From the NCBI RefSeq assembly GCF_002090175.1, contig NZ_BBRN01000004.1:558001-622000 (forward strand): a stretch of DNA of 64,000 bases. Direction: 5' to 3'. Source of the DNA: Demequina sp. NBRC 110057 (lineage in GTDB: Bacteria > Actinomycetota > Actinomycetes > Actinomycetales > Demequinaceae). Position 1 is the first letter of the stretch. Every line of letters begins with the position of its first letter. Positions 1-64,000 of the stretch are shown here, piece after piece. The notes below the pieces were generated by a model, which did not search any database, was not told where the DNA came from, and saw nothing but the letters and a program-made list of their open reading frames with translations. The position numbers and the translations under genes were made by a program.

Positions 1-197
1 TCGTCGATGTCGAGGTAGGCCTTGACGGGGTGGCCCTCCTCGCCAATCCGGTAAGCCTCGTCGGCCTTCACCCGGTGCTCCGACATGCGGTCCTCGTGCG
101 GGAACACCGCGACCGTCTTGGATCCGAGCTCCACCGCCGCGCGGAACGCGCGCACCGCGATCTCGGCTCGGTTGGCGACCAACACCTTAGAGAACAT
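1..197 (-). CDS. pyc: Pyruvate carboxylase, N-terminal fragment (runs off the window)
   Basis: Only the first 65 codons are present, read leftward from ATG at 197. The protein opens [20 protein letters not shown] and continues with [10 protein letters not shown] and [14 protein letters not shown], the usual start of the biotin-carboxylase domain of actinobacterial pyruvate carboxylase. That enzyme makes oxaloacetate from pyruvate, bicarbonate and ATP in the cytoplasm. Acetyl/propionyl-CoA carboxylase alpha subunits begin similarly, but the SEHR/K-ADEAY and [12 protein letters not shown] wording fits Pyc better. The commonly conserved Gly of the NRGEIA motif is Ala here. ATP-grasp, transcarboxylase and biotinyl domains lie outside the window. 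Confidence 0.85.
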
Positions 198-419
198 TGA
201 CTCCCCTTCGAACGTCTCTTGACGTGCGCCAGACTATCGCGGCTGGCTCGGGGCGCTCACCCCCACAATTTGAACCGATCGCGGCCGCGACACGCCGTCT
301 CAGGCGCCGATGCGCGCCGTCGCCACGGCGCGTCGCCGCGCCACCGGTTCAAAGCGAGGGGCGGACGGGTGAGTAACGGGGAGGCCGGGAGGCGGGGAGG
401 CAGGAACGGAAGGGTGCCG

Positions 420-992
420 TCAGGAGGCCTGGGTGCGCTTGGCGCGGCGCTCGGCGAGCTCGTCGGTGCCGTCGGTGACCGGGTCGTCCTCGCCGCGGTC
501 GGCGGGAAGCTCGGACAGCGAGCCCTCGAGCTCACGCCATACCTTTCCCAACGCGATGCCGAACACTCCCTGTCCGCCCTGGACAAGGTCGATGACTTCG
601 TCGTCGGACGTGCACTCGTACACCGAGGCGCCATCGGACATGAGGGTGATGCGAGACAGGTCCTCGACGCCGCGCTCGCGCAGGTGGGACACGGCGCTAC
701 GAATCTGCTGGAGCGACACTCCCGAGTCCAGGAGTCGCTTCACGACGCGCAGCACGAGAATGTCGCGGAAGCCGTACAGGCGCTGCGTGCCCGATCCCCC
801 GGCGGAACGCACGGTGGGCTCCACGAGGCCGGTCCTCGCCCAGTAGTCGAGCTGGCGGTAGGTGATGCCGGCGGCCTTGCAGGCGATGGGCCCGCGGTAG
901 CCGGCGTTGCGGTCGAGATCGGCGAGGCCGTCGTCGAAGAGGATGCCTTGATCGCTCACGATGCGCACGTCGTAAGTCCCGCCGTCAGCCAT
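420..992 (-). CDS. MerR-family regulator (Rv1830-like)
   Basis: A 190-residue protein with a winged-helix DNA-binding domain at about residues 35-105. The recognition region reads AGITYRQLDYWARTGLV and the wing contains GTQRLYGFRDILVLRVVKRL. The rest is a short helical C-terminal region without a recognisable ligand domain. Its position after ftsR and garA matches the mycobacterial Rv1827-Rv1830 neighbourhood, so an Rv1830-type regulator is the best match. The DUF151 nuclease gene that sits between the two MerR genes in mycobacteria is absent here. The ATG is preceded by a GAGGAGGG ribosome-binding site. Target genes cannot be read from the sequence. Confidence 0.85.
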   Translation of the reverse strand: MADGGTYDVRIVSDQGILFDDGLADLDRNAGYRGPIACKAAGITYRQLDYWARTGLVEPTVRSAGGSGTQRLYGFRDILVLRVVKRLLDSGVSLQQIRSAVSHLRERGVEDLSRITLMSDGASVYECTSDDEVIDLVQGGQGVFGIALGKVWRELEGSLSELPADRGEDDPVTDGTDELAERRAKRTQAS

Positions 993-1081
993 GAGCCCTC
1001 CTCTTTCCCACGTCCTTCAACCTACGGTTGAGGCTTTGCCTGGTCAACGCACCACGCGGGTGGCGCCAGGTCACGATTCCT

Positions 1082-1804
1082 TTACGTGTCGACGCGCGCG
1101 TGAAGCCACGCCGAGAACAGCGCGACGGCGGCGTCGGTGCGGGCGCGCGTCGCGGCATCGGCCTCGGCGTCCCTGCCTTTGGACCGGTCGGCACGTCCCG
1201 CGCCGACGGCTCCGTCGGCCTCGCGGCCCACGGCTCGTCCCAGCACCACCAGGTCGCGCGGCGAGCCGCCGGACGCCAGGTACGCGCCAGCAGCGACCAC
1301 GAGCGGCACCACCGCGCGGTCGAAGCGTCCCGGCACGGCCTGGGCGATCACTCCATCGGCCTCGAGCACGGCGACCACGTCGGCGTCCACCGACGCGGCG
1401 GCAGCAAGGTCGGCCGGGGACAGGAACGAGTCGCGCTGGTCCACGGCGTGAGGCACCACCGCCTCGTGCATGCGGCCCTCGTCGAGCGCGGTCAGGTGCT
1501 CGGCGATGACGCTCAGTGGACGGTAATGGTCGCGCTGCTGACGCAGCACAAAACGCACCCGCTCGACATCGGCGGGCGAATACTGGCGGTAGCCGGAGGG
1601 AGTGCGATGCGGGCTGACCAGGCCGTTCGAGTCAAGGAAGCGGAGCTTCGACGGGCTCAGCGCGGGGAACTCGGCCTGGACGAGCGCCAACACGTCGGAG
1701 ACCCGCAGCAGCGGTTCGTGCGACAGGGCGTGCGGCCAGGTGCCCTCGAGCGGCTCGGGCGCCTCGCGCCGCGGCTCGGGCCCTGCTGCGCTCAGCGCGG
1801 GCAT
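1082..1804 (-). CDS. ftsR: MerR-family regulator FtsR (Rv1828-like)
   Basis: A 240-residue MerR protein. The HTH lies near residues 30-105 and contains LRVSDVLALVQAEFP, PSKLRFLDSNGLVSPHRTPS and GYRQYSPADVERVRFVLRQQ, which match the FtsR/Rv1828 type. In Corynebacterium this regulator is linked to ftsZ expression. The C-terminal half is Ala-rich and probably mediates dimerisation. The gene starts only four bases after the garA stop, so the two are almost certainly co-transcribed from upstream of pgsA. The ATG at 1804 has no strong ribosome-binding site, as expected for a coupled start. Confidence 0.88.
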   Translation of the reverse strand: MPALSAAGPEPRREAPEPLEGTWPHALSHEPLLRVSDVLALVQAEFPALSPSKLRFLDSNGLVSPHRTPSGYRQYSPADVERVRFVLRQQRDHYRPLSVIAEHLTALDEGRMHEAVVPHAVDQRDSFLSPADLAAAASVDADVVAVLEADGVIAQAVPGRFDRAVVPLVVAAGAYLASGGSPRDLVVLGRAVGREADGAVGAGRADRSKGRDAEADAATRARTDAAVALFSAWLHARVDT

Positions 1805-1808
1805 ACGG

Positions 1809-2228
1809 TCAGCGGGCCGTTCCGGGGTGGAAGGTCATCCGGTACTTGCCGATCTGCACCTCGTCGCCGGCGGCGAGAACCTTCTCGCTGACCAGCTCGC
1901 GGTTCACATATGTGCCGTTGAGCGAGCCGGCGTCCTTGACCGTGAACGACGCGCCCTCGCGCAGGAACTGCACGTGTTCGCGGCTGACGGTGACGTCGTC
2001 GAGGAAGATGTCGGAGGACACCGATCGGCCCGCCGTGGTCAGGTCCACATCCAGCAGGAAGCGGGCTCCCTGATTGGGGCCGTGGTGGACGATCAGCAAC
2101 GCGCAGTGCTCGTCGAGCGCGTCGATCGCCGCATCGTCCTGGGTGGACAGCCGCGCGGGCGAGTCCTCCGCGTTGATCTGGGCATCGAGGGACATGGTCC
2201 GCTCGACAGGACTCTCGTCGTAGGTCAT
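1809..2228 (-). CDS. garA: GarA/OdhI-type FHA protein
   Basis: A 139-residue protein with one forkhead-associated domain at about residues 45-135, including AGRSVSSDIFLDDVTVSREH and GSLNGTYVNRE, the phosphothreonine-binding loops. GarA/OdhI proteins inhibit 2-oxoglutarate dehydrogenase and adjust glutamate metabolism; Ser/Thr kinases switch them off by phosphorylating an N-terminal ETTS motif, which then binds the protein's own FHA domain. Here the equivalent stretch reads VERTMSLD (residues 8-15): the first Thr is replaced by Arg10, the second is kept as Thr11, and the Ser is Met12. The start overlaps the pgsA-like stop (ATGA), so the genes are translationally coupled. The position before ftsR is the conserved garA location. 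Confidence 0.92.
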   Translation of the reverse strand: MTYDESPVERTMSLDAQINAEDSPARLSTQDDAAIDALDEHCALLIVHHGPNQGARFLLDVDLTTAGRSVSSDIFLDDVTVSREHVQFLREGASFTVKDAGSLNGTYVNRELVSEKVLAAGDEVQIGKYRMTFHPGTAR

Positions 2229-2875
2229 GACGCCTCCTCGCTGTCTCGGATCGTGGCTTCCATCCTAGGCCCGTCGGCGGCCGGTCGCGCTCGCCGCGCC
2301 GCCGCGGCACGATGGCGAATGTCCTGGACGTAGCCCACCCCGGAGATCCAGTACAGGACCGCCGCCCCCAGCGACAGCACGATCGCGAGGACGTTCAGCC
2401 ACGTCGCCACCTCGTAGCCCACATAGGCAAGGGGAAGGGTGATGTACAGGCAGAACGTGGCGGCCTTGCCCACGAATGTCACGTGGGGGCTGCGGATCTT
2501 GCGCGAGCGGCCGTACAGCAGGGCCGTCCCGACCATCGCGTCGCGCGCCATCAGGATGATGACGAGCCACCACGGGATAACGTCGCGGATCGCGAGGCCG
2601 AGCACCACCACGAGGGTGAGCAACCGGTCCGCGGCGGGGTCGAGCAGCCTTCCCAGGGCGGTCACCTGGTTCCAGCGACGCGCCAGGAAGCCGTCGAGGA
2701 AGTCGGAGAAGCCGGCGCACGCGAGCACGATGATCGCGGCGACGTCCTGTTCCCCGATGAAGAGCCCGCCGAACACGGCGATGAGCAGGATCCGGACGAA
2801 CGAGATCACGTTCGGGACCGTCCACACCGCGTGCGACACCGGGTAGGGCCGCTGCTCGGGAGGGGGGAGACTCAC
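2225..2875 (-). CDS. CDP-alcohol phosphatidyltransferase (PgsA-like)
   Basis: A 216-residue integral membrane enzyme. The complete CDP-alcohol phosphatidyltransferase signature (DxxDGxxARx8GxxxDxxxD) lies at about residues 57-83 and is visible as SDFLDGFLARRWNQ followed by GRLLDPAAD. Five or six hydrophobic segments surround it. It should move a phosphatidyl group from CDP-diacylglycerol to a small alcohol such as glycerol-3-phosphate or inositol phosphate; the substrate is not decided by the sequence. The order with garA and ftsR matches the Rv1822-Rv1828 region, though gcvH is missing. The GTG start at 2875 follows a TAGCAT hexamer (complement of 2883-2888) by 7 bases, so the operon transcript is probably leaderless. 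Confidence 0.88.
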   Translation of the reverse strand: MSLPPPEQRPYPVSHAVWTVPNVISFVRILLIAVFGGLFIGEQDVAAIIVLACAGFSDFLDGFLARRWNQVTALGRLLDPAADRLLTLVVVLGLAIRDVIPWWLVIILMARDAMVGTALLYGRSRKIRSPHVTFVGKAATFCLYITLPLAYVGYEVATWLNVLAIVLSLGAAVLYWISGVGYVQDIRHRAAAARRARPAADGPRMEATIRDSEEAS

Positions 2876-2893
2876 CCGAGCGATGCTACCGGA

Positions 2894-3046
2894 CTACTCC
2901 TGGGGCGATTCCTGCGCGATCACCTTGTCGACGGTGGCCGCGGCGATGCGCGTTGCCTCGTCCTCCGAGGCGCCGCGCGCGAGCTCACGCGCCTTGATCT
3001 GCTCGAACTTGTAGTGCCGTGTGTCCACGGCGTGCTCCTCGGCCAT
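2894..3046 (-). CDS. Small protein, short paralog of its upstream neighbour
   Basis: A 50-residue protein starting MAEEHAVDTRHYKFEQIKA and ending KVIAQESPQE. The ATG at 3046 is preceded by a GGGAGCG ribosome-binding site. No catalytic domain is seen. Residues 9-48 align with residues 11-50 of the next gene upstream (3113-3439): RHYKFEQIKARELARGAS against RQYEHIKESKLDSGAS, followed in both by an EE/DEA...ARTV-like helix. It therefore looks like a duplicate that lacks the C-terminal Rho-N-like part. The function is unknown; homologs of the longer protein are often labelled plasmid stabilization protein, but nothing here suggests a plasmid. Confidence 0.6.
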   Translation of the reverse strand: MAEEHAVDTRHYKFEQIKARELARGASEDEATRIAAATVDKVIAQESPQE

Positions 3047-3112
3047 GAGGCGCTCCCTTCGGGTGCGAACAGGGTCCTTCTCAGCGTAGGCCGGTCTCCC
3101 GGCGTCCGCGCG

Positions 3113-3439
3113 TCAGCGGCCAACGGCGCGTTCGAGTTCGGCCTTCGACATGCGCGAGCGGCCCTTGATGTTCCTGCGCTTGGCCTCGGCGTACAGCTGG
3201 TCCTTGGTGCGGCCCTGGGCACCGCTGTGGGAACGTTGGCCGCCACGGCGTCCGCTCGACATGTCCTCGGTCGACGTGCGCGAGGCCTGCTCCGACTCGC
3301 CGGCGCGCGCCCGCTCCTTGTTCACGGTGCGGGCGGCGACTTCTTCGGCCACCTCCGTCGACGCCCCGGAGTCGAGCTTGGACTCCTTGATGTGCTCGTA
3401 CTGGCGTTCACGCTTCTTGCTCCATGCCCGCTGCGGCAT
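3113..3439 (-). CDS. Small basic protein with Rho-N/SAP-like C-terminus
   Basis: A 108-residue, highly charged protein. The N-terminal part (SKKRERQYEHIKESKLDSG) is a helical repeat shared with the 50-residue neighbour. The C-terminal part, TKDQLYAEAKRRNIKGRSRM then SKAELERAV, has the LY-EAK--NI-GRS-MSK-EL pattern of the Rho-termination-factor N-terminal or SAP-like fold that binds nucleic acid. Databases usually name such proteins plasmid stabilization protein; the true role is not established. A strong hairpin (3507-3550) isolates it from the hydrolase gene upstream on the same strand. Confidence 0.7.
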   Translation of the reverse strand: MPQRAWSKKRERQYEHIKESKLDSGASTEVAEEVAARTVNKERARAGESEQASRTSTEDMSSGRRGGQRSHSGAQGRTKDQLYAEAKRRNIKGRSRMSKAELERAVGR

Positions 3440-3506
3440 CGGCCATCACCTCCGTGAGTCGCTTGCGTGGGCGACAACACGGGCGTCGCGTGGCGTTTTC
3501 CCGCGG

Positions 3507-3550
3507 CCGATGCGGTGGCGAGGCCCGTTCGGGTCTCGCCACCGCATCGG
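3507..3550 (-). terminator. Strong hairpin terminator carrying the nonamer motif
   Basis: A 16-bp perfect inverted repeat (3507-3522 with 3535-3550) continues through a G-U pair and three further pairs to a small loop. It starts four bases downstream of the stop of the leftward hydrolase gene (3554) and should end its transcript. The left arm contains the window-wide motif GGCCGATGC (3505-3513) and the right arm its near complement. There is no clear U-tract, which is common in GC-rich actinobacteria. Confidence 0.75.
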
Positions 3551-3553
3551 GCG

Positions 3554-5236
3554 TCAGCGGGTGAGGATCCAGTACGGGTCGTAGGTGGCGATCACCTGGG
3601 CGATGCGCTCGCGCGCCTCGTCCGTGAGGCCGGCGTCGCCGGTGACCTCCTCGAAGCCGTACAGCGCGATGTTCCCGTACTTGTGGCCCGCGTCCTCCGG
3701 CACACCCTGCGACAGGATGAGGTCGATGACGCCCTGGAAGGCCGTCACGCCGGGGATCCACACCATGTCGTCGCTCAGCATCGGCGAGCGCTGGTCGGCG
3801 TCGAGCCAATCCGGCTTGGACCAGATGACGGAGGGGCCAATCCACACGATCGGGTCGTCGCCGTGCTGCAGGTAGGCGACGCGGGGCTCGGCCCACTCCC
3901 CCTCCGGCTCGGCAAGGTCGCCACGCTGCTCGGCGAAGCGCACGCTCTCGCCGTCCTGGTACGTGGGGAGGTACATCGGCGAGCCCTCGTCGCGGCCGAA
4001 CGTCGCCTCCTTCCACACCGTGGAGAAGCTCGGGGTGCCGGCGAGCACCGCGCCGTCGGTACGGGTGCGGAGGTCATCGACCGACTCGAAGGCGTTGTTG
4101 AGGCCGTACGAGCCGAGCGACAGCCCGTAGACCGTCAGCTGCGGGCGGTCGTCCTCGGGAAGCGCCGACCACCACTCGTATACGGCGTCGAACGCTGCGC
4201 GCGTGCCGGTGGGGGCCAGGTCGGGGGTCAGGAGCGCCGAGACGGGGCTCGGTGTCGCGCCGTACTGGACAGTGACGATGGCGGTGTCGCCCGCGTGCAG
4301 GTACTCGAAGCCGTCGATGGCGGCCGGGTCGAGCCAACCCGAACCTGTCGTCGCGGCGAGCAGGAGCTGGTCGCGGTCAGCGGCACCCGTGCGCTCAAGC
4401 TCCTGGACGGCCAGCTGCGCGCGCTCCTCGGGGGTGTCGGCGGCGTCGATGCCCACGTAGACGCGAATCGGCTCCTGGGCCTCGACGTCCGTGATCGACT
4501 CGATCTGCGCCGCGCTCGGGCCGCTGGCCACGATCTTGACTCCAGCCTGGCCCAGGTCCTCCCAGGCCACGAGGCTGTCGGGGCTTCCCGACCGTAGCTC
4601 ACTCGTGGGCTGCGCGTATGCGGGGTCGTAGGTGTGGTTGCGCTGCCCGTACAGGCCGGTCAGGAGCAGCGACAGCAGCGACGTGCCGACGGCCACGATC
4701 ACGAGGACGCCCACCGTGGTCGCCGCGCCCGCCCCGAGGCTGACGAGGGGCCCGCGGGGCCCCTCCTCGCGACGGCTGACCTTGGCGGTGAGGCGCACGA
4801 CCAGCGGGCGCAGCCAGTTGTGGAGCCGCCGAATGCCGCGGCCGATGGCGAAGCCCAGCCACACTCCCAGCAGTGCGCCGATGACGATGTTCAGCCAGTG
4901 AAGCCCGTCGGCATCGGCCAGCCCCACTGCCTCGCGCACATCGTTCTGCCAGCGCACGCCGAGCGGCAGCACCGCCACGAAGGCCAGCACGTTCGCCGCG
5001 GCCACGATCCAGCCGGGTGCGGACGCGTCCCAGCGGATCCGTCCCACCGACGCCAGACGCACCAGGCGCCACGCGAGGACACCCAGCCCGTACCCGACCG
5101 CGAACGCGAGACCCGAGACGAGTCCCTGCCCCCAGGCGGGCCGCGGCAGCAGCGACGGGGTCAGCGACAACACCACGAACAGGACACCCAGCACCGACCC
5201 GACCACGTCGAGGCGCTTGACACTCCACTTGAGCAT
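3554..5236 (-). CDS. Membrane-anchored alpha/beta-hydrolase family protein
   Basis: A 560-residue protein of the Abhydrolase_9 type. The first ~220 residues hold about four hydrophobic segments (for example LGVLFVVLSLTPSLLPRP and VGVLVIVAVGTSLLSLLL), so the hydrolase domain is tethered to the membrane. The second half contains the nucleophile elbow YGLSLGSYG with Ser near residue 372. Further on are an acidic motif in QHGDDPIVW and a His in DAGHKYGN, which could complete a Ser-Asp-His triad. The substrate is unknown; homologs are widespread in actinobacteria and usually uncharacterised. The start at 5236 has GGAGGG upstream. Confidence 0.8.
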   Translation of the reverse strand: MLKWSVKRLDVVGSVLGVLFVVLSLTPSLLPRPAWGQGLVSGLAFAVGYGLGVLAWRLVRLASVGRIRWDASAPGWIVAAANVLAFVAVLPLGVRWQNDVREAVGLADADGLHWLNIVIGALLGVWLGFAIGRGIRRLHNWLRPLVVRLTAKVSRREEGPRGPLVSLGAGAATTVGVLVIVAVGTSLLSLLLTGLYGQRNHTYDPAYAQPTSELRSGSPDSLVAWEDLGQAGVKIVASGPSAAQIESITDVEAQEPIRVYVGIDAADTPEERAQLAVQELERTGAADRDQLLLAATTGSGWLDPAAIDGFEYLHAGDTAIVTVQYGATPSPVSALLTPDLAPTGTRAAFDAVYEWWSALPEDDRPQLTVYGLSLGSYGLNNAFESVDDLRTRTDGAVLAGTPSFSTVWKEATFGRDEGSPMYLPTYQDGESVRFAEQRGDLAEPEGEWAEPRVAYLQHGDDPIVWIGPSVIWSKPDWLDADQRSPMLSDDMVWIPGVTAFQGVIDLILSQGVPEDAGHKYGNIALYGFEEVTGDAGLTDEARERIAQVIATYDPYWILTR

Positions 5237-5313
5237 GCGGCCCTCCCTCCGGGCGCCACAGTAGCGCCAGCCGGTGCGCCGCGGGCCCCGAGGCTCGCGG
5301 CGACACCCGAGGT

Positions 5314-8300
5314 TCAGCCGCGCGGCGCGGGCACCTCCCCCGCGAGTAGCGCGTCGCCGACGCGGACGCTCGGCGGGTGAGGCGTGCCGTAGCGGTGCTG
5401 GGTGACCGAGACGGCCTGCTCGCGCACGAACGGCAGCAGCTCAAGCCATGCCCCCGTGACGGGCGCCGTGTACAGGGCGAGGTCGGCACGGCCGCGCAGG
5501 CCGTCCTCGACCTCGCCGACGACACGCAGGCGGCCGTGGCCCAGCCCGCGGGTGAGCGCGGCCTCGGCGGGCTCGATGTGGACGGCGACGCCGGCCGCGG
5601 CTAGGAGCGAGGCCGTCGCCTCGGAAAGGGCCGATGCGGCCGTCACCGTGGCGGCGCCAGTCACGGTGAGCGAGGCTGCGACCACTCGTACGAGAGCATC
5701 CGCGTCGTCGCCGTCCCAGCGGATGGGGGTGGCAACCGGAGCGTGGCGCAGGACGTTACGCTCGCCGGTCAGCCCCGAGGGGTCGTGCCCGTGAGCGAGG
5801 TCGTCGCTCCATGCCCCGGCGTCGCGCGCCGCTCCGGCACGCACCCAGGCCGGCGCATCTCCGACGAGGCGCGCGACGGGGCCGCTCACGGCATCGGCGA
5901 GCGCGGTGCCATCGGCATCGGCCGTACGCAACCAACCCGTGAGCGACGCGACGTAGTGGGGGCCTCCGGCCTTGACCGTGGTGCCCACGACCGATCGCTT
6001 CCACCCGCCGAACGGCTGGCGCTGGACGATGGCGCCGGTGGTGCCCCTATTGACGTAGGCGTTGCCCGCCTCGACGGCGCCCAGCCACACGCGGATCTCT
6101 TCCTCGTCGAGGCTGTGAAGGCCAGCGGTGAGCCCGTAGTCGACGGCATTCTGGACGGCGATGGCCTCGTCGAGGGTGTCGACGCGCATCACCCCGAGCA
6201 CCGGGCCGAAGCACTCGGTGAGGTGGAACCAGCTGCCCGGCTTCACCCACGCGCGCACGCCGGGCGTCCACAGGTTCGGAGCGAGTTCGCGCGGCTCGAC
6301 CCACCAGGACTCCCCCGCCTCGAGGGTGGTGAGCGCGCGGAGGAGCTTGCCCGTAGGCGGCACGATGACGGGACCCATCTGGCTGCGCGGGTCGTGGGCA
6401 GGCCCCACCGTGAGCGACGTGACCGCGTCGACGAGCTGACCGCGCAGGCGCTCGGAGTCGGCCGCGCTGCCCACGAGGATGGCGAGCGAGGAGGCCGAGC
6501 ACTTCTGCCCCGCGTGCCCAAAGGCCGACTGCACCAGGTCGCGCACGGCAAGGTCGAGGTCCGCGCTCGGAGTGATGATGAGGGCGTTCTTGCCGCTCGT
6601 CTCCGCGCGCAGGTCGAGGTCGGGGCGGGTCGCGAGGAACCGCTCGGCAGTCTCGAAGGCGCCGGTCAGGATCACCTGGTCGATGCGCGCGTCCCCAATC
6701 AGCTGGTCGCCGAGGCGCTCGGGGTCGATGTCCAGCAGCGTCACGAGGCCGGCGGGCACTCCTGCCGCGTCGAGAATCTCGCGGATGACGGCGCCGCAGC
6801 GCGCGGCCTCCTCGGCGGGCTTGAGGATGACGGCGCTTCCGGCGGCGAGCGCGGCGAGCGTCGAGCCCAGCGGGATGGCCACCGGAAAATTCCACGGAGG
6901 GGTCACGAGCGTCAGCGCTCGCGGCACGGCGCTTGCTCCCGGGACGTCGGCCAGCGCCCGGGCGGAGCGCGCGTAGTACCTCGCGAAGTCGATCGCCTCG
7001 GAGACCTCGGGATCCGATTGCTCGAGCGTCTTGCCGCATTCGGAGGCCATCACCTCGTGGAGGATGCCGCGGTGCGCCTCGAGGGCATCGGCCACGGCCT
7101 CGAGAAGTCTCGCGCGGTCCGCGGGGCGGCTCGCTCCCCAGTCGCTTCCGGCCTCGTGAGCACGGCCGATCACGGCGTCCAGGCCCGCGGCATCGTCCAC
7201 CCTGGCGGCGGCGAGGGTGGCGGCGCCGGCGCGTGACTGCCTGGCGCGCTCGAGAGCGGCCCGGCCCTCGTCTCGCACCGCCGGGACGGCGGGGTCGGCA
7301 TCGGATGCGTTGGCGAAGCCCTCGGCCGGCGAGGCGACGGCCTCGCCGCGGCCCCTGGCGCGCGACGGTGCGTCCTGCGACAGGGTCAGCGCGCGGCGGA
7401 AGGCGTGCTCCTGCACGGCGAAGGTGCCCACGTGGTCCGCAAGGTCGCCGACGTCGGCAAGGAAGTTGCCCGGGCTCGCCACCTCCTCGAGGCGCCGCGC
7501 CAGGTAGGCGAGGGCCACGTCGAAGTCGCCGGGTGCCACCGCGGGTGTGTACAGGCGCACGCCGCCCATGGAGGCGGCGACCGTACGCGCGATGCCGGGG
7601 GCCATGCCCAGCAGCATCTCCAGGTCGATGCCCTCGGCGATTCCGCGGCGCTCGCAGCGCACCCGCGTGAGCGCGATGTCGAAGAGGTTGTGGCCGGCGA
7701 GGCCGACGCGAAGGCTCGCGAGGCTCTCGGGGTCGAGCGCGGCGTCGAGCAGGCGCTTGTACTGCGCGTCGGACTCGGCCTTCGAGTCCCACGTGGCGAG
7801 GCGCCATCCGTGGGTCTCGGCCTCGATGCGCTCCATGGACAGGTTGGCGCCCTTGACGATGCGGACCTTGAGCGGCGCGCCGCCCGCCGCGGTGCGCTCG
7901 CGGGCGAGGCGCTGCAGCTCTCGCAGCGCGCCGAGGGAATCGGGAAGGTAGGCCTGCAGCACGATTCCCGCGGGAAGCTCGAGGAACTCGGGCCGCGTCA
8001 TGAGGTCGCGGAACACCGCGAGCGTGAGGTCGAGGTCCCGGTACTCCTCCATGTCGAGGTTGATGAAGGTGCGGTCGTGGCGCAGCGCCGCGGCGTACAG
8101 CGGCGCGAGCACCTCGGTGACGGACTCGACGGCCTCGTCGAAGGCCCACGCGGGGTGGGGGGCCACGGCCGCGGAGACCTTGATCGACACGTAGTCGACG
8201 GCGGGGTGTTCGATGAGCGCGAGCGTGCGGGCCACGCGGCGGTCGGCCTCGCCGCGCCCCAGGACCGCCTCGCCCAGCAGGTTGAGGTTGACCTCGGCGC

Positions 8301-8724
8301 CGTGCGAGCGCACGCGCCGCAGCGCCCCCTCGAGGCGCTCGGGCCGGGCGTCGACGACGAGGTGGCCCACCATCGCGCGCACCACGCGCCGGGCGGCGCC
8401 CACCGTGAGGCGGGGAGCCACGCGACCGGCCACGGCCGCGAGGCTCAGCGCGGGACCGAGCCCCGTGGGCATCCCCTGGGGGGCGATGGCTGCGGCCGAG
8501 CGCAAGCCGCGAGCGGCCACGTGCGGGTCCTCGGGCCTCATGAGGCCGTCGAGCAAGGTGGTGAGGAACGCGAGTCCGCCGTCGCGACGCAGCATGTCCT
8601 CCATGAGGCGAGCGGCAAGGCCCTGCCGGGTGGTGCGCGCATCGGCGAGCCACTCCCTGACCTGGGCGACGGCGGCATCGGCCTCCGTCGCGAGGGCGCG
8701 CTCATGCATGGTGTCCGGGGTCAT
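5314..8724 (-). CDS. putA: Bifunctional proline dehydrogenase / L-glutamate gamma-semialdehyde dehydrogenase
   Basis: A 1136-residue enzyme that oxidises proline to glutamate in two steps. The FAD-dependent proline dehydrogenase barrel covers roughly residues 120-430 and includes VRIVKGANLSMERIEAE. The NAD-dependent aldehyde dehydrogenase covers about 490-960, with TPPWNFPVAIPLG, AETSGKNALI, the catalytic Cys in GHAGQKCSASS near residue 741, and LTECFGPVLGVMR. No N-terminal ribbon-helix-helix repressor domain is present, so regulation must be external. The last ~170 residues form an extra domain beyond the aldehyde dehydrogenase, as in many long PutA proteins. The gene is divergent from a LysR-type gene 82 bp away, its likely regulator. 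Confidence 0.95.
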   Translation of the reverse strand: MTPDTMHERALATEADAAVAQVREWLADARTTRQGLAARLMEDMLRRDGGLAFLTTLLDGLMRPEDPHVAARGLRSAAAIAPQGMPTGLGPALSLAAVAGRVAPRLTVGAARRVVRAMVGHLVVDARPERLEGALRRVRSHGAEVNLNLLGEAVLGRGEADRRVARTLALIEHPAVDYVSIKVSAAVAPHPAWAFDEAVESVTEVLAPLYAAALRHDRTFINLDMEEYRDLDLTLAVFRDLMTRPEFLELPAGIVLQAYLPDSLGALRELQRLARERTAAGGAPLKVRIVKGANLSMERIEAETHGWRLATWDSKAESDAQYKRLLDAALDPESLASLRVGLAGHNLFDIALTRVRCERRGIAEGIDLEMLLGMAPGIARTVAASMGGVRLYTPAVAPGDFDVALAYLARRLEEVASPGNFLADVGDLADHVGTFAVQEHAFRRALTLSQDAPSRARGRGEAVASPAEGFANASDADPAVPAVRDEGRAALERARQSRAGAATLAAARVDDAAGLDAVIGRAHEAGSDWGASRPADRARLLEAVADALEAHRGILHEVMASECGKTLEQSDPEVSEAIDFARYYARSARALADVPGASAVPRALTLVTPPWNFPVAIPLGSTLAALAAGSAVILKPAEEAARCGAVIREILDAAGVPAGLVTLLDIDPERLGDQLIGDARIDQVILTGAFETAERFLATRPDLDLRAETSGKNALIITPSADLDLAVRDLVQSAFGHAGQKCSASSLAILVGSAADSERLRGQLVDAVTSLTVGPAHDPRSQMGPVIVPPTGKLLRALTTLEAGESWWVEPRELAPNLWTPGVRAWVKPGSWFHLTECFGPVLGVMRVDTLDEAIAVQNAVDYGLTAGLHSLDEEEIRVWLGAVEAGNAYVNRGTTGAIVQRQPFGGWKRSVVGTTVKAGGPHYVASLTGWLRTADADGTALADAVSGPVARLVGDAPAWVRAGAARDAGAWSDDLAHGHDPSGLTGERNVLRHAPVATPIRWDGDDADALVRVVAASLTVTGAATVTAASALSEATASLLAAAGVAVHIEPAEAALTRGLGHGRLRVVGEVEDGLRGRADLALYTAPVTGAWLELLPFVREQAVSVTQHRYGTPHPPSVRVGDALLAGEVPAPRG

Positions 8725-8806
8725 ACCGGCGAGTGTGAGGCCAATCCGGATGCAGCACCAGCGCGGAAAACTGCGCGATATTCCACAGCGATGCTTAACT
8801 AAAGAG
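8725..8806. promoter_or_regulatory. Divergent putA / lysR promoter region
   Basis: These 82 bases are the only space between the starts of putA (leftward) and the LysR gene (rightward), the usual place for a LysR operator. On the + strand TTAACT (8795-8800) sits six bases before the LysR ATG and may be its -10 element, giving a leaderless message. AT-rich patches (GGAAAA and CGATATTCC) interrupt otherwise GC-rich sequence. I did not find a clear T-N11-A palindrome, so the exact operator is not assigned. Confidence 0.5.
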
Positions 8807-9703
8807 ATGTACGACGTGACCCAGCTGCGAACCCTCCGCGAGTTCGCGGTGCGCGGGACCCTTCAAGAGACGGCGCAGTCGCTCGGGTACACGTCGTCGG
8901 CGGTGTCCCAGCAGCTCGCCGCCCTGGCCAGGGACGCGGGCACTCCGCTCACGCGCCGCGTCGGGCGCCGGCTCGTGCTGACCTCTGCGGGGGCAGCGCT
9001 CGCCCACGGCGCCGAGGAGGTCCTCGCTGCCCTCGAGCGTGCGCGCTCCGACGTGGCCGCGACGCTGGGGAGCCCCCACGGCACCGTGAGGCTCGCCATC
9101 TTCCAGTCCGCAGCGCTCGCGCTGGTGCCCCGCACGCTGACCCTGGTGGGCGAGGCCGCCCCCGAGGTGCGGGTCGAGATCACCCAGGCGGAGCCCGCTC
9201 AGGCGCTCGAGGACACGTGGGCGCGCCAGTACGACCTCGTGGTCGCCGAGGAGTACCCGCACCACAGCGCTCCGCACCACGCGGAACTGGTGCGCGAGAC
9301 CCTCGTGAGCGACGAGATCTCCCTTGCCTCGTGCGCGGACAGTCCCGTACGGTCGCTGGCCGATGCCGCCGACCTCGCGTGGGTCATGGAGCCCCAGGGA
9401 GCCGCGTCCCGCCACTTCGCCGAACAGGCCTGCAGGGTGGCGGGCTTCGAGCCCGACGTGAGGTTCGAGACGGCCGACCTCCAGTCGCACCTCGCCCTCG
9501 TCACCGCCGGCCACGCCGTGGCCCTCATGCCGGGGCTCATGACGGGCACCGCCCCCGGCTCGGTGTCCCTGGCCGGGCTCCACGCGCCCGCCCACCGCAC
9601 GGTGTTCGCCGCGCTGCGCGGGTCGTCGCGTCAGGACCCCGCGGTCACCGTGGTGCTGGAGGCGTTGCGGCGCGGCGCGCGGGATCTGCGGGCAGGGACC
9701 TGA
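8807..9703 (+). CDS. LysR-family transcriptional regulator, probable regulator of putA
   Basis: A 298-residue protein of normal LysR length. The N-terminal winged HTH covers residues 1-62 (GTLQETAQSLGYTSSAVSQQ and TRRVGRRLVLTSAG). The remainder is a periplasmic-binding-like effector domain (GTVRLAIFQSAALALVP, YDLVVAEEYPHH, HLALVTAGHAVALMPG). The ATG at 8807 was chosen because translation from it gives the canonical LysR N-terminus. Divergent arrangement with putA suggests it responds to proline or a derived metabolite, which is inference. Its 3' end overlaps the convergent EI24 gene by 59 bp. Confidence 0.88.
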   Translation: MYDVTQLRTLREFAVRGTLQETAQSLGYTSSAVSQQLAALARDAGTPLTRRVGRRLVLTSAGAALAHGAEEVLAALERARSDVAATLGSPHGTVRLAIFQSAALALVPRTLTLVGEAAPEVRVEITQAEPAQALEDTWARQYDLVVAEEYPHHSAPHHAELVRETLVSDEISLASCADSPVRSLADAADLAWVMEPQGAASRHFAEQACRVAGFEPDVRFETADLQSHLALVTAGHAVALMPGLMTGTAPGSVSLAGLHAPAHRTVFAALRGSSRQDPAVTVVLEALRRGARDLRAGT

Positions 9704-10469
9704 CAAGTGCGGTGCCGCCGGCCGCCGCCGCCGGCATCATCGCGACGACGCCGCCGGGGATGAGGAAGCTCGCGAAGACGGCCGCCCCGAACCCGATGGC
9801 GCGTGCCCGGTGTCCCCTCAGCGCCTCGCGACGCTGCGCGAGCGAGACGATGCCGCGGCGGCTCAAGGGATATGCCGTCAGCTCGAGCGCGAGCAGCCAC
9901 CCGCCGAGCGTGGCCGAGACGATGAACGCGGCCACCGTGCCCACCACGGGGATGAGCCCAATGGCAAAGGCGAGGACGCCCACCGGGATCGTGAGGAGCA
10001 GGAGGCGCGCCCACTCCGCGACGCCACGCACAGCAGCGCGCCACCACGGCTCGGGGTCCTCGGCGTCGAGGGTCGGGTCGTGGGCGTCGAGTTCGCGGGA
10101 GATGCGCTCGAAGAAGGGCTGACCCACCAGCAGCGCGAGTGCGGTGAAGGTGTAGATGGAGATCAGCGCGGCAGCGCCGATCACCGCGACAGCCACCACG
10201 GTGCGCAGCAGGCCGTGAGGCCACGACCCGTCTTGGAATGCCAGGCCCGCCACCCAGTCCCCCGCGGGGAACGCCGCCACGAAGGCCGCCACCACGAGCA
10301 CGCCGAGCACGAGCGCCGCGATCATGGCGGGCAGGAGTCCCCACGCCATGGTGCGCGGGGCGGTGCGCCACGTCCCGACGCCGCGCACCAGCATCCTCAC
10401 GCCGACCCCGGCCTCCTTGACGGCCGAGCCTGCCGTGGCGATCGGCTTCACCGGGGACGGAACTCGCAT
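9645..10469 (-). CDS. EI24-domain membrane protein (CysZ-like)
   Basis: A 274-residue protein with four to six hydrophobic stretches, among them GLLPAMIAALVLGVLVVAAF, AALISIYTFTALALLVGQPF and ALELTAYPLSRRGI. GQPFFERISRELD and the P-S-RG pattern after the last helices are typical of the EI24/CysZ family. CysZ members help sulfate uptake, but actinobacterial EI24 proteins are mostly uncharacterised. The ATG at 10469 lies six bases after TAGCAT (complement of 10476-10481), indicating a leaderless transcript. The 3' end overlaps the LysR gene convergently by 59 bp. Confidence 0.8.
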   Translation of the reverse strand: MRVPSPVKPIATAGSAVKEAGVGVRMLVRGVGTWRTAPRTMAWGLLPAMIAALVLGVLVVAAFVAAFPAGDWVAGLAFQDGSWPHGLLRTVVAVAVIGAAALISIYTFTALALLVGQPFFERISRELDAHDPTLDAEDPEPWWRAAVRGVAEWARLLLLTIPVGVLAFAIGLIPVVGTVAAFIVSATLGGWLLALELTAYPLSRRGIVSLAQRREALRGHRARAIGFGAAVFASFLIPGGVVAMMPAAAAGGTALVRSLPADPARRAATPPAPR

Positions 10470-10559
10470 GCCGCGATGCTAGCGGCGCGGGGCCCGGACG
10501 ACCGGAGGCATCGGCCCTATCCTGGCGCGACACCACCGCCGCTACGGAAAGGCGACCGC

Positions 10560-11999
10560 ATGACCGACGTGCTGCTGACCGACGCCCGCCTGCCTGGATC
10601 CGACACCGTCACCCGGCTGTACCTGTGCGACGGCGTCATTGCCGACGCCTCCCAGGCGCCGGCGAGCGCCCAGCGGGTGTCGCTCGAGGGGCGCTGGGTC
10701 ATGCCGGGGCTGTGGGACCAGCACGTGCACTTCACCCAGTGGGCGATCGTGCGCAGGCGGCTCGACCTGTCGAGCGCCACGAGCGCCGCCTTCGCCGCGC
10801 AGATCGTGGCCGCACGGCTGCTCGCCGAGCTCGACGTCCCGGAACCGCTCATCGGGAATGGTTACCGCGACGCCCTGTGGGAGGACGAACCGACGGCGGA
10901 ACTTCTCGACGCCGTCTCCCCCGAGCGCCCTGTCATCCTGCTGTCGGGAGACCTGCATGCCGTGTGGGTGAACACGGCGGCGCGGTACCGCTACGGGCTT
11001 CCCCACGCGGGCGTGCTGCGCGAGGGCGATGCCTTCGGCCTCCAGATGCGCCTGGACCAGGAGGCTCCCGGCGACGAGGACGTCGCCATCTCGGAGGCCG
11101 CGGCGGAGGCGGCCGCGCTCGGCATCGTCGGCATCGTCGACCTAGAGATGGCCCGCAACCTGCACGGCTGGACGCGCCGCATGACGCACGGCCTGCAGGC
11201 GTTCCGGGTGCGCTCGGGCTTCTACCCTGACGAGTTCGACGAGCGGCTCGACATGGGGCTTCGCGGAGGAGACGTCATCCCCGACACCGAGGGGATGCTC
11301 ACCGTCGGGCCGCTCAAGATCATCACCGATGGCTCGCTCAACACCCGCACGGCGTACTGCCACGAGCCGTACGCGACGGGAGGCCACGGGGTCCTGACGT
11401 TCACCCCCGAGGCGACCACCGGCCTGCTGGCCCGCGCCGTAGCCGAGGGCTTCGACGTGGCGGTCCACGCCATCGGCGACGCTGCCGTCACGCACGCGCT
11501 CGACTCGTTCGCCACGACGGGCGCCCGCGGGACCATCGAGCACGCGCAGCTGGTGAGGGACGAGGACCTCGCGCGGTTCGCAGCCCTCGGGGTGACCGCC
11601 TCGATGCAGCCCGAGCACCTGTGGGACGACCGCGACGCGAGCGAGAAGATCTGGCCGGGGCGCACGGGCCGCTCGTTCCCCTTCGCCGGCCTGCGCGACG
11701 CCGGCGCGAGGATCGTGCTCGGCTCCGACGCCCCCGTGTCGCCGCTCAACCCGTGGCGCGCGATCGCCGCGGCGGAGCACCGCAGCGCCGACGAACGCGA
11801 GCCGTGGCACCCCGAGCAGTCGCTCACCCGTGCCCAGGCGCTCGCGGCATCGACCGACGGGCGGTCCCTCGCCGCGGGTGAACCCGCGGACGTGGTGGCC
11901 CTGGACCGCGACCCGCTGACGTGCCCGACCGACGAGCTTCTCGACATGCCCGTCGCCGCGACCCTCGTGGGCGGCCGCTTCACGCACTGGGCGATCTGA
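10560..11999 (+). CDS. Amidohydrolase family protein (YtcJ-like)
   Basis: A 479-residue metal-dependent hydrolase. Metal-binding motifs are in order: MPGLWDQHVHFTQW (HxH), AVHAIGDAA (His), GTIEHAQL (His) and IVLGSDAPVSPLNPW (Asp). The layout, including LKIITDGSLNTRTA, is that of the YtcJ/exoenzyme-regulatory AepA-like amidohydrolases, which cleave unknown amide or imide substrates. The ATG at 10560 follows a purine-rich GGAAAGGCGA ribosome-binding site. Transcription probably starts in the gap after the divergent EI24 gene and ends at the hairpin at 12023-12058. Confidence 0.88.
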   Translation: MTDVLLTDARLPGSDTVTRLYLCDGVIADASQAPASAQRVSLEGRWVMPGLWDQHVHFTQWAIVRRRLDLSSATSAAFAAQIVAARLLAELDVPEPLIGNGYRDALWEDEPTAELLDAVSPERPVILLSGDLHAVWVNTAARYRYGLPHAGVLREGDAFGLQMRLDQEAPGDEDVAISEAAAEAAALGIVGIVDLEMARNLHGWTRRMTHGLQAFRVRSGFYPDEFDERLDMGLRGGDVIPDTEGMLTVGPLKIITDGSLNTRTAYCHEPYATGGHGVLTFTPEATTGLLARAVAEGFDVAVHAIGDAAVTHALDSFATTGARGTIEHAQLVRDEDLARFAALGVTASMQPEHLWDDRDASEKIWPGRTGRSFPFAGLRDAGARIVLGSDAPVSPLNPWRAIAAAEHRSADEREPWHPEQSLTRAQALAASTDGRSLAAGEPADVVALDRDPLTCPTDELLDMPVAATLVGGRFTHWAI

Positions 12000-12022
12000 G
12001 GCCCCCTCCCAGACATACGGCA

Positions 12023-12058
12023 GCCGATGCGGGTGCGAGTGCCGCACGCCGCATCGGC
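12023..12058. terminator. Bidirectional hairpin built from two copies of the octamer motif
   Basis: The hairpin sits between the convergent amidohydrolase and osmC genes. The outer stem pairs 12023-12032 with 12049-12058, and both arms contain the octamer GCCGATGC or its complement. After one bulged base the stem continues with 33-37 pairing to 43-47, leaving a five-base loop. It can stop transcription from both sides. Confidence 0.7.
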
Positions 12059-12079
12059 CATCCGAATGCCTGCCCCGGG

Positions 12080-12508
12080 TCAGTCCAGGAGCGTCGCGCT
12101 CTCGAGCGAGATCTGCACGCCGGCGAGCGCCTTCGACACCGGGCAGTTCTCCTTGGCGTCCTCGGCGACCTCGCCGAATCCGACCTGGTCAAGGCCGGGA
12201 ACCGACGCCTTCACGGTCAGCACCGACTGGGTGACGCCCTCGCCGGGAACGAAGGTCACCTCCGCCTCGACAGAGATCTCGGTGGGCGGGGTGCCCTTCT
12301 CGCCCAGCGCGTTCGACAGCGCCATCGCGTAGCACGACGCGTGGGCGGCGGCCAGGAGCTCCTCTGGGGTGGTCGTCGTGGCCGAGCCCTCCGACCGCGC
12401 CTTCCAGTTCACGCCGACGGTGGCGACTCCCGAGGCGAGCGCGGTGGTTCCCGAGCCCTCCGTGAGCGAGCCCTTCCAGACCGTCGATGCCTTGCTGTGC
12501 ACTGCCAT
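12080..12508 (-). CDS. OsmC-family peroxiredoxin
   Basis: A 142-residue protein of the OsmC/Ohr fold. Both catalytic cysteines are present: the first in AAHASCYAMALS and the second in KENCPVSKAL. These proteins reduce organic hydroperoxides with thiol cofactors in the cytoplasm. A longer open frame exists, but the ATG at 12508 gives the normal OsmC N-terminus (MAVHSKASTVWKG) and has a CAGGGAGG ribosome-binding site seven bases upstream. Whether it belongs to the OsmC or Ohr subgroup cannot be settled here; the sequence looks closer to OsmC. Confidence 0.9.
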   Translation of the reverse strand: MAVHSKASTVWKGSLTEGSGTTALASGVATVGVNWKARSEGSATTTTPEELLAAAHASCYAMALSNALGEKGTPPTEISVEAEVTFVPGEGVTQSVLTVKASVPGLDQVGFGEVAEDAKENCPVSKALAGVQISLESATLLD

Positions 12509-12584
12509 GGTGCCTCCCTGAGGTTCGTGCGCGACGGGATCTCCGTCGCCCAGACCAGTCAAGCATGCGCGGCATACTGGCGCC

Positions 12585-13211
12585 ATGACGATTACCGAGG
12601 CCGTGCGCGGACCCGTCCCTCACTCCCCCGGCGCCCCCGTCGTGGTCATGCTCCACGGGTATGGATCGCACGAGCGTGACCTCGCGGGGCTTTCCCCGTG
12701 GCTGCCGGACGGCACGCCGTGGGTAGCGTTGCGCGCGCCCGGATCGACCGGCTTCGGAGGGTTCGAGTGGTACCCGATCGCGCTTCCCGACGAGCCCACT
12801 GGCGAGGGATCGCAGGCGGCGGTCGCGGACATCTGGGAGTGGGTCGACCGCGAGCTCGGTCCCGACGCCTCGGTGATCCCGCTCGGCTTCTCGCAGGGCG
12901 GCATGATGGCGATCGAGATGCTGCGGTCACGCCCCGCGCGCGTGCGGGCGACGGTGATGCTGGCCGGCTTCGTGACCGAGGCGGGCGCCGCCGCCGATGC
13001 GGCGGTGGCCGCCGACCGCCCGCGGGTGTTCTGGGGCCGAGGCCTCAGCGACCAGGTGATCTGGAAGGCAGCAGTGGAGCGCACCGACCGGTGGCTGACG
13101 GCGCACACGCGCCTCACCCGGCGTGAATACCCAGGGCTCGCACACGGCGTCGATGCCGCCGAAATGGAGGACGTGCGGACGTTCCTGCGTGAGGTGCTGT
13201 CTGGCGATTGA
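12585..13211 (+). CDS. Alpha/beta hydrolase, phospholipase/carboxylesterase type
   Basis: A 208-residue single-domain serine hydrolase. It has the oxyanion region MLHGYGSHERDL, the nucleophile elbow GFSQGGMMAIEML, an Asp candidate in GRGLSDQVIW and the terminal His in PGLAHGVDAAEM. This is the small carboxylesterase/phospholipase (Abhydrolase_2) architecture, cytosolic, acting on short acyl esters. The ATG at 12585 follows CATACT by six bases with no ribosome-binding site, so it may be leaderless. It is divergent from osmC. Confidence 0.85.
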   Translation: MTITEAVRGPVPHSPGAPVVVMLHGYGSHERDLAGLSPWLPDGTPWVALRAPGSTGFGGFEWYPIALPDEPTGEGSQAAVADIWEWVDRELGPDASVIPLGFSQGGMMAIEMLRSRPARVRATVMLAGFVTEAGAAADAAVAADRPRVFWGRGLSDQVIWKAAVERTDRWLTAHTRLTRREYPGLAHGVDAAEMEDVRTFLREVLSGD

Positions 13212-13252
13212 CCGACAGCGCCGATGCCAGACCCCTCTGATCCACTGGAGTC

Positions 13253-15646
13253 ATGACCGCGGACGCGTCCACGACGACCGGCGAGGAGCAACGCCGGTCC
13301 CTGTGGCGCGACCGGGCTCTGCGCACGCACGAGTCGACCACCACGCTGCGAGTGGGGCATGTGGAGGCACTGCCCGAGGCCGACATGCTCGCGTAGGGCG
13401 AGGCCGTCGGCGAATTGTTCCGGCGGGTGGAACACATGATGGCCGTCGTGGCAATCGTCGAGGAGCGGCGGTCAGGGGTCGAGGATGGCGCGCGCGGGCT
13501 CAGCAGGCGCCGCGGCTTCGGCAACGCACGAGGACTCGTGGCCTCGCAGACGGGCGGCACCACCTGGGACGCCTCCCGCCTCATCGAGGCCGGGCGCGCG
13601 CTCGCTGAGGCGGAGGAGGCCGAAGCGACATTGCGCATCGAGGCACAGGCTGAGGTGCCCGTGGCGGAGCTGCAGGCGAGGCAGGACGATGACGCTCACG
13701 GTGGCGGCGAAGTCCTGCACGGCGACGGCACGCTGGACGGCGGCGAGGGCACTTTGCTGGACAACTCGCCGCCCGGATCCACACTCCCGTCCCCTGCCCC
13801 TCGGGAATCAGCTGCGCCTCGGCCGCCCGCACCCACAGCGCCTCTCTTCCCCGAAGTATCCGGGGCATTTACGCGAGGCGAGATCTCGTCTGCAGCCTCT
13901 GCGGCGATCACCCGGATGTTGCGGCGCGTCTGGGAGCACTGCGACCACGACGAGGCGCGCAAGGCCGAATGCGCGCTCGTCGCGACCGCACGGCGCGTCA
14001 ACCACGACTCGCTCACGCGGGCCGTGACGCGCTGGGAGGCGGCTCTCGATCGGGTCCGCGTGGAGCAACGCATGGAGGAGCAGCGGGCGCGGCGCTATTG
14101 CGTGATCAAGGAGGAGCACGACGGCATGTTCAGGATCGACGCGCGCCTGGATCCGGAGAACGGCATCGCGCTGTCCACCGTCCTCGACGCGATGGTCGGC
14201 GTGCACCTTCGCGTCAAGCGGCGCTCCCAGGACGACGCTCGGCGAGGAATTCCGGTCACGCTAGACGAGAGGTCCCCCGGTCAGGGGCGTGCCGATGCGC
14301 TCGGCGACTTCGCGCGCCACCTCCAGGGGTGCGACGTCGACATGCTTCCCCATCCGGCGGCAATGCTCATTGTCCGCGTCGATTACGACCCGCTCACCCG
14401 TGCGCTCGGGCGCGAGGGACACCTCGACGGCATGTCAGGCGTCGTGGACGCCTCGACTGCCCGACGGATCGCCGCACGCGCCGGAATCATCCCGCAGATT
14501 CTTGGCGGCAGGTCGGTGGTCATCGACGAGGCCCAGAAGCGCTACTTCAGCAAGCGCCAGCGTCGAGTGTTGTTGGAACGCGACCGCGGGTGTGCCAAGT
14601 GCGGGGCGCCCCCGTCCTGGTGTGACGCCCACCACATCGTGCATTGGGCCCACGGGGGCCTGACCACGGTGTCGAACGGCGTCATGCTGTGCGTACGCTG
14701 CCACCACGACGTCCACCGTCAGAACTGGGAGATCATCGCCACCCAGGACAGTGTGACCTTCATCCCGCTGTCCTCGATCGATCCCGCACGACGTCCGCGG
14801 CCCGGCGCACGAAACCTGTACGGAGATCCGGACCAGCTCTTCGAAAGACGAGACCAACCCGTGGACGGCGGTCGAGCGGCGGGCGGCGGTCGAGCGGCAG
14901 GTAGCGGACGCGCCACGGATAGCAGGCGCGCGGCCACATGTCGTGCCCGGCCCGCGACCTGTTCCATGCCGGCGCGCGACGAAGCCTGTCCCGATCCTCC
15001 ACCCGGCGACGGCCACGAGAAAGGGGCTCGCCGTCACACGGCGTCGGCGCTACCGCGTGAGAACACGTGCGAACCGCCCAGACGAGTGACGGCAGCAACT
15101 CGGACGACGTCGACTACGACGACTCCTACGACGGCGGCAAGCGATCGAGCAGCCACCGTGTCCCCACCGTCACGGCGCCCGCCGCCTCGACGCGTCGTCG
15201 CAACTCGCGGTCCGAGGTCACCACCACCACGCTCGAGCCCGGTGTCGACGCCCCGCCCAAGAATGCGCCGGTCAACGCGCGCACACGATCCACGATGGCG
15301 TCATCCCCCGCTCCCGCCGCGGCCACGACCTCAAGGGCGCCTCGACGTTCCTCACCGATGTTTGGCGCAAGCGCGCCGCGGGCCTCGCCCTCGACAACGG
15401 CGATCAGCGTCGCCGCGGCCTCCAGCGCGAGCCCCTTGCTCGAGGCGATCGCGAGCGCCTCGTCCCACGGTCCCTGTACGGTCGGGGCCTGCTCGTCGAG
15501 GAGGTCGTCGCCCGCCTCCGACCACAAAGCGAGGCGGTGGATCAGCCGTTCGGCGGCACCGCGCCGATCGCGCCACCAGCCATCGGGCACCGACCCCACC
15601 ACGTTCGCGACATCCACGACCACGGCGATGCGAGGCAGTCCGATGA
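13253..15646 (+). pseudogene. DUF222 / HNH endonuclease (13E12-type) with in-frame stop, probably decayed
   Basis: Translation from ATG 13253 (GGAG upstream) runs 47 codons, hits TAG at 13394-13396, then continues in the same frame as a recognisable DUF222-HNH protein. The DUF222 region is ARLDPENGIALSTVLDAMV and GQGRADALGDFARHLQGC; the HNH zinc-finger nuclease part is CAKCGAPPSWCDAHHIVHW with CVRCHHDVHR near 14590-14720. Normal relatives end soon after this, but here the frame stays open to 15646, passing a Gly/Ala repeat at 14867-14898 and then running about 500 bp antisense to the Nudix-NYN gene. An amber stop plus a lost normal end suggest a pseudogene. A functional product starting at TTG 13415 or ATG 13436 cannot be excluded. 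Confidence 0.65.
14867..14898 (+). repeat. Two-copy 18-bp-period direct repeat
   Basis: GGCGGTCGAGCGGC occurs at 14867-14880 and again at 14885-14898, giving an 18-bp period and Gly/Arg/Ala-rich peptide in the decayed HNH frame. It lies just past the expected end of the conserved protein and may mark the slippage or expansion that removed the original stop. Confidence 0.6.
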
Positions 15647-16190
15647 CGGAGCGAAGGAGCTCCCACGCCGCGCCAAAACCCGGATGGAGAGGCAGACTGT
15701 CCACCTCGTCGATCGGCACCCAGCGAAGCTCGTGCGACTCGGCATCGGCCGCCCGTGCCTCGAAGGGCGACGTCGCCCTCGCGATCACGGTCGTGTAGCG
15801 CCATACGCCACGATCGAGTACCACCGACGCGACCGGCTCCAGCAGCGCCGCCGGCACGTCGGCCTCCTCGGCGGCCTCCCGGCATGCACCCGCGAAGGCG
15901 GCCTCGGCCTCGTGCAGGGCCCCGCCCGGGACGCCCCAGGTGTCGCCGTGGTGGCTCCACGAGGCTCGATGCTGCAGCAGGACCCCACGACCGGGATCGT
16001 GCACCACGAGCCCCGCCGCGCCGAAGCGGCCCCAGTACCGGGTGCCGTCGGGCGCCACCACCCAGGCATCGCCGGCATCCCGATGCGCCGACAGGCGCGG
16101 ACCCCGCAGGCTGCGGCTCGTCACCGTGGCGTCGGTGTCGTCATCACCGAGGTGCCCGGCGTGCGCCGTGCCTGAGTCGTCGCTCGTCAC
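15126..16190 (-). CDS. Nudix hydrolase fused to an NYN/PIN-like nuclease domain
   Basis: A 354-residue two-domain protein. Residues ~35-170 are a Nudix domain; the Nudix box is intact, with GGALHEAEAAFAGA then CREAAEEADV (Gly, Glu and REXXEE in the right spacing). Residues ~185-354 resemble an NYN/PIN-like RNase: the strand IAVVVDVANVVGS supplies the first Asp, and VVVVTSDRELRRRVEAAG supplies the late Asp with the typical SDxxLR. The pair suggests hydrolysis of a nucleoside diphosphate-X or a capped RNA combined with RNA cleavage, which is inference. The GTG at 16190 was chosen because upstream frame sequence is antisense to the M23 gene and lacks family similarity. Confidence 0.75.
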   Translation of the reverse strand: MTSDDSGTAHAGHLGDDDTDATVTSRSLRGPRLSAHRDAGDAWVVAPDGTRYWGRFGAAGLVVHDPGRGVLLQHRASWSHHGDTWGVPGGALHEAEAAFAGACREAAEEADVPAALLEPVASVVLDRGVWRYTTVIARATSPFEARAADAESHELRWVPIDEVDSLPLHPGFGAAWELLRSVIGLPRIAVVVDVANVVGSVPDGWWRDRRGAAERLIHRLALWSEAGDDLLDEQAPTVQGPWDEALAIASSKGLALEAAATLIAVVEGEARGALAPNIGEERRGALEVVAAAGAGDDAIVDRVRALTGAFLGGASTPGSSVVVVTSDRELRRRVEAAGAVTVGTRWLLDRLPPS

Positions 16191-16239
16191 GCCGCCAGCC
16201 TCGCACACCCCGGCCGCCAGCCGGGGAACGCCGCCCCCG

Positions 16240-17061
16240 TCAGCGAGGCGCACGTGGGGCGATCGCCTCACCCGCCCGGGGCGGTGCCTGGCCGTCCAGA
16301 TCCCACGGCAGGCCGGCGGCGAGATAGGGCGACTCGAGATCCTGGCGATGCAGGTGCACCTGCGGCTCGGCCGAGTGCCCCGAGTTGCCGCACGCCGCGA
16401 TGACCTGTCCCGCAGTGACGGTTGACCCCTGCTGCACGCGCAGCGACCCCCGCCGCAAGTGCGCCAGCACCACGTGCGTACCGTCCTCAAGCCGGATCAC
16501 CACGTGGTTGCCGAAGACCGCGCGCGGACCCCCGAGCTCCCGCGCCGCTCCTTCGAACAGCATCCACACCCGAGCGAGCCGCGAGGACCGCGATCGATGG
16601 TCCCGTGCTCCGTCCGTGACGTGCGCGACCACGCCGTCGGCCGGCGCCAGCACAGGCTGACCGAAGCCGGGGAAGCGTCCGGGACCGAGCAGGGCTCCCG
16701 TGCCGTCGGCGAAGCGCGGCCGCTCCACCCCCGTCGGGCTGTAGACCACGGTCATCGCGTACGTTTGCCCCCACGCGTGGGTGCCCAGGCTCGGGCGGCG
16801 CGACGACGGGGACGCCACCGCCGTCCACTCGCCCAGCACCGGCGGCGCCAGCGGCACACGGTCGCCGTGCACCCGCGGCGACACGACGGTCGCCAGGAAT
16901 GCCAGGGCGAACAGGGCAAGACCACCGATGATCGCGAGGTGTCCCGCGTGCATGGTCGGAGGACCCCAGACGCCGGCGATCACCAGCACCAGGCCGGCCA
17001 CCACGAGGGTCAGCGACAGGTAGATCGCGGGCACACGACAGCGGGCGATGGCGATCGGCAT
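16240..17061 (-). CDS. M23 (LytM-like) peptidase-fold membrane protein, key ligand altered
   Basis: A 273-residue protein with two N-terminal membrane helices (residues ~10-60) and a LytM/M23 domain outside. The domain contains GFGQPVLAPADGVVAHV, GNHVVIRLEDGTHVVLAHL, VTAGQVIAACGNSG and the HxH zinc motif in PQVHLHRQD. In related proteins the first metal motif reads H-x-x-GQ-YA-x-D; here it is THAWGQTYAMT, so the expected Asp is Thr. It may bind peptidoglycan or an activator rather than cut. Start at 17061 lies seven bases after TAAGGT (complement of 17069-17074), a leaderless start. Divergent from the VanY-like gene. Confidence 0.75.
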   Translation of the reverse strand: MPIAIARCRVPAIYLSLTLVVAGLVLVIAGVWGPPTMHAGHLAIIGGLALFALAFLATVVSPRVHGDRVPLAPPVLGEWTAVASPSSRRPSLGTHAWGQTYAMTVVYSPTGVERPRFADGTGALLGPGRFPGFGQPVLAPADGVVAHVTDGARDHRSRSSRLARVWMLFEGAARELGGPRAVFGNHVVIRLEDGTHVVLAHLRRGSLRVQQGSTVTAGQVIAACGNSGHSAEPQVHLHRQDLESPYLAAGLPWDLDGQAPPRAGEAIAPRAPR

Positions 17062-17345
17062 GCGGGCCACCTTAGGCCCCTTCGTTACCTTTCCGAAACC
17101 TTTTTGGCCTCTCGTGCGTTGACTCCCTGTCATCGATGTGAGGTGCGCTGCTCCGCACCCGTCGACCAGTGTGATCTCCCCCACGCTCGGCTCGGGACTC
17201 CCGTCCCGAAGGCCTGCCTGGGACCGGTCCTAGCCTGGTTGTACCGACGGAGCCGCCCCTCATTCGATTCAGGGCGCAGTCGCTCCGCCTCCACCCGCTG
17301 CGCCTCGTCGCCCGCGGATGACACCTCCCCAACCCCCTCCCCACC
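17062..17345. promoter_or_regulatory. Divergent promoter region of the M23-like and VanY-like wall genes
   Basis: These 284 bases contain no convincing gene. Leftward, TAAGGT (complement of 17069-17074) serves the M23-like gene. Rightward, TAGCCT at 17231-17236 is a reasonable -10 for the VanY-like gene and would leave a leader of about 100 bases. The bases just before the VanY ATG are pyrimidine-rich, without a clear ribosome-binding site. Confidence 0.45.
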
Positions 17346-19052
17346 ATGCGTCATTTCCCCCGCCCCCACCGGGCCTTCATCACCACCGTCGCGGTCGTCT
17401 GCTTCGGCTCCGGCATGTTCGGCGCCCACACCGCGAACGCCGTCGACAAGCACATCGCCGTCAATGAGGCGCGCGCCGCCGCCAAGGAATTCGAGGAGCG
17501 CCGCACTCAGTTGCAGTCCTCCCTCGGGCAGGCCGATGCGGTGGCCGACCAGGCCGCCGAGGTCGACGAGCAAAGCACCATCGCCGAAGAGGCGGCCTCC
17601 CTGGAGGAGGCCACCGAGAGCGCCGTGCGCGCAGCAGCGCAGGCAGAGACGGCCGCAGCTAAGGCGGCCGGCACCTCGACCGAGCCCGATGCAGTCGTGG
17701 CACCCGTGACCGCGCCTACTGCCGACGAGGTGGCCGCGGCGAGCGAGGCTGCCGAGGCCGGCGCCGACGAAAGCGCCGAGGGTGCTACCAGCGCCACGGA
17801 GGACGCCACCGACTCGGACACCACGAACGATGCCGCCGCTACTGAGGAGCCCGCCGCACAGGACGAGTCCGGCGACGTGGCAGACGAGGGCGCCGGCACC
17901 ACGGGCGACGACGCGGGGAACTCCGATTCCTCCGCCGTCGCCGTCGCCGACGTGCTCGACGTCGACGACGCGGACTACACCGACGCCGACAGCGCCCGCG
18001 AGGCGACCGAGAAGCTCGCCGAGGCCACCGCCAAGCTCGAAGAAGCTGCCGCCTCACTCGATACCGAGTCGCAGCGACTCTCCGAGGCCGCCGAGTCCGC
18101 CCTGCTGGGCGAGGCCACCATCAATTTTGAATCGCTTGTCGAGGCCGCCAACGGCGACCTCGAAGCGACCTCCGAGATCAAGACGGCGGTCGGCGACAAG
18201 ATCGCCGACGCCGAGACGCTGACCGCCGTCACCACCGCGCGCGCCAACCTCAAGGCTGCCGCCGGCCTGGTGCTAGAGGCCGACGACAGCGCGACCGCCG
18301 TCGAGCGCGTCAATGAGCTCACCGAGTTGCGCACCGCGCTTCACGACGCCGTCCTCGCCGCGCAGGACTCCCATCAGGAGTGGATCGACGCCGAGAACGC
18401 TCGGCGTACCGAGGCGAACGCGATTGCGCTCTCCGACTACGAAGATGAGGTCGCGCAGGCCCGCGAGGACTACGCCGCCGCGAACGAGGCCGCGGTCGCG
18501 GCCCGCCAGAACGGGTGGTCCGGCCAGCCCACGGGCGTCAGCGGCTCGAACGGCAGGCTCTCCAGCGGCAGCCTGTGCGCCGTGGACTTCGCACCCGGCC
18601 ACTCCCTGCAGTGCGACGCCGCCGAGGCCCTCGAGGCGGCCGACGCTGACTACTACGCCGAGACCGGATCGCACCTGTCGATGACAGATTCGTACCGGTC
18701 GTATGCATCCCAGGTCACCACGCGCGCGAGAAAGGGATCGATGGCCGCTGTCCCCGGAACCTCGAACCACGGGTGGGGCATGGCGGTCGACCTGGACCAC
18801 GCCTCGGCAACCTGGCTCGCCGCGAACGGAGCCGAGTACGGCTGGGTTCACCCCACCTGGGCGCGCAGCGGCGGATCCAAGCCCGAATGGTGGCACCTGG
18901 AGTACGTCGCCACCGAGGTCGGCGCGTTCGAGGCACCCGAGGAGCCCGACCTGCTCGAGCCCGTCGACGATGTGCTCGACGACATCGTCGCCGCGCTGGA
19001 AACCGACGACTCCACCACCTCCACCGCCGCCTCCGAGGACTCCGAAGGCTGA
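17346..19052 (+). CDS. Exported D-Ala-D-Ala carboxypeptidase (VanY/M15) with long Ala/Glu-rich stalk
   Basis: A 568-residue protein in three parts. Residues 1-35 are a signal or anchor (VAVVCFGSGMFGAHTANA). Residues ~36-395 are very rich in Ala, Glu, Asp and Ser, with heptad-like helical stretches (EKLAEATAKLEEAAASLDTE), probably a coiled-coil stalk. Residues ~400-530 are a VanY-type M15 peptidase: SNHGWGMAVDL gives the HxxxxxxD zinc ligands and PEWWHLEY gives the catalytic Glu/His. The last ~40 residues are acidic. VanY enzymes remove terminal D-Ala from peptidoglycan stems outside the cell. The adjacent divergent M23-like gene suggests a shared wall-remodelling role. Confidence 0.85.
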   Translation: MRHFPRPHRAFITTVAVVCFGSGMFGAHTANAVDKHIAVNEARAAAKEFEERRTQLQSSLGQADAVADQAAEVDEQSTIAEEAASLEEATESAVRAAAQAETAAAKAAGTSTEPDAVVAPVTAPTADEVAAASEAAEAGADESAEGATSATEDATDSDTTNDAAATEEPAAQDESGDVADEGAGTTGDDAGNSDSSAVAVADVLDVDDADYTDADSAREATEKLAEATAKLEEAAASLDTESQRLSEAAESALLGEATINFESLVEAANGDLEATSEIKTAVGDKIADAETLTAVTTARANLKAAAGLVLEADDSATAVERVNELTELRTALHDAVLAAQDSHQEWIDAENARRTEANAIALSDYEDEVAQAREDYAAANEAAVAARQNGWSGQPTGVSGSNGRLSSGSLCAVDFAPGHSLQCDAAEALEAADADYYAETGSHLSMTDSYRSYASQVTTRARKGSMAAVPGTSNHGWGMAVDLDHASATWLAANGAEYGWVHPTWARSGGSKPEWWHLEYVATEVGAFEAPEEPDLLEPVDDVLDDIVAALETDDSTTSTAASEDSEG

Positions 19053-19105
19053 CGCATCGGCCCTGGTCCCACGCCGGTGGTCGCGCGAGCGCCTACCCTT
19101 ATCCC

Positions 19106-20989
19106 ATGACGACTGACACACCAGCACCGGCCGACGACCTCGCGCCCGACCAGGGACCCACGTTCGCCGACCTCGGACTGGGTGATTCCGTCCTGAGGGC
19201 CATCAAGGCGATGGGGTACGAGACCCCGTCCGCGATCCAGGCCGCGACCATCCCCCCGCTGCTCGCGGGCTCGGACGTGATCGGCCTTGCCCAGACCGGT
19301 ACGGGAAAGACCGCGGCGTTCGCGCTGCCGATCCTGGACCGCCTCACCCCCGGCCGCAAGAAGCCCCAGGCGCTCGTGCTCGCCCCCACCCGTGAGCTCG
19401 CGCTCCAGGTGTGCGAGTCCTTCGAGCAGTACGCCAACCACCGCACCGGCGTGCACATCCTCCCGGTGTACGGCGGCCAGGGCTACGGTGTCCAGCTCTC
19501 CGCGCTGCGTCGCGGCGTGGACATCGTGGTCGGCACGCCCGGCCGCATCATGGACCACCTCGACAAGGGCACCCTCGACCTGTCCGAGCTCGAGTACCTG
19601 GTGCTTGACGAGGCCGACGAGATGCTCAAGATGGGCTTCGCCGAGGACGTTGAGACCATCCTTGCCTCGACGCCCGAGGACAAGCAGGTGGCCCTGTTCT
19701 CCGCCACCATGCCGGCGCAGATCCGTCGCCTGTCGCAGAAGTACCTGCGCGACCCGCAGGAGATCACGGTCAAGCGCAAGACCGCGACCTCGGCGTCGAT
19801 CACGCAGCGCTACCTCGTGGTGGCGTACCAGCAGAAGATGGACGCCCTCACCCGCATCCTCGAGGTCGAGAACTTCGATGCGATGATCGTCTTCACGCGC
19901 ACCAAGAACGAGACCGAGACTGTCGCCGAGCGCCTGCGTGCGCGCGGCTACGCGGCCGCCGCCATCAACGGCGATGTGGTCCAGGCCCAGCGCGAGAAGA
20001 CCATTCAGCAGCTGAAGGACGGCAAGCTCGACATCGTGGTCGCCACGGATGTCGCGGCGCGTGGCCTCGACGTGGAGCGCATCAGCCACGTCGTCAACTA
20101 CGACCTTCCGATCGACAACGAGTCGTACGTCCACCGCGTGGGCCGCACCGGCCGTGCGGGCCGCACGGGTGACGCGATCGCCTTCGTGACCCCGCGCGAG
20201 CGCGGCCGCCTGTCCTCGATCGAGAAGTCGACCAAGCAGCCCATCACGCCGATGCCGCTGCCCAGCGCCGAGGACGTCAACGCGACCCGCCTCACGCGCT
20301 TCGACGCGTCGATCACCGCAGCGCTGGAGCAGCGCGACCGCATCGACCGCTTCCGCGACATCATCGCCCACTACGTCGAGCACCACGACGTGCCGGAGGC
20401 CGATGTCGCGGCCGCTCTCGCCGTCGTCAGCCAGGGCGAGACTCCCCTGCTGCTCGACCCGGCGGACGACCGCTCGTCGGTGGGCTTCCAGGACCGCAAG
20501 CGTCGCGAGCGTGACGGGGACCGCGACGGCGGCCGTCCCGACCGCGGTCCCCGCCCGTCCGGCGACCGCGTCACCTACCGCATCTCGGTGGGCAAGCGAC
20601 AGCACGTCGAGCCTCGTCAGATCGTGGGCGCGATCGCGAACGAGGGGGGTCTCGACCGCTCCGCGTTCGGACGCATCACCATCAAGCCCGACTTCTCGCT
20701 CGTCGAGCTTCCGGCCGATCTCCCGCAGGACGCCCTGCGCGCGCTTGAGCGCACGCGTATCTCCGGCCAGCTCATCGAGCTTCAGCTGGACCGCGGCCCC
20801 GGCTCGTTCAAAAAGCGCGACGGCGGCCGTGACGACCGCGGATTCCGCGACCGCGGCCCGCGCGACGGCGGCCGTGACGATCGCCGCGACGGCGGCAACC
20901 GCTACGACAGGCCGCGCTCGGGTGGCGGCCGCTCGTACCGCGACGACTCGCAAGGCGGTAAGCCGTTCCGCAAGCCGCGCCACAAGTAG
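19106..20989 (+). CDS. DEAD-box ATP-dependent RNA helicase (DeaD/CsdA-like)
   Basis: A 627-residue helicase with every core motif: Q motif (TFADLGLGDSVL), Walker A AQTGTGKTAA near residue 62, PTRELALQ, GTPGRIMDHL, DEAD near 168, SAT, and HRVGRTGRAGRTG near 342. Residues ~490-560 form a DbpA-type RNA-binding domain (YRISVGKRQHVEPRQIVGAI). The last ~65 residues are a basic RGG/RDGG-rich tail that should bind RNA loosely. Such enzymes unwind rRNA and mRNA structures, notably in the cold. The start at 19106 follows TACCCT (19094-19099) by six bases and has no ribosome-binding site, a leaderless start. A strong terminator follows. Confidence 0.93.
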   Translation: MTTDTPAPADDLAPDQGPTFADLGLGDSVLRAIKAMGYETPSAIQAATIPPLLAGSDVIGLAQTGTGKTAAFALPILDRLTPGRKKPQALVLAPTRELALQVCESFEQYANHRTGVHILPVYGGQGYGVQLSALRRGVDIVVGTPGRIMDHLDKGTLDLSELEYLVLDEADEMLKMGFAEDVETILASTPEDKQVALFSATMPAQIRRLSQKYLRDPQEITVKRKTATSASITQRYLVVAYQQKMDALTRILEVENFDAMIVFTRTKNETETVAERLRARGYAAAAINGDVVQAQREKTIQQLKDGKLDIVVATDVAARGLDVERISHVVNYDLPIDNESYVHRVGRTGRAGRTGDAIAFVTPRERGRLSSIEKSTKQPITPMPLPSAEDVNATRLTRFDASITAALEQRDRIDRFRDIIAHYVEHHDVPEADVAAALAVVSQGETPLLLDPADDRSSVGFQDRKRRERDGDRDGGRPDRGPRPSGDRVTYRISVGKRQHVEPRQIVGAIANEGGLDRSAFGRITIKPDFSLVELPADLPQDALRALERTRISGQLIELQLDRGPGSFKKRDGGRDDRGFRDRGPRDGGRDDRRDGGNRYDRPRSGGGRSYRDDSQGGKPFRKPRHK

Positions 20990-21004
20990 CACCGCGATAC
21001 GACT

Positions 21005-21040
21005 CGACGGCCGCCCCGGCAATCGCCGGGGCGGCCGTCG
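21005..21040. terminator. Perfect 16-bp hairpin terminator
   Basis: Positions 21005-21020 pair perfectly with 21025-21040 around a four-base AATC loop. The hairpin lies 15 bases after the helicase stop and 17 bases from the convergent ABM gene stop, so it can end both transcripts. It is GC-rich and followed by TCGTCTC rather than a long U-tract. Confidence 0.88.
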
Positions 21041-21057
21041 TCGTCTCGGTGACCGGG

Positions 21058-21339
21058 TCAGACCTCGGTGAGGGCGAGGCCGTCGATCTCGCGCGTCTCC
21101 CACACGTCGAAAGGGTCGTCCGCGACGGCCGCTCGGGCGAGCGGCGCGAGGCGCTCGAAGGCGTTGCGGTCCGTGAAGACCGCGAGCCCCACGAGCCTGT
21201 CGGATCCCGCATCGGCCAGCGTGGAGACGCTCACCAGCCCCTCGCGGCCACGTAGCGCGTCGCCGTAGCGATGCATCGACTCGATGAGCGCCTCACGGTG
21301 CTCGGGATGCGGATGGTGGATGGACATGAGCGTGAACAT
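21058..21339 (-). CDS. Antibiotic biosynthesis monooxygenase (ABM) domain protein
   Basis: A 93-residue single-domain protein with the dimeric alpha/beta-barrel pattern: MFTLMSIHHPHPEHREALIE, a central strand LVSVSTLADAGSDRLVGLAV, then a helix. ABM proteins include quinol monooxygenases and heme-degrading enzymes, but many have unknown activity; no heme-ligand pattern stands out. The ATG follows TAGCGT (complement of 21346-21351) by six bases. Confidence 0.7.
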   Translation of the reverse strand: MFTLMSIHHPHPEHREALIESMHRYGDALRGREGLVSVSTLADAGSDRLVGLAVFTDRNAFERLAPLARAAVADDPFDVWETREIDGLALTEV

Positions 21340-21382
21340 GCCCTCACGCTACGGCGCGGCGGCTCGCGCCGCTTAGCGGCGC

Positions 21383-23056
21383 TTACCGGCCCCCGCGTCC
21401 CCCGAATACCGTGCCGATCAGGGGGATCACCGAGAGGACCATGAGCGTGGTGCCCAGCCCGGGCGAGGCCGCGTGCACGAGGGCTCCCGCGAGCAGCACC
21501 GCCGCGAAGATCAGCCCGCTGACCAGGCGCGAGGCCGTGCGTTCAAGGCGCAGCACGATCCCCTCGAGCCGCGGCGCCGAGACCGGCAGGTCACCCGCCT
21601 CCAGCTGGGAAAGGATGCCGTCGAGCCTGCGCGGCAGGCCCCACGCGAACCGCACGATCTCGACCGCCTCGCGACCTGCATCGGCCGCAAACGACTTCGT
21701 CTCGTCCCGCAGCAGCTGCTGCGCATACGGCTCCACCGTGTCCCACACGTTGTAGGCGGGGTCGAGCGCCGTCGACACCCCCGAGGTCAGGGACAGCGCC
21801 CTGATGATGAGGAGGAAGTCCTCCGGCATCTGGAAGGGAAGGTCGAGGACGAGGTCGCCGAACTCGGCGGCGAACGCGCGGAACTCGCGAGGGTCGACCT
21901 CCTTGAGCTCCGCGAAGCCCATGCCACCGAAGCGCCCGAAGAGGCTCGATAGCGCCTTTTCGAGCTCCTTGGTGTCCGCCGTCGGCAGCAGCACGCCGGC
22001 GGTGTTCATCGCCTTGACGAGCCCGGCGCCGTCGCGCGCGGCGACCGCGATGACCAGAGAGCGCAGCGCGGCGCGCAGGTTGGCGGGGACCTCGCCCATC
22101 ATGCCGAAGTCGACGATGGTGAGCCGCCAGCCCTGCTCCACGGAATCATCGGGCGTGACGAAGAGGTTGCCCGGGTGCGGATCGGCGTGGAAGTAGCCGT
22201 GCACAAAGAACTGGTCGAGCATGACCTCGGCGAACACCCGCGCCACGGCGGCGGGGGCGATCTCGGCCTCCCTGAGCGCGGCGTGGTCGGTGATCTTGAT
22301 AGCGGACACGTCCTCGAGGACCAGCACCCTTCGCGAGGTGCGCTCCCACACCACGCGGGGCACGTGAACGCGCGGGTCCTCGGAGAACAGTTCCGCGAAG
22401 CGCTCGGAGGCGGCGGCCTCGTGGAGGTAGTCCACCTCCTCGCGGCTCACGGCCGCGAACTCCTCGATGAGCGCGGGCATGTCGACGCGGGTGCGCACGC
22501 CGCGCACCTTCATGAGCCAGCGCGCGACGCGCCTGAGCGCCGCCAGGTCAACGTCCACGATGGCGCCGATGCCGGGGCGCTGGATCTTGACGACCACCTC
22601 GGCGAAGCCGGCGACGGCGGCATCGGCCTCGCGCAGGCGCGCCCGATGCACCTGGCCCAGCGAGGCGGCGGCGACGGGGTCGGGGTCGATGGACTCGAGC
22701 GCCTCGGCGAGCGGCCGTCCGAGCTCGGACTCGGCCAGTTCACGCAATTGAGTGAACGGAACGGCAGGCACCTCGTCCTGCAGCCCCTCGAGTTCCTTCG
22801 TGATCTCCGGCGGCAGCACGTCGAGCCGCGAGGACATGAACTGCCCCAGCTTGATCATGAGCCCGCCGAGCTCGACGGCGAGGCCACGGAATCGGCGGGC
22901 GAAGGCCTGCATCCGGTCCGCGCGCGTGCGTTCGGCGATGCGTCCGAGGCCCACGAACGGCAGGGCGATCTCGTACCACCACTGCACCGCGAACTGCCAC
23001 GCGGCGAAGCGAAGAATGCGTCGGTAACGGGCACGGTCCAGCCGGGTGTCGGGCAT
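21383..23056 (-). CDS. UbiB/ABC1 (AarF) family atypical kinase
   Basis: A 557-residue protein with the ABC1-kinase hallmarks: the KxGQ motif in IKLGQFMSSRLDVLPPEI, an Ala-rich nucleotide loop in AAASLGQVHRARL, the Lys in VVVKIQRPG, the catalytic-loop region YFHADPHPGNLFV and the metal-binding DFG in IVDFGMMGE. Two hydrophobic helices end the protein and should anchor it in the membrane. The family supports quinone and lipid metabolism through an ATPase activity. It lies 38 bp downstream of the padR gene on the same strand, so the two probably form an operon controlled by PadR. The ATG has GGAGAGG upstream. Confidence 0.9.
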   Translation of the reverse strand: MPDTRLDRARYRRILRFAAWQFAVQWWYEIALPFVGLGRIAERTRADRMQAFARRFRGLAVELGGLMIKLGQFMSSRLDVLPPEITKELEGLQDEVPAVPFTQLRELAESELGRPLAEALESIDPDPVAAASLGQVHRARLREADAAVAGFAEVVVKIQRPGIGAIVDVDLAALRRVARWLMKVRGVRTRVDMPALIEEFAAVSREEVDYLHEAAASERFAELFSEDPRVHVPRVVWERTSRRVLVLEDVSAIKITDHAALREAEIAPAAVARVFAEVMLDQFFVHGYFHADPHPGNLFVTPDDSVEQGWRLTIVDFGMMGEVPANLRAALRSLVIAVAARDGAGLVKAMNTAGVLLPTADTKELEKALSSLFGRFGGMGFAELKEVDPREFRAFAAEFGDLVLDLPFQMPEDFLLIIRALSLTSGVSTALDPAYNVWDTVEPYAQQLLRDETKSFAADAGREAVEIVRFAWGLPRRLDGILSQLEAGDLPVSAPRLEGIVLRLERTASRLVSGLIFAAVLLAGALVHAASPGLGTTLMVLSVIPLIGTVFGGRGGR

Positions 23057-23094
23057 CGCCTCTCCTCGATCCCGACCGGGCCGCGGACCTCCCG

Positions 23095-23643
23095 TCAGTC
23101 CTCCGCCAGGATCGTGTAGATCTTACGTCGCGCGTCGTTCAGGACCTCCGCAGCACGCTCCTGCTGATCGGACGATCCCGAACGCACTACCTGGGCCACC
23201 GCCTGCGCCAGCTCGGCGCCCGCCTTGGGAGCGCCGCCGAACCGCGGGCCGTCACCCTCGGGTTCACTCCAGGGGGCCGATGCGGCGGCCGCCTCGGCCT
23301 CCGCCTTGCCCTCCTCGGTGAGGGAATACACCTTGCGGTCGGCGGTGGTCTCGGCGTGGACAAGACCCTCGTCGGCGAGCAACTGCAGCGTCGGGTAGAC
23401 CGATCCGGCCGAGGGCTTCCACCGGCCGTCCGTGCGCTCGGTGATCTCGCGGATCACCTGGTAGCCGTGCATCGGCTCCTCGTGCAGCAGTGCCAGCACG
23501 GCGGCGCGGACGTCTCCCCTGCCCATCCTGGTACCAACGCGCTTGTCGAACTGGCCGCGCAGCTGCTCCATCGCGTCCCACATGGCGTCGCCCGCCTGCG
23601 AGGGGCTGAAGCCGCCGTGACGTGACCATTGCTGTGAACCCAT
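23095..23643 (-). CDS. PadR-family transcriptional regulator
   Basis: A 182-residue PadR protein. The winged HTH spans residues ~45-115 (RAAVLALLHEEPMHGYQVIR, WKPSAGSVYPTLQLLADEGL and DRKVYSLTEEGK), followed by a short helical dimerisation tail. The first 40 residues are a Gln/Gly-rich extension common in actinobacterial members. PadR proteins usually repress their own promoter until a ligand or stress releases them. A 24-base inverted repeat just upstream (23658-23681) is the obvious operator, and the UbiB-like kinase gene downstream is the likely target. The stimulus is unknown. Confidence 0.9.
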   Translation of the reverse strand: MGSQQWSRHGGFSPSQAGDAMWDAMEQLRGQFDKRVGTRMGRGDVRAAVLALLHEEPMHGYQVIREITERTDGRWKPSAGSVYPTLQLLADEGLVHAETTADRKVYSLTEEGKAEAEAAAASAPWSEPEGDGPRFGGAPKAGAELAQAVAQVVRSGSSDQQERAAEVLNDARRKIYTILAED

Positions 23644-23657
23644 GATGACCTCCGAGC

Positions 23658-23681
23658 GATAGCGAACGATATATCGCTATC
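23658..23681. promoter_or_regulatory. Probable PadR operator (inverted repeat)
   Basis: GATAGCGA (23658-23665) is followed by eight bases and its exact complement TCGCTATC (23674-23681). Within it is a second palindrome, CGATATATCG (23667-23676). The site lies 15-38 bases before the padR ATG, is AT-rich in a GC-rich setting, and probably overlaps the padR -10. The rightward hydratase gene starts about 90 bases away and could share control. Confidence 0.7.
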
Positions 23682-23772
23682 AGAACACGCCGGGGCGCCC
23701 CGCGCAAGGGGCATGTCGCCGGCGCGTGTCAGGATGGCCGCGACGGTTCACCGACGAACCACGGGAGGTTTC

Positions 23773-24549
23773 ATGCCTGACGGCATCCGTCTGGACATCG
23801 ACGGGCCCCTCGCCCGCATCACGCTCGACCGGCCCGCGCGCCTCAACGCCCTGGACTTCGCCATGGGCGGCGCCTATCGCGACGCGTGCGTGACCGCCAC
23901 CTCCACGCCAAGCGTCGCGGCGATCATCCTCTGCGCCGAGGGCCCGGCCTTCTGCGCTGGCGGCGACGTGCTCGCCATGGCCTCGTCCGGCGCCACCGGA
24001 GCGGAGGTCACCGCCGCCGCGCACGTGATCCACGAGGGCATCCGCGCGCTGACGTCGAGCGCCATCCCGGTGGTCGCCGCGGCACGCGGCGCGGTCGCCG
24101 GCGGGGGCATCGGCCTCCTGCTCGCGGCTGATGCCGTGGTCGCCTCCCCCACGCTGCGCGTCGCCGGGCGCTACGTAGACGTGGGCCTCACCCCCGACCT
24201 CGGCGTCAGCACGCTTCTCGCCCGCGCCGTGGGCGAGCGACGCGCGCTCGCCATCCTCACGCTCGGCCGTGAGCTCGATGCCGAGACGGCGCTGGCGTGG
24301 GGAATGGTCGACGAGGTGAACGTCGAGCCCGAGGCCCGTGCCGAGGGGATCGCCCGTTCCTGGGCCGAGGGCGCGAGCGCTGCCTTCGGGCACGCCAAAC
24401 GGCTGGTGCGCGCCTCCTCGCAGCGGTCTTTCGCGGAGAGCCTCGACGACGAGGCGGCGACCATCGGCGCCGCCTTCGACACTGACGAGGCGCGCCGGCG
24501 CATCGGCGCCTTCGCCGCGGCCAGCGCGGCACGGGAGGCGGGACGATGA
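23773..24549 (+). CDS. Enoyl-CoA hydratase/isomerase family protein
   Basis: A 258-residue crotonase-fold protein. The CoA-binding and oxyanion-hole regions are LDRPARLNALDFAM and GPAFCAGGDVLAMA, then RGAVAGGGIGLLLAADAVV. The second catalytic loop reads VDVGLTPDLGVSTLLAR instead of the usual PE-GL-P-GG, so hydratase activity is not certain; an isomerase or hydrolase is possible. The ATG at 23773 is preceded by ACGGGAGG; the upstream in-frame ATG at 23713 has no such site. The stop overlaps the following SDR start (ATGA), so the two work from one transcript. Confidence 0.85.
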   Translation: MPDGIRLDIDGPLARITLDRPARLNALDFAMGGAYRDACVTATSTPSVAAIILCAEGPAFCAGGDVLAMASSGATGAEVTAAAHVIHEGIRALTSSAIPVVAAARGAVAGGGIGLLLAADAVVASPTLRVAGRYVDVGLTPDLGVSTLLARAVGERRALAILTLGRELDAETALAWGMVDEVNVEPEARAEGIARSWAEGASAAFGHAKRLVRASSQRSFAESLDDEAATIGAAFDTDEARRRIGAFAAASAAREAGR

Positions 24550-25385
24550 CCGCCTCCACCCTCGCCGGTCGAACCCTGCTGATGTCGGGAGGAAGCCGCG
24601 GCATCGGCCTCGCCATCGCGCTGCGCGCCGCACGGGACGGCGCCAACGTCGCCTTCCTCGCCAAGACCGACACCCCTCACCCGCGCCTCGAGGGAACCAT
24701 CCATACGGCGGCCGATGCCGTCGAGGAGGCCGGCGGGCACGCGCTCGCTGTCGTGGGAGACGTGCGCAGCGACGAGGACATCGCGCGCGCAGTCGGCGCG
24801 ACCGTCGACGCCTTCGGCGGCATCGACATCGTCGTCAACAATGCGAGCGTGATCGACCTGTCGAGGAGCCCCGAGCTCGCGGCCAAGAAGTACGACCTGA
24901 TGCAGGACGTGAACGTGCGCGGCACCTTTATGCTGTCCCGCGCCGCGCTCCCTCACCTCGCGGCGGCGGCCTCGCCCCGCATCCTGTCGCTCTCCCCGCC
25001 GCTCAATCCCAGCCCCCAGTGGCTCCGGGCCCATACCGGGTACACGCTCGCCAAGTTCGGCATGACCATGGCGACACTCGGGCTCGCAGCCGAGGTCGAG
25101 GCGCACGGCGGCGCCGCCTGCACCCTGTGGCCGCGCACCACGATCGCGACGGCGGCGGTGCGCAACGTCATCGGCGGGGACGCACTCATGAAGGTGAGCA
25201 GGACGCCCCAGATCTACGCCGACGCCGCGTACGAGGTGCTGACAGCCGACCCCGAGACGGTGACCGGCCGCAGCCTCATCGTCGAGGACATGCTCGCGGA
25301 CGCGGGCGTCACGGACCTGTCGGGTTACGCGGCGGTGCCGGGGACACCGGACGAGGCGATGTATCCGGACATCTTCCTGGACTGA
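24546..25385 (+). CDS. SDR oxidoreductase, HSDL2-like
   Basis: A 279-residue short-chain dehydrogenase. The NAD(P)-binding motif is GGSRGIGLAIALRAARDGAN, the NNAS strand motif is present (IVVNNAS), and the active-site pair is Y-x-x-x-K in GYTLAKFGM. The sequence between (SLSPPLNPSPQWL) and the long N-terminal loop (KTDTPHPRLEGTIHTAADAV) are characteristic of the HSDL2-like subgroup, whose human member is peroxisomal and lipid-related. It overlaps the crotonase-fold gene by four bases, pointing to a shared acyl-CoA or ketone pathway, which is inference. Confidence 0.88.
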   Translation: MTASTLAGRTLLMSGGSRGIGLAIALRAARDGANVAFLAKTDTPHPRLEGTIHTAADAVEEAGGHALAVVGDVRSDEDIARAVGATVDAFGGIDIVVNNASVIDLSRSPELAAKKYDLMQDVNVRGTFMLSRAALPHLAAAASPRILSLSPPLNPSPQWLRAHTGYTLAKFGMTMATLGLAAEVEAHGGAACTLWPRTTIATAAVRNVIGGDALMKVSRTPQIYADAAYEVLTADPETVTGRSLIVEDMLADAGVTDLSGYAAVPGTPDEAMYPDIFLD

Positions 25386-25432
25386 TCGGGTCCGTCGGGA
25401 ATGCCGCCGCGCCGCGGCGCGGTTCCTTACCC

Positions 25433-26989
25433 ATGACGCCCACCGACGCCGACGCGCCCAGCACCCCGACGGGCTCCGAGCCCTGGCTTCGCGCCGTGCC
25501 GCGCGCCGATGGCGAGGCGCCGCTGGTGCTCGTGCTGGGGGCGACCGGGTACATCGGCGGCCGTCTGGTGCCGCGGCTCCTGGAGGCGGGCTACCGGGTC
25601 AGGGTGCTCACGCGCTCGGCAAGGCGCGTCGCCGCGCTGCCGTGGGCCGACCGCGTCGAGGCTGTCGAGGGCGACGCGACGGACGACGCCGCCATTGCAA
25701 AGGCCATGGTGGGGGTGGACGTGGTCCATCACCTCATCCACTCGATGTCCGCCGCCCGCGACTACGGGCGCATCGACCGAGGCATCGCCCTGTCGGTCGC
25801 CACCCATGCCTCCGCGCAAGGCGTGGGCCGCATCGTGTACCTGAGTGGTCTGCACCCCGACGGCGTCGACCTGTCTCCCCACCTCGCCTCCCGCAAGGAG
25901 GTGGGAGACATCCTCCTGGCATCGGCCACCCCGACCCTTGTCCTCCAGGCCGGCGTGGTCATCGGTGCAGGATCGGCCTCCTTCGAGATGGTCCGCCACC
26001 TCACCGAGGTGCTCCCCTTCATGCCCGCTCCGAAATGGGTGATGAACCGCATCCAGCCCATCGCGGTGCGCGACGTCCTGCACTACCTCCTGGGCGCCGC
26101 CCGTGTGGGCGGCGACGACAACACCGCCGTCGACATCGGCGGACCCGACGTGCTGCGCTACGCCGACATGATGAACCGCTACGCCGCCATCGCGGGGCTT
26201 CCCCGACGTCGCGTGCTGCCGCTGCCGGTCCTCACGCCGCGGCTCGCCTCGCACTGGGTGGGGCTCGTCACGCCGGTGCCGCGCAGGATCGCCAGTCCGC
26301 TCGTGGAGTCGCTGCTTCACTCGTGCGTCGTCAAGGACAGGGCGATCGACGCGATCATCTCTCCCCCGCCCGACGGGTTGACCGGCTACGACGAGGCGGT
26401 GCGGTGGGCGCTGGGGCGGCTCGAGCTCGACGCCGTCGAGACCAGCTGGCAGGACGCGTCCGTGCGCGGAGTGCCGAGCGACCCGCTGCCGAGCGACCCG
26501 GACTGGGCGGGACGAACCGTCTTCACCGACGAACGCCACCGGGACACGAGCGCCGATGCCGGGGCCGTGTGGGCGGTGGTCGAGCAGATCGGCGGCGCGA
26601 CCGGCTGGTATTCGGCGTCGGCGCTGTGGGCCGCCCGTGGCTTCATGGACCGCATCGCCGGCGGCGTGGGGCTGCGACGCGGTCGCCGCACGCTCAGCCA
26701 CGTGCGCGTGGGAGACGCGATCGACCTGTGGCGCGTGGAGCGAGTGGAGCCCGGCAGGGTGTTGCTGCTGCGCGCGGAGATGCGTGTCCCGGGCCGCGCG
26801 TGGCTGGAGCTCGCGGTCGAGCCCGCAGCCACGGGCGCGGTGTATCGACAGCGGGCAGTGTTCTTCCCCCGCGGCCTCACCGGCAGGCTCTACTGGCTCG
26901 CGATGCTGCCCTTTCACGGGCTTATCTTCACGGGAATGGTCAACCGCATTGTCGGCCTTGCCGAGCACCCGAGGAGCGGACGGGTGTGA
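25433..26989 (+). CDS. NAD(P)-binding SDR with C-terminal DUF2867 domain
   Basis: A 518-residue two-domain protein. Residues ~30-330 form an atypical Rossmann domain of the NmrA/complex-I-subunit-like type (LVLGATGYIGGRLVPRLLEA, then VDVVHHLIHSM and RIVYLSGLHPDG). Residues ~355-515 form a DUF2867 domain that resembles a START-like lipid-binding fold (GGATGWYSASALWAARGFMD). Proteins of this build are common in actinobacteria and have no established reaction. The ATG at 25433 lies 48 bases after the HSDL2-like gene with only a weak ribosome-binding site, so it may be translated from the same message. Confidence 0.82.
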   Translation: MTPTDADAPSTPTGSEPWLRAVPRADGEAPLVLVLGATGYIGGRLVPRLLEAGYRVRVLTRSARRVAALPWADRVEAVEGDATDDAAIAKAMVGVDVVHHLIHSMSAARDYGRIDRGIALSVATHASAQGVGRIVYLSGLHPDGVDLSPHLASRKEVGDILLASATPTLVLQAGVVIGAGSASFEMVRHLTEVLPFMPAPKWVMNRIQPIAVRDVLHYLLGAARVGGDDNTAVDIGGPDVLRYADMMNRYAAIAGLPRRRVLPLPVLTPRLASHWVGLVTPVPRRIASPLVESLLHSCVVKDRAIDAIISPPPDGLTGYDEAVRWALGRLELDAVETSWQDASVRGVPSDPLPSDPDWAGRTVFTDERHRDTSADAGAVWAVVEQIGGATGWYSASALWAARGFMDRIAGGVGLRRGRRTLSHVRVGDAIDLWRVERVEPGRVLLLRAEMRVPGRAWLELAVEPAATGAVYRQRAVFFPRGLTGRLYWLAMLPFHGLIFTGMVNRIVGLAEHPRSGRV

Positions 26990-27009
26990 CCAAGATCACG
27001 CGACACTCT

Positions 27010-27037
27010 GGTCAAAGCGCCCATCCCCGCCTAAGAT
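27010..27037 (+). promoter_or_regulatory. Candidate promoter of the glycan synthase operon
   Basis: GGTCAA (27010-27015) and TAAGAT (27032-27037) are spaced by 16 bases in a relatively AT-rich patch, resembling a housekeeping sigma promoter. It would give a leader of about 45 bases containing GAGG (27074-27077) before the ATG at 27088. Confidence 0.5.
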
Positions 27038-27087
27038 TTTTCGGGGCCGCGAATCGTCGCCCCCACCAACGCTGAGGTTCACCATTC

Positions 27088-29523
27088 ATGTCATCCCCTG
27101 AGATCGGGGTCGGCGGCGCCATGCCCGCCGCCACGCCCGACACGTCCGCACGCGCCGACGAGGCGACCCCGCACGAGAACCCCCTCGACGTCCTGGCGAT
27201 GGCGCCCGAGCACGAGGTGACGGCCGATGCCCCCGCCCCTCCGCGTCGCAGGCGACGCCAGTGGGGCGCCGAGCGTCCGCGTCCGCCGCTGCCCGCGATC
27301 GAGCCGGCCGCGAGCACCGCGGCGACCTGGCTGGGCGGCTTCGCCATCGTCGCCACGGTGGTGATGTTCGCCGCCTACCTCGCGATCACGATCGTGTCGC
27401 AGATCCTCGACGAGGGCTTCATGGGAAGCGCCTTCGTGTGGCAGGCCATCGCGTACGTCATCGTGATGGGCTTCCTCATCTTTTCCACGTTCTCGTACCT
27501 GCTGGCGCGCCAGGGGGCGCTGTACCGCTCGCGCGAGCACGTGCGCACCCCGCGCGCCGAGATCGACGCCTTCTTCGCCGTGTCGCGGCCCACGCTCACC
27601 GCCCTCGTGCCGTCCTACGCCGAGGACCCGAGCGTCGTGAGGGCGACCGCCCTGTCTGCCGCGCTTCAGGAGTACCCGGGCATGCGCGTCGTGGTCCTGC
27701 TCGATGACCCGCCGCACCCGTCCGAGCCTGCCGCCGCCGCGAGCCTCGATGCGTGCCGCGCCGTGCCCGGCGAGATTCAGGACCTGCTTGCCGTGCCCCA
27801 CGCACGCTTCGTCGAGTCGCTTGAGGCTCACGAGGCCGCCGCGCTTGAGGACGGCGCGAGCAGCCCCGATGCCGTGCGCTCGCTCGGCCGCGACTTCCGG
27901 TGGGCGGCTCAGTGGCTGCGCGAGCAGCAGGAAGGCTACGTCCGGGCGAACAACGCCGACGACTTCGTCGCGGACGAGGTGCTCGGCGGCCTTGCCGACG
28001 ACATGGAGACCACGGCGCAGGCGCTCTTCGCGTCGCTTGACGCGGGGGCCGCGCTGCCGGCCGCGCGCCTCAGCCAGCTGTGCCGTCGCCTCGTGTGGAC
28101 CTTCGAGGCCCAGGTGTCCTCGTTCGAGCGCAAGGCCTACGCGAACCTCCCGCACGACGCGAACAAGGCGATGAACCTCAACGCCTACCTGGGCCTCATG
28201 GGTCACCGGGTGCGCCGCGTGGAGACGCGCTCCGGCCCCATGCTGCGCATCACCGATACCGAGGACGGCCTGCTGGTCCCCGACAGCGACTACGTCCTGA
28301 CGCTCGACGCTGACAGCGTCATCCTGCGCGAGTACTGCCTGCGCCTGGTGCACCACCTCGAGATGCCCGGCAACGAGCGCATCGCCGTGATCCAGACCCC
28401 GTACTCCGCCTTCCGCGGCGCGACCACGCGACTGGAGCGCATCGCCGCCGCGACGACCGACATCCAGCACATGCTTCACCAGGGGCTCACGCACTTCGAC
28501 GCCACCTTCTGGGTGGGCGCCAACGCTGTGATCCGTAAGTCGGCGCTCAACGACATCGTCGAGGTGTCCTACGTGGGCGGCCAGGAGGTGCGCCGCTACG
28601 TCCAGGACCGCACCGTCATCGAGGACACCGAGTCGAGCATCGACCTGGTCGCCCACGGGTGGAGCCTCTACAACTACCCCGAGCGGCTCAGCTACAGCGC
28701 CACTCCCCCGGACTTCGGAGCCCTCGCCGTCCAGCGCGCCCGCTGGGCCAACGGCGGCCTGCTGATCGCCCCCAAGTTCCGCCGCCTGGTGCGCGCGCGC
28801 AAGAAGGAGGGCAACCGCATTCGCCGCTCCTCGATCATCCTGCGTGTCAACTACATGGCGTCGATCTCGTGGGCGAGCTTCGGGCTCGTGCTACTGCTGA
28901 CCTACCCCTTCGACGACCGCCTGCTGAGCCCCATCATCGTCGCCGCTGCCCTGCCGTACTTCCTGGCGATGTCGCACGACTTCCACCGCATGGGCTACAA
29001 GCGCACCGACGTGTTCCGCGTCTACGCGTTCAACCTCATCCTGCTCGCCGTCAACTTGGGTGGCACACTCAAGTCGCTGCAGCAGGCCGCAGCCAAGTCG
29101 AAGATCTCGTTCGCCCGCACGCCCAAGGTCGCGAACCGCACCGCGGCGCCCGCGCTGTACGTGATCGCCGCCTACGCGATCGCCCTGTGGTCGTTCTACA
29201 GCCTGGCCAACGACATCCGTCTCGAGAACTGGTACCACGCCACGTTTGCCGCCTTCAACGGTGTGCTCACCACGTACGCGATCGGCGCGTTCATCGGCTT
29301 CCGCAACTCGATCGTCGACATGGTGCTGGGCGCAGTCCACTGGGTCCAGGTGCCCCGCAAGCCGCGTCCCTCCACCGAGGAGCGCACGGCGGCCGATGCC
29401 TGGGAATCGGTGTTGTACTTCGGCCCCGATCACGACCCGACCTCCGACACGCCCCCGCCGGTCGCCGTGTCCACGACCACCCGTCCCCGCTACGGCGACA
29501 CGCGCGCCCGCCAGCGCGACTGA
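27088..29523 (+). CDS. Family 2 glycosyltransferase, cellulose/chitin-synthase-like membrane protein
   Basis: An 811-residue processive-type synthase. Two membrane helices near residues 85-150 precede the catalytic domain, and about four follow it (~590-745). Motifs in order: LVPSYAEDP near 173, TLDADS (DxD) near 402, TFWVGANAVI near 472, VIEDTES near 510 and QRARWANGG near 548. This is the set used by cellulose, chitin and hyaluronan synthases. An unusual feature is ~140 mostly helical residues inserted between LVPSYAEDP and the HDANKAMNLN motif (~356). The polymer is unknown. A secreted GH18 protein with carbohydrate-binding modules is encoded 16 bases downstream, so product handling outside the cell is likely. 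Confidence 0.88.
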   Translation: MSSPEIGVGGAMPAATPDTSARADEATPHENPLDVLAMAPEHEVTADAPAPPRRRRRQWGAERPRPPLPAIEPAASTAATWLGGFAIVATVVMFAAYLAITIVSQILDEGFMGSAFVWQAIAYVIVMGFLIFSTFSYLLARQGALYRSREHVRTPRAEIDAFFAVSRPTLTALVPSYAEDPSVVRATALSAALQEYPGMRVVVLLDDPPHPSEPAAAASLDACRAVPGEIQDLLAVPHARFVESLEAHEAAALEDGASSPDAVRSLGRDFRWAAQWLREQQEGYVRANNADDFVADEVLGGLADDMETTAQALFASLDAGAALPAARLSQLCRRLVWTFEAQVSSFERKAYANLPHDANKAMNLNAYLGLMGHRVRRVETRSGPMLRITDTEDGLLVPDSDYVLTLDADSVILREYCLRLVHHLEMPGNERIAVIQTPYSAFRGATTRLERIAAATTDIQHMLHQGLTHFDATFWVGANAVIRKSALNDIVEVSYVGGQEVRRYVQDRTVIEDTESSIDLVAHGWSLYNYPERLSYSATPPDFGALAVQRARWANGGLLIAPKFRRLVRARKKEGNRIRRSSIILRVNYMASISWASFGLVLLLTYPFDDRLLSPIIVAAALPYFLAMSHDFHRMGYKRTDVFRVYAFNLILLAVNLGGTLKSLQQAAAKSKISFARTPKVANRTAAPALYVIAAYAIALWSFYSLANDIRLENWYHATFAAFNGVLTTYAIGAFIGFRNSIVDMVLGAVHWVQVPRKPRPSTEERTAADAWESVLYFGPDHDPTSDTPPPVAVSTTTRPRYGDTRARQRD

Positions 29524-29539
29524 GCCGCAGGAGCCACGC

Positions 29540-31084
29540 ATGACCTCCACCACCCGTGCCGCGCGCACCACCCGTGTGTCCAAGACGCGCCTCCTCATCC
29601 TGCTCGTCGTCGTCGGCGCGCTGGGCTGGTTCGGCTTCCGTGCCGTGTCCGCCGCGGCGACCGGCCCCGTCGTCCCGGGACCGTCGACGTTCAGCGCCTA
29701 CGTCGACGTGACGGCCACCCCCGCCTCGACCTTCGAGACGCCCACCGGTGCGGCGCAGTCCCAGGTGACGCTGTCCTTCATCGTGTCCGACCCCTCCGAC
29801 GCCTGCACCCCCAGCTGGGGCGGCTACTACTCGCTCGACGAAGCGAACGAGGCGCTCGACCTCGACCGGCGCATCGTCCAGCTGGAGTCCGTCGGGGGCC
29901 ACGCCCGTGTCTCGTTCGGGGGCCAGGCCAACTCGTCGCTCGCAGTCGGATGCACGGACGACGAGGCGCTGCTGGGCGCCTACCGCGACGTGGTGGAGCG
30001 CTACGACCTCGACACGATCGACCTCGATGTCGAGGGCGCCGCGCTCGACGACACCGCGAGCATCGACCGGCGGGCCACCGCCATCGCCTCGCTCCAGGCG
30101 GAGCGCGCCGACGACTCCCCGCTCGCGGTGTGGCTGACCCTTCCCGTCGACGAAAACGGGCTGACCGACGCCGGCGAGGACGTGGTGCGCCGCACGCTCG
30201 CCGCGGGTGTGGACCTCGCCGGGGTCAACGGCATGACCATGAACTTCGGCGCCGACACGGCGACCACCGCGCAGTCAGAGCTCGTCGAGTCCGCGGCGGT
30301 CGCCCTGCAGGCCCAGGTCGACTCCCTGTATGCCGCGGCCGGCACGTCGCTGGGTGAGGCTGCCGCATGGGGCCGCGTGGGACTAACCGTCATGGTCGGT
30401 CAGAACGACGTCTCCTCGGAGCGCTTCACACTCGACGATGCGACCGCCGTCAACCAGTTCGCGCTGGATCACGGCGTGGGACTCGTGGCGATGTGGTCGC
30501 TCAACCGTGACGCCACCTGCACCTCCCCGCTGCCGACGGTGACGACAGTGGTGCAGACGTCCTGCAGCGGCATCGACCAGGAGGGCGTGTCGTTCGCCGA
30601 CACCCTCGCCAAGGACCTGCCGTCGGCGGCAGCGCTCGCCGATTCCTCGGCCGAGCCCTCGATCCAGTCAAGTTCCGAGGCATCGGCCGATGCCGGCTCG
30701 CAGACCGACGACCCCGCCACGAGCCCGTACCCCATCTGGGACGCGCTGGGCGTCTACCCGGCCGGTACCAAGATCGTGTGGCACCGCCAGGTGTACGAGG
30801 CGCGGTACTGGACCACCGGAGTCGCTCCCGGCTCCGCCGGCGCCGACGGCGAGGACCCGTGGACGCTGGTGGGCCCGGTGCTCCCCGGCGAGACGCCGGC
30901 TCCCCTGCCGACAGTGCCCGCGGGCACCTATCCCGACTGGGACGAGGACGAGGCGTACTCGTCGGGCGACCGCGTCCAGGTGGACGGCGTTCCCTACGAG
31001 GCGAAGTGGTGGAGCCAGGGCACCGAGCCCGGCGTCACCGTCGAGGGCGGCAGCCCGTGGGTGCTGGTGATCCCGGCTGAATAG
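29540..31084 (+). CDS. Exported GH18 chitinase-like protein with two C-terminal CBM5/12 modules
   Basis: A 514-residue protein. Residues ~17-40 are a single hydrophobic helix (LLILLVVVGALGWFGFRAVS), a signal peptide or anchor. Residues ~50-350 are a GH18-like barrel with an intact catalytic DxxDxDxE signature, DTIDLDVE, near 157-164, and a closing Trp strand VGLVAMWSLNRD. After a Ser/Ala linker come two similar CBM5/12-like modules at ~396-450 and ~463-514, each with AGTKI/SGDRV, a YEA-W pair and a Trp-rich end. It should bind and perhaps cleave beta-1,4-GlcNAc-type polymer outside the cell. It begins 16 bases after the synthase gene with CAGGAG upstream, so the two are co-expressed. Confidence 0.87.
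   Translation: MTSTTRAARTTRVSKTRLLILLVVVGALGWFGFRAVSAAATGPVVPGPSTFSAYVDVTATPASTFETPTGAAQSQVTLSFIVSDPSDACTPSWGGYYSLDEANEALDLDRRIVQLESVGGHARVSFGGQANSSLAVGCTDDEALLGAYRDVVERYDLDTIDLDVEGAALDDTASIDRRATAIASLQAERADDSPLAVWLTLPVDENGLTDAGEDVVRRTLAAGVDLAGVNGMTMNFGADTATTAQSELVESAAVALQAQVDSLYAAAGTSLGEAAAWGRVGLTVMVGQNDVSSERFTLDDATAVNQFALDHGVGLVAMWSLNRDATCTSPLPTVTTVVQTSCSGIDQEGVSFADTLAKDLPSAAALADSSAEPSIQSSSEASADAGSQTDDPATSPYPIWDALGVYPAGTKIVWHRQVYEARYWTTGVAPGSAGADGEDPWTLVGPVLPGETPAPLPTVPAGTYPDWDEDEAYSSGDRVQVDGVPYEAKWWSQGTEPGVTVEGGSPWVLVIPAE
30680..30693. repeat. Back-to-back nonamers forming a 14-bp palindrome
   Basis: GCATCGGCCGATGC joins the over-represented nonamer with its complement, sharing the central GGCC. 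It lies in the Ser/Ala linker of the GH18 protein, encoding Ala-Ser-Ala-Asp-Ala. It is the only overlapping pair I found. Confidence 0.7.
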
Positions 31085-31093
31085 ACCTTCGCG

Positions 31094-31501
31094 CTAGCCC
31101 AGCAGCGGCAGGACGTGGTGCTCGAGCAGCGGCGCGAGGTCGCCGGGAAGCGGCGCGGCGGGGTCGAGCCAGCGCAGCTCGTCGATCTCCGCCGCGGGGC
31201 GGTCCACCTCGACGGCGGCGTGAAGAAACACTGTTCCCTCGACCTGGTGCCCCGGCTCGTTCGCGGCGGGGGCGGTGAAGGTGCCGAGCAACTCGAGGTC
31301 CGCGGCCTCGAGCGTGACGTGAATCTCCTCCTGGCATTCGCGCACGGCCGCCTGGGCGGCGCTCTCGCCGGCCTCCGGCTTGCCGCCGGGGAGCATGAAG
31401 CGCGAGGTACCGCGCTTGCGGACGGTGAGGATGTGGCCGGCCTCGTCGCGCAGGACGACGGCGCTGACGCGGATGAGGGTGCTGGGGACTGAGTCGGTCA
31501 T
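31094..31501 (-). CDS. Nudix hydrolase
   Basis: A 135-residue single-domain Nudix protein. The box is complete: GGKPEAGESAAQ followed by AAVRECQEEIHV gives Gly, Glu, REXXEE and the hydrophobic end at the correct spacing. The N-terminal strand (RVSAVVLRDEAGHILTVRKR) and FMLPGG fit the MutT-like subgroup that cleans or recycles nucleotides; the substrate cannot be told. The ATG lies seven bases after TAGCCT (complement of 31509-31514), so the transcript is leaderless. It converges on the GH18 gene nine bases away. Confidence 0.85.
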   Translation of the reverse strand: MTDSVPSTLIRVSAVVLRDEAGHILTVRKRGTSRFMLPGGKPEAGESAAQAAVRECQEEIHVTLEAADLELLGTFTAPAANEPGHQVEGTVFLHAAVEVDRPAAEIDELRWLDPAAPLPGDLAPLLEHHVLPLLG

Positions 31502-31576
31502 GCCGACCAGGCTACGGGCCCGCGGACCCCGGGAGCGCCTGCTCGACCGGGGTGCCGCGAGGCCCGCGGATGTCCG

Positions 31577-32029
31577 TCAGGACAGGGGGCGGACCACCTC
31601 GGCGCCGGCCTCCTCGACCGCGCTCGCGTGGTCGGCGTCGGTCGTCATGAGGAGGTAGTTGTCGCCCTCGAGGATGGCGGTGGTGGAGTCGGCGGACTCA
31701 CGGTTCGCGATGTCCTCGGCGAGCGAGTCGGCGTCGGTGTAGATCGCGAGGGTGGACTCGGGGACGGTGTCCCCGTCCACGTCGCAGGTGTACTCCCAGC
31801 CGGCGACCACGCCGGCGCCGGCGACACGGCCGCCCGCCCAGGTCTCGCAGCCGGTCGCGGTGCGCACGGAGTCGAGGGTCGAGGACACGAGCGAGGCGTC
31901 GAACGACTCGGCGGCCGAGGGCGAGGCGCTGGCGGAGGCCGAGGCGTCGGTGTCGGCGTCAGAGCTGCACGCCGTCAGGAGGGTGGCCGCGGCGATCATG
32001 CCGACGGCTGCGGGGATGGAGAAGCGCAT
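31577..32029 (-). CDS. Small secreted lipoprotein of unknown function
   Basis: A 150-residue protein with a lipoprotein signal peptide (FSIPAAVGMIAAATLLTAC); the lipobox LLTAC puts the acylated Cys at residue 21. A Ser/Ala-rich linker follows, then a compact domain containing TATGCETWAGG and WEYTCDVDGD, whose two cysteines may form a disulfide, and a final helix. No known family is recognised with certainty. TACACT (complement about 32078) may be its -10, and GAGGAA precedes the ATG, so it has a normal leader. Confidence 0.7.
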   Translation of the reverse strand: MRFSIPAAVGMIAAATLLTACSSDADTDASASASASPSAAESFDASLVSSTLDSVRTATGCETWAGGRVAGAGVVAGWEYTCDVDGDTVPESTLAIYTDADSLAEDIANRESADSTTAILEGDNYLLMTTDADHASAVEEAGAEVVRPLS

Positions 32030-32125
32030 GAGGGTTCCTCTGCTCAAGGGATGAAGGTGTCTGGTAGACCCGAAAAGTGTAGTCCCACGGCGGCCCCTCG
32101 CGACGTCCGAGGCTAGGCTTCGACG

Positions 32126-33259
32126 GTGATCCCACCCCGTGAGCAGCTGCTCGAGACGCTGCGCCGCTGGCCCGACGTCGAGGCGCCCGACCTCGTCGCC
32201 GTCGACGCGGCGGATCGGCTCATCCTGGACGAGTCGCGCGCGCATCGGGTCTCCGCCGGGCGGGGCGACGTGGTGGTGATCGGCGATGCCTACGGCGCGC
32301 TCACCCTGGGCGCCGTTGCCGACGGCGCGACCGGGATCCGCACCCACGTTGACGCCCTGACCGGCGAGCAGGCGCTCGACGCCAACGCCGCGCGCACGGG
32401 CCTGGGAGAGTACTACGAGGCGCTGCCTTTGGACGCGTCGCTCGTGAGCGACGCCCGCGTCGTGCTGCTCCGCCTTCCGCGCTCCCTCGACGCGCTGCGC
32501 GACATCGCGGGCCTCATCGCCGCCCACGCCGTCCCGGACGTGGTCGTCATCGCCGGCGGCCGCCTGAAGCACATGTCGGTGTCGATGAACGCCGTGCTGT
32601 CCGAGCACTTTGGGCGCCTCGACGTGAGCCACGCGCGCCAGAAGTCTCGCGTGCTCATCGCGCGGGAGCCGCACGACGGGCGCGATCCAGTGCCCGCCGC
32701 CGCCCGCGTGGCGGGAGTTGAGGTGCGCGCGTTTGGCGGCGCCTTTGCCGGGGCCAAGCTCGACATCGGCACCCGGCTCCTGCTCGACCATCTCCCCGCC
32801 GCACCCGCCGGCGGGACCCCTGACGACCCGTACATCGACCTTGCCTGCGGCACCGGCATCGTCGCTGCGTGGATGGCTACGCGGTATCCGGAGGCGTCGG
32901 TGTACGCGTCGGATCAGTCGGCGGTCGCGGTGCGCTCCGCGCGGGAGACGATGCTCGCCAATGGCGTCGAGTCCCGCGTCGAGGTCGCGCGCGACGACGC
33001 CTTGTCCGCACGACCGTCCGGCAGCGCCTCGCTGATCGCACTCAATCCCCCGTTCCACTCGGGTGCGGCCGTCACGGATCTGCTGGCCCCGCGCCTGTTC
33101 GCCGATGCTGCCAGGGTCCTGCGCCCCGGTGGGCAGCTGTGGTGCGTGTGGAATTCGGCGCTTCGGTACCGGCCGGCGCTGGAGAAGGCCGTCGGGGCGA
33201 CGGAGCAGGTGGCGCGCAACGCGAAGTTCACCGTCACCGTCTCCACACGGCGTCCGTAA
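32126..33259 (+). CDS. Class I methyltransferase, RsmC/RlmG-like
   Basis: A 377-residue protein with the double-domain plan of the RsmC/RlmG guanine-N2 rRNA methyltransferases. A degenerate N-terminal domain (~1-195) is followed by a C-terminal SAM-binding domain with YIDLACGTGIVAAWMA (motif I) and the NPPFHSG catalytic motif (NPPF) typical of amino-directed base methylation. The target could be 16S G1207 or 23S G1835; the sequence does not decide. The GTG start at 32126 follows TAGGCT (32114-32119) by six bases and there is no ribosome-binding site, a clear leaderless case. Confidence 0.85.
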   Translation: MIPPREQLLETLRRWPDVEAPDLVAVDAADRLILDESRAHRVSAGRGDVVVIGDAYGALTLGAVADGATGIRTHVDALTGEQALDANAARTGLGEYYEALPLDASLVSDARVVLLRLPRSLDALRDIAGLIAAHAVPDVVVIAGGRLKHMSVSMNAVLSEHFGRLDVSHARQKSRVLIAREPHDGRDPVPAAARVAGVEVRAFGGAFAGAKLDIGTRLLLDHLPAAPAGGTPDDPYIDLACGTGIVAAWMATRYPEASVYASDQSAVAVRSARETMLANGVESRVEVARDDALSARPSGSASLIALNPPFHSGAAVTDLLAPRLFADAARVLRPGGQLWCVWNSALRYRPALEKAVGATEQVARNAKFTVTVSTRRP

Positions 33260-33269
33260 ACTAGAGCGA

Positions 33270-34790
33270 GTGTCCACACCGCCCGCACCCGCCGAACGCC
33301 AGCACAGCATCGACCCCGACGATCTCGAGACCACGCTGCGTGTGCTCGCCTCGCTGAGCGACGTCGACGAGCAGGATCCTGACTTCGTCACGGTGCGTAA
33401 CGCGACGGCCCACATGATCAAGGCCGTGAAGCAGAGCCGCCGCCGCGAGCGTCGCGCCACGATCGCCGCCAACGACACTGCCGTCGTGGCCGCCACGGCG
33501 ACCGGCGCATCGGACCGTATCGATGACGAGACGCGCGGCCTCACGCTCGAGGCGCGCGCTGCGACGCCGACGGCGGGCGAGTACCTCAAGGCGCGCCCGT
33601 GCTACATCTGCAAGCAGAAGTACACGGTGGTCGATTCGTTCTATCACCAACTCTGTCCGTCGTGTGCGGAGACGAGCCACGCGAAGCGGCACGCCGGAAC
33701 CGATCTGCGGGGTCGCCGCGCGCTGCTGACGGGCGGCAGGGCGAAGATCGGCATGCACATCGCGCTGCGGCTGCTGCGCGACGGGGCCGACCTCACGGTC
33801 ACCACGCGCTTCCCGCGCGACGCGGTGCGTCGCTTCGCGGCGATGCCCGATGCCGCCGAGTGGCTCCACCGTGTCACCGTGGTCGGCATCGACCTGCGAG
33901 ACCCCGCCCAGGTGGTCGCGCTCGCCGACTCTGTCGCCGCGGGCGGTCCACTCGACATCCTGATCAACAATGCAGCGCAGACGGTGCGCCGCTCCCCCGG
34001 CGCCTACGCGCCGCTCGTGGAGGCCGAATCCGTGCCGCTCGAGCAGGGGCTCTGGGACGACGGACATGGGCCGCAGCTGCTCACCCTGGGACGCACGGCC
34101 GATGCCCACCCCGTCAGTATTGAGGCTTCCGCCGCGACGCATCCGCTGCTCGCCTCGGCCCACCTGGCGGAGATGGGCTCGAGGGAGGCGCAGCGCCTCA
34201 CCGAACAGGCCCTCGCCCCCGGGTCGTCGTCGCTCGCGCGGCTCGCGGACGGCACCGCGATTGATGCCGGCGGCCTGGTGCCCGACCTGCACGGCACCAA
34301 CTCGTGGGTACAGGCGGTCGGCGACGTCACGCCGCTTGAGCTTCTCGAGGTGCAACTGTGCAACTCGACAGCCCCGTTCATCTTGATCAACCGCCTGCGG
34401 CCGGCTCTCGCGGCCGCCGCCACGGCATCGGCCTCCGGCCGTTCCTACGTGGTCAACGTGTCCGCGATGGAGGGCGTCTTCGAGCGCGGATACAAGGGGC
34501 CAGGTCACCCCCACACGAACATGGCGAAGGCCGCGCTCAACATGCTGACGCGCACGAGCGCCAGAGAGATGTTCGAGTCCGACCGCATCCTCATGACCAG
34601 CGTCGACACCGGCTGGATCACCGACGAGCGCCCCCACCCCACCAAGGTGAGGCTGGCCGAGGAGGGCTTCCACGCTCCGCTCGACCTCGTCGACGGCGCG
34701 GCGCGCGTGTACGACCCTGTGGTGCGAGGCGAGGCCGGCGAGGACCTCTTCGGGGTGTTCCTCAAGGACTACGCGCCCTCGAAGTGGTGA
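33270..34790 (+). CDS. SDR-family protein with N-terminal zinc-ribbon-like extension
   Basis: A 506-residue protein. The first ~150 residues include a helical basic region (MIKAVKQSRRRERRA) and two Cys pairs, RPCYICKQKY and LCPSCAET, that look like a zinc ribbon. The SDR domain follows from residue ~155 but with an unusual nucleotide loop, TGGRAKIGMHIALRLLRDGA, in place of TGxxxGxG. Later motifs are LINNAAQTVRR (NNAA), a Ser in VVNVSAMEG, and HTNMAKAAL where YxxxK would be expected, so the catalytic Tyr is replaced by His or Thr-Asn. Enzyme activity is therefore uncertain. The GTG at 33270 lies seven bases after TAAACT (33257-33262). Confidence 0.78.
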   Translation: MSTPPAPAERQHSIDPDDLETTLRVLASLSDVDEQDPDFVTVRNATAHMIKAVKQSRRRERRATIAANDTAVVAATATGASDRIDDETRGLTLEARAATPTAGEYLKARPCYICKQKYTVVDSFYHQLCPSCAETSHAKRHAGTDLRGRRALLTGGRAKIGMHIALRLLRDGADLTVTTRFPRDAVRRFAAMPDAAEWLHRVTVVGIDLRDPAQVVALADSVAAGGPLDILINNAAQTVRRSPGAYAPLVEAESVPLEQGLWDDGHGPQLLTLGRTADAHPVSIEASAATHPLLASAHLAEMGSREAQRLTEQALAPGSSSLARLADGTAIDAGGLVPDLHGTNSWVQAVGDVTPLELLEVQLCNSTAPFILINRLRPALAAAATASASGRSYVVNVSAMEGVFERGYKGPGHPHTNMAKAALNMLTRTSAREMFESDRILMTSVDTGWITDERPHPTKVRLAEEGFHAPLDLVDGAARVYDPVVRGEAGEDLFGVFLKDYAPSKW

Positions 34791-34794
34791 GCCG

Positions 34795-35004
34795 ATGATC
34801 CGCCTGCCAGCGCCCGGTGCGCGCGTGGTGGTGCGCTATTTGCTGCCCGATGGTTCCGCGACCGATGCACTCGGGACGCTGCTGAGCGCCGACCGCGAGA
34901 CGGTGGTGGTCGACGGAAAGCGTGGGGTCGTGAGAATCGCGGTGTCGGAGATTGTGGCCGCGAAGCCGGTGCCGCCGGCGCCGGAGCGGCGGCAGCGAGC
35001 TTAG
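34795..35004 (+). CDS. Small SH3-like domain protein (as in Rv0428c N-terminus)
   Basis: A 69-residue protein starting four bases after the SDR stop and probably co-transcribed. The pattern GARVVVRYLLPDGSATDALG, then GTLLSADRETVVV, RGVVRIAVSEIV and AAKPVPPAPERR, matches the small beta-barrel that precedes the acetyltransferase domain in some actinobacterial GNAT proteins. Here it stands alone, without an acetyltransferase. Its role is unknown. Confidence 0.7.
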   Translation: MIRLPAPGARVVVRYLLPDGSATDALGTLLSADRETVVVDGKRGVVRIAVSEIVAAKPVPPAPERRQRA

Positions 35005-35046
35005 AAGGCGACTGCAACCGCGCAGTAGCACCCGCACGTGAGAATG

Positions 35047-35092
35047 AAAAAGAGCCGTCCTCCCCGGTATCTACCAGGAAGGACGACTCTTC
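35047..35092 (-). terminator. Intrinsic terminator downstream of tRNA-Pro
   Basis: Read leftward, a 12-bp stem with one G-U pair (35081-35092 with about 35050-35061) encloses a loop region and is followed by a run of five T (complement of 35047-35051). It is a classic hairpin plus U-tract, placed seven bases after the tRNA 3' end. Confidence 0.85.
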
Positions 35093-35098
35093 TCTCGG

Positions 35099-35172
35099 TC
35101 GGGCTGACAGGATTTGAACCTGCGACCCCCTGACCCCCAGTCAGGTGCGCTACCAAGCTGCGCCACAGCCCG
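35099..35172 (-). tRNA. tRNA-Pro (anticodon GGG)
   Basis: A 74-base cloverleaf. The acceptor arm pairs CGGGCTG with CAGCCCG. The D arm is GCGC-AGCTTGGTA-GCGC. The anticodon arm is CCTGA-CTGGGGG-TCAGG with GGG at positions 34-36, and the T arm is GCAGG-TTCAAAT-CCTGT. The discriminator is A and CCA is not encoded. No integrase or direct repeat flanks it, so it shows no sign of use as an attachment site. Confidence 0.95.
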
Positions 35173-35264
35173 AACAACCCGCCTCGAAGGACTCGATGTC
35201 CTCGCCTTGGGCCGTGGAATAGTTTACACAGATCGCGGGGTCTCGATGACCACAGCGGCCCGCG

Positions 35265-35879
35265 TCAGCCGAAATACCGGCCCGGACGGTGGTTGATCGC
35301 GAGCGTCAGGTTGAGTAGCACGGCGCCGAGGATCGAGCACAGCAGGATCGGGAACGGCACGAGCGCCAGCGACGCGATCACGACCACCAAATCGAGGGAT
35401 CCCTGCACGTACCCGGCCCTCCAGCCACGCGTCTCCTGCAGCCACGCGGCGAGGATGCCGAAGCCTCCCGCGGAGGCACCGTGGCGGAAGATGATGAGCA
35501 TTCCCACGCCGATCGACAGCCCCGCGAACACGGCGCCGTAGACCGGGTTGACGTCGCTCACGTCCAGATACAGGCCGTGCACCGACGTGAACACCGACAC
35601 CAAGGTCACCGAGATCAGCGTCTTGACCGTGAAGGTCCACCCCATGCGCCGCACCGCGAGCCAATAGAACGGCACGTTGATGAGGAAGAAGATCAGCCCG
35701 AACGACGCCCCGGTCACATAGCTGCCGAGGATCGCCACACCGGCAAGACCACCCGACACTCCCCCGATCTGGTCCAGCAGGAACAGGCCGAAGGACATCA
35801 TCAACGCCCCGGTGGGCAGCGCGAGCGCGTCCTCCCAGAGCGCGTGCTTTTCGGCAATGGGCGGGTCGACGACGGACAA
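35265..35879 (-). CDS. YitT-family membrane protein
   Basis: A 204-residue membrane protein with about five to six helices. The segment GALMMSFGLFLLDQIGGVSG matches the first YitT repeat, ASFGLIFFLINVPFYWLAVR the middle, and MLIIFRHGASAGGFGILAAW the conserved GAS-GG region. YitT proteins are widespread and without an established substrate. The C-terminal DUF2179 domain of many Firmicute YitT proteins is absent, as in proteobacterial and actinobacterial versions. It stands alone between the tRNA and the methionine synthase-like gene. Confidence 0.82.
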   Translation of the reverse strand: MSVVDPPIAEKHALWEDALALPTGALMMSFGLFLLDQIGGVSGGLAGVAILGSYVTGASFGLIFFLINVPFYWLAVRRMGWTFTVKTLISVTLVSVFTSVHGLYLDVSDVNPVYGAVFAGLSIGVGMLIIFRHGASAGGFGILAAWLQETRGWRAGYVQGSLDLVVVIASLALVPFPILLCSILGAVLLNLTLAINHRPGRYFG

Positions 35880-36003
35880 GGCTGAACCTCCGAGGGTGGG
35901 GAAGGCGGACGGACGATGCGCGGGTCGCGCGCCGGTCTATGGTGCCAGAGCCGCGTGTCGTCGGCGTTTCGGGAAGCCGGCCACCGCATCGGCCGCACAA
36001 ACA

Positions 36004-36036
36004 ACGGCGCCGGCCCCCGCAGGGAGCCGGCGCCGT
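36004..36036 (-). terminator. Hairpin terminator of the MetE-like gene
   Basis: An 11-bp perfect inverted repeat (36004-36014 with 36026-36036) lies about 19 bases after the leftward methionine-synthase-like stop. It is GC-rich with no long U-tract. A copy of the nonamer (35986-35994) lies just beyond it. Confidence 0.75.
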
Positions 36037-36054
36037 CACTCAACAGAGCAGGTA

Positions 36055-37272
36055 TCAGCCGCCGATGCGCTTGGCCGCGATGCGCGCGCCCTCGCCGAGC
36101 GACGCGAGCTTGGCCCACGCGATCTGCGGGTGGACGCGTCCGCCGAGGCCACAGTCGGTCGAGGCGACCACGTGCTGCGGGCCCACGATGTCGGCGAAGC
36201 GCTCGATGCGGTCAGCGACGAGCTCGGGGTGCTCCACCACGTTGGTCGCGTGGCTCACGACGCCGGGGACCAGGACGGTGCCCTCGGGGATCGACACGTC
36301 GCGCCACGCCTTCCACTCGTGCTCGTGGCGCACGTTGCCGGCCTCGAAGGAGAACTCGCCAGCATTGACGGTGAGCAGCAGGTCGAGGATGTGACGCAGC
36401 TCGAGGTCAGTGGTGTGGGGTCCGTGCCACGAGCCCCAGCAGATGTGCAGGCGCACCTGCTCGCGCGGAAGGCCCTCGATGGCGTGGTTGATGGCGTCGA
36501 TGCGCGTCTGGAGGAAGGCGCGGTAGTCGGCGACCGACGGCTCGGGGTTGACCTGGTCCCAGCTCTCGGCGAGCGAGGGGTCGTCGAGCTGCACGGTGAG
36601 GCCCGCGTCGACGATCGCCTTGTACTCCTCGCGCATCACGTCGGCCCAGGCCCAAATGTGCTCGGCCTCGTCCTTGTAGTGGGCGTTGCCGATGCGCGCG
36701 GCGGAGCCGGGAGCGAGCGACGTGAGGAAGCCGTGCGTCTGACCGGTCGCGTCCAACGCGCCCTTGAGGTTCGCGATGTCCGCGGCGATGAGGTCGTGGC
36801 CACGGTAGGAGATGTCGGACACGGTGAGCGGCCAGAACGGCGGCTCACCCAGCAGCACACCCGACGTCGGGTCCTGGTAGGCCTCCGCGAAAGCGACCCA
36901 GTCGCGGCGGTCGTTCATCGTGGTGAGCTCCACGTGGCCGGGGGTCGAGCGCACGGGCTCGGGCATCGGCGCGTCGGCCGGGGGCAGCGCCAGACCGGCG
37001 GTGCGCTGGAACGAGTAGCTCCACCACGCGCCGAAGTCGTGCGAGGCCGTCATCGCCTTGCCGTACTCGCCGTCGCCCACGCGCGTGATTCCCGCGTCGA
37101 GCTGGCGCTTCACGAGCGAGGTAACCGCGGCGGCAGCGGCCTCCTTGTACTCGTCGGTCTGGATCAGCGTGAAGCCGTCCTCGGCCACCTGCAGGGTCTT
37201 GGTCGCCTCGACGAGCTCGGCCGAACGCGGCAGCGAGCCGGCCGTGGTGGTCTCGATGGTCAGATCAGACAT
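36055..37272 (-). CDS. Cobalamin-independent methionine synthase family protein (MetE C-terminal type)
   Basis: A 405-residue single-barrel protein, about half the length of full MetE and equivalent to its C-terminal catalytic barrel. Zinc ligands are visible: His and Cys in LHICWGSWHGPHTTD, and the late Cys in VASTDCGLGGRVHPQIAW. Other conserved segments are TTAGSLPRS at the start and QLDDPSLAESW. Proteins of this short type transfer methyl groups to thiols; some make methionine with a different methyl donor and others act on other thiols. The ATG at 37272 was chosen over an upstream in-frame ATG because it gives the family N-terminus. A hairpin follows the gene. Confidence 0.85.
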   Translation of the reverse strand: MSDLTIETTTAGSLPRSAELVEATKTLQVAEDGFTLIQTDEYKEAAAAAVTSLVKRQLDAGITRVGDGEYGKAMTASHDFGAWWSYSFQRTAGLALPPADAPMPEPVRSTPGHVELTTMNDRRDWVAFAEAYQDPTSGVLLGEPPFWPLTVSDISYRGHDLIAADIANLKGALDATGQTHGFLTSLAPGSAARIGNAHYKDEAEHIWAWADVMREEYKAIVDAGLTVQLDDPSLAESWDQVNPEPSVADYRAFLQTRIDAINHAIEGLPREQVRLHICWGSWHGPHTTDLELRHILDLLLTVNAGEFSFEAGNVRHEHEWKAWRDVSIPEGTVLVPGVVSHATNVVEHPELVADRIERFADIVGPQHVVASTDCGLGGRVHPQIAWAKLASLGEGARIAAKRIGG

Positions 37273-37469
37273 GCAAATCCTCGTGGTCTCGGCGCGCGAG
37301 CGCACGCCTGGTTTCCCGGTGGTCTCGCGCCAGCAATGCCCGCGCGGTGGCGCGGATCCGAGGCCTCGTTTGATGCATGGCGTCGCCGCCTATCCTGCCA
37401 CCACTCCCGTCGACACCCCGACGTTTTGCCACACCTTCCCTCGTACCCCTCGTTTTCGGCAAGCCTTTC

Positions 37470-37497
37470 TTGTTTTTGCGTAAAGTACGAGTAAAGT
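37470..37497 (+). promoter_or_regulatory. Candidate promoter of the Pr6Pr membrane protein gene
   Basis: TTGTTT (37470-37475) and TAAAGT (37492-37497) are 16 bases apart. The hexamer ends seven bases before GTG 37505, so the transcript would start at or next to the start codon. GTAAAGT is repeated 11 bases apart at 37480-37486 and 37491-37497. Confidence 0.55.
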
Positions 37498-37504
37498 GCA
37501 ACCC

Positions 37505-38143
37505 GTGAGCAACGACGCCGCACTCCGTGCCCTCCGACTGACCGCCGCCCTCGCGATCGCCTTGTCCCTCGCGTTCCAAGGGTGGGCCGACCTGACCCAC
37601 GGCACCTTCACGTGGGGCCAATTGCCCGGGTACTTCACTCCCCTGGCGGCCATCGCCGGCGTGGTCTCGCTGACCGCATCGGCCATCGTGGGCGAGCGCT
37701 ACCTGGTGTGGCTCCAGTTACTCCGCGTCAACGCCGCGACCTACCTCGCGATCGCCGGCGTCGTCTACTGGGCGGTCCTCGCCCACTACTCCCAGCCGTA
37801 CTTCCCGTGGGCCAACGCTGTCCTTCACGGCGGCGCCGGCATCGTGCTCACCCTCGATTGGCTGCTGGTGGGTCGCCGCCGCCGGCTCCCCGTGAGCACC
37901 TGGTGGACGGTGCTGTGGGTGCCCGCCGGCTGGGCTGGGTACCTGCTGCTTCGCGCCGCCCGCGACGGCTGGGTCCCCTACCCCTTCCTGGACCCCGCCC
38001 GCGGGTTCGTCACGATCGCCACCACGCTGGCGCTGATCGCCGTCGCCGGGCTCGCGTTCGTCGCGCTCCTTCACTGCAGCCTGTTCCTGCGCCGCGGCGA
38101 GCGTGCACGCGCCGACTTGCCCCGAGGGCACCACGGGGCGTAA
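37505..38143 (+). CDS. Pr6Pr-family six-helix membrane protein
   Basis: A 212-residue membrane protein with six predicted helices (for example GYFTPLAAIAGVVSLTASAI, ATYLAIAGVVYWAVLAHY and FVTIATTLALIAVAGLAFVA). The pattern of YFT near helix 2, VLHG-AGI-L--DWLLV in the middle and YPFLDP before helix 6 is that of the Pr6Pr (FAR-17a/AIG1-like) family; the His and Asp in the membrane suggest an enzyme, but none is proven for bacteria. GTG 37505 was preferred over GTG 37496 because it suits a leaderless transcript from the TAAAGT hexamer. Confidence 0.78.
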   Translation: MSNDAALRALRLTAALAIALSLAFQGWADLTHGTFTWGQLPGYFTPLAAIAGVVSLTASAIVGERYLVWLQLLRVNAATYLAIAGVVYWAVLAHYSQPYFPWANAVLHGGAGIVLTLDWLLVGRRRRLPVSTWWTVLWVPAGWAGYLLLRAARDGWVPYPFLDPARGFVTIATTLALIAVAGLAFVALLHCSLFLRRGERARADLPRGHHGA

Positions 38144-38153
38144 ACCTGACGCC

Positions 38154-39290
38154 GTGACCGCGCCCACCCCACCCATCCTGGTCATCGGCGCCGGTCAGGC
38201 CGGCCTGTCCGTCGGCTATCACCTGCTCCACCGCGGCATGGTGCCCGGCGAGGACTTCCGCATGGTCGACCGCGGCCCCACCGCCGGCGGCGCCTGGCAG
38301 CACCGCTGGGGTTCCCTGCGGCTTGGCGACGCCCACCGCATTGCGGACCTGCCGGGCATGGCCGATGCGGGGGTCACCTTCGACGACGCTCCCCGGGAGC
38401 CGCCGGCCTCGGCGGTGGTCCGCGACTACTACGCGACCTACGAGCGCCACTACGGCCTCGCCGTCTCGCGCCCCGTCGACGTGACCGCGGTGCGTCGAGG
38501 CGCCGACGGCGGCTTCGTCGTCGAGACGGCCGATGCCGCCGCGCCCTTGACCCCGCGCATCGTCGTCGCGGCGGTCGGCACGTGGGGCAGCCCCCGACAC
38601 CCGAGCACCCCTGGCGCGGACGTGTTCCGCGGGCGCCAGCTGGTCACCCCCGACTACACGTCGGCCAACGACTTCGCTGGCCTGCGCGTCGCCGTGGTCG
38701 GCGGAGGGGCATCGGCGCTGGGGTTCCTGCGCGAGGTGGCCACCACGGCGCGCTCCGTCACCTGGTTCACGCGCCGCCCCGTGGTGTTCCACGATCGCGA
38801 CTCGTCACTGCGCGAGGACCTGGGGCGCGAGTCGGTCCGGCTCCAGGACGAGGCCGCCCGGGCGGGACGGCCCCTGCCGAGCATCGTGTCGACCACGGGC
38901 ATGCCGCTCACGCCGCCCATCGCCAGAATGCGCCGGGCAGGCCTGCTGACGCGCTCCCCGATGTTCACGCGACTCGTGACCGACGGGGCGGTGCTGGCCG
39001 ACGGCTCGCACCTCCCGCTCGACGCCGTGATCTGGGCCCTGGGATTCGAGGCGGATCTGGGCCCCCTGGCCCCGCTCGCCATCGACGCACGCCGCGGCGT
39101 GAGCGTGGCCGAGGGGCATGCGATCGACGTCCCGGGCCTGTTCCTCGCGGGCTACGGCCCCCAGGCGTCGACGATCAGCGCCAACCGCGGCGCGCGCCGG
39201 ATCGCGCGCGACGCCGAGCGCTACCTCGCGGACGGCGCGTGGCCGCCAGCACCGACGCGCTACTCGGCGGCAACCGCCACGGCCGGGTGA
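38154..39290 (+). CDS. Flavin-dependent monooxygenase / pyridine nucleotide-disulfide oxidoreductase
   Basis: A 378-residue flavoprotein. The FAD-binding motif is at the N-terminus (LVIGAGQAGLSVGYHLLHRG) and a second nucleotide motif follows near residue 180 (RVAVVGGGASALGFLREVA). DAVIWALGFEADLGPLAPL and VPGLFLAGYGPQASTI are the usual C-terminal motifs. It is shorter than classical flavin monooxygenases and resembles the FMO-like/TrkA-like group. The GTG at 38154 starts ten bases after the Pr6Pr gene. Its last 31 bases overlap the convergent MFS gene. Confidence 0.83.
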   Translation: MTAPTPPILVIGAGQAGLSVGYHLLHRGMVPGEDFRMVDRGPTAGGAWQHRWGSLRLGDAHRIADLPGMADAGVTFDDAPREPPASAVVRDYYATYERHYGLAVSRPVDVTAVRRGADGGFVVETADAAAPLTPRIVVAAVGTWGSPRHPSTPGADVFRGRQLVTPDYTSANDFAGLRVAVVGGGASALGFLREVATTARSVTWFTRRPVVFHDRDSSLREDLGRESVRLQDEAARAGRPLPSIVSTTGMPLTPPIARMRRAGLLTRSPMFTRLVTDGAVLADGSHLPLDAVIWALGFEADLGPLAPLAIDARRGVSVAEGHAIDVPGLFLAGYGPQASTISANRGARRIARDAERYLADGAWPPAPTRYSAATATAG

Positions 39291-40495
39291 GGCTGCGCCG
39301 CGGCACGCTTGGTGATGGCGCGACCCGCCAGCGCACACATGACGCCGGGTACGCACAGCGCGAGACCCACCCACGTGGGCGAGAGGTATCCGTAGCCCGC
39401 GGCGATGACCGCCCCTCCGAGCGCGGCACCGATCGCGTTGCCGATGTTGAGGGCCGAGTGGTTGAGGGCGGCCGCCATGGTCTGACTCTCCCCCGCCACG
39501 TCCATGAGGCGCGTCTGGATGGCTGGCGACAGGGCGGCGGCCGATGCCCCCACCAGGAACAGTCCGACGAACAGCCCCACGAGGGTGGCCGCCGCGACGA
39601 TGACCACCAGCAGGGACGCCGCCAGTGCGGCGAAGAGCAGGAAGATGGCGCGCAGCGCGCCACGGTCGGCGAGGCGCCCGCCGAGAAGGTTGCCGACCGT
39701 CATCCCGAGCCCAATGGTCATCAGCGCGAAGGGCACCAGGCCCTCCGAGGTGCCCGTGACCTCGGTCGCCAGCGGCGACACGTAGCTGTAGACGGCGAAG
39801 AAGCCGCCGAAGCCGAGCGCGCCGGTCAGCAGCGCGAACCACACCGCCGGTCGTCCCAGCGCGCCCACCTCGCGGCGCATCGTCGCCGAAGGATCCCCGC
39901 CCTGTTGCGGCACGCACAGCGCGATGGCCACCGCGGCGATCGCGAACATCACCGCCACGGCAAGGTAGGCGACGCGCCACGTCGCCGCCTGGCCCAGCGC
40001 CGTGACCGCCGGCACTCCCACCACGTTGGCGATCGTGAGGCCGGCCAACACGAACGCGGCGGCCTGGCCGCGCTTCTCGGGTCCCATGAGACTCGCTGCC
40101 ACGAGCGCCGCGATGCCGAAGTAGGCGCCGTGCGGAAGCCCCGCGACAAACCTGGCGGCGACGACCGTGCCGAACGTGGGCGCCACCGCCGAGGCGACGG
40201 TACCCACGGTGAAGACCACCGCGAGAACGGTGAGGACCGTCTTGCGCGAGTACTTCGCGGCCGCCGCGGCGATGGTGGGCGCGCCCACGACGACGCCGGC
40301 GGCGTAGGCAGAGATCAGCCACCCCGCCTGCGACAGCGCCTCCTCCTGGCTCGCGGCCCAGGTCTCGGGAAGCAGGTCACGGGCGATGTCGGGAAGCAGC
40401 CCCATCGCGACAAACTCCGTGGTGCCGATGCCAAAGCTGCCGATGGCAAGGGCAAATAGGGCGAGCCGGGTGCGGGCCGGGGTCATCGTGGGCAT
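39260..40495 (-). CDS. MFS transporter, AraJ/drug-efflux-like
   Basis: A 411-residue membrane protein with 12 predicted helices. FGIGTTEFVAMGLLPDIARD at the N-terminus is the signature of the AraJ/YdhP-like DHA1 efflux subgroup. GAPTIAAAAAKYSRKTVLTV contains the conserved loop 2-3 basic motif, and RFVAGLPHGAYFGIAALVAA matches helix 4. The substrate is unknown; sugar or drug export is typical. It is convergent with the flavoprotein gene (31-bp overlap). Confidence 0.87.
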   Translation of the reverse strand: MPTMTPARTRLALFALAIGSFGIGTTEFVAMGLLPDIARDLLPETWAASQEEALSQAGWLISAYAAGVVVGAPTIAAAAAKYSRKTVLTVLAVVFTVGTVASAVAPTFGTVVAARFVAGLPHGAYFGIAALVAASLMGPEKRGQAAAFVLAGLTIANVVGVPAVTALGQAATWRVAYLAVAVMFAIAAVAIALCVPQQGGDPSATMRREVGALGRPAVWFALLTGALGFGGFFAVYSYVSPLATEVTGTSEGLVPFALMTIGLGMTVGNLLGGRLADRGALRAIFLLFAALAASLLVVIVAAATLVGLFVGLFLVGASAAALSPAIQTRLMDVAGESQTMAAALNHSALNIGNAIGAALGGAVIAAGYGYLSPTWVGLALCVPGVMCALAGRAITKRAAAQPHPAVAVAAE

Positions 40496-40586
40496 GGCGG
40501 GCCGATCGTCGAGCGGGTGGGGACACGCTCAACGTCGAGCCAGGCCAGGATAATCCCTGGCACACACCGTGATTTCTGACCGTTTG

Positions 40587-42536
40587 TCAGTCCCGAAGGA
40601 TCGCCGCGCCCAGCCAGGACTCCGGGATTCCCATGCCTTCCACGAGGCCCAGCGCGTGCGGGCGTAGCCGCCGGCACAGGTCATCGAGTTGCTGCCCGAT
40701 CGCCTTGGATCGCGAGGAGCTGATGCGGTTGTGCTCCAGGAACCACGCCCGCTGGTCGTGGATCGACGACAGCGCGTACAGACTGCACAGGTCCTCGAGC
40801 ACGCCGCGCGCCTCCGGGTCCTCGCACCCGCGGATGCCGTCGATGAAGGCCTGCAGCGCGAGCCGCTCCAGGTGCGCCTTCGCGGCGAACTGCACGTGCT
40901 CGCCCAGCGCATTGAACGCCTCGAAGGAGTCTCCCGATGCCGTCGACGCCGCCCGCATGCGGCGGGCAAGCGACTCGAGCGAGTGACGCGCGCGCTCCTC
41001 GAACATGAGCGCGTGCCAGCGCCGATCGGTGAGCGTGGTCTCCTCGGGCTTGCGGCGGACGGCGCTCGCGAGGCGGTCGAGGACGAGGTTGGCCGATGTC
41101 GCCTCGACCACCGTCTCCCCCGCCACCTTCGCGGTCGCCTGCATGACGCCGCTGCGGTCGAGCTCGCTCCACTCGCGCTTGAAGTCCGTCAGCAAGGCCT
41201 TCGTGACCGACTGGAGCAGCACAGTGTTGTCGCCCTCGAAGGTGGCGAAGATGTCCACGTCACGGCGCATCTCGGTGAGCTGGTTCTCGCTCAGGTAGCC
41301 CGAGCCGCCGCACGCCTCGCGCGCCTCCTGGACCGTCTCGTTGGCGAACCAGGTGGTCATCGCCTTGAGTCCGGCGGCGCGCGTCTCGAGTTCGCGCTGT
41401 TCGGTCTCGGTGCTGTCGCCGGGCCCCTGGACGTGAACGAGAGCCTCGATCAGCTCGTTTTGCGCGAATCCCAGCGCATACGACCGCGCGATGCGTGGCA
41501 GGAGGCGGCGCTGGTGCACCAGGTAGTCGAGCAGCAGGACGCCGCCCGGGCGCCCGGCGGCGGGGAACTGGCGGCGGCGCAGGGCGTACCGGGTGGCGAT
41601 CGACAAAGCGCGGCGTGCCGTGATGCCTGCCCCTCCGCCGACGCAGACGCGGCCACGCACCAGGGTGCCGAGCATCGTGAAGAAGCGGCGGTTCGCGTTC
41701 TCGATGGGCGACGAGTAGGCGCCGTCGTCGCCGACGCCGCCGAAGCGGTCCAGGAGCATGCGGCGCTCGACGCGAACATGATCGAACCGGATGGTGCCGT
41801 TGTCGACGCCCAGCAGCCCTCCCTTGTGGCCCTGATCCCCCGTGGTGATGCCGGGCAGGTCGTTGCCGTCGTCGTCGCGCAGCGGCACCAGCACCACGTG
41901 CACGCCGTGGCAGGTGCCGCCGACCCACAACTGGCCGAAGACGGCCGCCATCGTGCCGTCCTTGGCGGCGTTGCCGATGTAAGCCTTGGTGGCCCCCGGC
42001 GTGGGCGAGTGAACGTCAAACTCGTCCGTCTCGGGGTCATACGTGATGGTGGTCTCGAGGCTCGCGACATCCGAGCCGTGGCCCAGCTCCGTCATCGCGA
42101 AGCCGCCCAGCAGGCTCAGGTCGGTGATCCCCGGCAGGAACGTCGCGTGGTGCCACTCGGTGCCGAGGTTGGTGACCGCGCCCCCGAACAGCCCAAACTG
42201 CACCCCCGACTTAATGGTCACCGACAGGTCGCCGTGGGCGAGCATCTCGAAGGCCATGACCGCCGTGAGCGGGTCGGACACCGAGTTGGGCCCGTCGGGC
42301 ACCCCCGCGTGCCCGAAGCCGTGGCGCTCGAGCTCGCGCAAGCGCCCCAGGGTCCACTCCCGCGACTGCGCGACGTCGAGCCCGGGGTCGCGCAGCAGGT
42401 CGTCGGCGGGGAACGTCGCCCGCCCCACGGACCGTTCCGCCGCATAGGGGCCGTCGAGCGCGGTACGCAGCCTGGCGCCCAGGGCGGTCAGATCCTCGTG
42501 GTGGACGGGGGTCGCGGTCTCGTCGGTCAACGTCAT
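40587..42536 (-). CDS. Acyl-CoA oxidase / long acyl-CoA dehydrogenase family protein
   Basis: A 649-residue flavoprotein. The acyl-CoA dehydrogenase core is clear: GGFAMTELGHGSDVASLETT (FAD and substrate loop), GGLLGVDNGTIRFDHVRVER, and EACGGSGYLSENQLTEMRRD followed by TFEGDNTVLLQSVTK (acyl-CoA oxidase type). The extra C-terminal domain after residue ~460 also fits acyl-CoA oxidases and long FadE proteins. It should introduce the 2,3-double bond into acyl-CoA. It precedes the TetR gene and lies beside the thiolase-FabG4-MaoC operon, a neighbourhood like mycobacterial fadE5-fadA2-fabG4-htdX. The ATG has AAGGAGAGG upstream. Confidence 0.9.
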   Translation of the reverse strand: MTLTDETATPVHHEDLTALGARLRTALDGPYAAERSVGRATFPADDLLRDPGLDVAQSREWTLGRLRELERHGFGHAGVPDGPNSVSDPLTAVMAFEMLAHGDLSVTIKSGVQFGLFGGAVTNLGTEWHHATFLPGITDLSLLGGFAMTELGHGSDVASLETTITYDPETDEFDVHSPTPGATKAYIGNAAKDGTMAAVFGQLWVGGTCHGVHVVLVPLRDDDGNDLPGITTGDQGHKGGLLGVDNGTIRFDHVRVERRMLLDRFGGVGDDGAYSSPIENANRRFFTMLGTLVRGRVCVGGGAGITARRALSIATRYALRRRQFPAAGRPGGVLLLDYLVHQRRLLPRIARSYALGFAQNELIEALVHVQGPGDSTETEQRELETRAAGLKAMTTWFANETVQEAREACGGSGYLSENQLTEMRRDVDIFATFEGDNTVLLQSVTKALLTDFKREWSELDRSGVMQATAKVAGETVVEATSANLVLDRLASAVRRKPEETTLTDRRWHALMFEERARHSLESLARRMRAASTASGDSFEAFNALGEHVQFAAKAHLERLALQAFIDGIRGCEDPEARGVLEDLCSLYALSSIHDQRAWFLEHNRISSSRSKAIGQQLDDLCRRLRPHALGLVEGMGIPESWLGAAILRD

Positions 42537-42579
42537 TGTTGCCTCTCCTTGAGTGGTGGCGGGTGGGGACGGGCCCGCG

Positions 42580-43200
42580 CTAATGCGGGGCGAGGGCGCC
42601 CGCGAAGGCGGGCGTGAACAGTGCGGAGATGCGCGCGACCACGGCGTCGCGCGGCTCGCGTGCGGGGGCGTCCATCCATCGGTCGCACACTGCCTGGATG
42701 AAGCCCACGAGGCCGTGTGCCCAGGTCTCGGCGGTGGCGCGATCCACGCCGCTCGCGCCGGCGTGCTCGACGAGGATCTGCGCGACGTAGTCGGCGATCA
42801 CCACGGGCACTCGCCCGCCGGGATCGACCGCGCCGCCTCCACCGGGGCCGTTCATGACGAAGCGATAGATGTGGGGGTCGCGCTCGACGAGGCTGAGGTA
42901 GCCGTCGGCGAGGGTGTCCGTGAGGTGCGTGAGGTCGCCGTCCTCGGTGGCGGCGAGCGCCTCCGTGAGGCCGTCGCGGATATACGCGTGGACGGACTCG
43001 ACGACGGCGTCGTACAGCCCGGCGCGATCGCCAAAGTGGCGATAGATCACCGTCTTGGAGGTGCCGGCGCGGGCGGCGATCTCGTCCATTCCCACCCCGG
43101 CGCCGTGGACGCGGATGGCGCGCAGTGCGTCGGACACGAGGGCGCGCCTGCGGTCAACCCGGTGCTGATCCCAGCGTGCGTCCCTACCGTCGATGGCCAT
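42580..43200 (-). CDS. TetR-family transcriptional regulator of the lipid cluster
   Basis: A 206-residue TetR protein. The HTH is at residues ~20-65 (GVGMDEIAARAGTSKTVIYR then HFGDRAGLYDAV). The remaining helices form a ligand domain with the TetR_C pattern YIDRFVMNGP-like seen as PHIYRFVMNGPGGGG. ATG 43200 was preferred to the in-frame ATG 43212 because it follows TATGGT (complement of 43208-43213) by seven bases. It is divergent from the thiolase operon; repeats at 43217-43247 are candidate operators, and acyl-CoA is a plausible ligand. Confidence 0.87.
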   Translation of the reverse strand: MAIDGRDARWDQHRVDRRRALVSDALRAIRVHGAGVGMDEIAARAGTSKTVIYRHFGDRAGLYDAVVESVHAYIRDGLTEALAATEDGDLTHLTDTLADGYLSLVERDPHIYRFVMNGPGGGGAVDPGGRVPVVIADYVAQILVEHAGASGVDRATAETWAHGLVGFIQAVCDRWMDAPAREPRDAVVARISALFTPAFAGALAPH

Positions 43201-43216
43201 AGCGCCGACCATACCC

Positions 43217-43247
43217 GATACCCGGAGTATCTGCTACCGTGAGTATC
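43217..43247. promoter_or_regulatory. Candidate TetR operator between tetR and the thiolase operon
   Basis: GATAC (43217-43221) and GTATC (43227-43231) form an inverted repeat around CCGGA. GAGTATC (43225-43231) is repeated at 43241-43247, 16 bases away. The cluster lies within the 88 bases separating the two divergent starts and could control both. Confidence 0.55.
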
Positions 43248-43288
43248 GCTGAACAACACTGACGAGTTCCACCAATGACGGAGGCAGC

Positions 43289-44557
43289 ATGTCCCACAAC
43301 GCCGTGGTGATCGGGGGAAATCGCATCCCCTTCGCGAAGGCCGGCGGCCCGTACGCCGAGGCCTCGAACCACGACCTCTTGACCGCCGCGCTCGACGGGC
43401 TCGTCGCCCGCTTCGGGCTCGCGGGTACCAGGGTCGGCGAGGTCGCGGGAGGCGCGGTCCTGAAGCACCCCAAGGACTTCAACCTCACGCGCGAGGTCGT
43501 CCTCAGCTCCGCCCTCTCCCCCGCGACCCCCGCGTGCGACCTCCAGCAGGCGTGCGGCACCGGCCTCGAGACCACCATCTACATCGCGAACAAGATCGCG
43601 CTCGGCCAGATCGACGTGGGCATCTCGGCCGGTGTGGACTCGGCGTCCGATGCCCCCATCACCGTGAGCGACGGCCTCAAGCGCGCGCTGCTGCGCGCCA
43701 ACAGGGCCCGGTCGGCCGCCGAGCGCGCCAAGGCGCTCGCGGGCATCCGCCCCCGCCACCTCGCCCCCCAGGCTCCCGGCGTCGCCGAGCCCCGCACCGG
43801 CCTGTCCATGGGCGAGCACCAGGCCCTCACCACCGAGCGCTGGGGCATCGGCCGCACCGAGCAGGATGAGCTCGCCGCCGCGAGCCACCACCACCTTGCC
43901 GCCGCCTGGGACGACGGCTTCTTCGACGACCTCGTCACGCCCTACCTGGGCGTCGCGAAGGACGCGATCCTGCGCCCCGACACCTCGGTCGAAAAGCTCG
44001 CAAAGCTGAAGCCCGCCTTTGGCGGCCCGCAGGGCACGATGACCGCGGGCAACTCCACCGCGCTGTCCGACGGCGCCGCGACAGCGCTCCTCGCGAGCGA
44101 GGAGTGGGCGCGCGAGAACGGCATGCCCGTGCTCGCCCGCTTCGTCGACGCCGAGGTCGCCGCGGTGGACCACCCGGGAGGCGACGACCTGCTGCTCGGC
44201 CCCGTGGCCGCCACCGGCCGCCTCCTCGCCCGCCAGGGGCTCACCCCCAACGACTTCGCCCTCATCGAGATCCACGAGGCCTTCGCCTCGACAGTGCTGG
44301 CCACCCTGAAGGCCTGGGAGGACGAGGACTACTGCCGCGGCCTCGGGCTCGACGGCGCGATCGGCACCCTCGACCGCGCCCGCCTCAACGTCGCCGGCTC
44401 CTCGCTCGCCGCCGGCCACCCCTTCGCGGCCACCGGCGCCCGCATCTTCCCCACCCTCGCCAAGCTCCTGCACGAGCGAGGCCCGGGTTCGAAGGGCCTT
44501 ATCTCCATGTGCGCCGCCGGCGGACAGGGCGTCGTGGCGATCCTGGAGGCGGTGTGA
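43289..44557 (+). CDS. Acetyl-CoA C-acetyltransferase / 3-ketoacyl-CoA thiolase (FadA2-like)
   Basis: A 422-residue thiolase. The nucleophilic Cys is in LQQACGTGLET near residue 90, the catalytic His in NVAGSSLAAGHPFAATGAR, and the second Cys in MCAAGGQG near the end. The length and the sequence GNRIPFAKAGGPYAE match the FadA2/FadI subgroup, which cleaves or forms 3-ketoacyl-CoA. It starts the operon thiolase, high-molecular-weight FabG, MaoC, thioesterase and FadD. The next gene starts within its stop codon (TGATG). The ATG follows GGAGGCAGC. Confidence 0.92.
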   Translation: MSHNAVVIGGNRIPFAKAGGPYAEASNHDLLTAALDGLVARFGLAGTRVGEVAGGAVLKHPKDFNLTREVVLSSALSPATPACDLQQACGTGLETTIYIANKIALGQIDVGISAGVDSASDAPITVSDGLKRALLRANRARSAAERAKALAGIRPRHLAPQAPGVAEPRTGLSMGEHQALTTERWGIGRTEQDELAAASHHHLAAAWDDGFFDDLVTPYLGVAKDAILRPDTSVEKLAKLKPAFGGPQGTMTAGNSTALSDGAATALLASEEWARENGMPVLARFVDAEVAAVDHPGGDDLLLGPVAATGRLLARQGLTPNDFALIEIHEAFASTVLATLKAWEDEDYCRGLGLDGAIGTLDRARLNVAGSSLAAGHPFAATGARIFPTLAKLLHERGPGSKGLISMCAAGGQGVVAILEAV

Positions 44558-45906
44558 TGAGCGCGCTCGAGAAGGCCTTCACGTCCAAGCCAGGCAAGGC
44601 GATCGCGGCGAAGGCGGGCCTCAAGGACCCGCCGCGCCTGCGCCGCGGGCGCACGTGGCCCGAGGGCGCGATCGTCCTCGCGGAGATCGGCGACGGCAGC
44701 CTCGCGCGCCGCACGCTGACGCTGCTGGGACGATCTGTCGAGTCGCCAGTGGTCGACGACGGCGGCGAGCCCACCCCCGGGTATGGCGCGCGCATCGGTG
44801 CCCTCGTGGTCGACGTGACGGGACTGACCACCATCCCCCAGCTCGAGGAGCTGCGAGCCGTGCTGCGTCCCGCGGTCAAGGGCATCGAGCGGGCGGGGCG
44901 GATCGTCATCGTCGCCCACCCCTCGGCGGGAGACTGGGAGCAGAGGTCGGTCGCCCGCGCGCTCGACGGCATCAATCGCACCATCGGCAAGGAGCTGCGC
45001 GGCGGCGCCACCACCACGCTTCTCCACGTCGCCCAGGAGGCCACCCCCGGCGACCTCGTCTCGACCCTCGGCTTCGTGCTGCAGGGCCGGTCGGCATTCG
45101 TCGACGGCCAGGCATGGACCGTCGCGGCGGCCGAGCAGCCGGCGGAGACGCTCCAGGAGCGCCCCCTCGAGGACCGCGTGGTCGTCGTTACGGGAGCCGC
45201 GCGCGGCATCGGCGCGGCCATCGCCCGCACCCTCGCGCGCGACGGTGCCAGGATCGTCGCCGTCGACATCCCTCCCGCGGGCGAGGCGCTCGCCCAGGTC
45301 GCCAACGAGGTGGGCGGGACCGCCCTGCAGCTCGACATCACAGCGGCCGATGCCGGCGCGGCCATCGCGGCGCACGTGGCACGCTCGGGCCGCCCCCTGT
45401 ACGCCGTCGTTCACAACGCCGGCATCACTCGCGACAAGATGCTCGCGAACACCGACGCCTCGCGCTGGGCGTCCGTGCTCGACGTGAACCTGGCGGCACA
45501 GATGCGCATCAACGAGGTGCTGCTCGACCCCGCCACCGAGGGCGGGCTAGCGGACGGCGGCCGCCTGGTGGGCATCGCGTCGACCTCGGGCCTCGCCGGC
45601 AACAAGGGCCAGACCAACTACGCGGCCTCGAAGGCGGGTGTGGCAGGCCTCGTCGAGGCGATGGCCCCCGACCTCGCCGAGCGCTCCGTTACCGTCAATG
45701 CCGTCGCGCCGGGATTCATCGAGACCGAGATGACCGGCCGCATCCCCTTCGTGCAGCGCGAGATCTTCCGCCGCTCCAACTCCCTCAGCCAGGGGGGACG
45801 GCCGGAGGATGTCGCCGAGACCATCGGCTACCTCCTCGACCCACGCTCGCAGGGGGTCACAGGCCAGGTGATCAGGGTGTGCGGCCAGAACCTGGTGGGC
45901 GCCTGA
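44557..45906 (+). CDS. High-molecular-weight 3-oxoacyl reductase (FabG4-like)
   Basis: A 449-residue protein, almost twice the normal FabG length, as in mycobacterial FabG4. The N-terminal ~205 residues form a second, cofactor-free flavodoxin-like domain. The catalytic SDR domain has VVVTGAARGIGAAIARTLAR, VVHNAGITRD, the Ser in VGIASTSGLAGNKGQ, NYAASKAG (YxxxK) and VNAVAPGFIETEM. It should reduce 3-oxoacyl-CoA with NADH. Start and stop overlap both neighbours (TGATG and TGATG), showing tight translational coupling in the operon. Confidence 0.92.
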   Translation: MSALEKAFTSKPGKAIAAKAGLKDPPRLRRGRTWPEGAIVLAEIGDGSLARRTLTLLGRSVESPVVDDGGEPTPGYGARIGALVVDVTGLTTIPQLEELRAVLRPAVKGIERAGRIVIVAHPSAGDWEQRSVARALDGINRTIGKELRGGATTTLLHVAQEATPGDLVSTLGFVLQGRSAFVDGQAWTVAAAEQPAETLQERPLEDRVVVVTGAARGIGAAIARTLARDGARIVAVDIPPAGEALAQVANEVGGTALQLDITAADAGAAIAAHVARSGRPLYAVVHNAGITRDKMLANTDASRWASVLDVNLAAQMRINEVLLDPATEGGLADGGRLVGIASTSGLAGNKGQTNYAASKAGVAGLVEAMAPDLAERSVTVNAVAPGFIETEMTGRIPFVQREIFRRSNSLSQGGRPEDVAETIGYLLDPRSQGVTGQVIRVCGQNLVGA

Positions 45907-46751
45907 TGAGCACGGTCACCCTCGACGCCATGCCGGGAATGGGCGCCGCCTTCGCGCGCGCGCTCGTCCCCAGCCGCGCCAAGGACGCGCGGGTGCCCGC
46001 TCATGAGGTTCGCGTGCCGGGCCACCGGCAGGACGTCGCCCGCCTCGCGGACTACTGCCGCGTCACGGGCTTCACGCTGCGCGACGCGGTGCCGCCCACC
46101 TGGATTCACGTCCTCGCGTTCCCACTTCACGTCCATCTGCTGGGCGACGCCGACGCGTCGGTGCGCCTCGCCGGGGCCGTCCACGTGTCCAATGCCATGA
46201 CGCTTCACCGGCCGGTGTCGCTGACCGAGCGGCTCGACCTCGCCGTCACGGCCGGCAACGTGCGCGCCCACCGGCGCGGGGCCCTCGTGGACCTCAGCGC
46301 GACGGCCCAGGCGGATGGGGAGACGGTGTGGTCCGGCGTCAGCACCTACCTTGCGTCGGGGATGAGGGCGCCCGGCACCCCCGACGACTCCCCTCACCCG
46401 CCGTTCGCGCCCGTCACGCCGCACGCCAGGTGGCGACTGGGTTCGACGCTCGGGCGCGACTATCGTCGCGTCTCGGGCGATCCCAACCCGATCCACACCA
46501 GCAGGCTCGCGGCGAAGGGCTTCGGCTTCTCGCGCCCCATCATCCACGGCATGTGGACCCACGCGCGGGCCCTCGCCGCGCTGGAGCAGCGCCTGCCGGC
46601 CGTGTACTCCGTCGAGGTGGACTTCGCGAAGCCCGTGGCACTTCCCGGCACGGTGGGCTTTCATGCGGCCGATGCGGGCGGCGGCTGGGACGCTGCCGTC
46701 ACCTCCCGTGACGGCACCAAGCCCCACCTGCTGATGCGGGTGCGCCCGTGA
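45906..46751 (+). CDS. MaoC-like 3-hydroxyacyl dehydratase (HtdX-like)
   Basis: A 281-residue double-hotdog hydratase. The active-site loop in the C-terminal hotdog is YRRVSGDPNPIHTSRLAA, where Asp and His (D-x4-H) are the catalytic pair, followed by the GFGFSRPIIHGMWTHA helix. It hydrates 2-enoyl-CoA or dehydrates (R)-3-hydroxyacyl-CoA. Next to FabG4- and FadA2-like genes it corresponds to mycobacterial HtdX. The start overlaps the fabG stop and the stop overlaps the thioesterase start. Confidence 0.9.
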   Translation: MSTVTLDAMPGMGAAFARALVPSRAKDARVPAHEVRVPGHRQDVARLADYCRVTGFTLRDAVPPTWIHVLAFPLHVHLLGDADASVRLAGAVHVSNAMTLHRPVSLTERLDLAVTAGNVRAHRRGALVDLSATAQADGETVWSGVSTYLASGMRAPGTPDDSPHPPFAPVTPHARWRLGSTLGRDYRRVSGDPNPIHTSRLAAKGFGFSRPIIHGMWTHARALAALEQRLPAVYSVEVDFAKPVALPGTVGFHAADAGGGWDAAVTSRDGTKPHLLMRVRP

Positions 46752-47275
46752 ATCTGTGGCTGCGCCTGCTGCTCACGCGCCTGCGCTCCCGGCGACGCGC
46801 ACGGCTCTCGCTGTGGGACGAGGCAGTCACACCGTTCCGCGTCGCCCCCACGGATCTCGACCTCCTGGGCCACATGAACAACGGCCGCTACCTCACCCTC
46901 ATGGACCTCGGCCGCCTCGACCTCATGATCCGCTCGGGGTTCTGGGCGGACCTCGACACGCACGGATGGTTCCCCGTGGTCGCTGGCCAGACCATCACGT
47001 TCCGCAAGGAGCTACGTCTGGGCCAGCGGTTCGAGATCCGCACCAGGATCCTCGGCCTCGACGACCGCTGGGGATACCTCGAGCAGCGCTTCTGTGTGGG
47101 CGACACCGTCCACGCCCACGCGCTGGTGCGCACCAGGTTCCTCAAGCGCGAGGGCGGCACCGTCGACCACGACGAGCTCGAGAGGGCCGTCGGCGGATTC
47201 CCCGCGCACCTGCGTGTCGACGACTGGATGCGCGAGTGGACCCGCGCCACTCGCGTACCCTCGTCCCAAGCCTGA
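46748..47275 (+). CDS. Acyl-CoA thioesterase, THEM6-like hotdog protein
   Basis: A 175-residue single-hotdog protein. DLLGHMNNGRYLTLMDLGRL is the 4HBT helix with the family's HMNNGRY variant seen in THEM6/YbgC-like thioesterases. A short basic amphipathic N-terminus (LRLLLTRLRSRRRARLSLW) could touch the membrane. It would release CoA from acyl-CoA made or used by the operon. The GTG start overlaps the MaoC stop (GTGA), so it is the fourth coupled gene. Confidence 0.82.
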   Translation: MNLWLRLLLTRLRSRRRARLSLWDEAVTPFRVAPTDLDLLGHMNNGRYLTLMDLGRLDLMIRSGFWADLDTHGWFPVVAGQTITFRKELRLGQRFEIRTRILGLDDRWGYLEQRFCVGDTVHAHALVRTRFLKREGGTVDHDELERAVGGFPAHLRVDDWMREWTRATRVPSSQA

Positions 47276-47312
47276 CCACCGATCCCCGCCATCGACATCA
47301 ATGGAGATGCAG

Positions 47313-49034
47313 ATGACCACTCAGCCCGCAGACATCGACCCCGTCGGCGACGCCTCGCGTCCCTGGTTCGACCACTACCCGCCGGGGGTCACCCCCCGCA
47401 TCTCGGCGCCCGAGGAGCGCTCGCTCGGCGAGCTCGCCCACGCCGCGGCCGAGCGTCACGGTGACCGCACCGCGTTTTCCAACCTTGGCGGCACGTTGTC
47501 GTTCCGCGAGGTCGACGCGATCGCGACAAGGATTGCGTCGTACCTCCAGAACGAGTTGGGACTCGTCAAGGGCGACAGGATCGTCCTGCAGATGCCCAAC
47601 CTGCTGCAGTACCCGGTGGCGTTGTACGGCGCGCTGCGCGCTGGCCTCGTCGTCGTCAACGCCAACCCGCTCTACACCGCGACCGAGCTCGCGGCGGTGA
47701 TCAAGGACGCCGAGCCTCGCGCCATGATAGTGCTCGCCAACTTCGCCGACAAGGCCGCGGCCGTGGTGGGCGGGTCGACCATCGAGCACATGATTGTCAC
47801 CGAGGCCGGTGACATGCTTCACCAGCCCAAGCGCACCATCGTCAACCTTGTCGCCAAGTACGTCAAGAAGATGGTGCCGGACTACCAGCTGCCAGGAGCC
47901 ATCCCGTTCCGTGCCCTCCTGACGGGCGACCCCGCTCGCTTCGCCGACCCCGGCGTGGGCCACGACGACCTCGCGTTCCTGCAGTACACCGGTGGCACCA
48001 CGGGCGGCACCAAGGCGGCGATGCTCACCCACTGGAACCTGCTCGCCAACCAGGCCCAGTTCATCGGCCAGATGCGTGCCGTCCTCGACGAGGACTCGAC
48101 CGTCATCGCCGCCCTCCCGCTGTATCACGTGTTCGCCCTCACGGTGAATTGCATCGGGTTCTTCCGCCTCGGCGGACACAACGTGCTCATCACCAACCCG
48201 CGCGACATCCCCGCGTTCGTCAAGACCATCGACCAGACCAGGCCCCACGCCCTCGTCCTCGTGTCGACGCTCGCCGGAGCGCTGCTGGAGAACGACGCGT
48301 TCGCGAAGGTGGACCTGTCGCGCCTGCGTATCTCGGTGGCGGGCGGCATGGCGCTGCGCTCGGCCGTCGCGCACAAGTGGAACGATGTCACCGGCACCGA
48401 CATGGTCGAGGGCTACGGGCTCACCGAGGCCTCCCCCGTGGTGAGCGTGAACCCTACCCACCTGCCGCCCCGCATCGGCACCATCGGCGTGCCGCTGTCC
48501 TCGACCGACGTGCGCGTCCTCGCCGACGACGGCACCGAGGTTCCGCTGGGCGAGCCGGGAGAGCTCGCCGTCAAGGGCCCGCAGGTCATGAAGGGCTATT
48601 GGCGCAAGCCCGAGGAGTCGGCGGCGGTCCTTACGGACGACGGCTGGCTCCTCACGGGCGACGTGGCCACCATCGATGAGACGGGCTACTTGGCGATCGT
48701 TGACCGCAAGAAGGAGATCATCGTCGTCTCCGGGTTCAACGTCTACCCGGGCGACATCGAGGACGCCGCGATGCAGCACCCCAAGGTGCTCGAGGCCGGC
48801 GCCATCCCCGTGGCCGACGACCACGCGGGCGAGGTTCCCAAGCTGTTCGTGGTGAAGCGCGACCCCTCGCTGACCGAGGCGGAGCTGTCGGCGTTCCTCA
48901 AGGAGCGCCTCACGGGCTACAAGCGCCCCCGCCACATCGAGTTCCTCGACGAGCTCCCCAAGACGAACGTCGGCAAGGTCCTGCGCCGCGCCCTGCGCGA
49001 GCGCGAGGAGGGTAAGGCGGACGCCACCGCCTGA
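47313..49034 (+). CDS. fadD: Long-chain fatty-acid--CoA ligase
   Basis: A 573-residue ANL-family adenylating enzyme. Key motifs are YTGGTTGGTKAAMLTHWN (P-loop), GYGLTEASPVVS, TGDVATIDETGYLAIVDRKK with the hinge region KEIIVVSGFNVYPGDIE, and the final catalytic Lys in NVGKVLRRALRE. It activates fatty acids with ATP and CoA in the cytoplasm. ATG 47313 was chosen because GGAG lies six bases upstream; the in-frame ATG 47301 has no site. It ends the lipid operon. Confidence 0.93.
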   Translation: MTTQPADIDPVGDASRPWFDHYPPGVTPRISAPEERSLGELAHAAAERHGDRTAFSNLGGTLSFREVDAIATRIASYLQNELGLVKGDRIVLQMPNLLQYPVALYGALRAGLVVVNANPLYTATELAAVIKDAEPRAMIVLANFADKAAAVVGGSTIEHMIVTEAGDMLHQPKRTIVNLVAKYVKKMVPDYQLPGAIPFRALLTGDPARFADPGVGHDDLAFLQYTGGTTGGTKAAMLTHWNLLANQAQFIGQMRAVLDEDSTVIAALPLYHVFALTVNCIGFFRLGGHNVLITNPRDIPAFVKTIDQTRPHALVLVSTLAGALLENDAFAKVDLSRLRISVAGGMALRSAVAHKWNDVTGTDMVEGYGLTEASPVVSVNPTHLPPRIGTIGVPLSSTDVRVLADDGTEVPLGEPGELAVKGPQVMKGYWRKPEESAAVLTDDGWLLTGDVATIDETGYLAIVDRKKEIIVVSGFNVYPGDIEDAAMQHPKVLEAGAIPVADDHAGEVPKLFVVKRDPSLTEAELSAFLKERLTGYKRPRHIEFLDELPKTNVGKVLRRALREREEGKADATA

Positions 49035-49056
49035 CCGGACCGGGTCGTGGTCGGCG

Positions 49057-50223
49057 TCAGTCGTCGCCGTCGATCACGACCCGCGCCCGGCCCGCGGCCT
49101 TGGCGCGGTACATCGCAGCGTCGGCTCGCTCGATGGTGGGGCCGAGCGCCTCGGCCCCCGTTCCCTTCGCCACGCCGAAGCTCACGGTCGTCGACGGCAG
49201 GCGATCGGTGCGCAGCCGCCACGCGAAGCGGGTCGCGAGCCGGTCCAGCCGCGCCGCCGTCTCCGTGACGTTCTCCCCCGGCACCGCGACGGCGAACTCC
49301 TCGCCGCCCATGCGTCCCACCACGGCGCCCGGGTCCATGGCCTCGCGGACGGAGTCGGCGAACGTCATCAGCACCGCGTCGCCCACCGCGTGGCCGTGGG
49401 TGTCGTTGATGGCCTTGAAGTGATCCACGTCCGCGACCACCACCACGATGCCGCGTCCGGTGGCGAACAGCCGACCGGCGCCGTCGACCCACGCTGTGCG
49501 GCCCAGGATGCCGGTGAGGTCGTCCCTCGTGGCGCGCCTGCGCAGCTCCTGGGTGCGCTGGTCGTAGCCGAGCGCCGAGACCGAGAAGGTCACGGCCACC
49601 AGCACCACCAGGAGCACGATCGTGGTCGCGCCGGCCCCCGCGACCGAGGTGAAGGCCTCGGAGGTCGGGCCGCCAGCGAGGAACAGCACCAGGCGCACCA
49701 GGTAGTACGCGGCGAGCAGGGAGGCAGCGAGCGACGACACGACGAGTGCCATGAGCGCCTCCTGCTGGTCGCGCCTGTCCGGCGCGGCGCGCCTCGAGCG
49801 CCACGCGGACCACATGTCCCACGCACCGAGCCCGAAGAACAGCCCCATGAGGGCGAAGAGCACGCCGTTGCCTGCCCACACGTTGCGCGAGGGGTCGTCG
49901 GCCACCGCGGCAAGGAGCGCCGCGAGCGACGCGACGGGCATGACCCATACCGGCACGCGGCTTCCCCGCAGCGATCTGGTCGCCCACCAGACGCTGACTC
50001 CCGCCCAGACCGCGATGACGTTCGAGGCGGGGTTGAGCACCACCTGCGCTGGGGTGCCGTTGAACAGCAGCAGCAGCGGGCTGAGGGTCGACCAAGCGAG
50101 CGACATGGTCCACCAGCCCGCAAAGGGCGATCGCGTGGGCCGGTACACCGCGGCCCAGAACAGGACTAGAACGGTCAACGAGACGACGCCGAGCGCGATG
50201 CGCAGGGTCGTGACGTCGAGCAT
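49057..50223 (-). CDS. Membrane GGDEF diguanylate cyclase
   Basis: A 388-residue protein. The first ~220 residues hold about seven hydrophobic helices. The GGDEF domain spans ~230-388 with DDLTGILGR, VVVADVDHFKAINDTHGH and an intact active-site GGEEF in GRMGGEEFAVAVPG. The product-feedback I-site (RxxD before GGEEF) is missing: the equivalent residues read DPGA. It should make cyclic di-GMP without strong product inhibition. The ATG is six bases after TAGGGT (complement of 50230-50235), a leaderless start. Confidence 0.9.
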   Translation of the reverse strand: MLDVTTLRIALGVVSLTVLVLFWAAVYRPTRSPFAGWWTMSLAWSTLSPLLLLFNGTPAQVVLNPASNVIAVWAGVSVWWATRSLRGSRVPVWVMPVASLAALLAAVADDPSRNVWAGNGVLFALMGLFFGLGAWDMWSAWRSRRAAPDRRDQQEALMALVVSSLAASLLAAYYLVRLVLFLAGGPTSEAFTSVAGAGATTIVLLVVLVAVTFSVSALGYDQRTQELRRRATRDDLTGILGRTAWVDGAGRLFATGRGIVVVVADVDHFKAINDTHGHAVGDAVLMTFADSVREAMDPGAVVGRMGGEEFAVAVPGENVTETAARLDRLATRFAWRLRTDRLPSTTVSFGVAKGTGAEALGPTIERADAAMYRAKAAGRARVVIDGDD

Positions 50224-50318
50224 GGACAGACCCTATCGAGGGCCGCGTTCTCCTACCCAGTCGGTGTGAGCGATCCGCCCCCGTGGTGTCGCGCGCCCCG
50301 CGGGCCTACGCTCGGTCT

Positions 50319-50741
50319 ATGGCCGAGTCCGTCACGCGCCCCACCGACGTCCCCGTGGAGACGTTTTTGTCCACTGTCGAGCCCGCCCGCCGCCGCGACG
50401 AGGGCGAGCGACTCGTGGAGATCTTCAGCTCCGAGACCGGCGAGGAACCCGTCATGTGGGGTCCCAGCATCGTCGGCTTCGGCACCTACCACTACCGCTA
50501 CGACTCGGGCAGGGAGGGCGACATGCCGCGCGTCGGCTTCTCGCCCCGCAAGGCGAAGCTCTCGCTCTACGGCCTGACGGACGCCCCCGGCCACGAGGAG
50601 CTCCTGGCGCGCCTGGGGCCTCACTCGCTCGGCGCGAGCTGCCTGTACGTCACCCGGCTCGACGCCGTCGACGACGACGTGCTGCGCTCCCTCGTGAGGC
50701 TGGGCTACGCGCACGTCGGCGACGACGAGGTCACGTCCTAG
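50319..50741 (+). CDS. DUF1801 domain protein
   Basis: A 140-residue protein with the DUF1801 pattern: RRRDEGERLVEIFSSETGEE, PVMWGPSIVGFGTYHYRY and RVGFSPRKAKLSLYG. The family is common and small, with no proven function. The ATG at 50319 lies six bases after TACGCT (50307-50312), so it is probably leaderless. It converges on der. Confidence 0.82.
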   Translation: MAESVTRPTDVPVETFLSTVEPARRRDEGERLVEIFSSETGEEPVMWGPSIVGFGTYHYRYDSGREGDMPRVGFSPRKAKLSLYGLTDAPGHEELLARLGPHSLGASCLYVTRLDAVDDDVLRSLVRLGYAHVGDDEVTS

Positions 50742-50754
50742 TCGAGCGCGACGG

Positions 50755-52260
50755 TCAGCGCGTCCTCTTGCGCTTCTCGCGCACGCGCACCGAGATCTGG
50801 ATGGGCGAGCCCTCAAAGCCGAACGCCTCGCGCAGGCGACGCTCGATGAAGCGGCGATACGTCGGCTCGAGGAACCCGCTCGCGAAGATCACGAAGCGCG
50901 GCGGGCGGTTGGACGCCTGCGTGGCGAAGAGGATCTTGGGCTGCTTGCCCGAGCGCACCGGGTGCGGGTGCTCGGCGACCAGCTCGCCAAGGAACGAGTT
51001 GAGGCGGCCGGTCGAGATGCGCTGATCCCAGCTTCCGAGGGCAAGGTCGATCGCGGGCACCAGGCGGTTGGTGTGCCAGCCGGTGCGTGCCGACAGGTTG
51101 ACGCGGGGTGCCCAGGTGAGCTGCACCAGGTCCTTCTCGATGGAGCGCTCGAGCAGGAAGCGCTCGTCCTCGCCCACCAGGTCCCACTTGTTGAACACGA
51201 GGACCGTGGCGCGGCCCGACTCGATGACCTGGCCGATGACGCGGGTGTCCTGCTCGGTCAGCGGCACCGACGCGTCGAGCAGCACGAGCGCCACCTCGGC
51301 CCGCTCGATGGCGGCGCCGGTACGCAGCGAGGCGTAGAAGTCGGCACCCTTGGTCTGGTGCACGCGGCGGCGGATGCCTGCCGTGTCCACGAGGGTCCAG
51401 CGGCGGTCGCCGATCCCGACGACCTCGTCGACGGGGTCGCGCGTGGTGCCCGCGACCTCGTTGACGACCACGCGGTTCTCCCCCGCCAGCTGGTTCAGCA
51501 GCGAGCTCTTGCCCACGTTGGGGCGACCCACGAGGGCGATGCGCCGGGGGGCGTCGGGGTCGATCTCGACCTGCGGCATCTCGGTGGGAAGCGCGGCGAC
51601 GGCGGCGTCGAGCATGTCGCCGGTGCCGCGGCCGTGCAGGGCGGACACCGGGAAGGGCTCGCCGAGCCCGAGGTTCCACAGCGCGGCCGCCTCGAGCTCG
51701 CCCTGCGGGCCGTCCACCTTATTGGCGACGAGGACCACGGGCTTCTTGGAGGCACGCAGCAGGCGCACCACGTGCTCGTCCGAGGCTGTCGCGCCGACGG
51801 TGGCGTCCACGACGAACAGGACGGCATCGGCCATGTCGATCGCGACCTCGGCCTGCTGGGCGACGGACAGGTCGAGGCCCTGCACCTTCGCCTCCCAGCC
51901 GCCGGTATCCATCAGCATGAAGTCGCGGCCGGCCCACTCGGCGCGGTACTCCACGCGGTCGCGGGTCACGCCGGGGGTGTCCTCCACGACGGCCAGGCGC
52001 TTGCCGATGATGCGGTTGACGAGGGTCGACTTGCCGACGTTCGGGCGGCCGATGATCGCGAGGACGGGAAGCGCCTCCTCGGTGTCGACCTCCTCCTCGC
52101 CCGCAAGGGTGGCGAGGTCGGCCTCGGACAGGTCGTAGTCCTCGAGGCCCGCGCGCAGCGCCGCCTCGCGGATCTCGTCGAGGCTCTCCTCGGGGTCGGA
52201 CGGCACCTGCAGGGGCGCGGGCACGTCGCCCAGGCCGTGGTACTCCTGCTCGTCGGTCAT
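50755..52260 (-). CDS. der: Ribosome biogenesis GTPase Der (EngA)
   Basis: A 501-residue protein with two tandem G domains and a KH-like C-terminus. The P-loops are [13 protein letters not shown] and [13 protein letters not shown]; both DTGG/DTAG and NKVD/NKWD motifs follow. Der helps assemble the 50S ribosomal subunit. An acidic N-terminal extension of ~45 residues precedes the first G domain, as in other actinobacteria. It is the last gene of the leftward cmk-plsC-der run, with an AAGGAGACACC site and a start overlapping the plsC stop (ATGA). Confidence 0.96.
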
Positions 52261-52943
52261 GGTGTCTCCTTGGGAAGCGCCCCCGCATCGGCGGGGAGCG
52301 TGAGGTCGGTGGTGGCGAGCGTCGCGTCGATGCGCTCACGCAGGGCCTCGGCGAGCAGGCGTTGCGCGGCCTCCTGGCGCGCGCGACCGCGTAGGGCCTC
52401 GTCGAGGTCAAGCGAAAAAGGCTCGCCGAACTCCACGAGGATACGCCGCCCGGGCCGCGGCCACACACCCGTGGGCTCTCCGGTGTGGCGCGTGCCGACC
52501 AAAGCGGTGGGCACGATGGGGGCCCCTGACTGGATGGCGAGCCAGGCGGCGCCGCCGTGGACGGCATCGGCCCTGCCCGCTCCCCTGGTCCCCTCGGGGA
52601 ACACGCCCACCACGTCGCCGCGGCGCAGTACAGCGAGGCCCCGGGCGAGCGCGTCGCGGCCAGAGTCGACCACCTCGATCTGCTGCGCGCCGCGCAATAG
52701 GACGCCGAGGGCGCCGCGGAACATGTGCGAGCCGATGAGGAAGTGGGAGCCGCGCGGGATGACGCCGTGGAGCACGGGGCCGTCGATGAGGCCCACGTGG
52801 TTGCCCACGATGATGACGGGCCCGTCGGCAGGGATGTTGCCGACGCCGCGCACCTCGGTGCGCCACAGGCCCTTGGCGAGCGCGCGCCCCACCCACCGGG
52901 ACCAGCGCGGCCCCCAGCGGCTCGGGACGCGCGCCTGGCTCAC
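52257..52943 (-). CDS. 1-acyl-sn-glycerol-3-phosphate acyltransferase (PlsC-like)
   Basis: A 228-residue acyltransferase with the HX4D motif in [20 protein letters not shown] and the FPEGTRG motif in [16 protein letters not shown]. It should acylate lysophosphatidic acid or a related lipid at the inner membrane face. It lies between cmk and der with start and stop overlaps, so it is co-translated with them. The position is common in actinobacteria. Confidence 0.88.
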
Positions 52944-53617
52944 GCCCTCGCCTCGGCGGCGCGGTCCATGACGCCCTGGACTGCCTCCTCGATGGTGAGG
53001 TCCGTCGTGTCGAGCGTCAGCACGCCGTCCGCTGCCTCGTGGAACGAGGACACGGCGGAGTCGGTCTTGTCGCGGCCGAGCACTGCCTGGCGCACGGTGG
53101 CGGCGTCGGCACCCTCGCCCGCGCGGCGGGCCACACGGACCTCGTCGTCGGCGGTCATGAGGATGCGTACGTCGGCCTCGGGGGCGATCACCGTGGTGAT
53201 GTCGCGGCCCTCGGCGACCACGCCGCGACCCTCGGACAGCCCGCCCTCGAGCTCGGCGGCGATCACGTCGCGCTGCATCTGCTGCAGGAGGGGGCGCGCC
53301 TCGAGGTTGGTGGCGACCTTGGACACGGTGAGGGCCACCGTGTCGGTGCGGATCAGGCTGGAGACGTCCTCGCCGTCCAGCAGCACGCGCGGGTTGGCGG
53401 GGTCGAGGATGAGCTCAACGTTCATGGTCGCGACCATCGCGGCGACGTCCGATGCGTTCGCGAGGTCCACGCCCTCGCGCAGGCACGCCAGGGTCGCGAC
53501 GCGATAGGTCGCGCCGGTGTCGAAGTAGGCAAGTTTCAGGCGCTTGGCGACCTCGCGCGAGACGGTCGACTTACCGGTCCCTGCGGGACCGTCGATGGCG
53601 ATGGCGATGCCGGTCAT
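52940..53617 (-). CDS. cmk: Cytidylate kinase
   Basis: A 225-residue kinase of normal length. The P-loop is IAIDGPAGTGKSTVSR; the NMP-binding region has LAYFDTGATYR, GRDITTVIAPEADVRILMTA and RVARR. It phosphorylates CMP and dCMP. ATG 53617 was chosen because the longer frame upstream is antisense to the next gene's coding sequence and lacks similarity. Its start overlaps the tyrA stop and its stop overlaps plsC. Confidence 0.95.
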   Translation of the reverse strand: MTGIAIAIDGPAGTGKSTVSREVAKRLKLAYFDTGATYRVATLACLREGVDLANASDVAAMVATMNVELILDPANPRVLLDGEDVSSLIRTDTVALTVSKVATNLEARPLLQQMQRDVIAAELEGGLSEGRGVVAEGRDITTVIAPEADVRILMTADDEVRVARRAGEGADAATVRQAVLGRDKTDSAVSSFHEAADGVLTLDTTDLTIEEAVQGVMDRAAEARA

Positions 53618-54663
53618 GGTGAGGCGATCTCCCAGTTCTGTGCGGTGAGCGCGTCCACGAGCGCGGGGGCGCTCTCGGGAAGGACGTGCAGGGTGGTGAG
53701 ACCCACAAGCTGGCGGGGCGAGTGCTCGATGGTGATGTCCTCCACGTTGACGTCCGCCGAGGCGGCGTCGGTGAGGAGGCGAAGAAGCTGGCCGGGGGTG
53801 TCGGGGACGATCACGGTGACTGGGATCCAGTCGCGGGTGGGTCCGCCGTGCTTGCCGGGGATACGCGCGACCTCCATGCGGCCGCGCTCGATGAGGTCGG
53901 TGAGGGCCTCGCCGATGTCGTCGGCATCCCGCACGTCCTCGAGGTCGCCGATGATGTGATCGAGCGTGGCCACCAGCGAGTGCGAGTTGAGCCGCGCGAT
54001 GTCCGCCCACATGGCAGGAAGCGACGCGGCGATCCTCGTCACGTCCCTGAGGCCCTGGCCAGCGAGGGCGACGTCGTCGGCGTGCAGCGGGCCGAGCGCG
54101 GCGGCGACGGCCGACGCGGCGACCTGCGGCGCGTGGGAGACGCGCGCCACGGCGGCGTCGTGGGCATCGGCCGCCATCTCGATGACGTCTGCCTGGAGCG
54201 TGTGGGCGACGGAGCGCACGAGCGCGACGGCGTCGGAGGGTGCCTCGCCGCGGCAGATGACCCAGGGGCGCGCCTTGAAGAGGTCACCCTGCGCGGCCCT
54301 CCCGCCGGAGACCTCGCGGCCTGCCATGGGGTGCGAGCCCACGTAGCGCGAGCCGAGGCCCGCGTCGGCTGCCGCCCGTGCGATGGGCGCCTTGACGCTC
54401 GCGACGTCCGTGACGATCGCGGCGGGCCAGGCGCGCAACGCGTCGAGCACGGCAGCCGATGCCGCGGCGGGGGGAACTGCTACCACGACGAGGTCGGGGG
54501 CGGGGGCATCGGCCGTCCGCACGGTGCCGGCGCCGATCGACTGCCCCAGGCGCGCGGCCTCGGCGTCGGCGTCGCTGATCGTGACCGCCCAGCCCTCGGC
54601 GCTCAAGCCGATGCCGATCGAGGCGCCGATGAGCCCGGCGCCGACGATGTGGACGGAGGTCAT
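53614..54663 (-). CDS. tyrA: Prephenate dehydrogenase with ACT domain
   Basis: A 349-residue enzyme. The NAD-binding motif is at the N-terminus (VHIVGAGLIGASIGIGLSAE). The catalytic domain contains RYVGSHPMAGREVSGG and the helical region ARVSHAPQVAA. Residues ~275-349 form an ACT domain (VTVIVPDTPGQLLRLLTDA), which normally gives feedback control by tyrosine. It converts prephenate to 4-hydroxyphenylpyruvate. Chorismate mutase is encoded just upstream, so the two steps to the tyrosine branch are adjacent. Confidence 0.92.
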   Translation of the reverse strand: MTSVHIVGAGLIGASIGIGLSAEGWAVTISDADAEAARLGQSIGAGTVRTADAPAPDLVVVAVPPAAASAAVLDALRAWPAAIVTDVASVKAPIARAAADAGLGSRYVGSHPMAGREVSGGRAAQGDLFKARPWVICRGEAPSDAVALVRSVAHTLQADVIEMAADAHDAAVARVSHAPQVAASAVAAALGPLHADDVALAGQGLRDVTRIAASLPAMWADIARLNSHSLVATLDHIIGDLEDVRDADDIGEALTDLIERGRMEVARIPGKHGGPTRDWIPVTVIVPDTPGQLLRLLTDAASADVNVEDITIEHSPRQLVGLTTLHVLPESAPALVDALTAQNWEIASP

Positions 54664-54676
54664 GGGGAGGGACACC

Positions 54677-55039
54677 TTACTGGGCGATGTCGCGACGCAG
54701 ACGGACGGCCTCGTGGAGGTACACGTGGCGCACGTCGGCGCGGGGAACGTCAAGGTCGGCGTGCATCATCACGCGCACCACGAGCGGCAGCGCCGTGGGA
54801 ACTGCCATCTCGACGGCGCACATGAGCGGCACGTCGGCGAAGCCCATCTCGCGCGCGGCGGCGGCCGGGAAGTCGGAGACGATGTCCGGGGTGCACGTGA
54901 AGAACACCGAAATCACCGTGTCCGTGCCGAGGCCGTTCGCCTCCAGCATCGCCGCGACGAGCTCCTGCGTGCGCTCGTGAAGATGGGCCTTGTCGTCGCT
55001 CACGAGCGAGGTGGCGCCGCGGATCGCTCGGGTGGTCAT
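54677..55039 (-). CDS. aroH: Chorismate mutase, AroH type
   Basis: A 120-residue protein of the AroH (trimeric barrel) class. Catalytic residues known from Bacillus AroH are seen: Arg in TRAIRGATS, Glu in MCAVEMAVP, Arg in LVVRVMMHADL and Arg/Tyr in VRHVYLHEAVRLRRD. It rearranges chorismate to prephenate, which TyrA uses. ATG 55039 was preferred to ATG 55048 because it follows TAGCAT (complement of 55047-55052) by seven bases; the upstream ATG overlaps that hexamer. Confidence 0.92.
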   Translation of the reverse strand: MTTRAIRGATSLVSDDKAHLHERTQELVAAMLEANGLGTDTVISVFFTCTPDIVSDFPAAAAREMGFADVPLMCAVEMAVPTALPLVVRVMMHADLDVPRADVRHVYLHEAVRLRRDIAQ

Positions 55040-55091
55040 GGTGACCATGCTATCGGTGGCGAGCAGGGCCGATGCGCCCGCCGTAGGCCCG

Positions 55092-55838
55092 TTAGAGCCC
55101 GGCCGCCTTCATGAGCGCGCCGAGCTCCTCGCGGTCGAGGCGGCGCAGCTCGCCGGGCCCCAGATTGCCGAGCGTGACGGGGCCGAAGCGGGTGCGCACC
55201 AGGTCCACGACGGGGAAGCCCACCTTGTCGAACATGCGGCGCACAATCCTGTTGCGGCCCTCGTGGAGCTCGACCTCGACGAGCGAGTGGCCCCGCGACA
55301 CGTCAAGGATGGTGCACGATGCCACGCGCACGGGCCCGTCGTCGAGGTCGACTCCCGCGCGGAGCTTGGTGCCGAGCGTCGCGGGGACGGAGCCCGCGAC
55401 CTTCGCGACGTAGACCTTCGACACCCCGTGGGTGGGGTGCGCGAGGCGGTTGGCCAGCTCGCCGTCGTTGGTGAGCAGCAGCACGCCGGTGGTCTCGGCG
55501 TCGAGGCGACCCACGTGGAACAGGCGCTCGGGGAACTCCTTGACGTAGTCGTCCAGCGAGGGACGGCCCTGCGGGTCGGACATGGTCGACACGACGCCGC
55601 GGGGCTTATTCAGCACCACGGTGACGGCATCATCGTCCACGGAGATGCGCTTGCCCTTGACCTCGATGATCACCTCGGCGGGGTTCACCCTCACGCCCAG
55701 CTGGTCGACCACCTCGCCGTTGACGGTGACGAGGCCCTTCTCGATGAGCACCTCGCACTTGCGGCGGGAGCCCACGCCGGCCGATGCCAGCACCTTCTGC
55801 AGCCGGATGCCCTCCGGGCGGTGGATCTCGAGGTCCAT
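55092..55838 (-). CDS. 23S rRNA pseudouridine synthase (RluB/RsuA type)
   Basis: A 248-residue protein. Residues 10-70 are an S4 RNA-binding domain (IRLQKVLASAGVGSRRKCEV). The synthase domain carries the catalytic Asp in VGRLDAETTGVLLLTNDG and the later KVYVAKV and LREGR-like (LHEGRNRIVRRMF) motifs. RluB modifies U2605 of 23S rRNA; position after scpB is the conserved actinobacterial location. Its ATG overlaps the last base of scpB. Confidence 0.93.
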   Translation of the reverse strand: MDLEIHRPEGIRLQKVLASAGVGSRRKCEVLIEKGLVTVNGEVVDQLGVRVNPAEVIIEVKGKRISVDDDAVTVVLNKPRGVVSTMSDPQGRPSLDDYVKEFPERLFHVGRLDAETTGVLLLTNDGELANRLAHPTHGVSKVYVAKVAGSVPATLGTKLRAGVDLDDGPVRVASCTILDVSRGHSLVEVELHEGRNRIVRRMFDKVGFPVVDLVRTRFGPVTLGNLGPGELRRLDREELGALMKAAGL

Positions 55839-56383
55839 CAGCGTCCTTCTCCGTCGACGTCTGCCAGCTCGGGCAGGTAGGGGGCGAGCTCGGGAAGGTC
55901 GTCGAGCGACCCCAGTCCCATGCGCTCGAGAAACTCGGTGGTGGTGCCGTACAGCAGCGCCCCGCCCATCTCGCCCACCTCGGTCACGAGGCCGCGGGCG
56001 GCGAGGGTCTTCATGACGGAGTCGACATTGACGCCGCGCACCTGCGACACCTGGCCGCGGGTGACGGGCTGGCGGTAGGCCACGACGGCGAGGGTCTCGA
56101 GCGCGGCCTGCGACAGGCGCGCGGACTGGCCCTCGACGATGAACGCGCCCACGGCATCGGCGTACAGCCGTGACGAGTAGACGCGCCAGCGCGACTCGAC
56201 CTCGCTCAGCTCGAAGCCGCGCGGGCGCTCGGGGTCGGCGTACTCGTCGCGCAGGGCCGTCAGGGTGGCGAGGACCTCGTGCTCGGGGACGTCGAGCGCC
56301 GCGGCGATGTCGGCGGGCGCCACGGGCTCGTCGACGACCATCAGGATCGCCTCGATCGCTCCCGAGATGTGCGTGTCAGCCAT
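55838..56383 (-). CDS. scpB: Segregation and condensation protein B
   Basis: A 181-residue protein with the two winged-helix domains of ScpB: IEAILMVVDEPVAPADIAAA near the start, ALETLAVVAYRQPVTRGQVS in the middle, and ARGLVTEVGEMGGALLYGTT in the second. ScpB binds ScpA and Smc to compact the chromosome. It overlaps scpA by eight bases. Confidence 0.95.
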   Translation of the reverse strand: MADTHISGAIEAILMVVDEPVAPADIAAALDVPEHEVLATLTALRDEYADPERPRGFELSEVESRWRVYSSRLYADAVGAFIVEGQSARLSQAALETLAVVAYRQPVTRGQVSQVRGVNVDSVMKTLAARGLVTEVGEMGGALLYGTTTEFLERMGLGSLDDLPELAPYLPELADVDGEGR

Positions 56384-57245
56384 CTGCTCCCTGCTCCGCC
56401 TCCGGGGACTCGCCCTCGTCGAACTCGTCGGACACCTCTACCTGGTGCTCGCCGCCGGTCCACCTGACCGTCAGCTCGCCGAGCGAGCGTACCTGGTCGA
56501 AGGCCACGACCGCCTCACGGAACAGCTCGAGCAGGGCGAGGAAGCGCGCCACCACCACGTTGACGTGGTCCGCGTCGCGCACCAGCGACCGGAAGGTCAT
56601 GACGTGCTCGCGCTGCAGGCGGCTCGTGACGACCATCGCCTGCTCGCGCACCGACACCGCTGGAGCGTGCAGGTGCGCGAGGCTCACGCCGGTCTCGGTG
56701 TCCTTGGGCCGCAGCGCGTGGGCGGCCAGGCGCGCCAACTGCTCGGGGGTCACCGACCACACGAGCTCGGGAAGCAGCATCGCGAAGTGGGGCTCGAGTG
56801 GCACGTCACGCGGCACCCGGCGCGGCCCGCTCAGCAGGCCGTCGAAGGTCGACGCAACTTGTTTAAACGCGCGGTACTGGAGGAGACGGGCGAACAGCAG
56901 GTCTCGCGCCTCGAGCAGCTCGAGGTCCTCGAGGTCGTCCACTTCCCCCTGGGGAAGGAGCCGCGCCGCCTTGAGGTCCAGCAGCGTGGCGGCCACGACG
57001 AGGAACTCCGACGCCTGCGAGAGGTCCCAGTCCTTCTCCCCCGCCGAGAGCACCGCGAGGAACTCGTCGGTCACCCTGGCAAGCGCCACGTCGGTGATCT
57101 CCATCTCGTGCTTCGAGATGAGGCTCAGGAGCAGGTCGAAGGGTCCCTCGAAGTTGTCGAGGTGGACCGAGAAGGCGCCCTTGGCTGGCGCTGCGGGCGC
57201 GGCGTCGAGGGCGGTGCCCTCGGCCGCCGTGCCCTGGTCGGTCAC
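56376..57245 (-). CDS. scpA: Segregation and condensation protein A
   Basis: A 289-residue kleisin. The N-terminal Smc-neck-binding helices are typical: FSVHLDNFEGPFDLLLSLIS and KHEMEITDVALARVTDEFLA, then YLVVAATLLDLKAARLLP-like (FLVVAATLLDLKAARLLP). The C-terminal winged helix contains VVARFLALLELFREAVVAFD. It bridges the Smc dimer. The GTG start lies five bases after the parA stop. Confidence 0.95.
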   Translation of the reverse strand: MTDQGTAAEGTALDAAPAAPAKGAFSVHLDNFEGPFDLLLSLISKHEMEITDVALARVTDEFLAVLSAGEKDWDLSQASEFLVVAATLLDLKAARLLPQGEVDDLEDLELLEARDLLFARLLQYRAFKQVASTFDGLLSGPRRVPRDVPLEPHFAMLLPELVWSVTPEQLARLAAHALRPKDTETGVSLAHLHAPAVSVREQAMVVTSRLQREHVMTFRSLVRDADHVNVVVARFLALLELFREAVVAFDQVRSLGELTVRWTGGEHQVEVSDEFDEGESPEAEQGADG

Positions 57246-57250
57246 GGCCG

Positions 57251-58066
57251 TCAGGCGGCGACGCCGCGCGCGACGAGCTCGCGAGCGAGCTGACGGTAGG
57301 CGTGGGCGCCCGCGTGCTGCGGCGCAAAGGTGGTGATCGGCTCCGCGGCGACCGACGCATCGGGGAACTTCACCGTGCGGTGGATCATGGTCTCGGTGAC
57401 CTTCTCGCCAAAGCCGTGACGGACGCTCTCGACGACCTCCTGAGAGTGAAGGGTGCGGCCGTCGTACAGGGTCGGGATGATCGCGTCGATGCTGAGGCGC
57501 GGGTTGAGGCGGTCCTGCACCTTCGTGATGGTCTCCACGAGCAGCGCGACGCCGCGCATCGCGAAGTACTCGGACGCGAGCGGGATGATCACGCCGTGCG
57601 CGGCCACCAGGGCGTTCACGGTGAGGAGGCCGAGCGAGGGCTGGCAGTCGATGAGGATGACGTCGTACTCGTCCTCGACGCCACGCAGGGCGCGGTCGAG
57701 CGTGGACTCGCGGGCGACCTCGCCCACCAGCTGCACCTCGGCGGCGGACAGGTCGATGTTGGCCGGCATCAGGTCGAGGTTGTCGACGTTGGTGGAGACG
57801 ATGACGTCCGACGCGGAGATCGACGACCGCATCAGCAGGTCGTAGATGGTGAGCTCGGCCTCGTTCGGGTTGATCCCGAGACCCGCCGATGCCGCGCCCT
57901 GCGGGTCGAAGTCGACCACCAGCACCTTCCGCCCGTACTCCGCCAGCGCCGCCGCGAGATTGACGGTCGTAGTGGTCTTACCCACGCCGCCCTTCTGGTT
58001 GCACAGCGCGACGACGCGCGCGGGACCGTGGCTGGCAAGGGGGGTGGGCTCAGGGAAGTCGGTCAC
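57251..58066 (-). CDS. ParA-family ATPase
   Basis: A 271-residue P-loop ATPase with the deviant Walker A KGGVGKTTTTVNLAAALA, Walker A' region LVVDFDPQGAASAGLG and Walker B VILIDCQPSLGLLTVNAL. It matches the Rv1708-type ParA that sits upstream of scpAB and has no parB beside it, rather than the parAB pair near the origin. A role in chromosome or protein positioning is likely. GTG 58066 was chosen: it follows TAAGGT (complement of 58074-58079) by seven bases, a leaderless start, so parA-scpA-scpB-rluB probably has its own promoter. Confidence 0.9.
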   Translation of the reverse strand: MTDFPEPTPLASHGPARVVALCNQKGGVGKTTTTVNLAAALAEYGRKVLVVDFDPQGAASAGLGINPNEAELTIYDLLMRSSISASDVIVSTNVDNLDLMPANIDLSAAEVQLVGEVARESTLDRALRGVEDEYDVILIDCQPSLGLLTVNALVAAHGVIIPLASEYFAMRGVALLVETITKVQDRLNPRLSIDAIIPTLYDGRTLHSQEVVESVRHGFGEKVTETMIHRTVKFPDASVAAEPITTFAPQHAGAHAYRQLARELVARGVAA

Positions 58067-58097
58067 GCCCCACACCTTACCGTCGCGGGACCCCTGA

Positions 58098-59024
58098 TCA
58101 GCCGCGGGCACGCGGGTGCGCCGTCGCGTAGACCTCCCGCAGCGCGTCCTGCGTGACGGCCGTATAAATCTGTGTGGTGGTCACGGACGCGTGGCCCAGC
58201 AGCTCCTGCACCACGCGGACGTCGGCGCCGCCCGACAGCAGGTGCGTCGCGAACGAGTGGCGAAGGGTGTGCGGCGACACGTCGGGAACGCCGGCGCGGG
58301 ACGACGCGTCCTTGAGGATCACCCACGCGCTCTGGCGCGACAGGCGCCCGCCCCGCGTGTTGAGGAACAGCGCAGGCGTGCCCGTCCCCGCCTGGGCGAG
58401 CGGCGCGCGGGCGCGCACCAGGTAGGCGTGCAGCTCCCGAGCGGCGAAGCCGCCGAGCGGCACCACCCGCTCCTTGCGGCCCTTGCCGCGCAGCAGGACG
58501 GCCTCCTGCCCCTCGTCGAGGGTGAGGTCGTCGACGTCGAGGCCCACGGCCTCGGAGATGCGCGCGCCCGACGCGTACACGAGCTCGAGCAGCGCGCGGT
58601 CGCGCAGCGGGGCGGCGCCGTCCCCCGTCGAGGCCGCCTCAAGGATCGCCTCGACCTGGTCGGTCGAGATCGCCTTGGGAAGCCGCTGCGGCACCGCGCG
58701 CGGCTTGACGTCCGAAGACACGTCCTGGGTGCACCACCCCTCGGCGAGAGCGAAGCGATGCCAGCCGCGCACCGCCACGACGGTGCGCGAGGCCGATGCC
58801 GGCGCGAGCGGCCGCCCGCCGTCGCGTCCAGTGCCGATCGCCTGGGCGAAGTCGGCGACGTCCGTCCGTGTCACGGCGGCGAGGTCGTCCCGCTCACGCG
58901 TCTCGAGGAATCGCACGTAGCGGGTGAGGTCGCGGCGGTAGGCCGCGAGCGTGTTGGTGCTGAGCCCCCGCTCGACGGACACGTGCGCGAGGTAGGCCTC
59001 GCGTTCGCCGTCGAGCCCGGTCAC
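58098..59024 (-). CDS. xerD: Site-specific tyrosine recombinase XerD
   Basis: A 308-residue tyrosine recombinase of standard XerD length. The N-terminal SAM-like domain includes [20 protein letters not shown]. Catalytic residues are Arg in [13 protein letters not shown], Lys in [12 protein letters not shown], HxxR in [14 protein letters not shown], His in [13 protein letters not shown] and the Tyr in QIYTAV. With XerC it resolves chromosome dimers at dif. The GTG at 59024 overlaps the ctaB stop by four bases, so it is co-translated with heme O synthase, an unexpected partner. Confidence 0.94.
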
Positions 59025-59983
59025 GACGCCCAGACGGTCAGGGTCTCCGGGAGGAAGGGGTCCACCATGACGGCCGCGAAGACGATCGTGAGGTAGGTGA
59101 TCGAGTCGTGGAACAGGCGCATCTCGCGCAGCTTCGCCTCGTCGCGCTGGGCGCGCAGGTACAGGCGGACGCAGCCGGTGAGGAACCAGGCGCCGGCGGC
59201 CGCAGCGACCCCCGCGTACACCCAGGTCATGCCGGCGACGGGAACCAGGACGAGGGTGGTGACCACCATCGCGGCGGCGTAGCCGATCATCTCGATGGCC
59301 ACGCGGCGGCTGGAGGCCAGCACGGGAAGCATCGGTACCTCGGCGCGCGCGTAGTCGCGCTTGAACTTCATCGACAGCGGCCAGTAGTGCGGCGGCGTCC
59401 AGAAGAAGATGATGAGGAACAGCAGGACGGGAGTCCACGACAGTGACTGCGTGACCGCCGCCCAGCCGATCAGCACCGGCATGCAGCCGGCGGCGCCGCC
59501 CCAGACGATGTTCTGGGCAGTGCGGCGCTTGAGGATCATCGTGTAGAGCACCACGTAGCCCACGATGGCCGCCACGGACAGGACCGAGGCAAGCGGCGAG
59601 CCGACGACGAACCAGAACCAGGCGGTCGACACGACGGCGAGCACGGACGCGAAGGTGAGGGCCTCGGACGGCGTCACCTTGCCGGTGACGAGCGGGCGCC
59701 CCTTGGTGCGGTTCATCACCGCGTCGATGTCGCGGTCGAGGTACATGTTGTACGCGTTCGCGGCGCCCGCGGACAGGTAGCCGCCGACGACGGTGGTGAG
59801 CAACAGGTCCCAGCGCGGGAAGCCATCGGCGGCGAGGATCATCGCCGGGACGGTGGTGACGAGAAGCAGTTCGATGATGCGCGGCTTCGTGAGGGCGACG
59901 TACGCCTTCACCTTGTCACCGAGAGGAATCCGCGACGCCGCCGCTGCAGGCGTGGTCGTGGGCGCGGTGGGGACCTGGGACAT
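59021..59983 (-). CDS. ctaB: Heme O synthase (protoheme IX farnesyltransferase)
   Basis: A 320-residue UbiA-superfamily membrane enzyme with about nine helices. The first Asp-rich motif is [20 protein letters not shown]; the second region has [20 protein letters not shown]. It attaches a farnesyl group to heme B for cytochrome oxidase assembly. It is divergent from tkt, as in many actinobacteria. ATG 59983 was preferred to ATG 59992 because it lies seven bases after TACCAT (complement of 59991-59996); there is no convincing ribosome-binding site. Confidence 0.94.
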
Positions 59984-60203
59984 GGCGTCCATGGTACCTG
60001 CGCGGTGAGCCCGCATCGGCCCCGGCGCGCGTACGGCGTGAGCGTCGCCGGGAAGGCTCCCGGGAGGCCGGACGTTACAACCTTGTACACACCCCCTCAC
60101 CGCCGCATTTTCCTGTGCGTGAACTTGTGCCCGATGCGTGTCGGCACCCCTCACGCGCCGCTAGGCTGGCGGGGAACCATCTCACGATTCATGGGAGAAA
60201 TCT

Positions 60204-62267
60204 GTGACCGTCACCTGGACCGATGCCGATCGCCGCGCCGTAGACACTCTGCGCGTGCTTGCCGCCGATGCTGTGGAGAAGGTGGGCAACGGCCACCCCG
60301 GTACCGCCATCTCGCTCGCCCCCGCGGCCTACCTGCTGTTCCAGAACGTCATGCGCCACGACCCGTCGGACTCGTCGTGGCTCGGCCGCGACCGCTTCGT
60401 GCTCTCCGCGGGCCACTCGTCGCTGACGCTCTACCTGCAGCTCTTTGCCTCCGGCTACGACCTCGACCTTGACGACCTGAAGGCGCTGCGCACCGAGGGG
60501 TCGCGCACCCCGGGTCACCCCGAGTACGGCCACACCGACGGCGTCGAGATCACGACCGGCCCGCTGGGCACCGGCATCGCCTCCTCCGTGGGCATGGCGA
60601 TGGCCGCCCGCAAGGAGCGCGGCCTGCTCGACCCCGAGGCCGCCCCCGGCACCTCGCCGTTCGACCACCACATCTACGTGATCGCGGGCGACGGCTGCCT
60701 CCAGGAGGGAGTCTCCTCCGAGGCCTCGTCGCTCGCCGGCACGCAGGAGCTGGGCAACCTCATCGTCATCTGGGATGACAACCGCATCTCCATCGAGCAC
60801 GAGACGGACATCTCGTTCACCGAGGACGTCATGGCGCGCTACGAGGCCTACGGCTGGCACACCCAGCACGTCTCGTGGATCAAGGACGGCGGCTACGAGG
60901 AGGACCCCTCGGCCCTTCACGACGCCCTCGAGGCGGCCAAGGCCGAGACCGGCAAGCCCTCGATCATCCGCCTGTCGACCATTATCGGCTGGCCCTCGCC
61001 CACCAAGCAGAACACCGGCGGCGTGCACGGCTCCGCACTCGGCGCCGACGAGGTTGCCGGCCTCAAGAAGGTCCTCGACTTCGACCCCGAGCAGTCGTTC
61101 GTGGTGGAGCCCGAGATCCTCGCGCACATGCAGCAGGTGAAGGAGCGCGGCCAGGCCGCGCACTCCGAGTGGAACGCCGACCTCGCCCGCTGGGAGGCCG
61201 AGAACCCCGAGCGCGCCGCGCTGCTGGCTCGCCTGTCGGCACGCGAGCTTCCCGAGGGCTGGGAGGACGCGCTTCCCACGTTCGAGGTTGGCAGCAAGAT
61301 CGCCACCCGTGCGGCGTCCGGCAAGGTGCTGAGCGCCCTCGCCCCCGTGCTTCCCGAGCTGTGGGGCGGCTCCGCCGACCTCGCCGGCTCGAACAACACG
61401 ACGATGGACGGCGAGCCGTCGTTCCTTCCGCCGCGTCGCGCCACCCACTCGTGGCCGAACGCCGACTGGTACGGCCGCACCATGCACTTCGGCATCCGCG
61501 AGTTCGGCATGGGCGCGATCCTCAACGGCATCACGCTGCACGGCCTCACCCGCACCTACGGCGGCACGTTCCTCGTGTTCTCCGACTACATGCGCGCCTC
61601 GGTCCGCCTCGCGGCCCTCATGCGCATCCCCACCACGTTCGTGTGGACGCACGACTCGGTGGGCCTCGGTGAGGACGGCCCCACGCACCAGCCGATCGAG
61701 CACCTCGCGACGCTGCGCGCCATCCCCGGCCTCGACGTCGTCCGCCCCGCGGACGCCAACGAGACCACCGCCGCGTGGAAGACCATCCTCGAGACCACCG
61801 ACCGCCCCTCCGCGATCATCCTGTCGCGCCAGGGCCTGCCGGTGCTCGAGGGAACCTCGGCCGAGGGCGTCGCCAAGGGCGCCTACGTGCTCGCCGGTGC
61901 CGACGAGGAGGCCGACGTGCTCCTCATCGCCACGGGCTCCGAGGTCTCGGTCGCCCTGGGTGCGCGCGACGTGCTGGCCGCCGAGGGTGTGAAGGCGCGC
62001 GTCATCTCGATGCCGTCGCGTGAGCGCTTCGAGCGTCAGGACGCCGAGTACCGCGAGTCGGTCATCCCCGCCGCCCTCATGGCGCGCGTCACGGTCGAGG
62101 CTGGCTCGCGCCTGGGCTGGACCGAGATCGCCGGCGACGCGGGTCGCACCGTGTCGATCGACCACTTCGGTGAGTCGGCCGACGGCGGGCTGCTGCTGAA
62201 GAAGTACGGCTTCACCGCCGAGAACGTCGCCGCCCAGGCGCGCGAGTCGCTGGCCGCCGCCAAGTGA
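60204..62267 (+). CDS. tkt: Transketolase
   Basis: A 687-residue thiamine-diphosphate enzyme. VEKVGNGHPGTAISLAPAAY and LSAGHSSLTLY are the N-terminal substrate motifs; the cofactor motif is IAGDGCLQEGVSSEASSLA with DDNRISIEHET; the pyrimidine domain has WTHDSVGLGEDGPTHQPIEH. It shuttles two-carbon units in the pentose phosphate pathway. The GTG at 60204 follows GGGAGA by five bases. A strong hairpin follows the gene, then zwf; the transaldolase gene that often comes between is absent. Confidence 0.97.
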   Translation: MTVTWTDADRRAVDTLRVLAADAVEKVGNGHPGTAISLAPAAYLLFQNVMRHDPSDSSWLGRDRFVLSAGHSSLTLYLQLFASGYDLDLDDLKALRTEGSRTPGHPEYGHTDGVEITTGPLGTGIASSVGMAMAARKERGLLDPEAAPGTSPFDHHIYVIAGDGCLQEGVSSEASSLAGTQELGNLIVIWDDNRISIEHETDISFTEDVMARYEAYGWHTQHVSWIKDGGYEEDPSALHDALEAAKAETGKPSIIRLSTIIGWPSPTKQNTGGVHGSALGADEVAGLKKVLDFDPEQSFVVEPEILAHMQQVKERGQAAHSEWNADLARWEAENPERAALLARLSARELPEGWEDALPTFEVGSKIATRAASGKVLSALAPVLPELWGGSADLAGSNNTTMDGEPSFLPPRRATHSWPNADWYGRTMHFGIREFGMGAILNGITLHGLTRTYGGTFLVFSDYMRASVRLAALMRIPTTFVWTHDSVGLGEDGPTHQPIEHLATLRAIPGLDVVRPADANETTAAWKTILETTDRPSAIILSRQGLPVLEGTSAEGVAKGAYVLAGADEEADVLLIATGSEVSVALGARDVLAAEGVKARVISMPSRERFERQDAEYRESVIPAALMARVTVEAGSRLGWTEIAGDAGRTVSIDHFGESADGGLLLKKYGFTAENVAAQARESLAAAK

Positions 62268-62277
62268 TCCGCGGGCG

Positions 62278-62314
62278 GGCCGGGGAGGGCACCCACGTGG
62301 TGTCCTCCCCGGCC
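62278..62314 (+). terminator. Hairpin between tkt and zwf
   Basis: An 11-bp GC-rich stem (62278-62288 with 62304-62314) is extended by five more pairs, one of them G-U, around a small loop. It starts 11 bases after the tkt stop. It may end tkt messages or reduce read-through into zwf. Confidence 0.75.
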
Positions 62315-62378
62315 GCGCCTGGTCCCCACCCCTCCCCTGACCGCGACGGGTGCGCCCCGTCGCGAGTGAAGGACTGAC

Positions 62379-63895
<1,517 letters not shown>

Positions 63896-63899
<4 letters not shown>

Positions 63900-64000
63900 T
63901 CATCGACCTGCCCCGCACCACGATCTCGCAGATCAACAAGCGACTCGTGCAGTCCCGCAAGGACTTCGGCGTCATCACGCTCGGTCGCGTCCTCACGCTC
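63896..64000 (+). CDS. opcA: Glucose-6-phosphate dehydrogenase assembly protein OpcA, N-terminal fragment
   Basis: Only 35 codons are inside the window: MIIDLPRTTISQINKRLVQS then RKDFGVITLGRVLTL. This is the start of OpcA, which promotes assembly and activity of Zwf. Overlap with the zwf stop and the conserved zwf-opcA order support the name. Confidence 0.9.

Follow-up and report, generated by a model that had tools for sequence, protein, structure and literature searches.

The textbook GarA switch has two threonines; GarA of Demequina has one, and this second, PknB-type threonine was never seen lost among the relatives that we read. PknG uses the first threonine of GarA/OdhI in mycobacteria and corynebacteria, and in Demequina an arginine stands in its place. 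The constant part of the switch is the second threonine, not the PknG site. The GarA/OdhI switch, which is used in glutamate and antibiotic engineering, couples the citric acid cycle to amino acid supply and to signals from the cell wall. Both threonines of the ETTS motif are called conserved in a recent paper (PMC12321487), and a report of the absence of the first one was not found in the open-licence literature, as far as its accessible portions go.

A GarA ortholog with a single switch threonine

The window analysed here, a stretch of 64,000 nucleotides from Demequina sp. NBRC 110057, contains garA and the neighbouring genes listed in Table 1. In translation, the 139-aa product begins MTYDESPVERTMSL... 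(MTYDESPVERTMSLDAQ...), and a short N-terminal tail is followed by one FHA domain (PF00498, E 1.1e-16, residues 64-127). Among solved structures GarA and OdhI match it best, with E-values from 9.5e-37 to 2.4e-32, and in phmmer alignments to 2kfu and 6i2p (E about 1e-36) the residues R10-T11 align with T21-T22 of GarA; T11, the equivalent of the PknB-type switch threonine (T22 in GarA, T15 in OdhI), is present in 44 of 44 Demequina genomes. The best NCBIfam family is the OdhI equivalog NF041660, yet the score of 149.6 bits lies below the cut-off of 200, a shortfall that we counted against the one-site reading developed below. By place and similarity the product is a GarA/OdhI ortholog, though a divergent member of that family and not a typical one, with ERTM in 44/44 genomes where GarA and OdhI are marked by the two threonines of ETTS.

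Table 1. The garA region of the window: positions, strand and basis of each assignment
Feature	Position	Strand	Basis
garA/odhI ortholog, 139 aa, single-Thr switch tail and FHA domain	1809..2228	minus	similarity, 44/44 genus orthologs
switch motif E9-R10-T11-M12; R10 PknG-type position, T11 PknB-type	2193..2204	minus	sequence, GarA alignment, conservation
S28-T29 of RLSTQDD, alternative site of the first-pass annotation	2142..2147	minus	conservation, weakly supported
FHA core, residues 64-127	1848..2039	minus	Pfam FHA PF00498, E 1.1e-16
ftsR (MerR family), adjoins garA	1082..1804	minus	NCBIfam FtsR equivalog 158.7 bits, cut-off 150; Pfam MerR_1
second MerR-family regulator of the cluster	420..992	minus	Pfam MerR_1
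pgsA-like CDP-alcohol phosphatidyltransferase, stop overlaps garA start	2225..2875	minus	Pfam PF01066, E 3.2e-33

A family search recovered garA in all 44 genomes of the genus, where the motif reads VERTM in 36 (the window's own context among them), AERTM in 7 and LERTM in 1. The first-pass annotation, made from the window alone, had stated that the FHA domain is intact, which the Pfam match confirms, and that the first switch threonine is missing, which is borne out by the GarA alignment and by these 44 genomes. The two genomes of a sister genus (L151 and L152) carry EQTL and EQTM, and at E 1e-20 GarA was not matched in the single genome of a third Demequinaceae genus, G068, which is 89% complete at 1.1 Mb. 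Since ERTM is found throughout the genus and EQTL or EQTM in its sister, the motif is neither a sequencing error nor a quirk of one species, and the first threonine was probably replaced, by glutamine or arginine, in the ancestor of the Demequinaceae. T11 is the sole invariant Ser/Thr of the tail in the 44 Demequina proteins; S13 is serine in 43 of them, and the linker behind ERTM varies.

The comparison with the known systems brings out both the kinship and the difference. With mycobacterial GarA (Rv1827; PDB 2kfu, 6i2p, 8p5r) the Demequina protein shares the FHA domain, the switch tail and the second threonine, T22, and the two-in-one OdhA, the target of mycobacterial GarA, is likewise encoded in the Demequina genome; the mycobacterial motif is ETTS instead of ERTM, however, no PknG was found in Demequina, and the segment VFRADF behind the mycobacterial motif is absent. 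OdhI of Corynebacterium glutamicum (PDB 2kb3, 8p5x) has in common the FHA domain and the second threonine, T15, whereas its PknG site, T14, corresponds to arginine in Demequina and its R53 to His49. GarA of Saccharopolyspora erythraea, which also comes from outside the model genera, keeps ETTS, unlike Demequina, and is reportedly phosphorylated there (PMC12321487).

Downstream of garA lie ftsR and a second merR gene. We take the adjacency of ftsR and garA/odhI to be the gene order of the model genera. Only 89 bases separate ftsR from the second merR gene (window 420-1804), and the nuclease gene that lies between the two in mycobacteria is missing here.

Kinases and OdhA in Demequina

The PknG_TPR family (PF16918) was matched in 0 of the 38 Demequina genomes tested out of 44 (37 and G065), a result obtained with one family model; this agrees with the first-pass expectation that pknG would be missing where GarA has ERTM. 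A search with the rubredoxin family gave no match in 47 genomes, nor in any control genome, and for the latter reason is not used as evidence for the absence of PknG.

Kinases and OdhA were searched in the window's own genome only, where six PF00069 loci were found. They include a PknB with PASTA domains (NF033483, 672 bits), the kinase gene directly upstream of it (L295) and a second PASTA kinase (L296). The genome's OdhA (L294) is a full E2o-E1o fusion of 1299 aa (NF008907, 1966 bits), with 8p5r, 2xt6 and 8p5t as best solved matches, the entries being those of a "multifunctional 2-oxoglutarate metabolism enzyme", of 2-oxoglutarate decarboxylase and of E1/E2. Seven OdhI residues are named as OdhA contacts in one paper (PMC10415282). 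Mapped over the equal-length stretch 29-138 versus 33-142 of the solved-match alignment, with an ungapped offset assumed, six of the seven are kept (R68, S82, R83, L103, K128, R130) and R53 is His49. Window positions 2082-2087 encode H48-H49 of an HHGPN stretch at the place of this Arg53, one of the cited OdhA contacts; most Demequina tails read HHGPN, and a few HYGPN or LHGPN.

PknG and the first threonine in other lineages

The order was sampled with a draw of 149 genomes, 18 of which match PF16918 over the cut-off. Outside the family, the GarA tails of 56 genomes (21 and 35) were classified by eye and 54 were resolved, two being left out of the counts (G038, with an ambiguous tail, and G042, with no recognisable motif); G332 contains another candidate motif further upstream and was assigned on its resemblance to G319, and G325 matches PF16918 only below the cut-off. 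Both threonines are present in 15/15 PknG-positive genomes and in 31/39 PknG-negative ones, the other eight carrying S, H, E or Q in place of the first threonine. The difference between 8/39 and 0/15 has a Fisher p of 0.09, uncorrected for kinship, and all changes of the first threonine read in the order, those of Demequina included, fall in PknG-negative genomes. Since 31 of the 39 PknG-negative genomes keep Thr-Thr, a lack of PknG usually comes without loss of the threonine.

In the Pseudonocardiaceae the trend is the reverse of what the first-pass annotation would lead one to expect. In a draw of 120 genomes, PF16918 was found over the cut-off in 90 and GarA in 118, and all 118 GarA tails were read, taking the best GarA match per genome only (several genomes, among them G101, G115, G123, G147, G179 and G201, contain more than one GarA-like gene). 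Here as in the order, the PknG and GarA results were taken to come from the same draw, as their handles and numbers agree, and the PknG-negative members were obtained by subtraction; "PknG-positive" stands for PF16918 over the cut-off and may include PknG-like paralogs. The 80 named loci are examples outside the totals, some of them duplicating counted genomes. The first position is R in 67 tails, T in 25, Q in 11, S in 11 and K in 4, and the second is threonine in 118/118. Among genomes with PknG the first position is threonine in 5 and another residue in 85, mostly as E-R-T-S; among those without PknG it is threonine in 20 and another residue in 8. The raw inverse association has a Fisher p of 5e-12, but in a garA tree built from the FHA part the state of the first threonine changes 3 times and PknG 8 times, and an independent-pairs test finds 3 supported pairs (p 1). 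Kinship explains much of the inverse pattern, which reflects few events on the tree, and we do not claim an inverse association of PknG and the first threonine as a law. That PknG and a GarA without the first threonine coexist is an observation that needs no tree.

Coexistence is seen in named genera: Actinosynnema, Saccharothrix and Lentzea have ERTS (L121, L129, L139), and all have PknG_TPR at E 2.7e-66 or better. In G130, whose GarA has ERTS, the gene order is glnX-glnH-pknG (L309). Its PknG has rubredoxin, kinase and TPR parts and matches the "probable serine/threonine-protein kinase pknG" of 2pzi (E 1.3e-167), its GlnH matches the "probable glutamine-binding lipoprotein GlnH" of 6h2t (E 2.3e-91), and its GlnX belongs to the NCBIfam GlnX family NF058618 (440 bits, cut-off 250) and lies far below the narrower equivalog NF041460 (232 of 780). 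The pknG surroundings were analysed with family models in eight genomes, leaving out the stretches L166, L167, L168 and L311. The GlnX family together with SBP_bac_3 and a rubredoxin-kinase-TPR PknG is found in G160 (L313), G106 (L308) and Actinosynnema (L165), all with ERTS, and the GlnX family with PknG in Lentzea (L163), Saccharothrix (L164) and G201 (L312), so that a GlnX-family gene lies beside PknG in 7/7 ERTS genomes checked in this way; the ETTS genome G196 (L310) likewise has both. By its domains and its gene partners, the PknG of the Pseudonocardiaceae checked is a real PknG, and with glnX, glnH and pknG in four ERTS genomes, the kinase and the presumed sensor genes are present without the known PknG residue of GarA. 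The ERTS proteins of Lentzea, Saccharothrix and Actinosynnema share with Demequina the arginine at the PknG-type and the threonine at the PknB-type position; they differ in that PknG is present, with a GlnX-family gene adjoining in the checked cases, and in the tail SVFRADF. The family belongs to a different order, and its arginine probably arose separately.

In Saccharothrix (L164:2562-9517), pknG belongs to a more extended gene cluster, in which Pfam also assigns PP2C, vWA and an FHA protein distinct from GarA; this FHA protein is a candidate for an alternative PknG partner. A transposase-like ORF, recognised by eye, lies between the PP2C gene and pknG (L164:5631-6842). On visual inspection, pknG has similar neighbours in Actinomadura, in Kitasatospora and in genomes of the window's order (L169, L171, L173, L174, L176).

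A third lineage is that of Nocardiopsis. N. metallicus (Nocardiopsis metallicus) has DVTS and a PknG (E 1.5e-98); in N. ansamitocini, Marinactinospora and Thermobifida the motif is ETTS, and PknG does not reach the cut-off. ETTS occurs together with PknG in the Streptomyces and Kitasatospora genomes tested (3/3) and in one Streptosporangiaceae MAG. In Actinomadura the first position is S, with PknG; in Motilibacter it is I, without PknG; and Planotetraspora has DTTS without PknG. The first position is thus labile with or without PknG. The second threonine, by comparison, is present in 218/218 resolved tails (44 of Demequina, 2 of the sister genus, 54 of the order and 118 of Pseudonocardiaceae, with 2 unresolved). 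The absence of PknG was not upheld as the rule behind the arginine, given the 31/39 PknG-negative genomes that keep Thr-Thr and the 85/90 PknG-positive Pseudonocardiaceae that lack the first threonine. The first-pass idea that an arginine at the PknG position signals a genome without PknG thus fits the order, where the changes read all lie in PknG-negative genomes, and fails in the Pseudonocardiaceae, where R, Q, K or S accompanies PknG.

A probable one-site switch and its alternatives

T11 is invariant, no PknG was found, PknB is present and the changes read in the order lie in PknG-negative genomes. Together these results make control of T11 by a PknB-class kinase the most likely interpretation for Demequina, and we regard it as probable that GarA of Demequina is a one-site switch in which phosphorylation of T11 by PknB-class kinases would free OdhA. 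The suggestion that a PknB-like kinase runs the switch alone is accordingly plausible for Demequina. From the sequence, its conservation and the genes found, we infer the following steps. The FHA domain of unphosphorylated GarA would bind and restrain OdhA, the two-in-one 2-oxoglutarate dehydrogenase; T11 would be phosphorylated by a kinase of the PknB class, whether PknB, the kinase encoded just upstream of it or the second PASTA kinase; and pT11 would dock into GarA's own FHA domain, releasing OdhA. The first position would be an accessory site, without threonine in several actinobacterial lineages whether or not they have PknG, and the second threonine the core acceptor.

The model genera offer partial precedents. 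T22/T15 is the reported PknB site, in OdhI also a PknA site, and OdhI is reported to adopt the closed form when T15 carries phosphate (PMC2784874); the PDB lists 2kfu as GarA phosphorylated at Thr22. The same study describes a strong phenotype for the first-site mutant of C. glutamicum and no strong growth defect for the second-site mutant (PMC2784874), and M. smegmatis GarA variants without the PknG site were mainly unphosphorylated (PMC5448819). Because of these mutant results, regulation through the second site only is weak in both species, and lineages with a single threonine would either rely on the second site to a greater degree or have a less regulated GarA.

A different history, in which PknG was lost first and the first threonine, left without a user, then drifted, is possible but unlikely. 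It accords with the lack of PknG matches in 38 Demequina genomes and with the lean of the order (8/39 against 0/15, at the uncorrected p given above), but it has to accommodate the 31 PknG-negative genomes that keep Thr-Thr, the reversal in the Pseudonocardiaceae (85/90 PknG-positive against 8/28 PknG-negative genomes without the threonine), the valine beside PknG in N. metallicus and the threonine of its three PknG-negative companions named above, and the invariance of ERTM across Demequina, which is unlike drift. It is improbable that the Demequina tail is no phospho-switch at all, GarA being a constant inhibitor or controlled through its level or by proteolysis. Of the two known sites one has indeed disappeared, and S. 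erythraea GarA is reported to be truncated in a way that takes the switch away (PMC12321487), but ERTM (44/44) and S13 (43/44) are kept while the linker behind them varies, and kinases are present in the window's own genome.

The first-pass annotation had offered the Ser/Thr of RLSTQDD as another site, and a takeover of second-site control by S28 is very unlikely. S28 is serine in 41/44 Demequina genomes, but it is glycine in three and T29 is threonine in only 5/44, so the proposal is rejected for T29 and weak for S28; FHA domains, moreover, bind pThr rather than pSer. That the motif is an artefact of start-codon choice or sequence, with a true ETT elsewhere or translation from M12, which is indeed an in-frame ATG, is hardly credible, because the garA ATG overlaps the pgsA stop (ATGA) with AGGAGG ahead of M1, 12 codons upstream the frame is closed and no ATG, GTG or TTG lies in between, so that a different start supplies no second threonine, and 44 genomes share the motif and, for the most part, the leader. 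The ETT hidden by a wrong start, which the first-pass annotation had named as a possible objection, was therefore rejected.

Implications

The proposed PknB-class one-site switch concerns Demequina; the wider pattern is that the PknG-type threonine is absent from 44 Demequina genomes and from 85 of 90 PknG-bearing Pseudonocardiaceae, and that the PknB-type threonine is in every resolved tail. We tentatively suggest that the code of two threonines and two kinases may be local and the second threonine universal. Because GarA lacks the first threonine in Pseudonocardiaceae and Nocardiopsis that have PknG (with GlnX/GlnH where checked, in Pseudonocardiaceae), PknG may there act through the second threonine or another FHA partner. 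The stronger lead is PknG beside a GarA without the known PknG target residue, which makes the substrate of PknG outside mycobacteria and corynebacteria a directly testable question. The pattern also suggests that switch mutants designed on ETTS would not be transferable to many genera, including some of industrial use.
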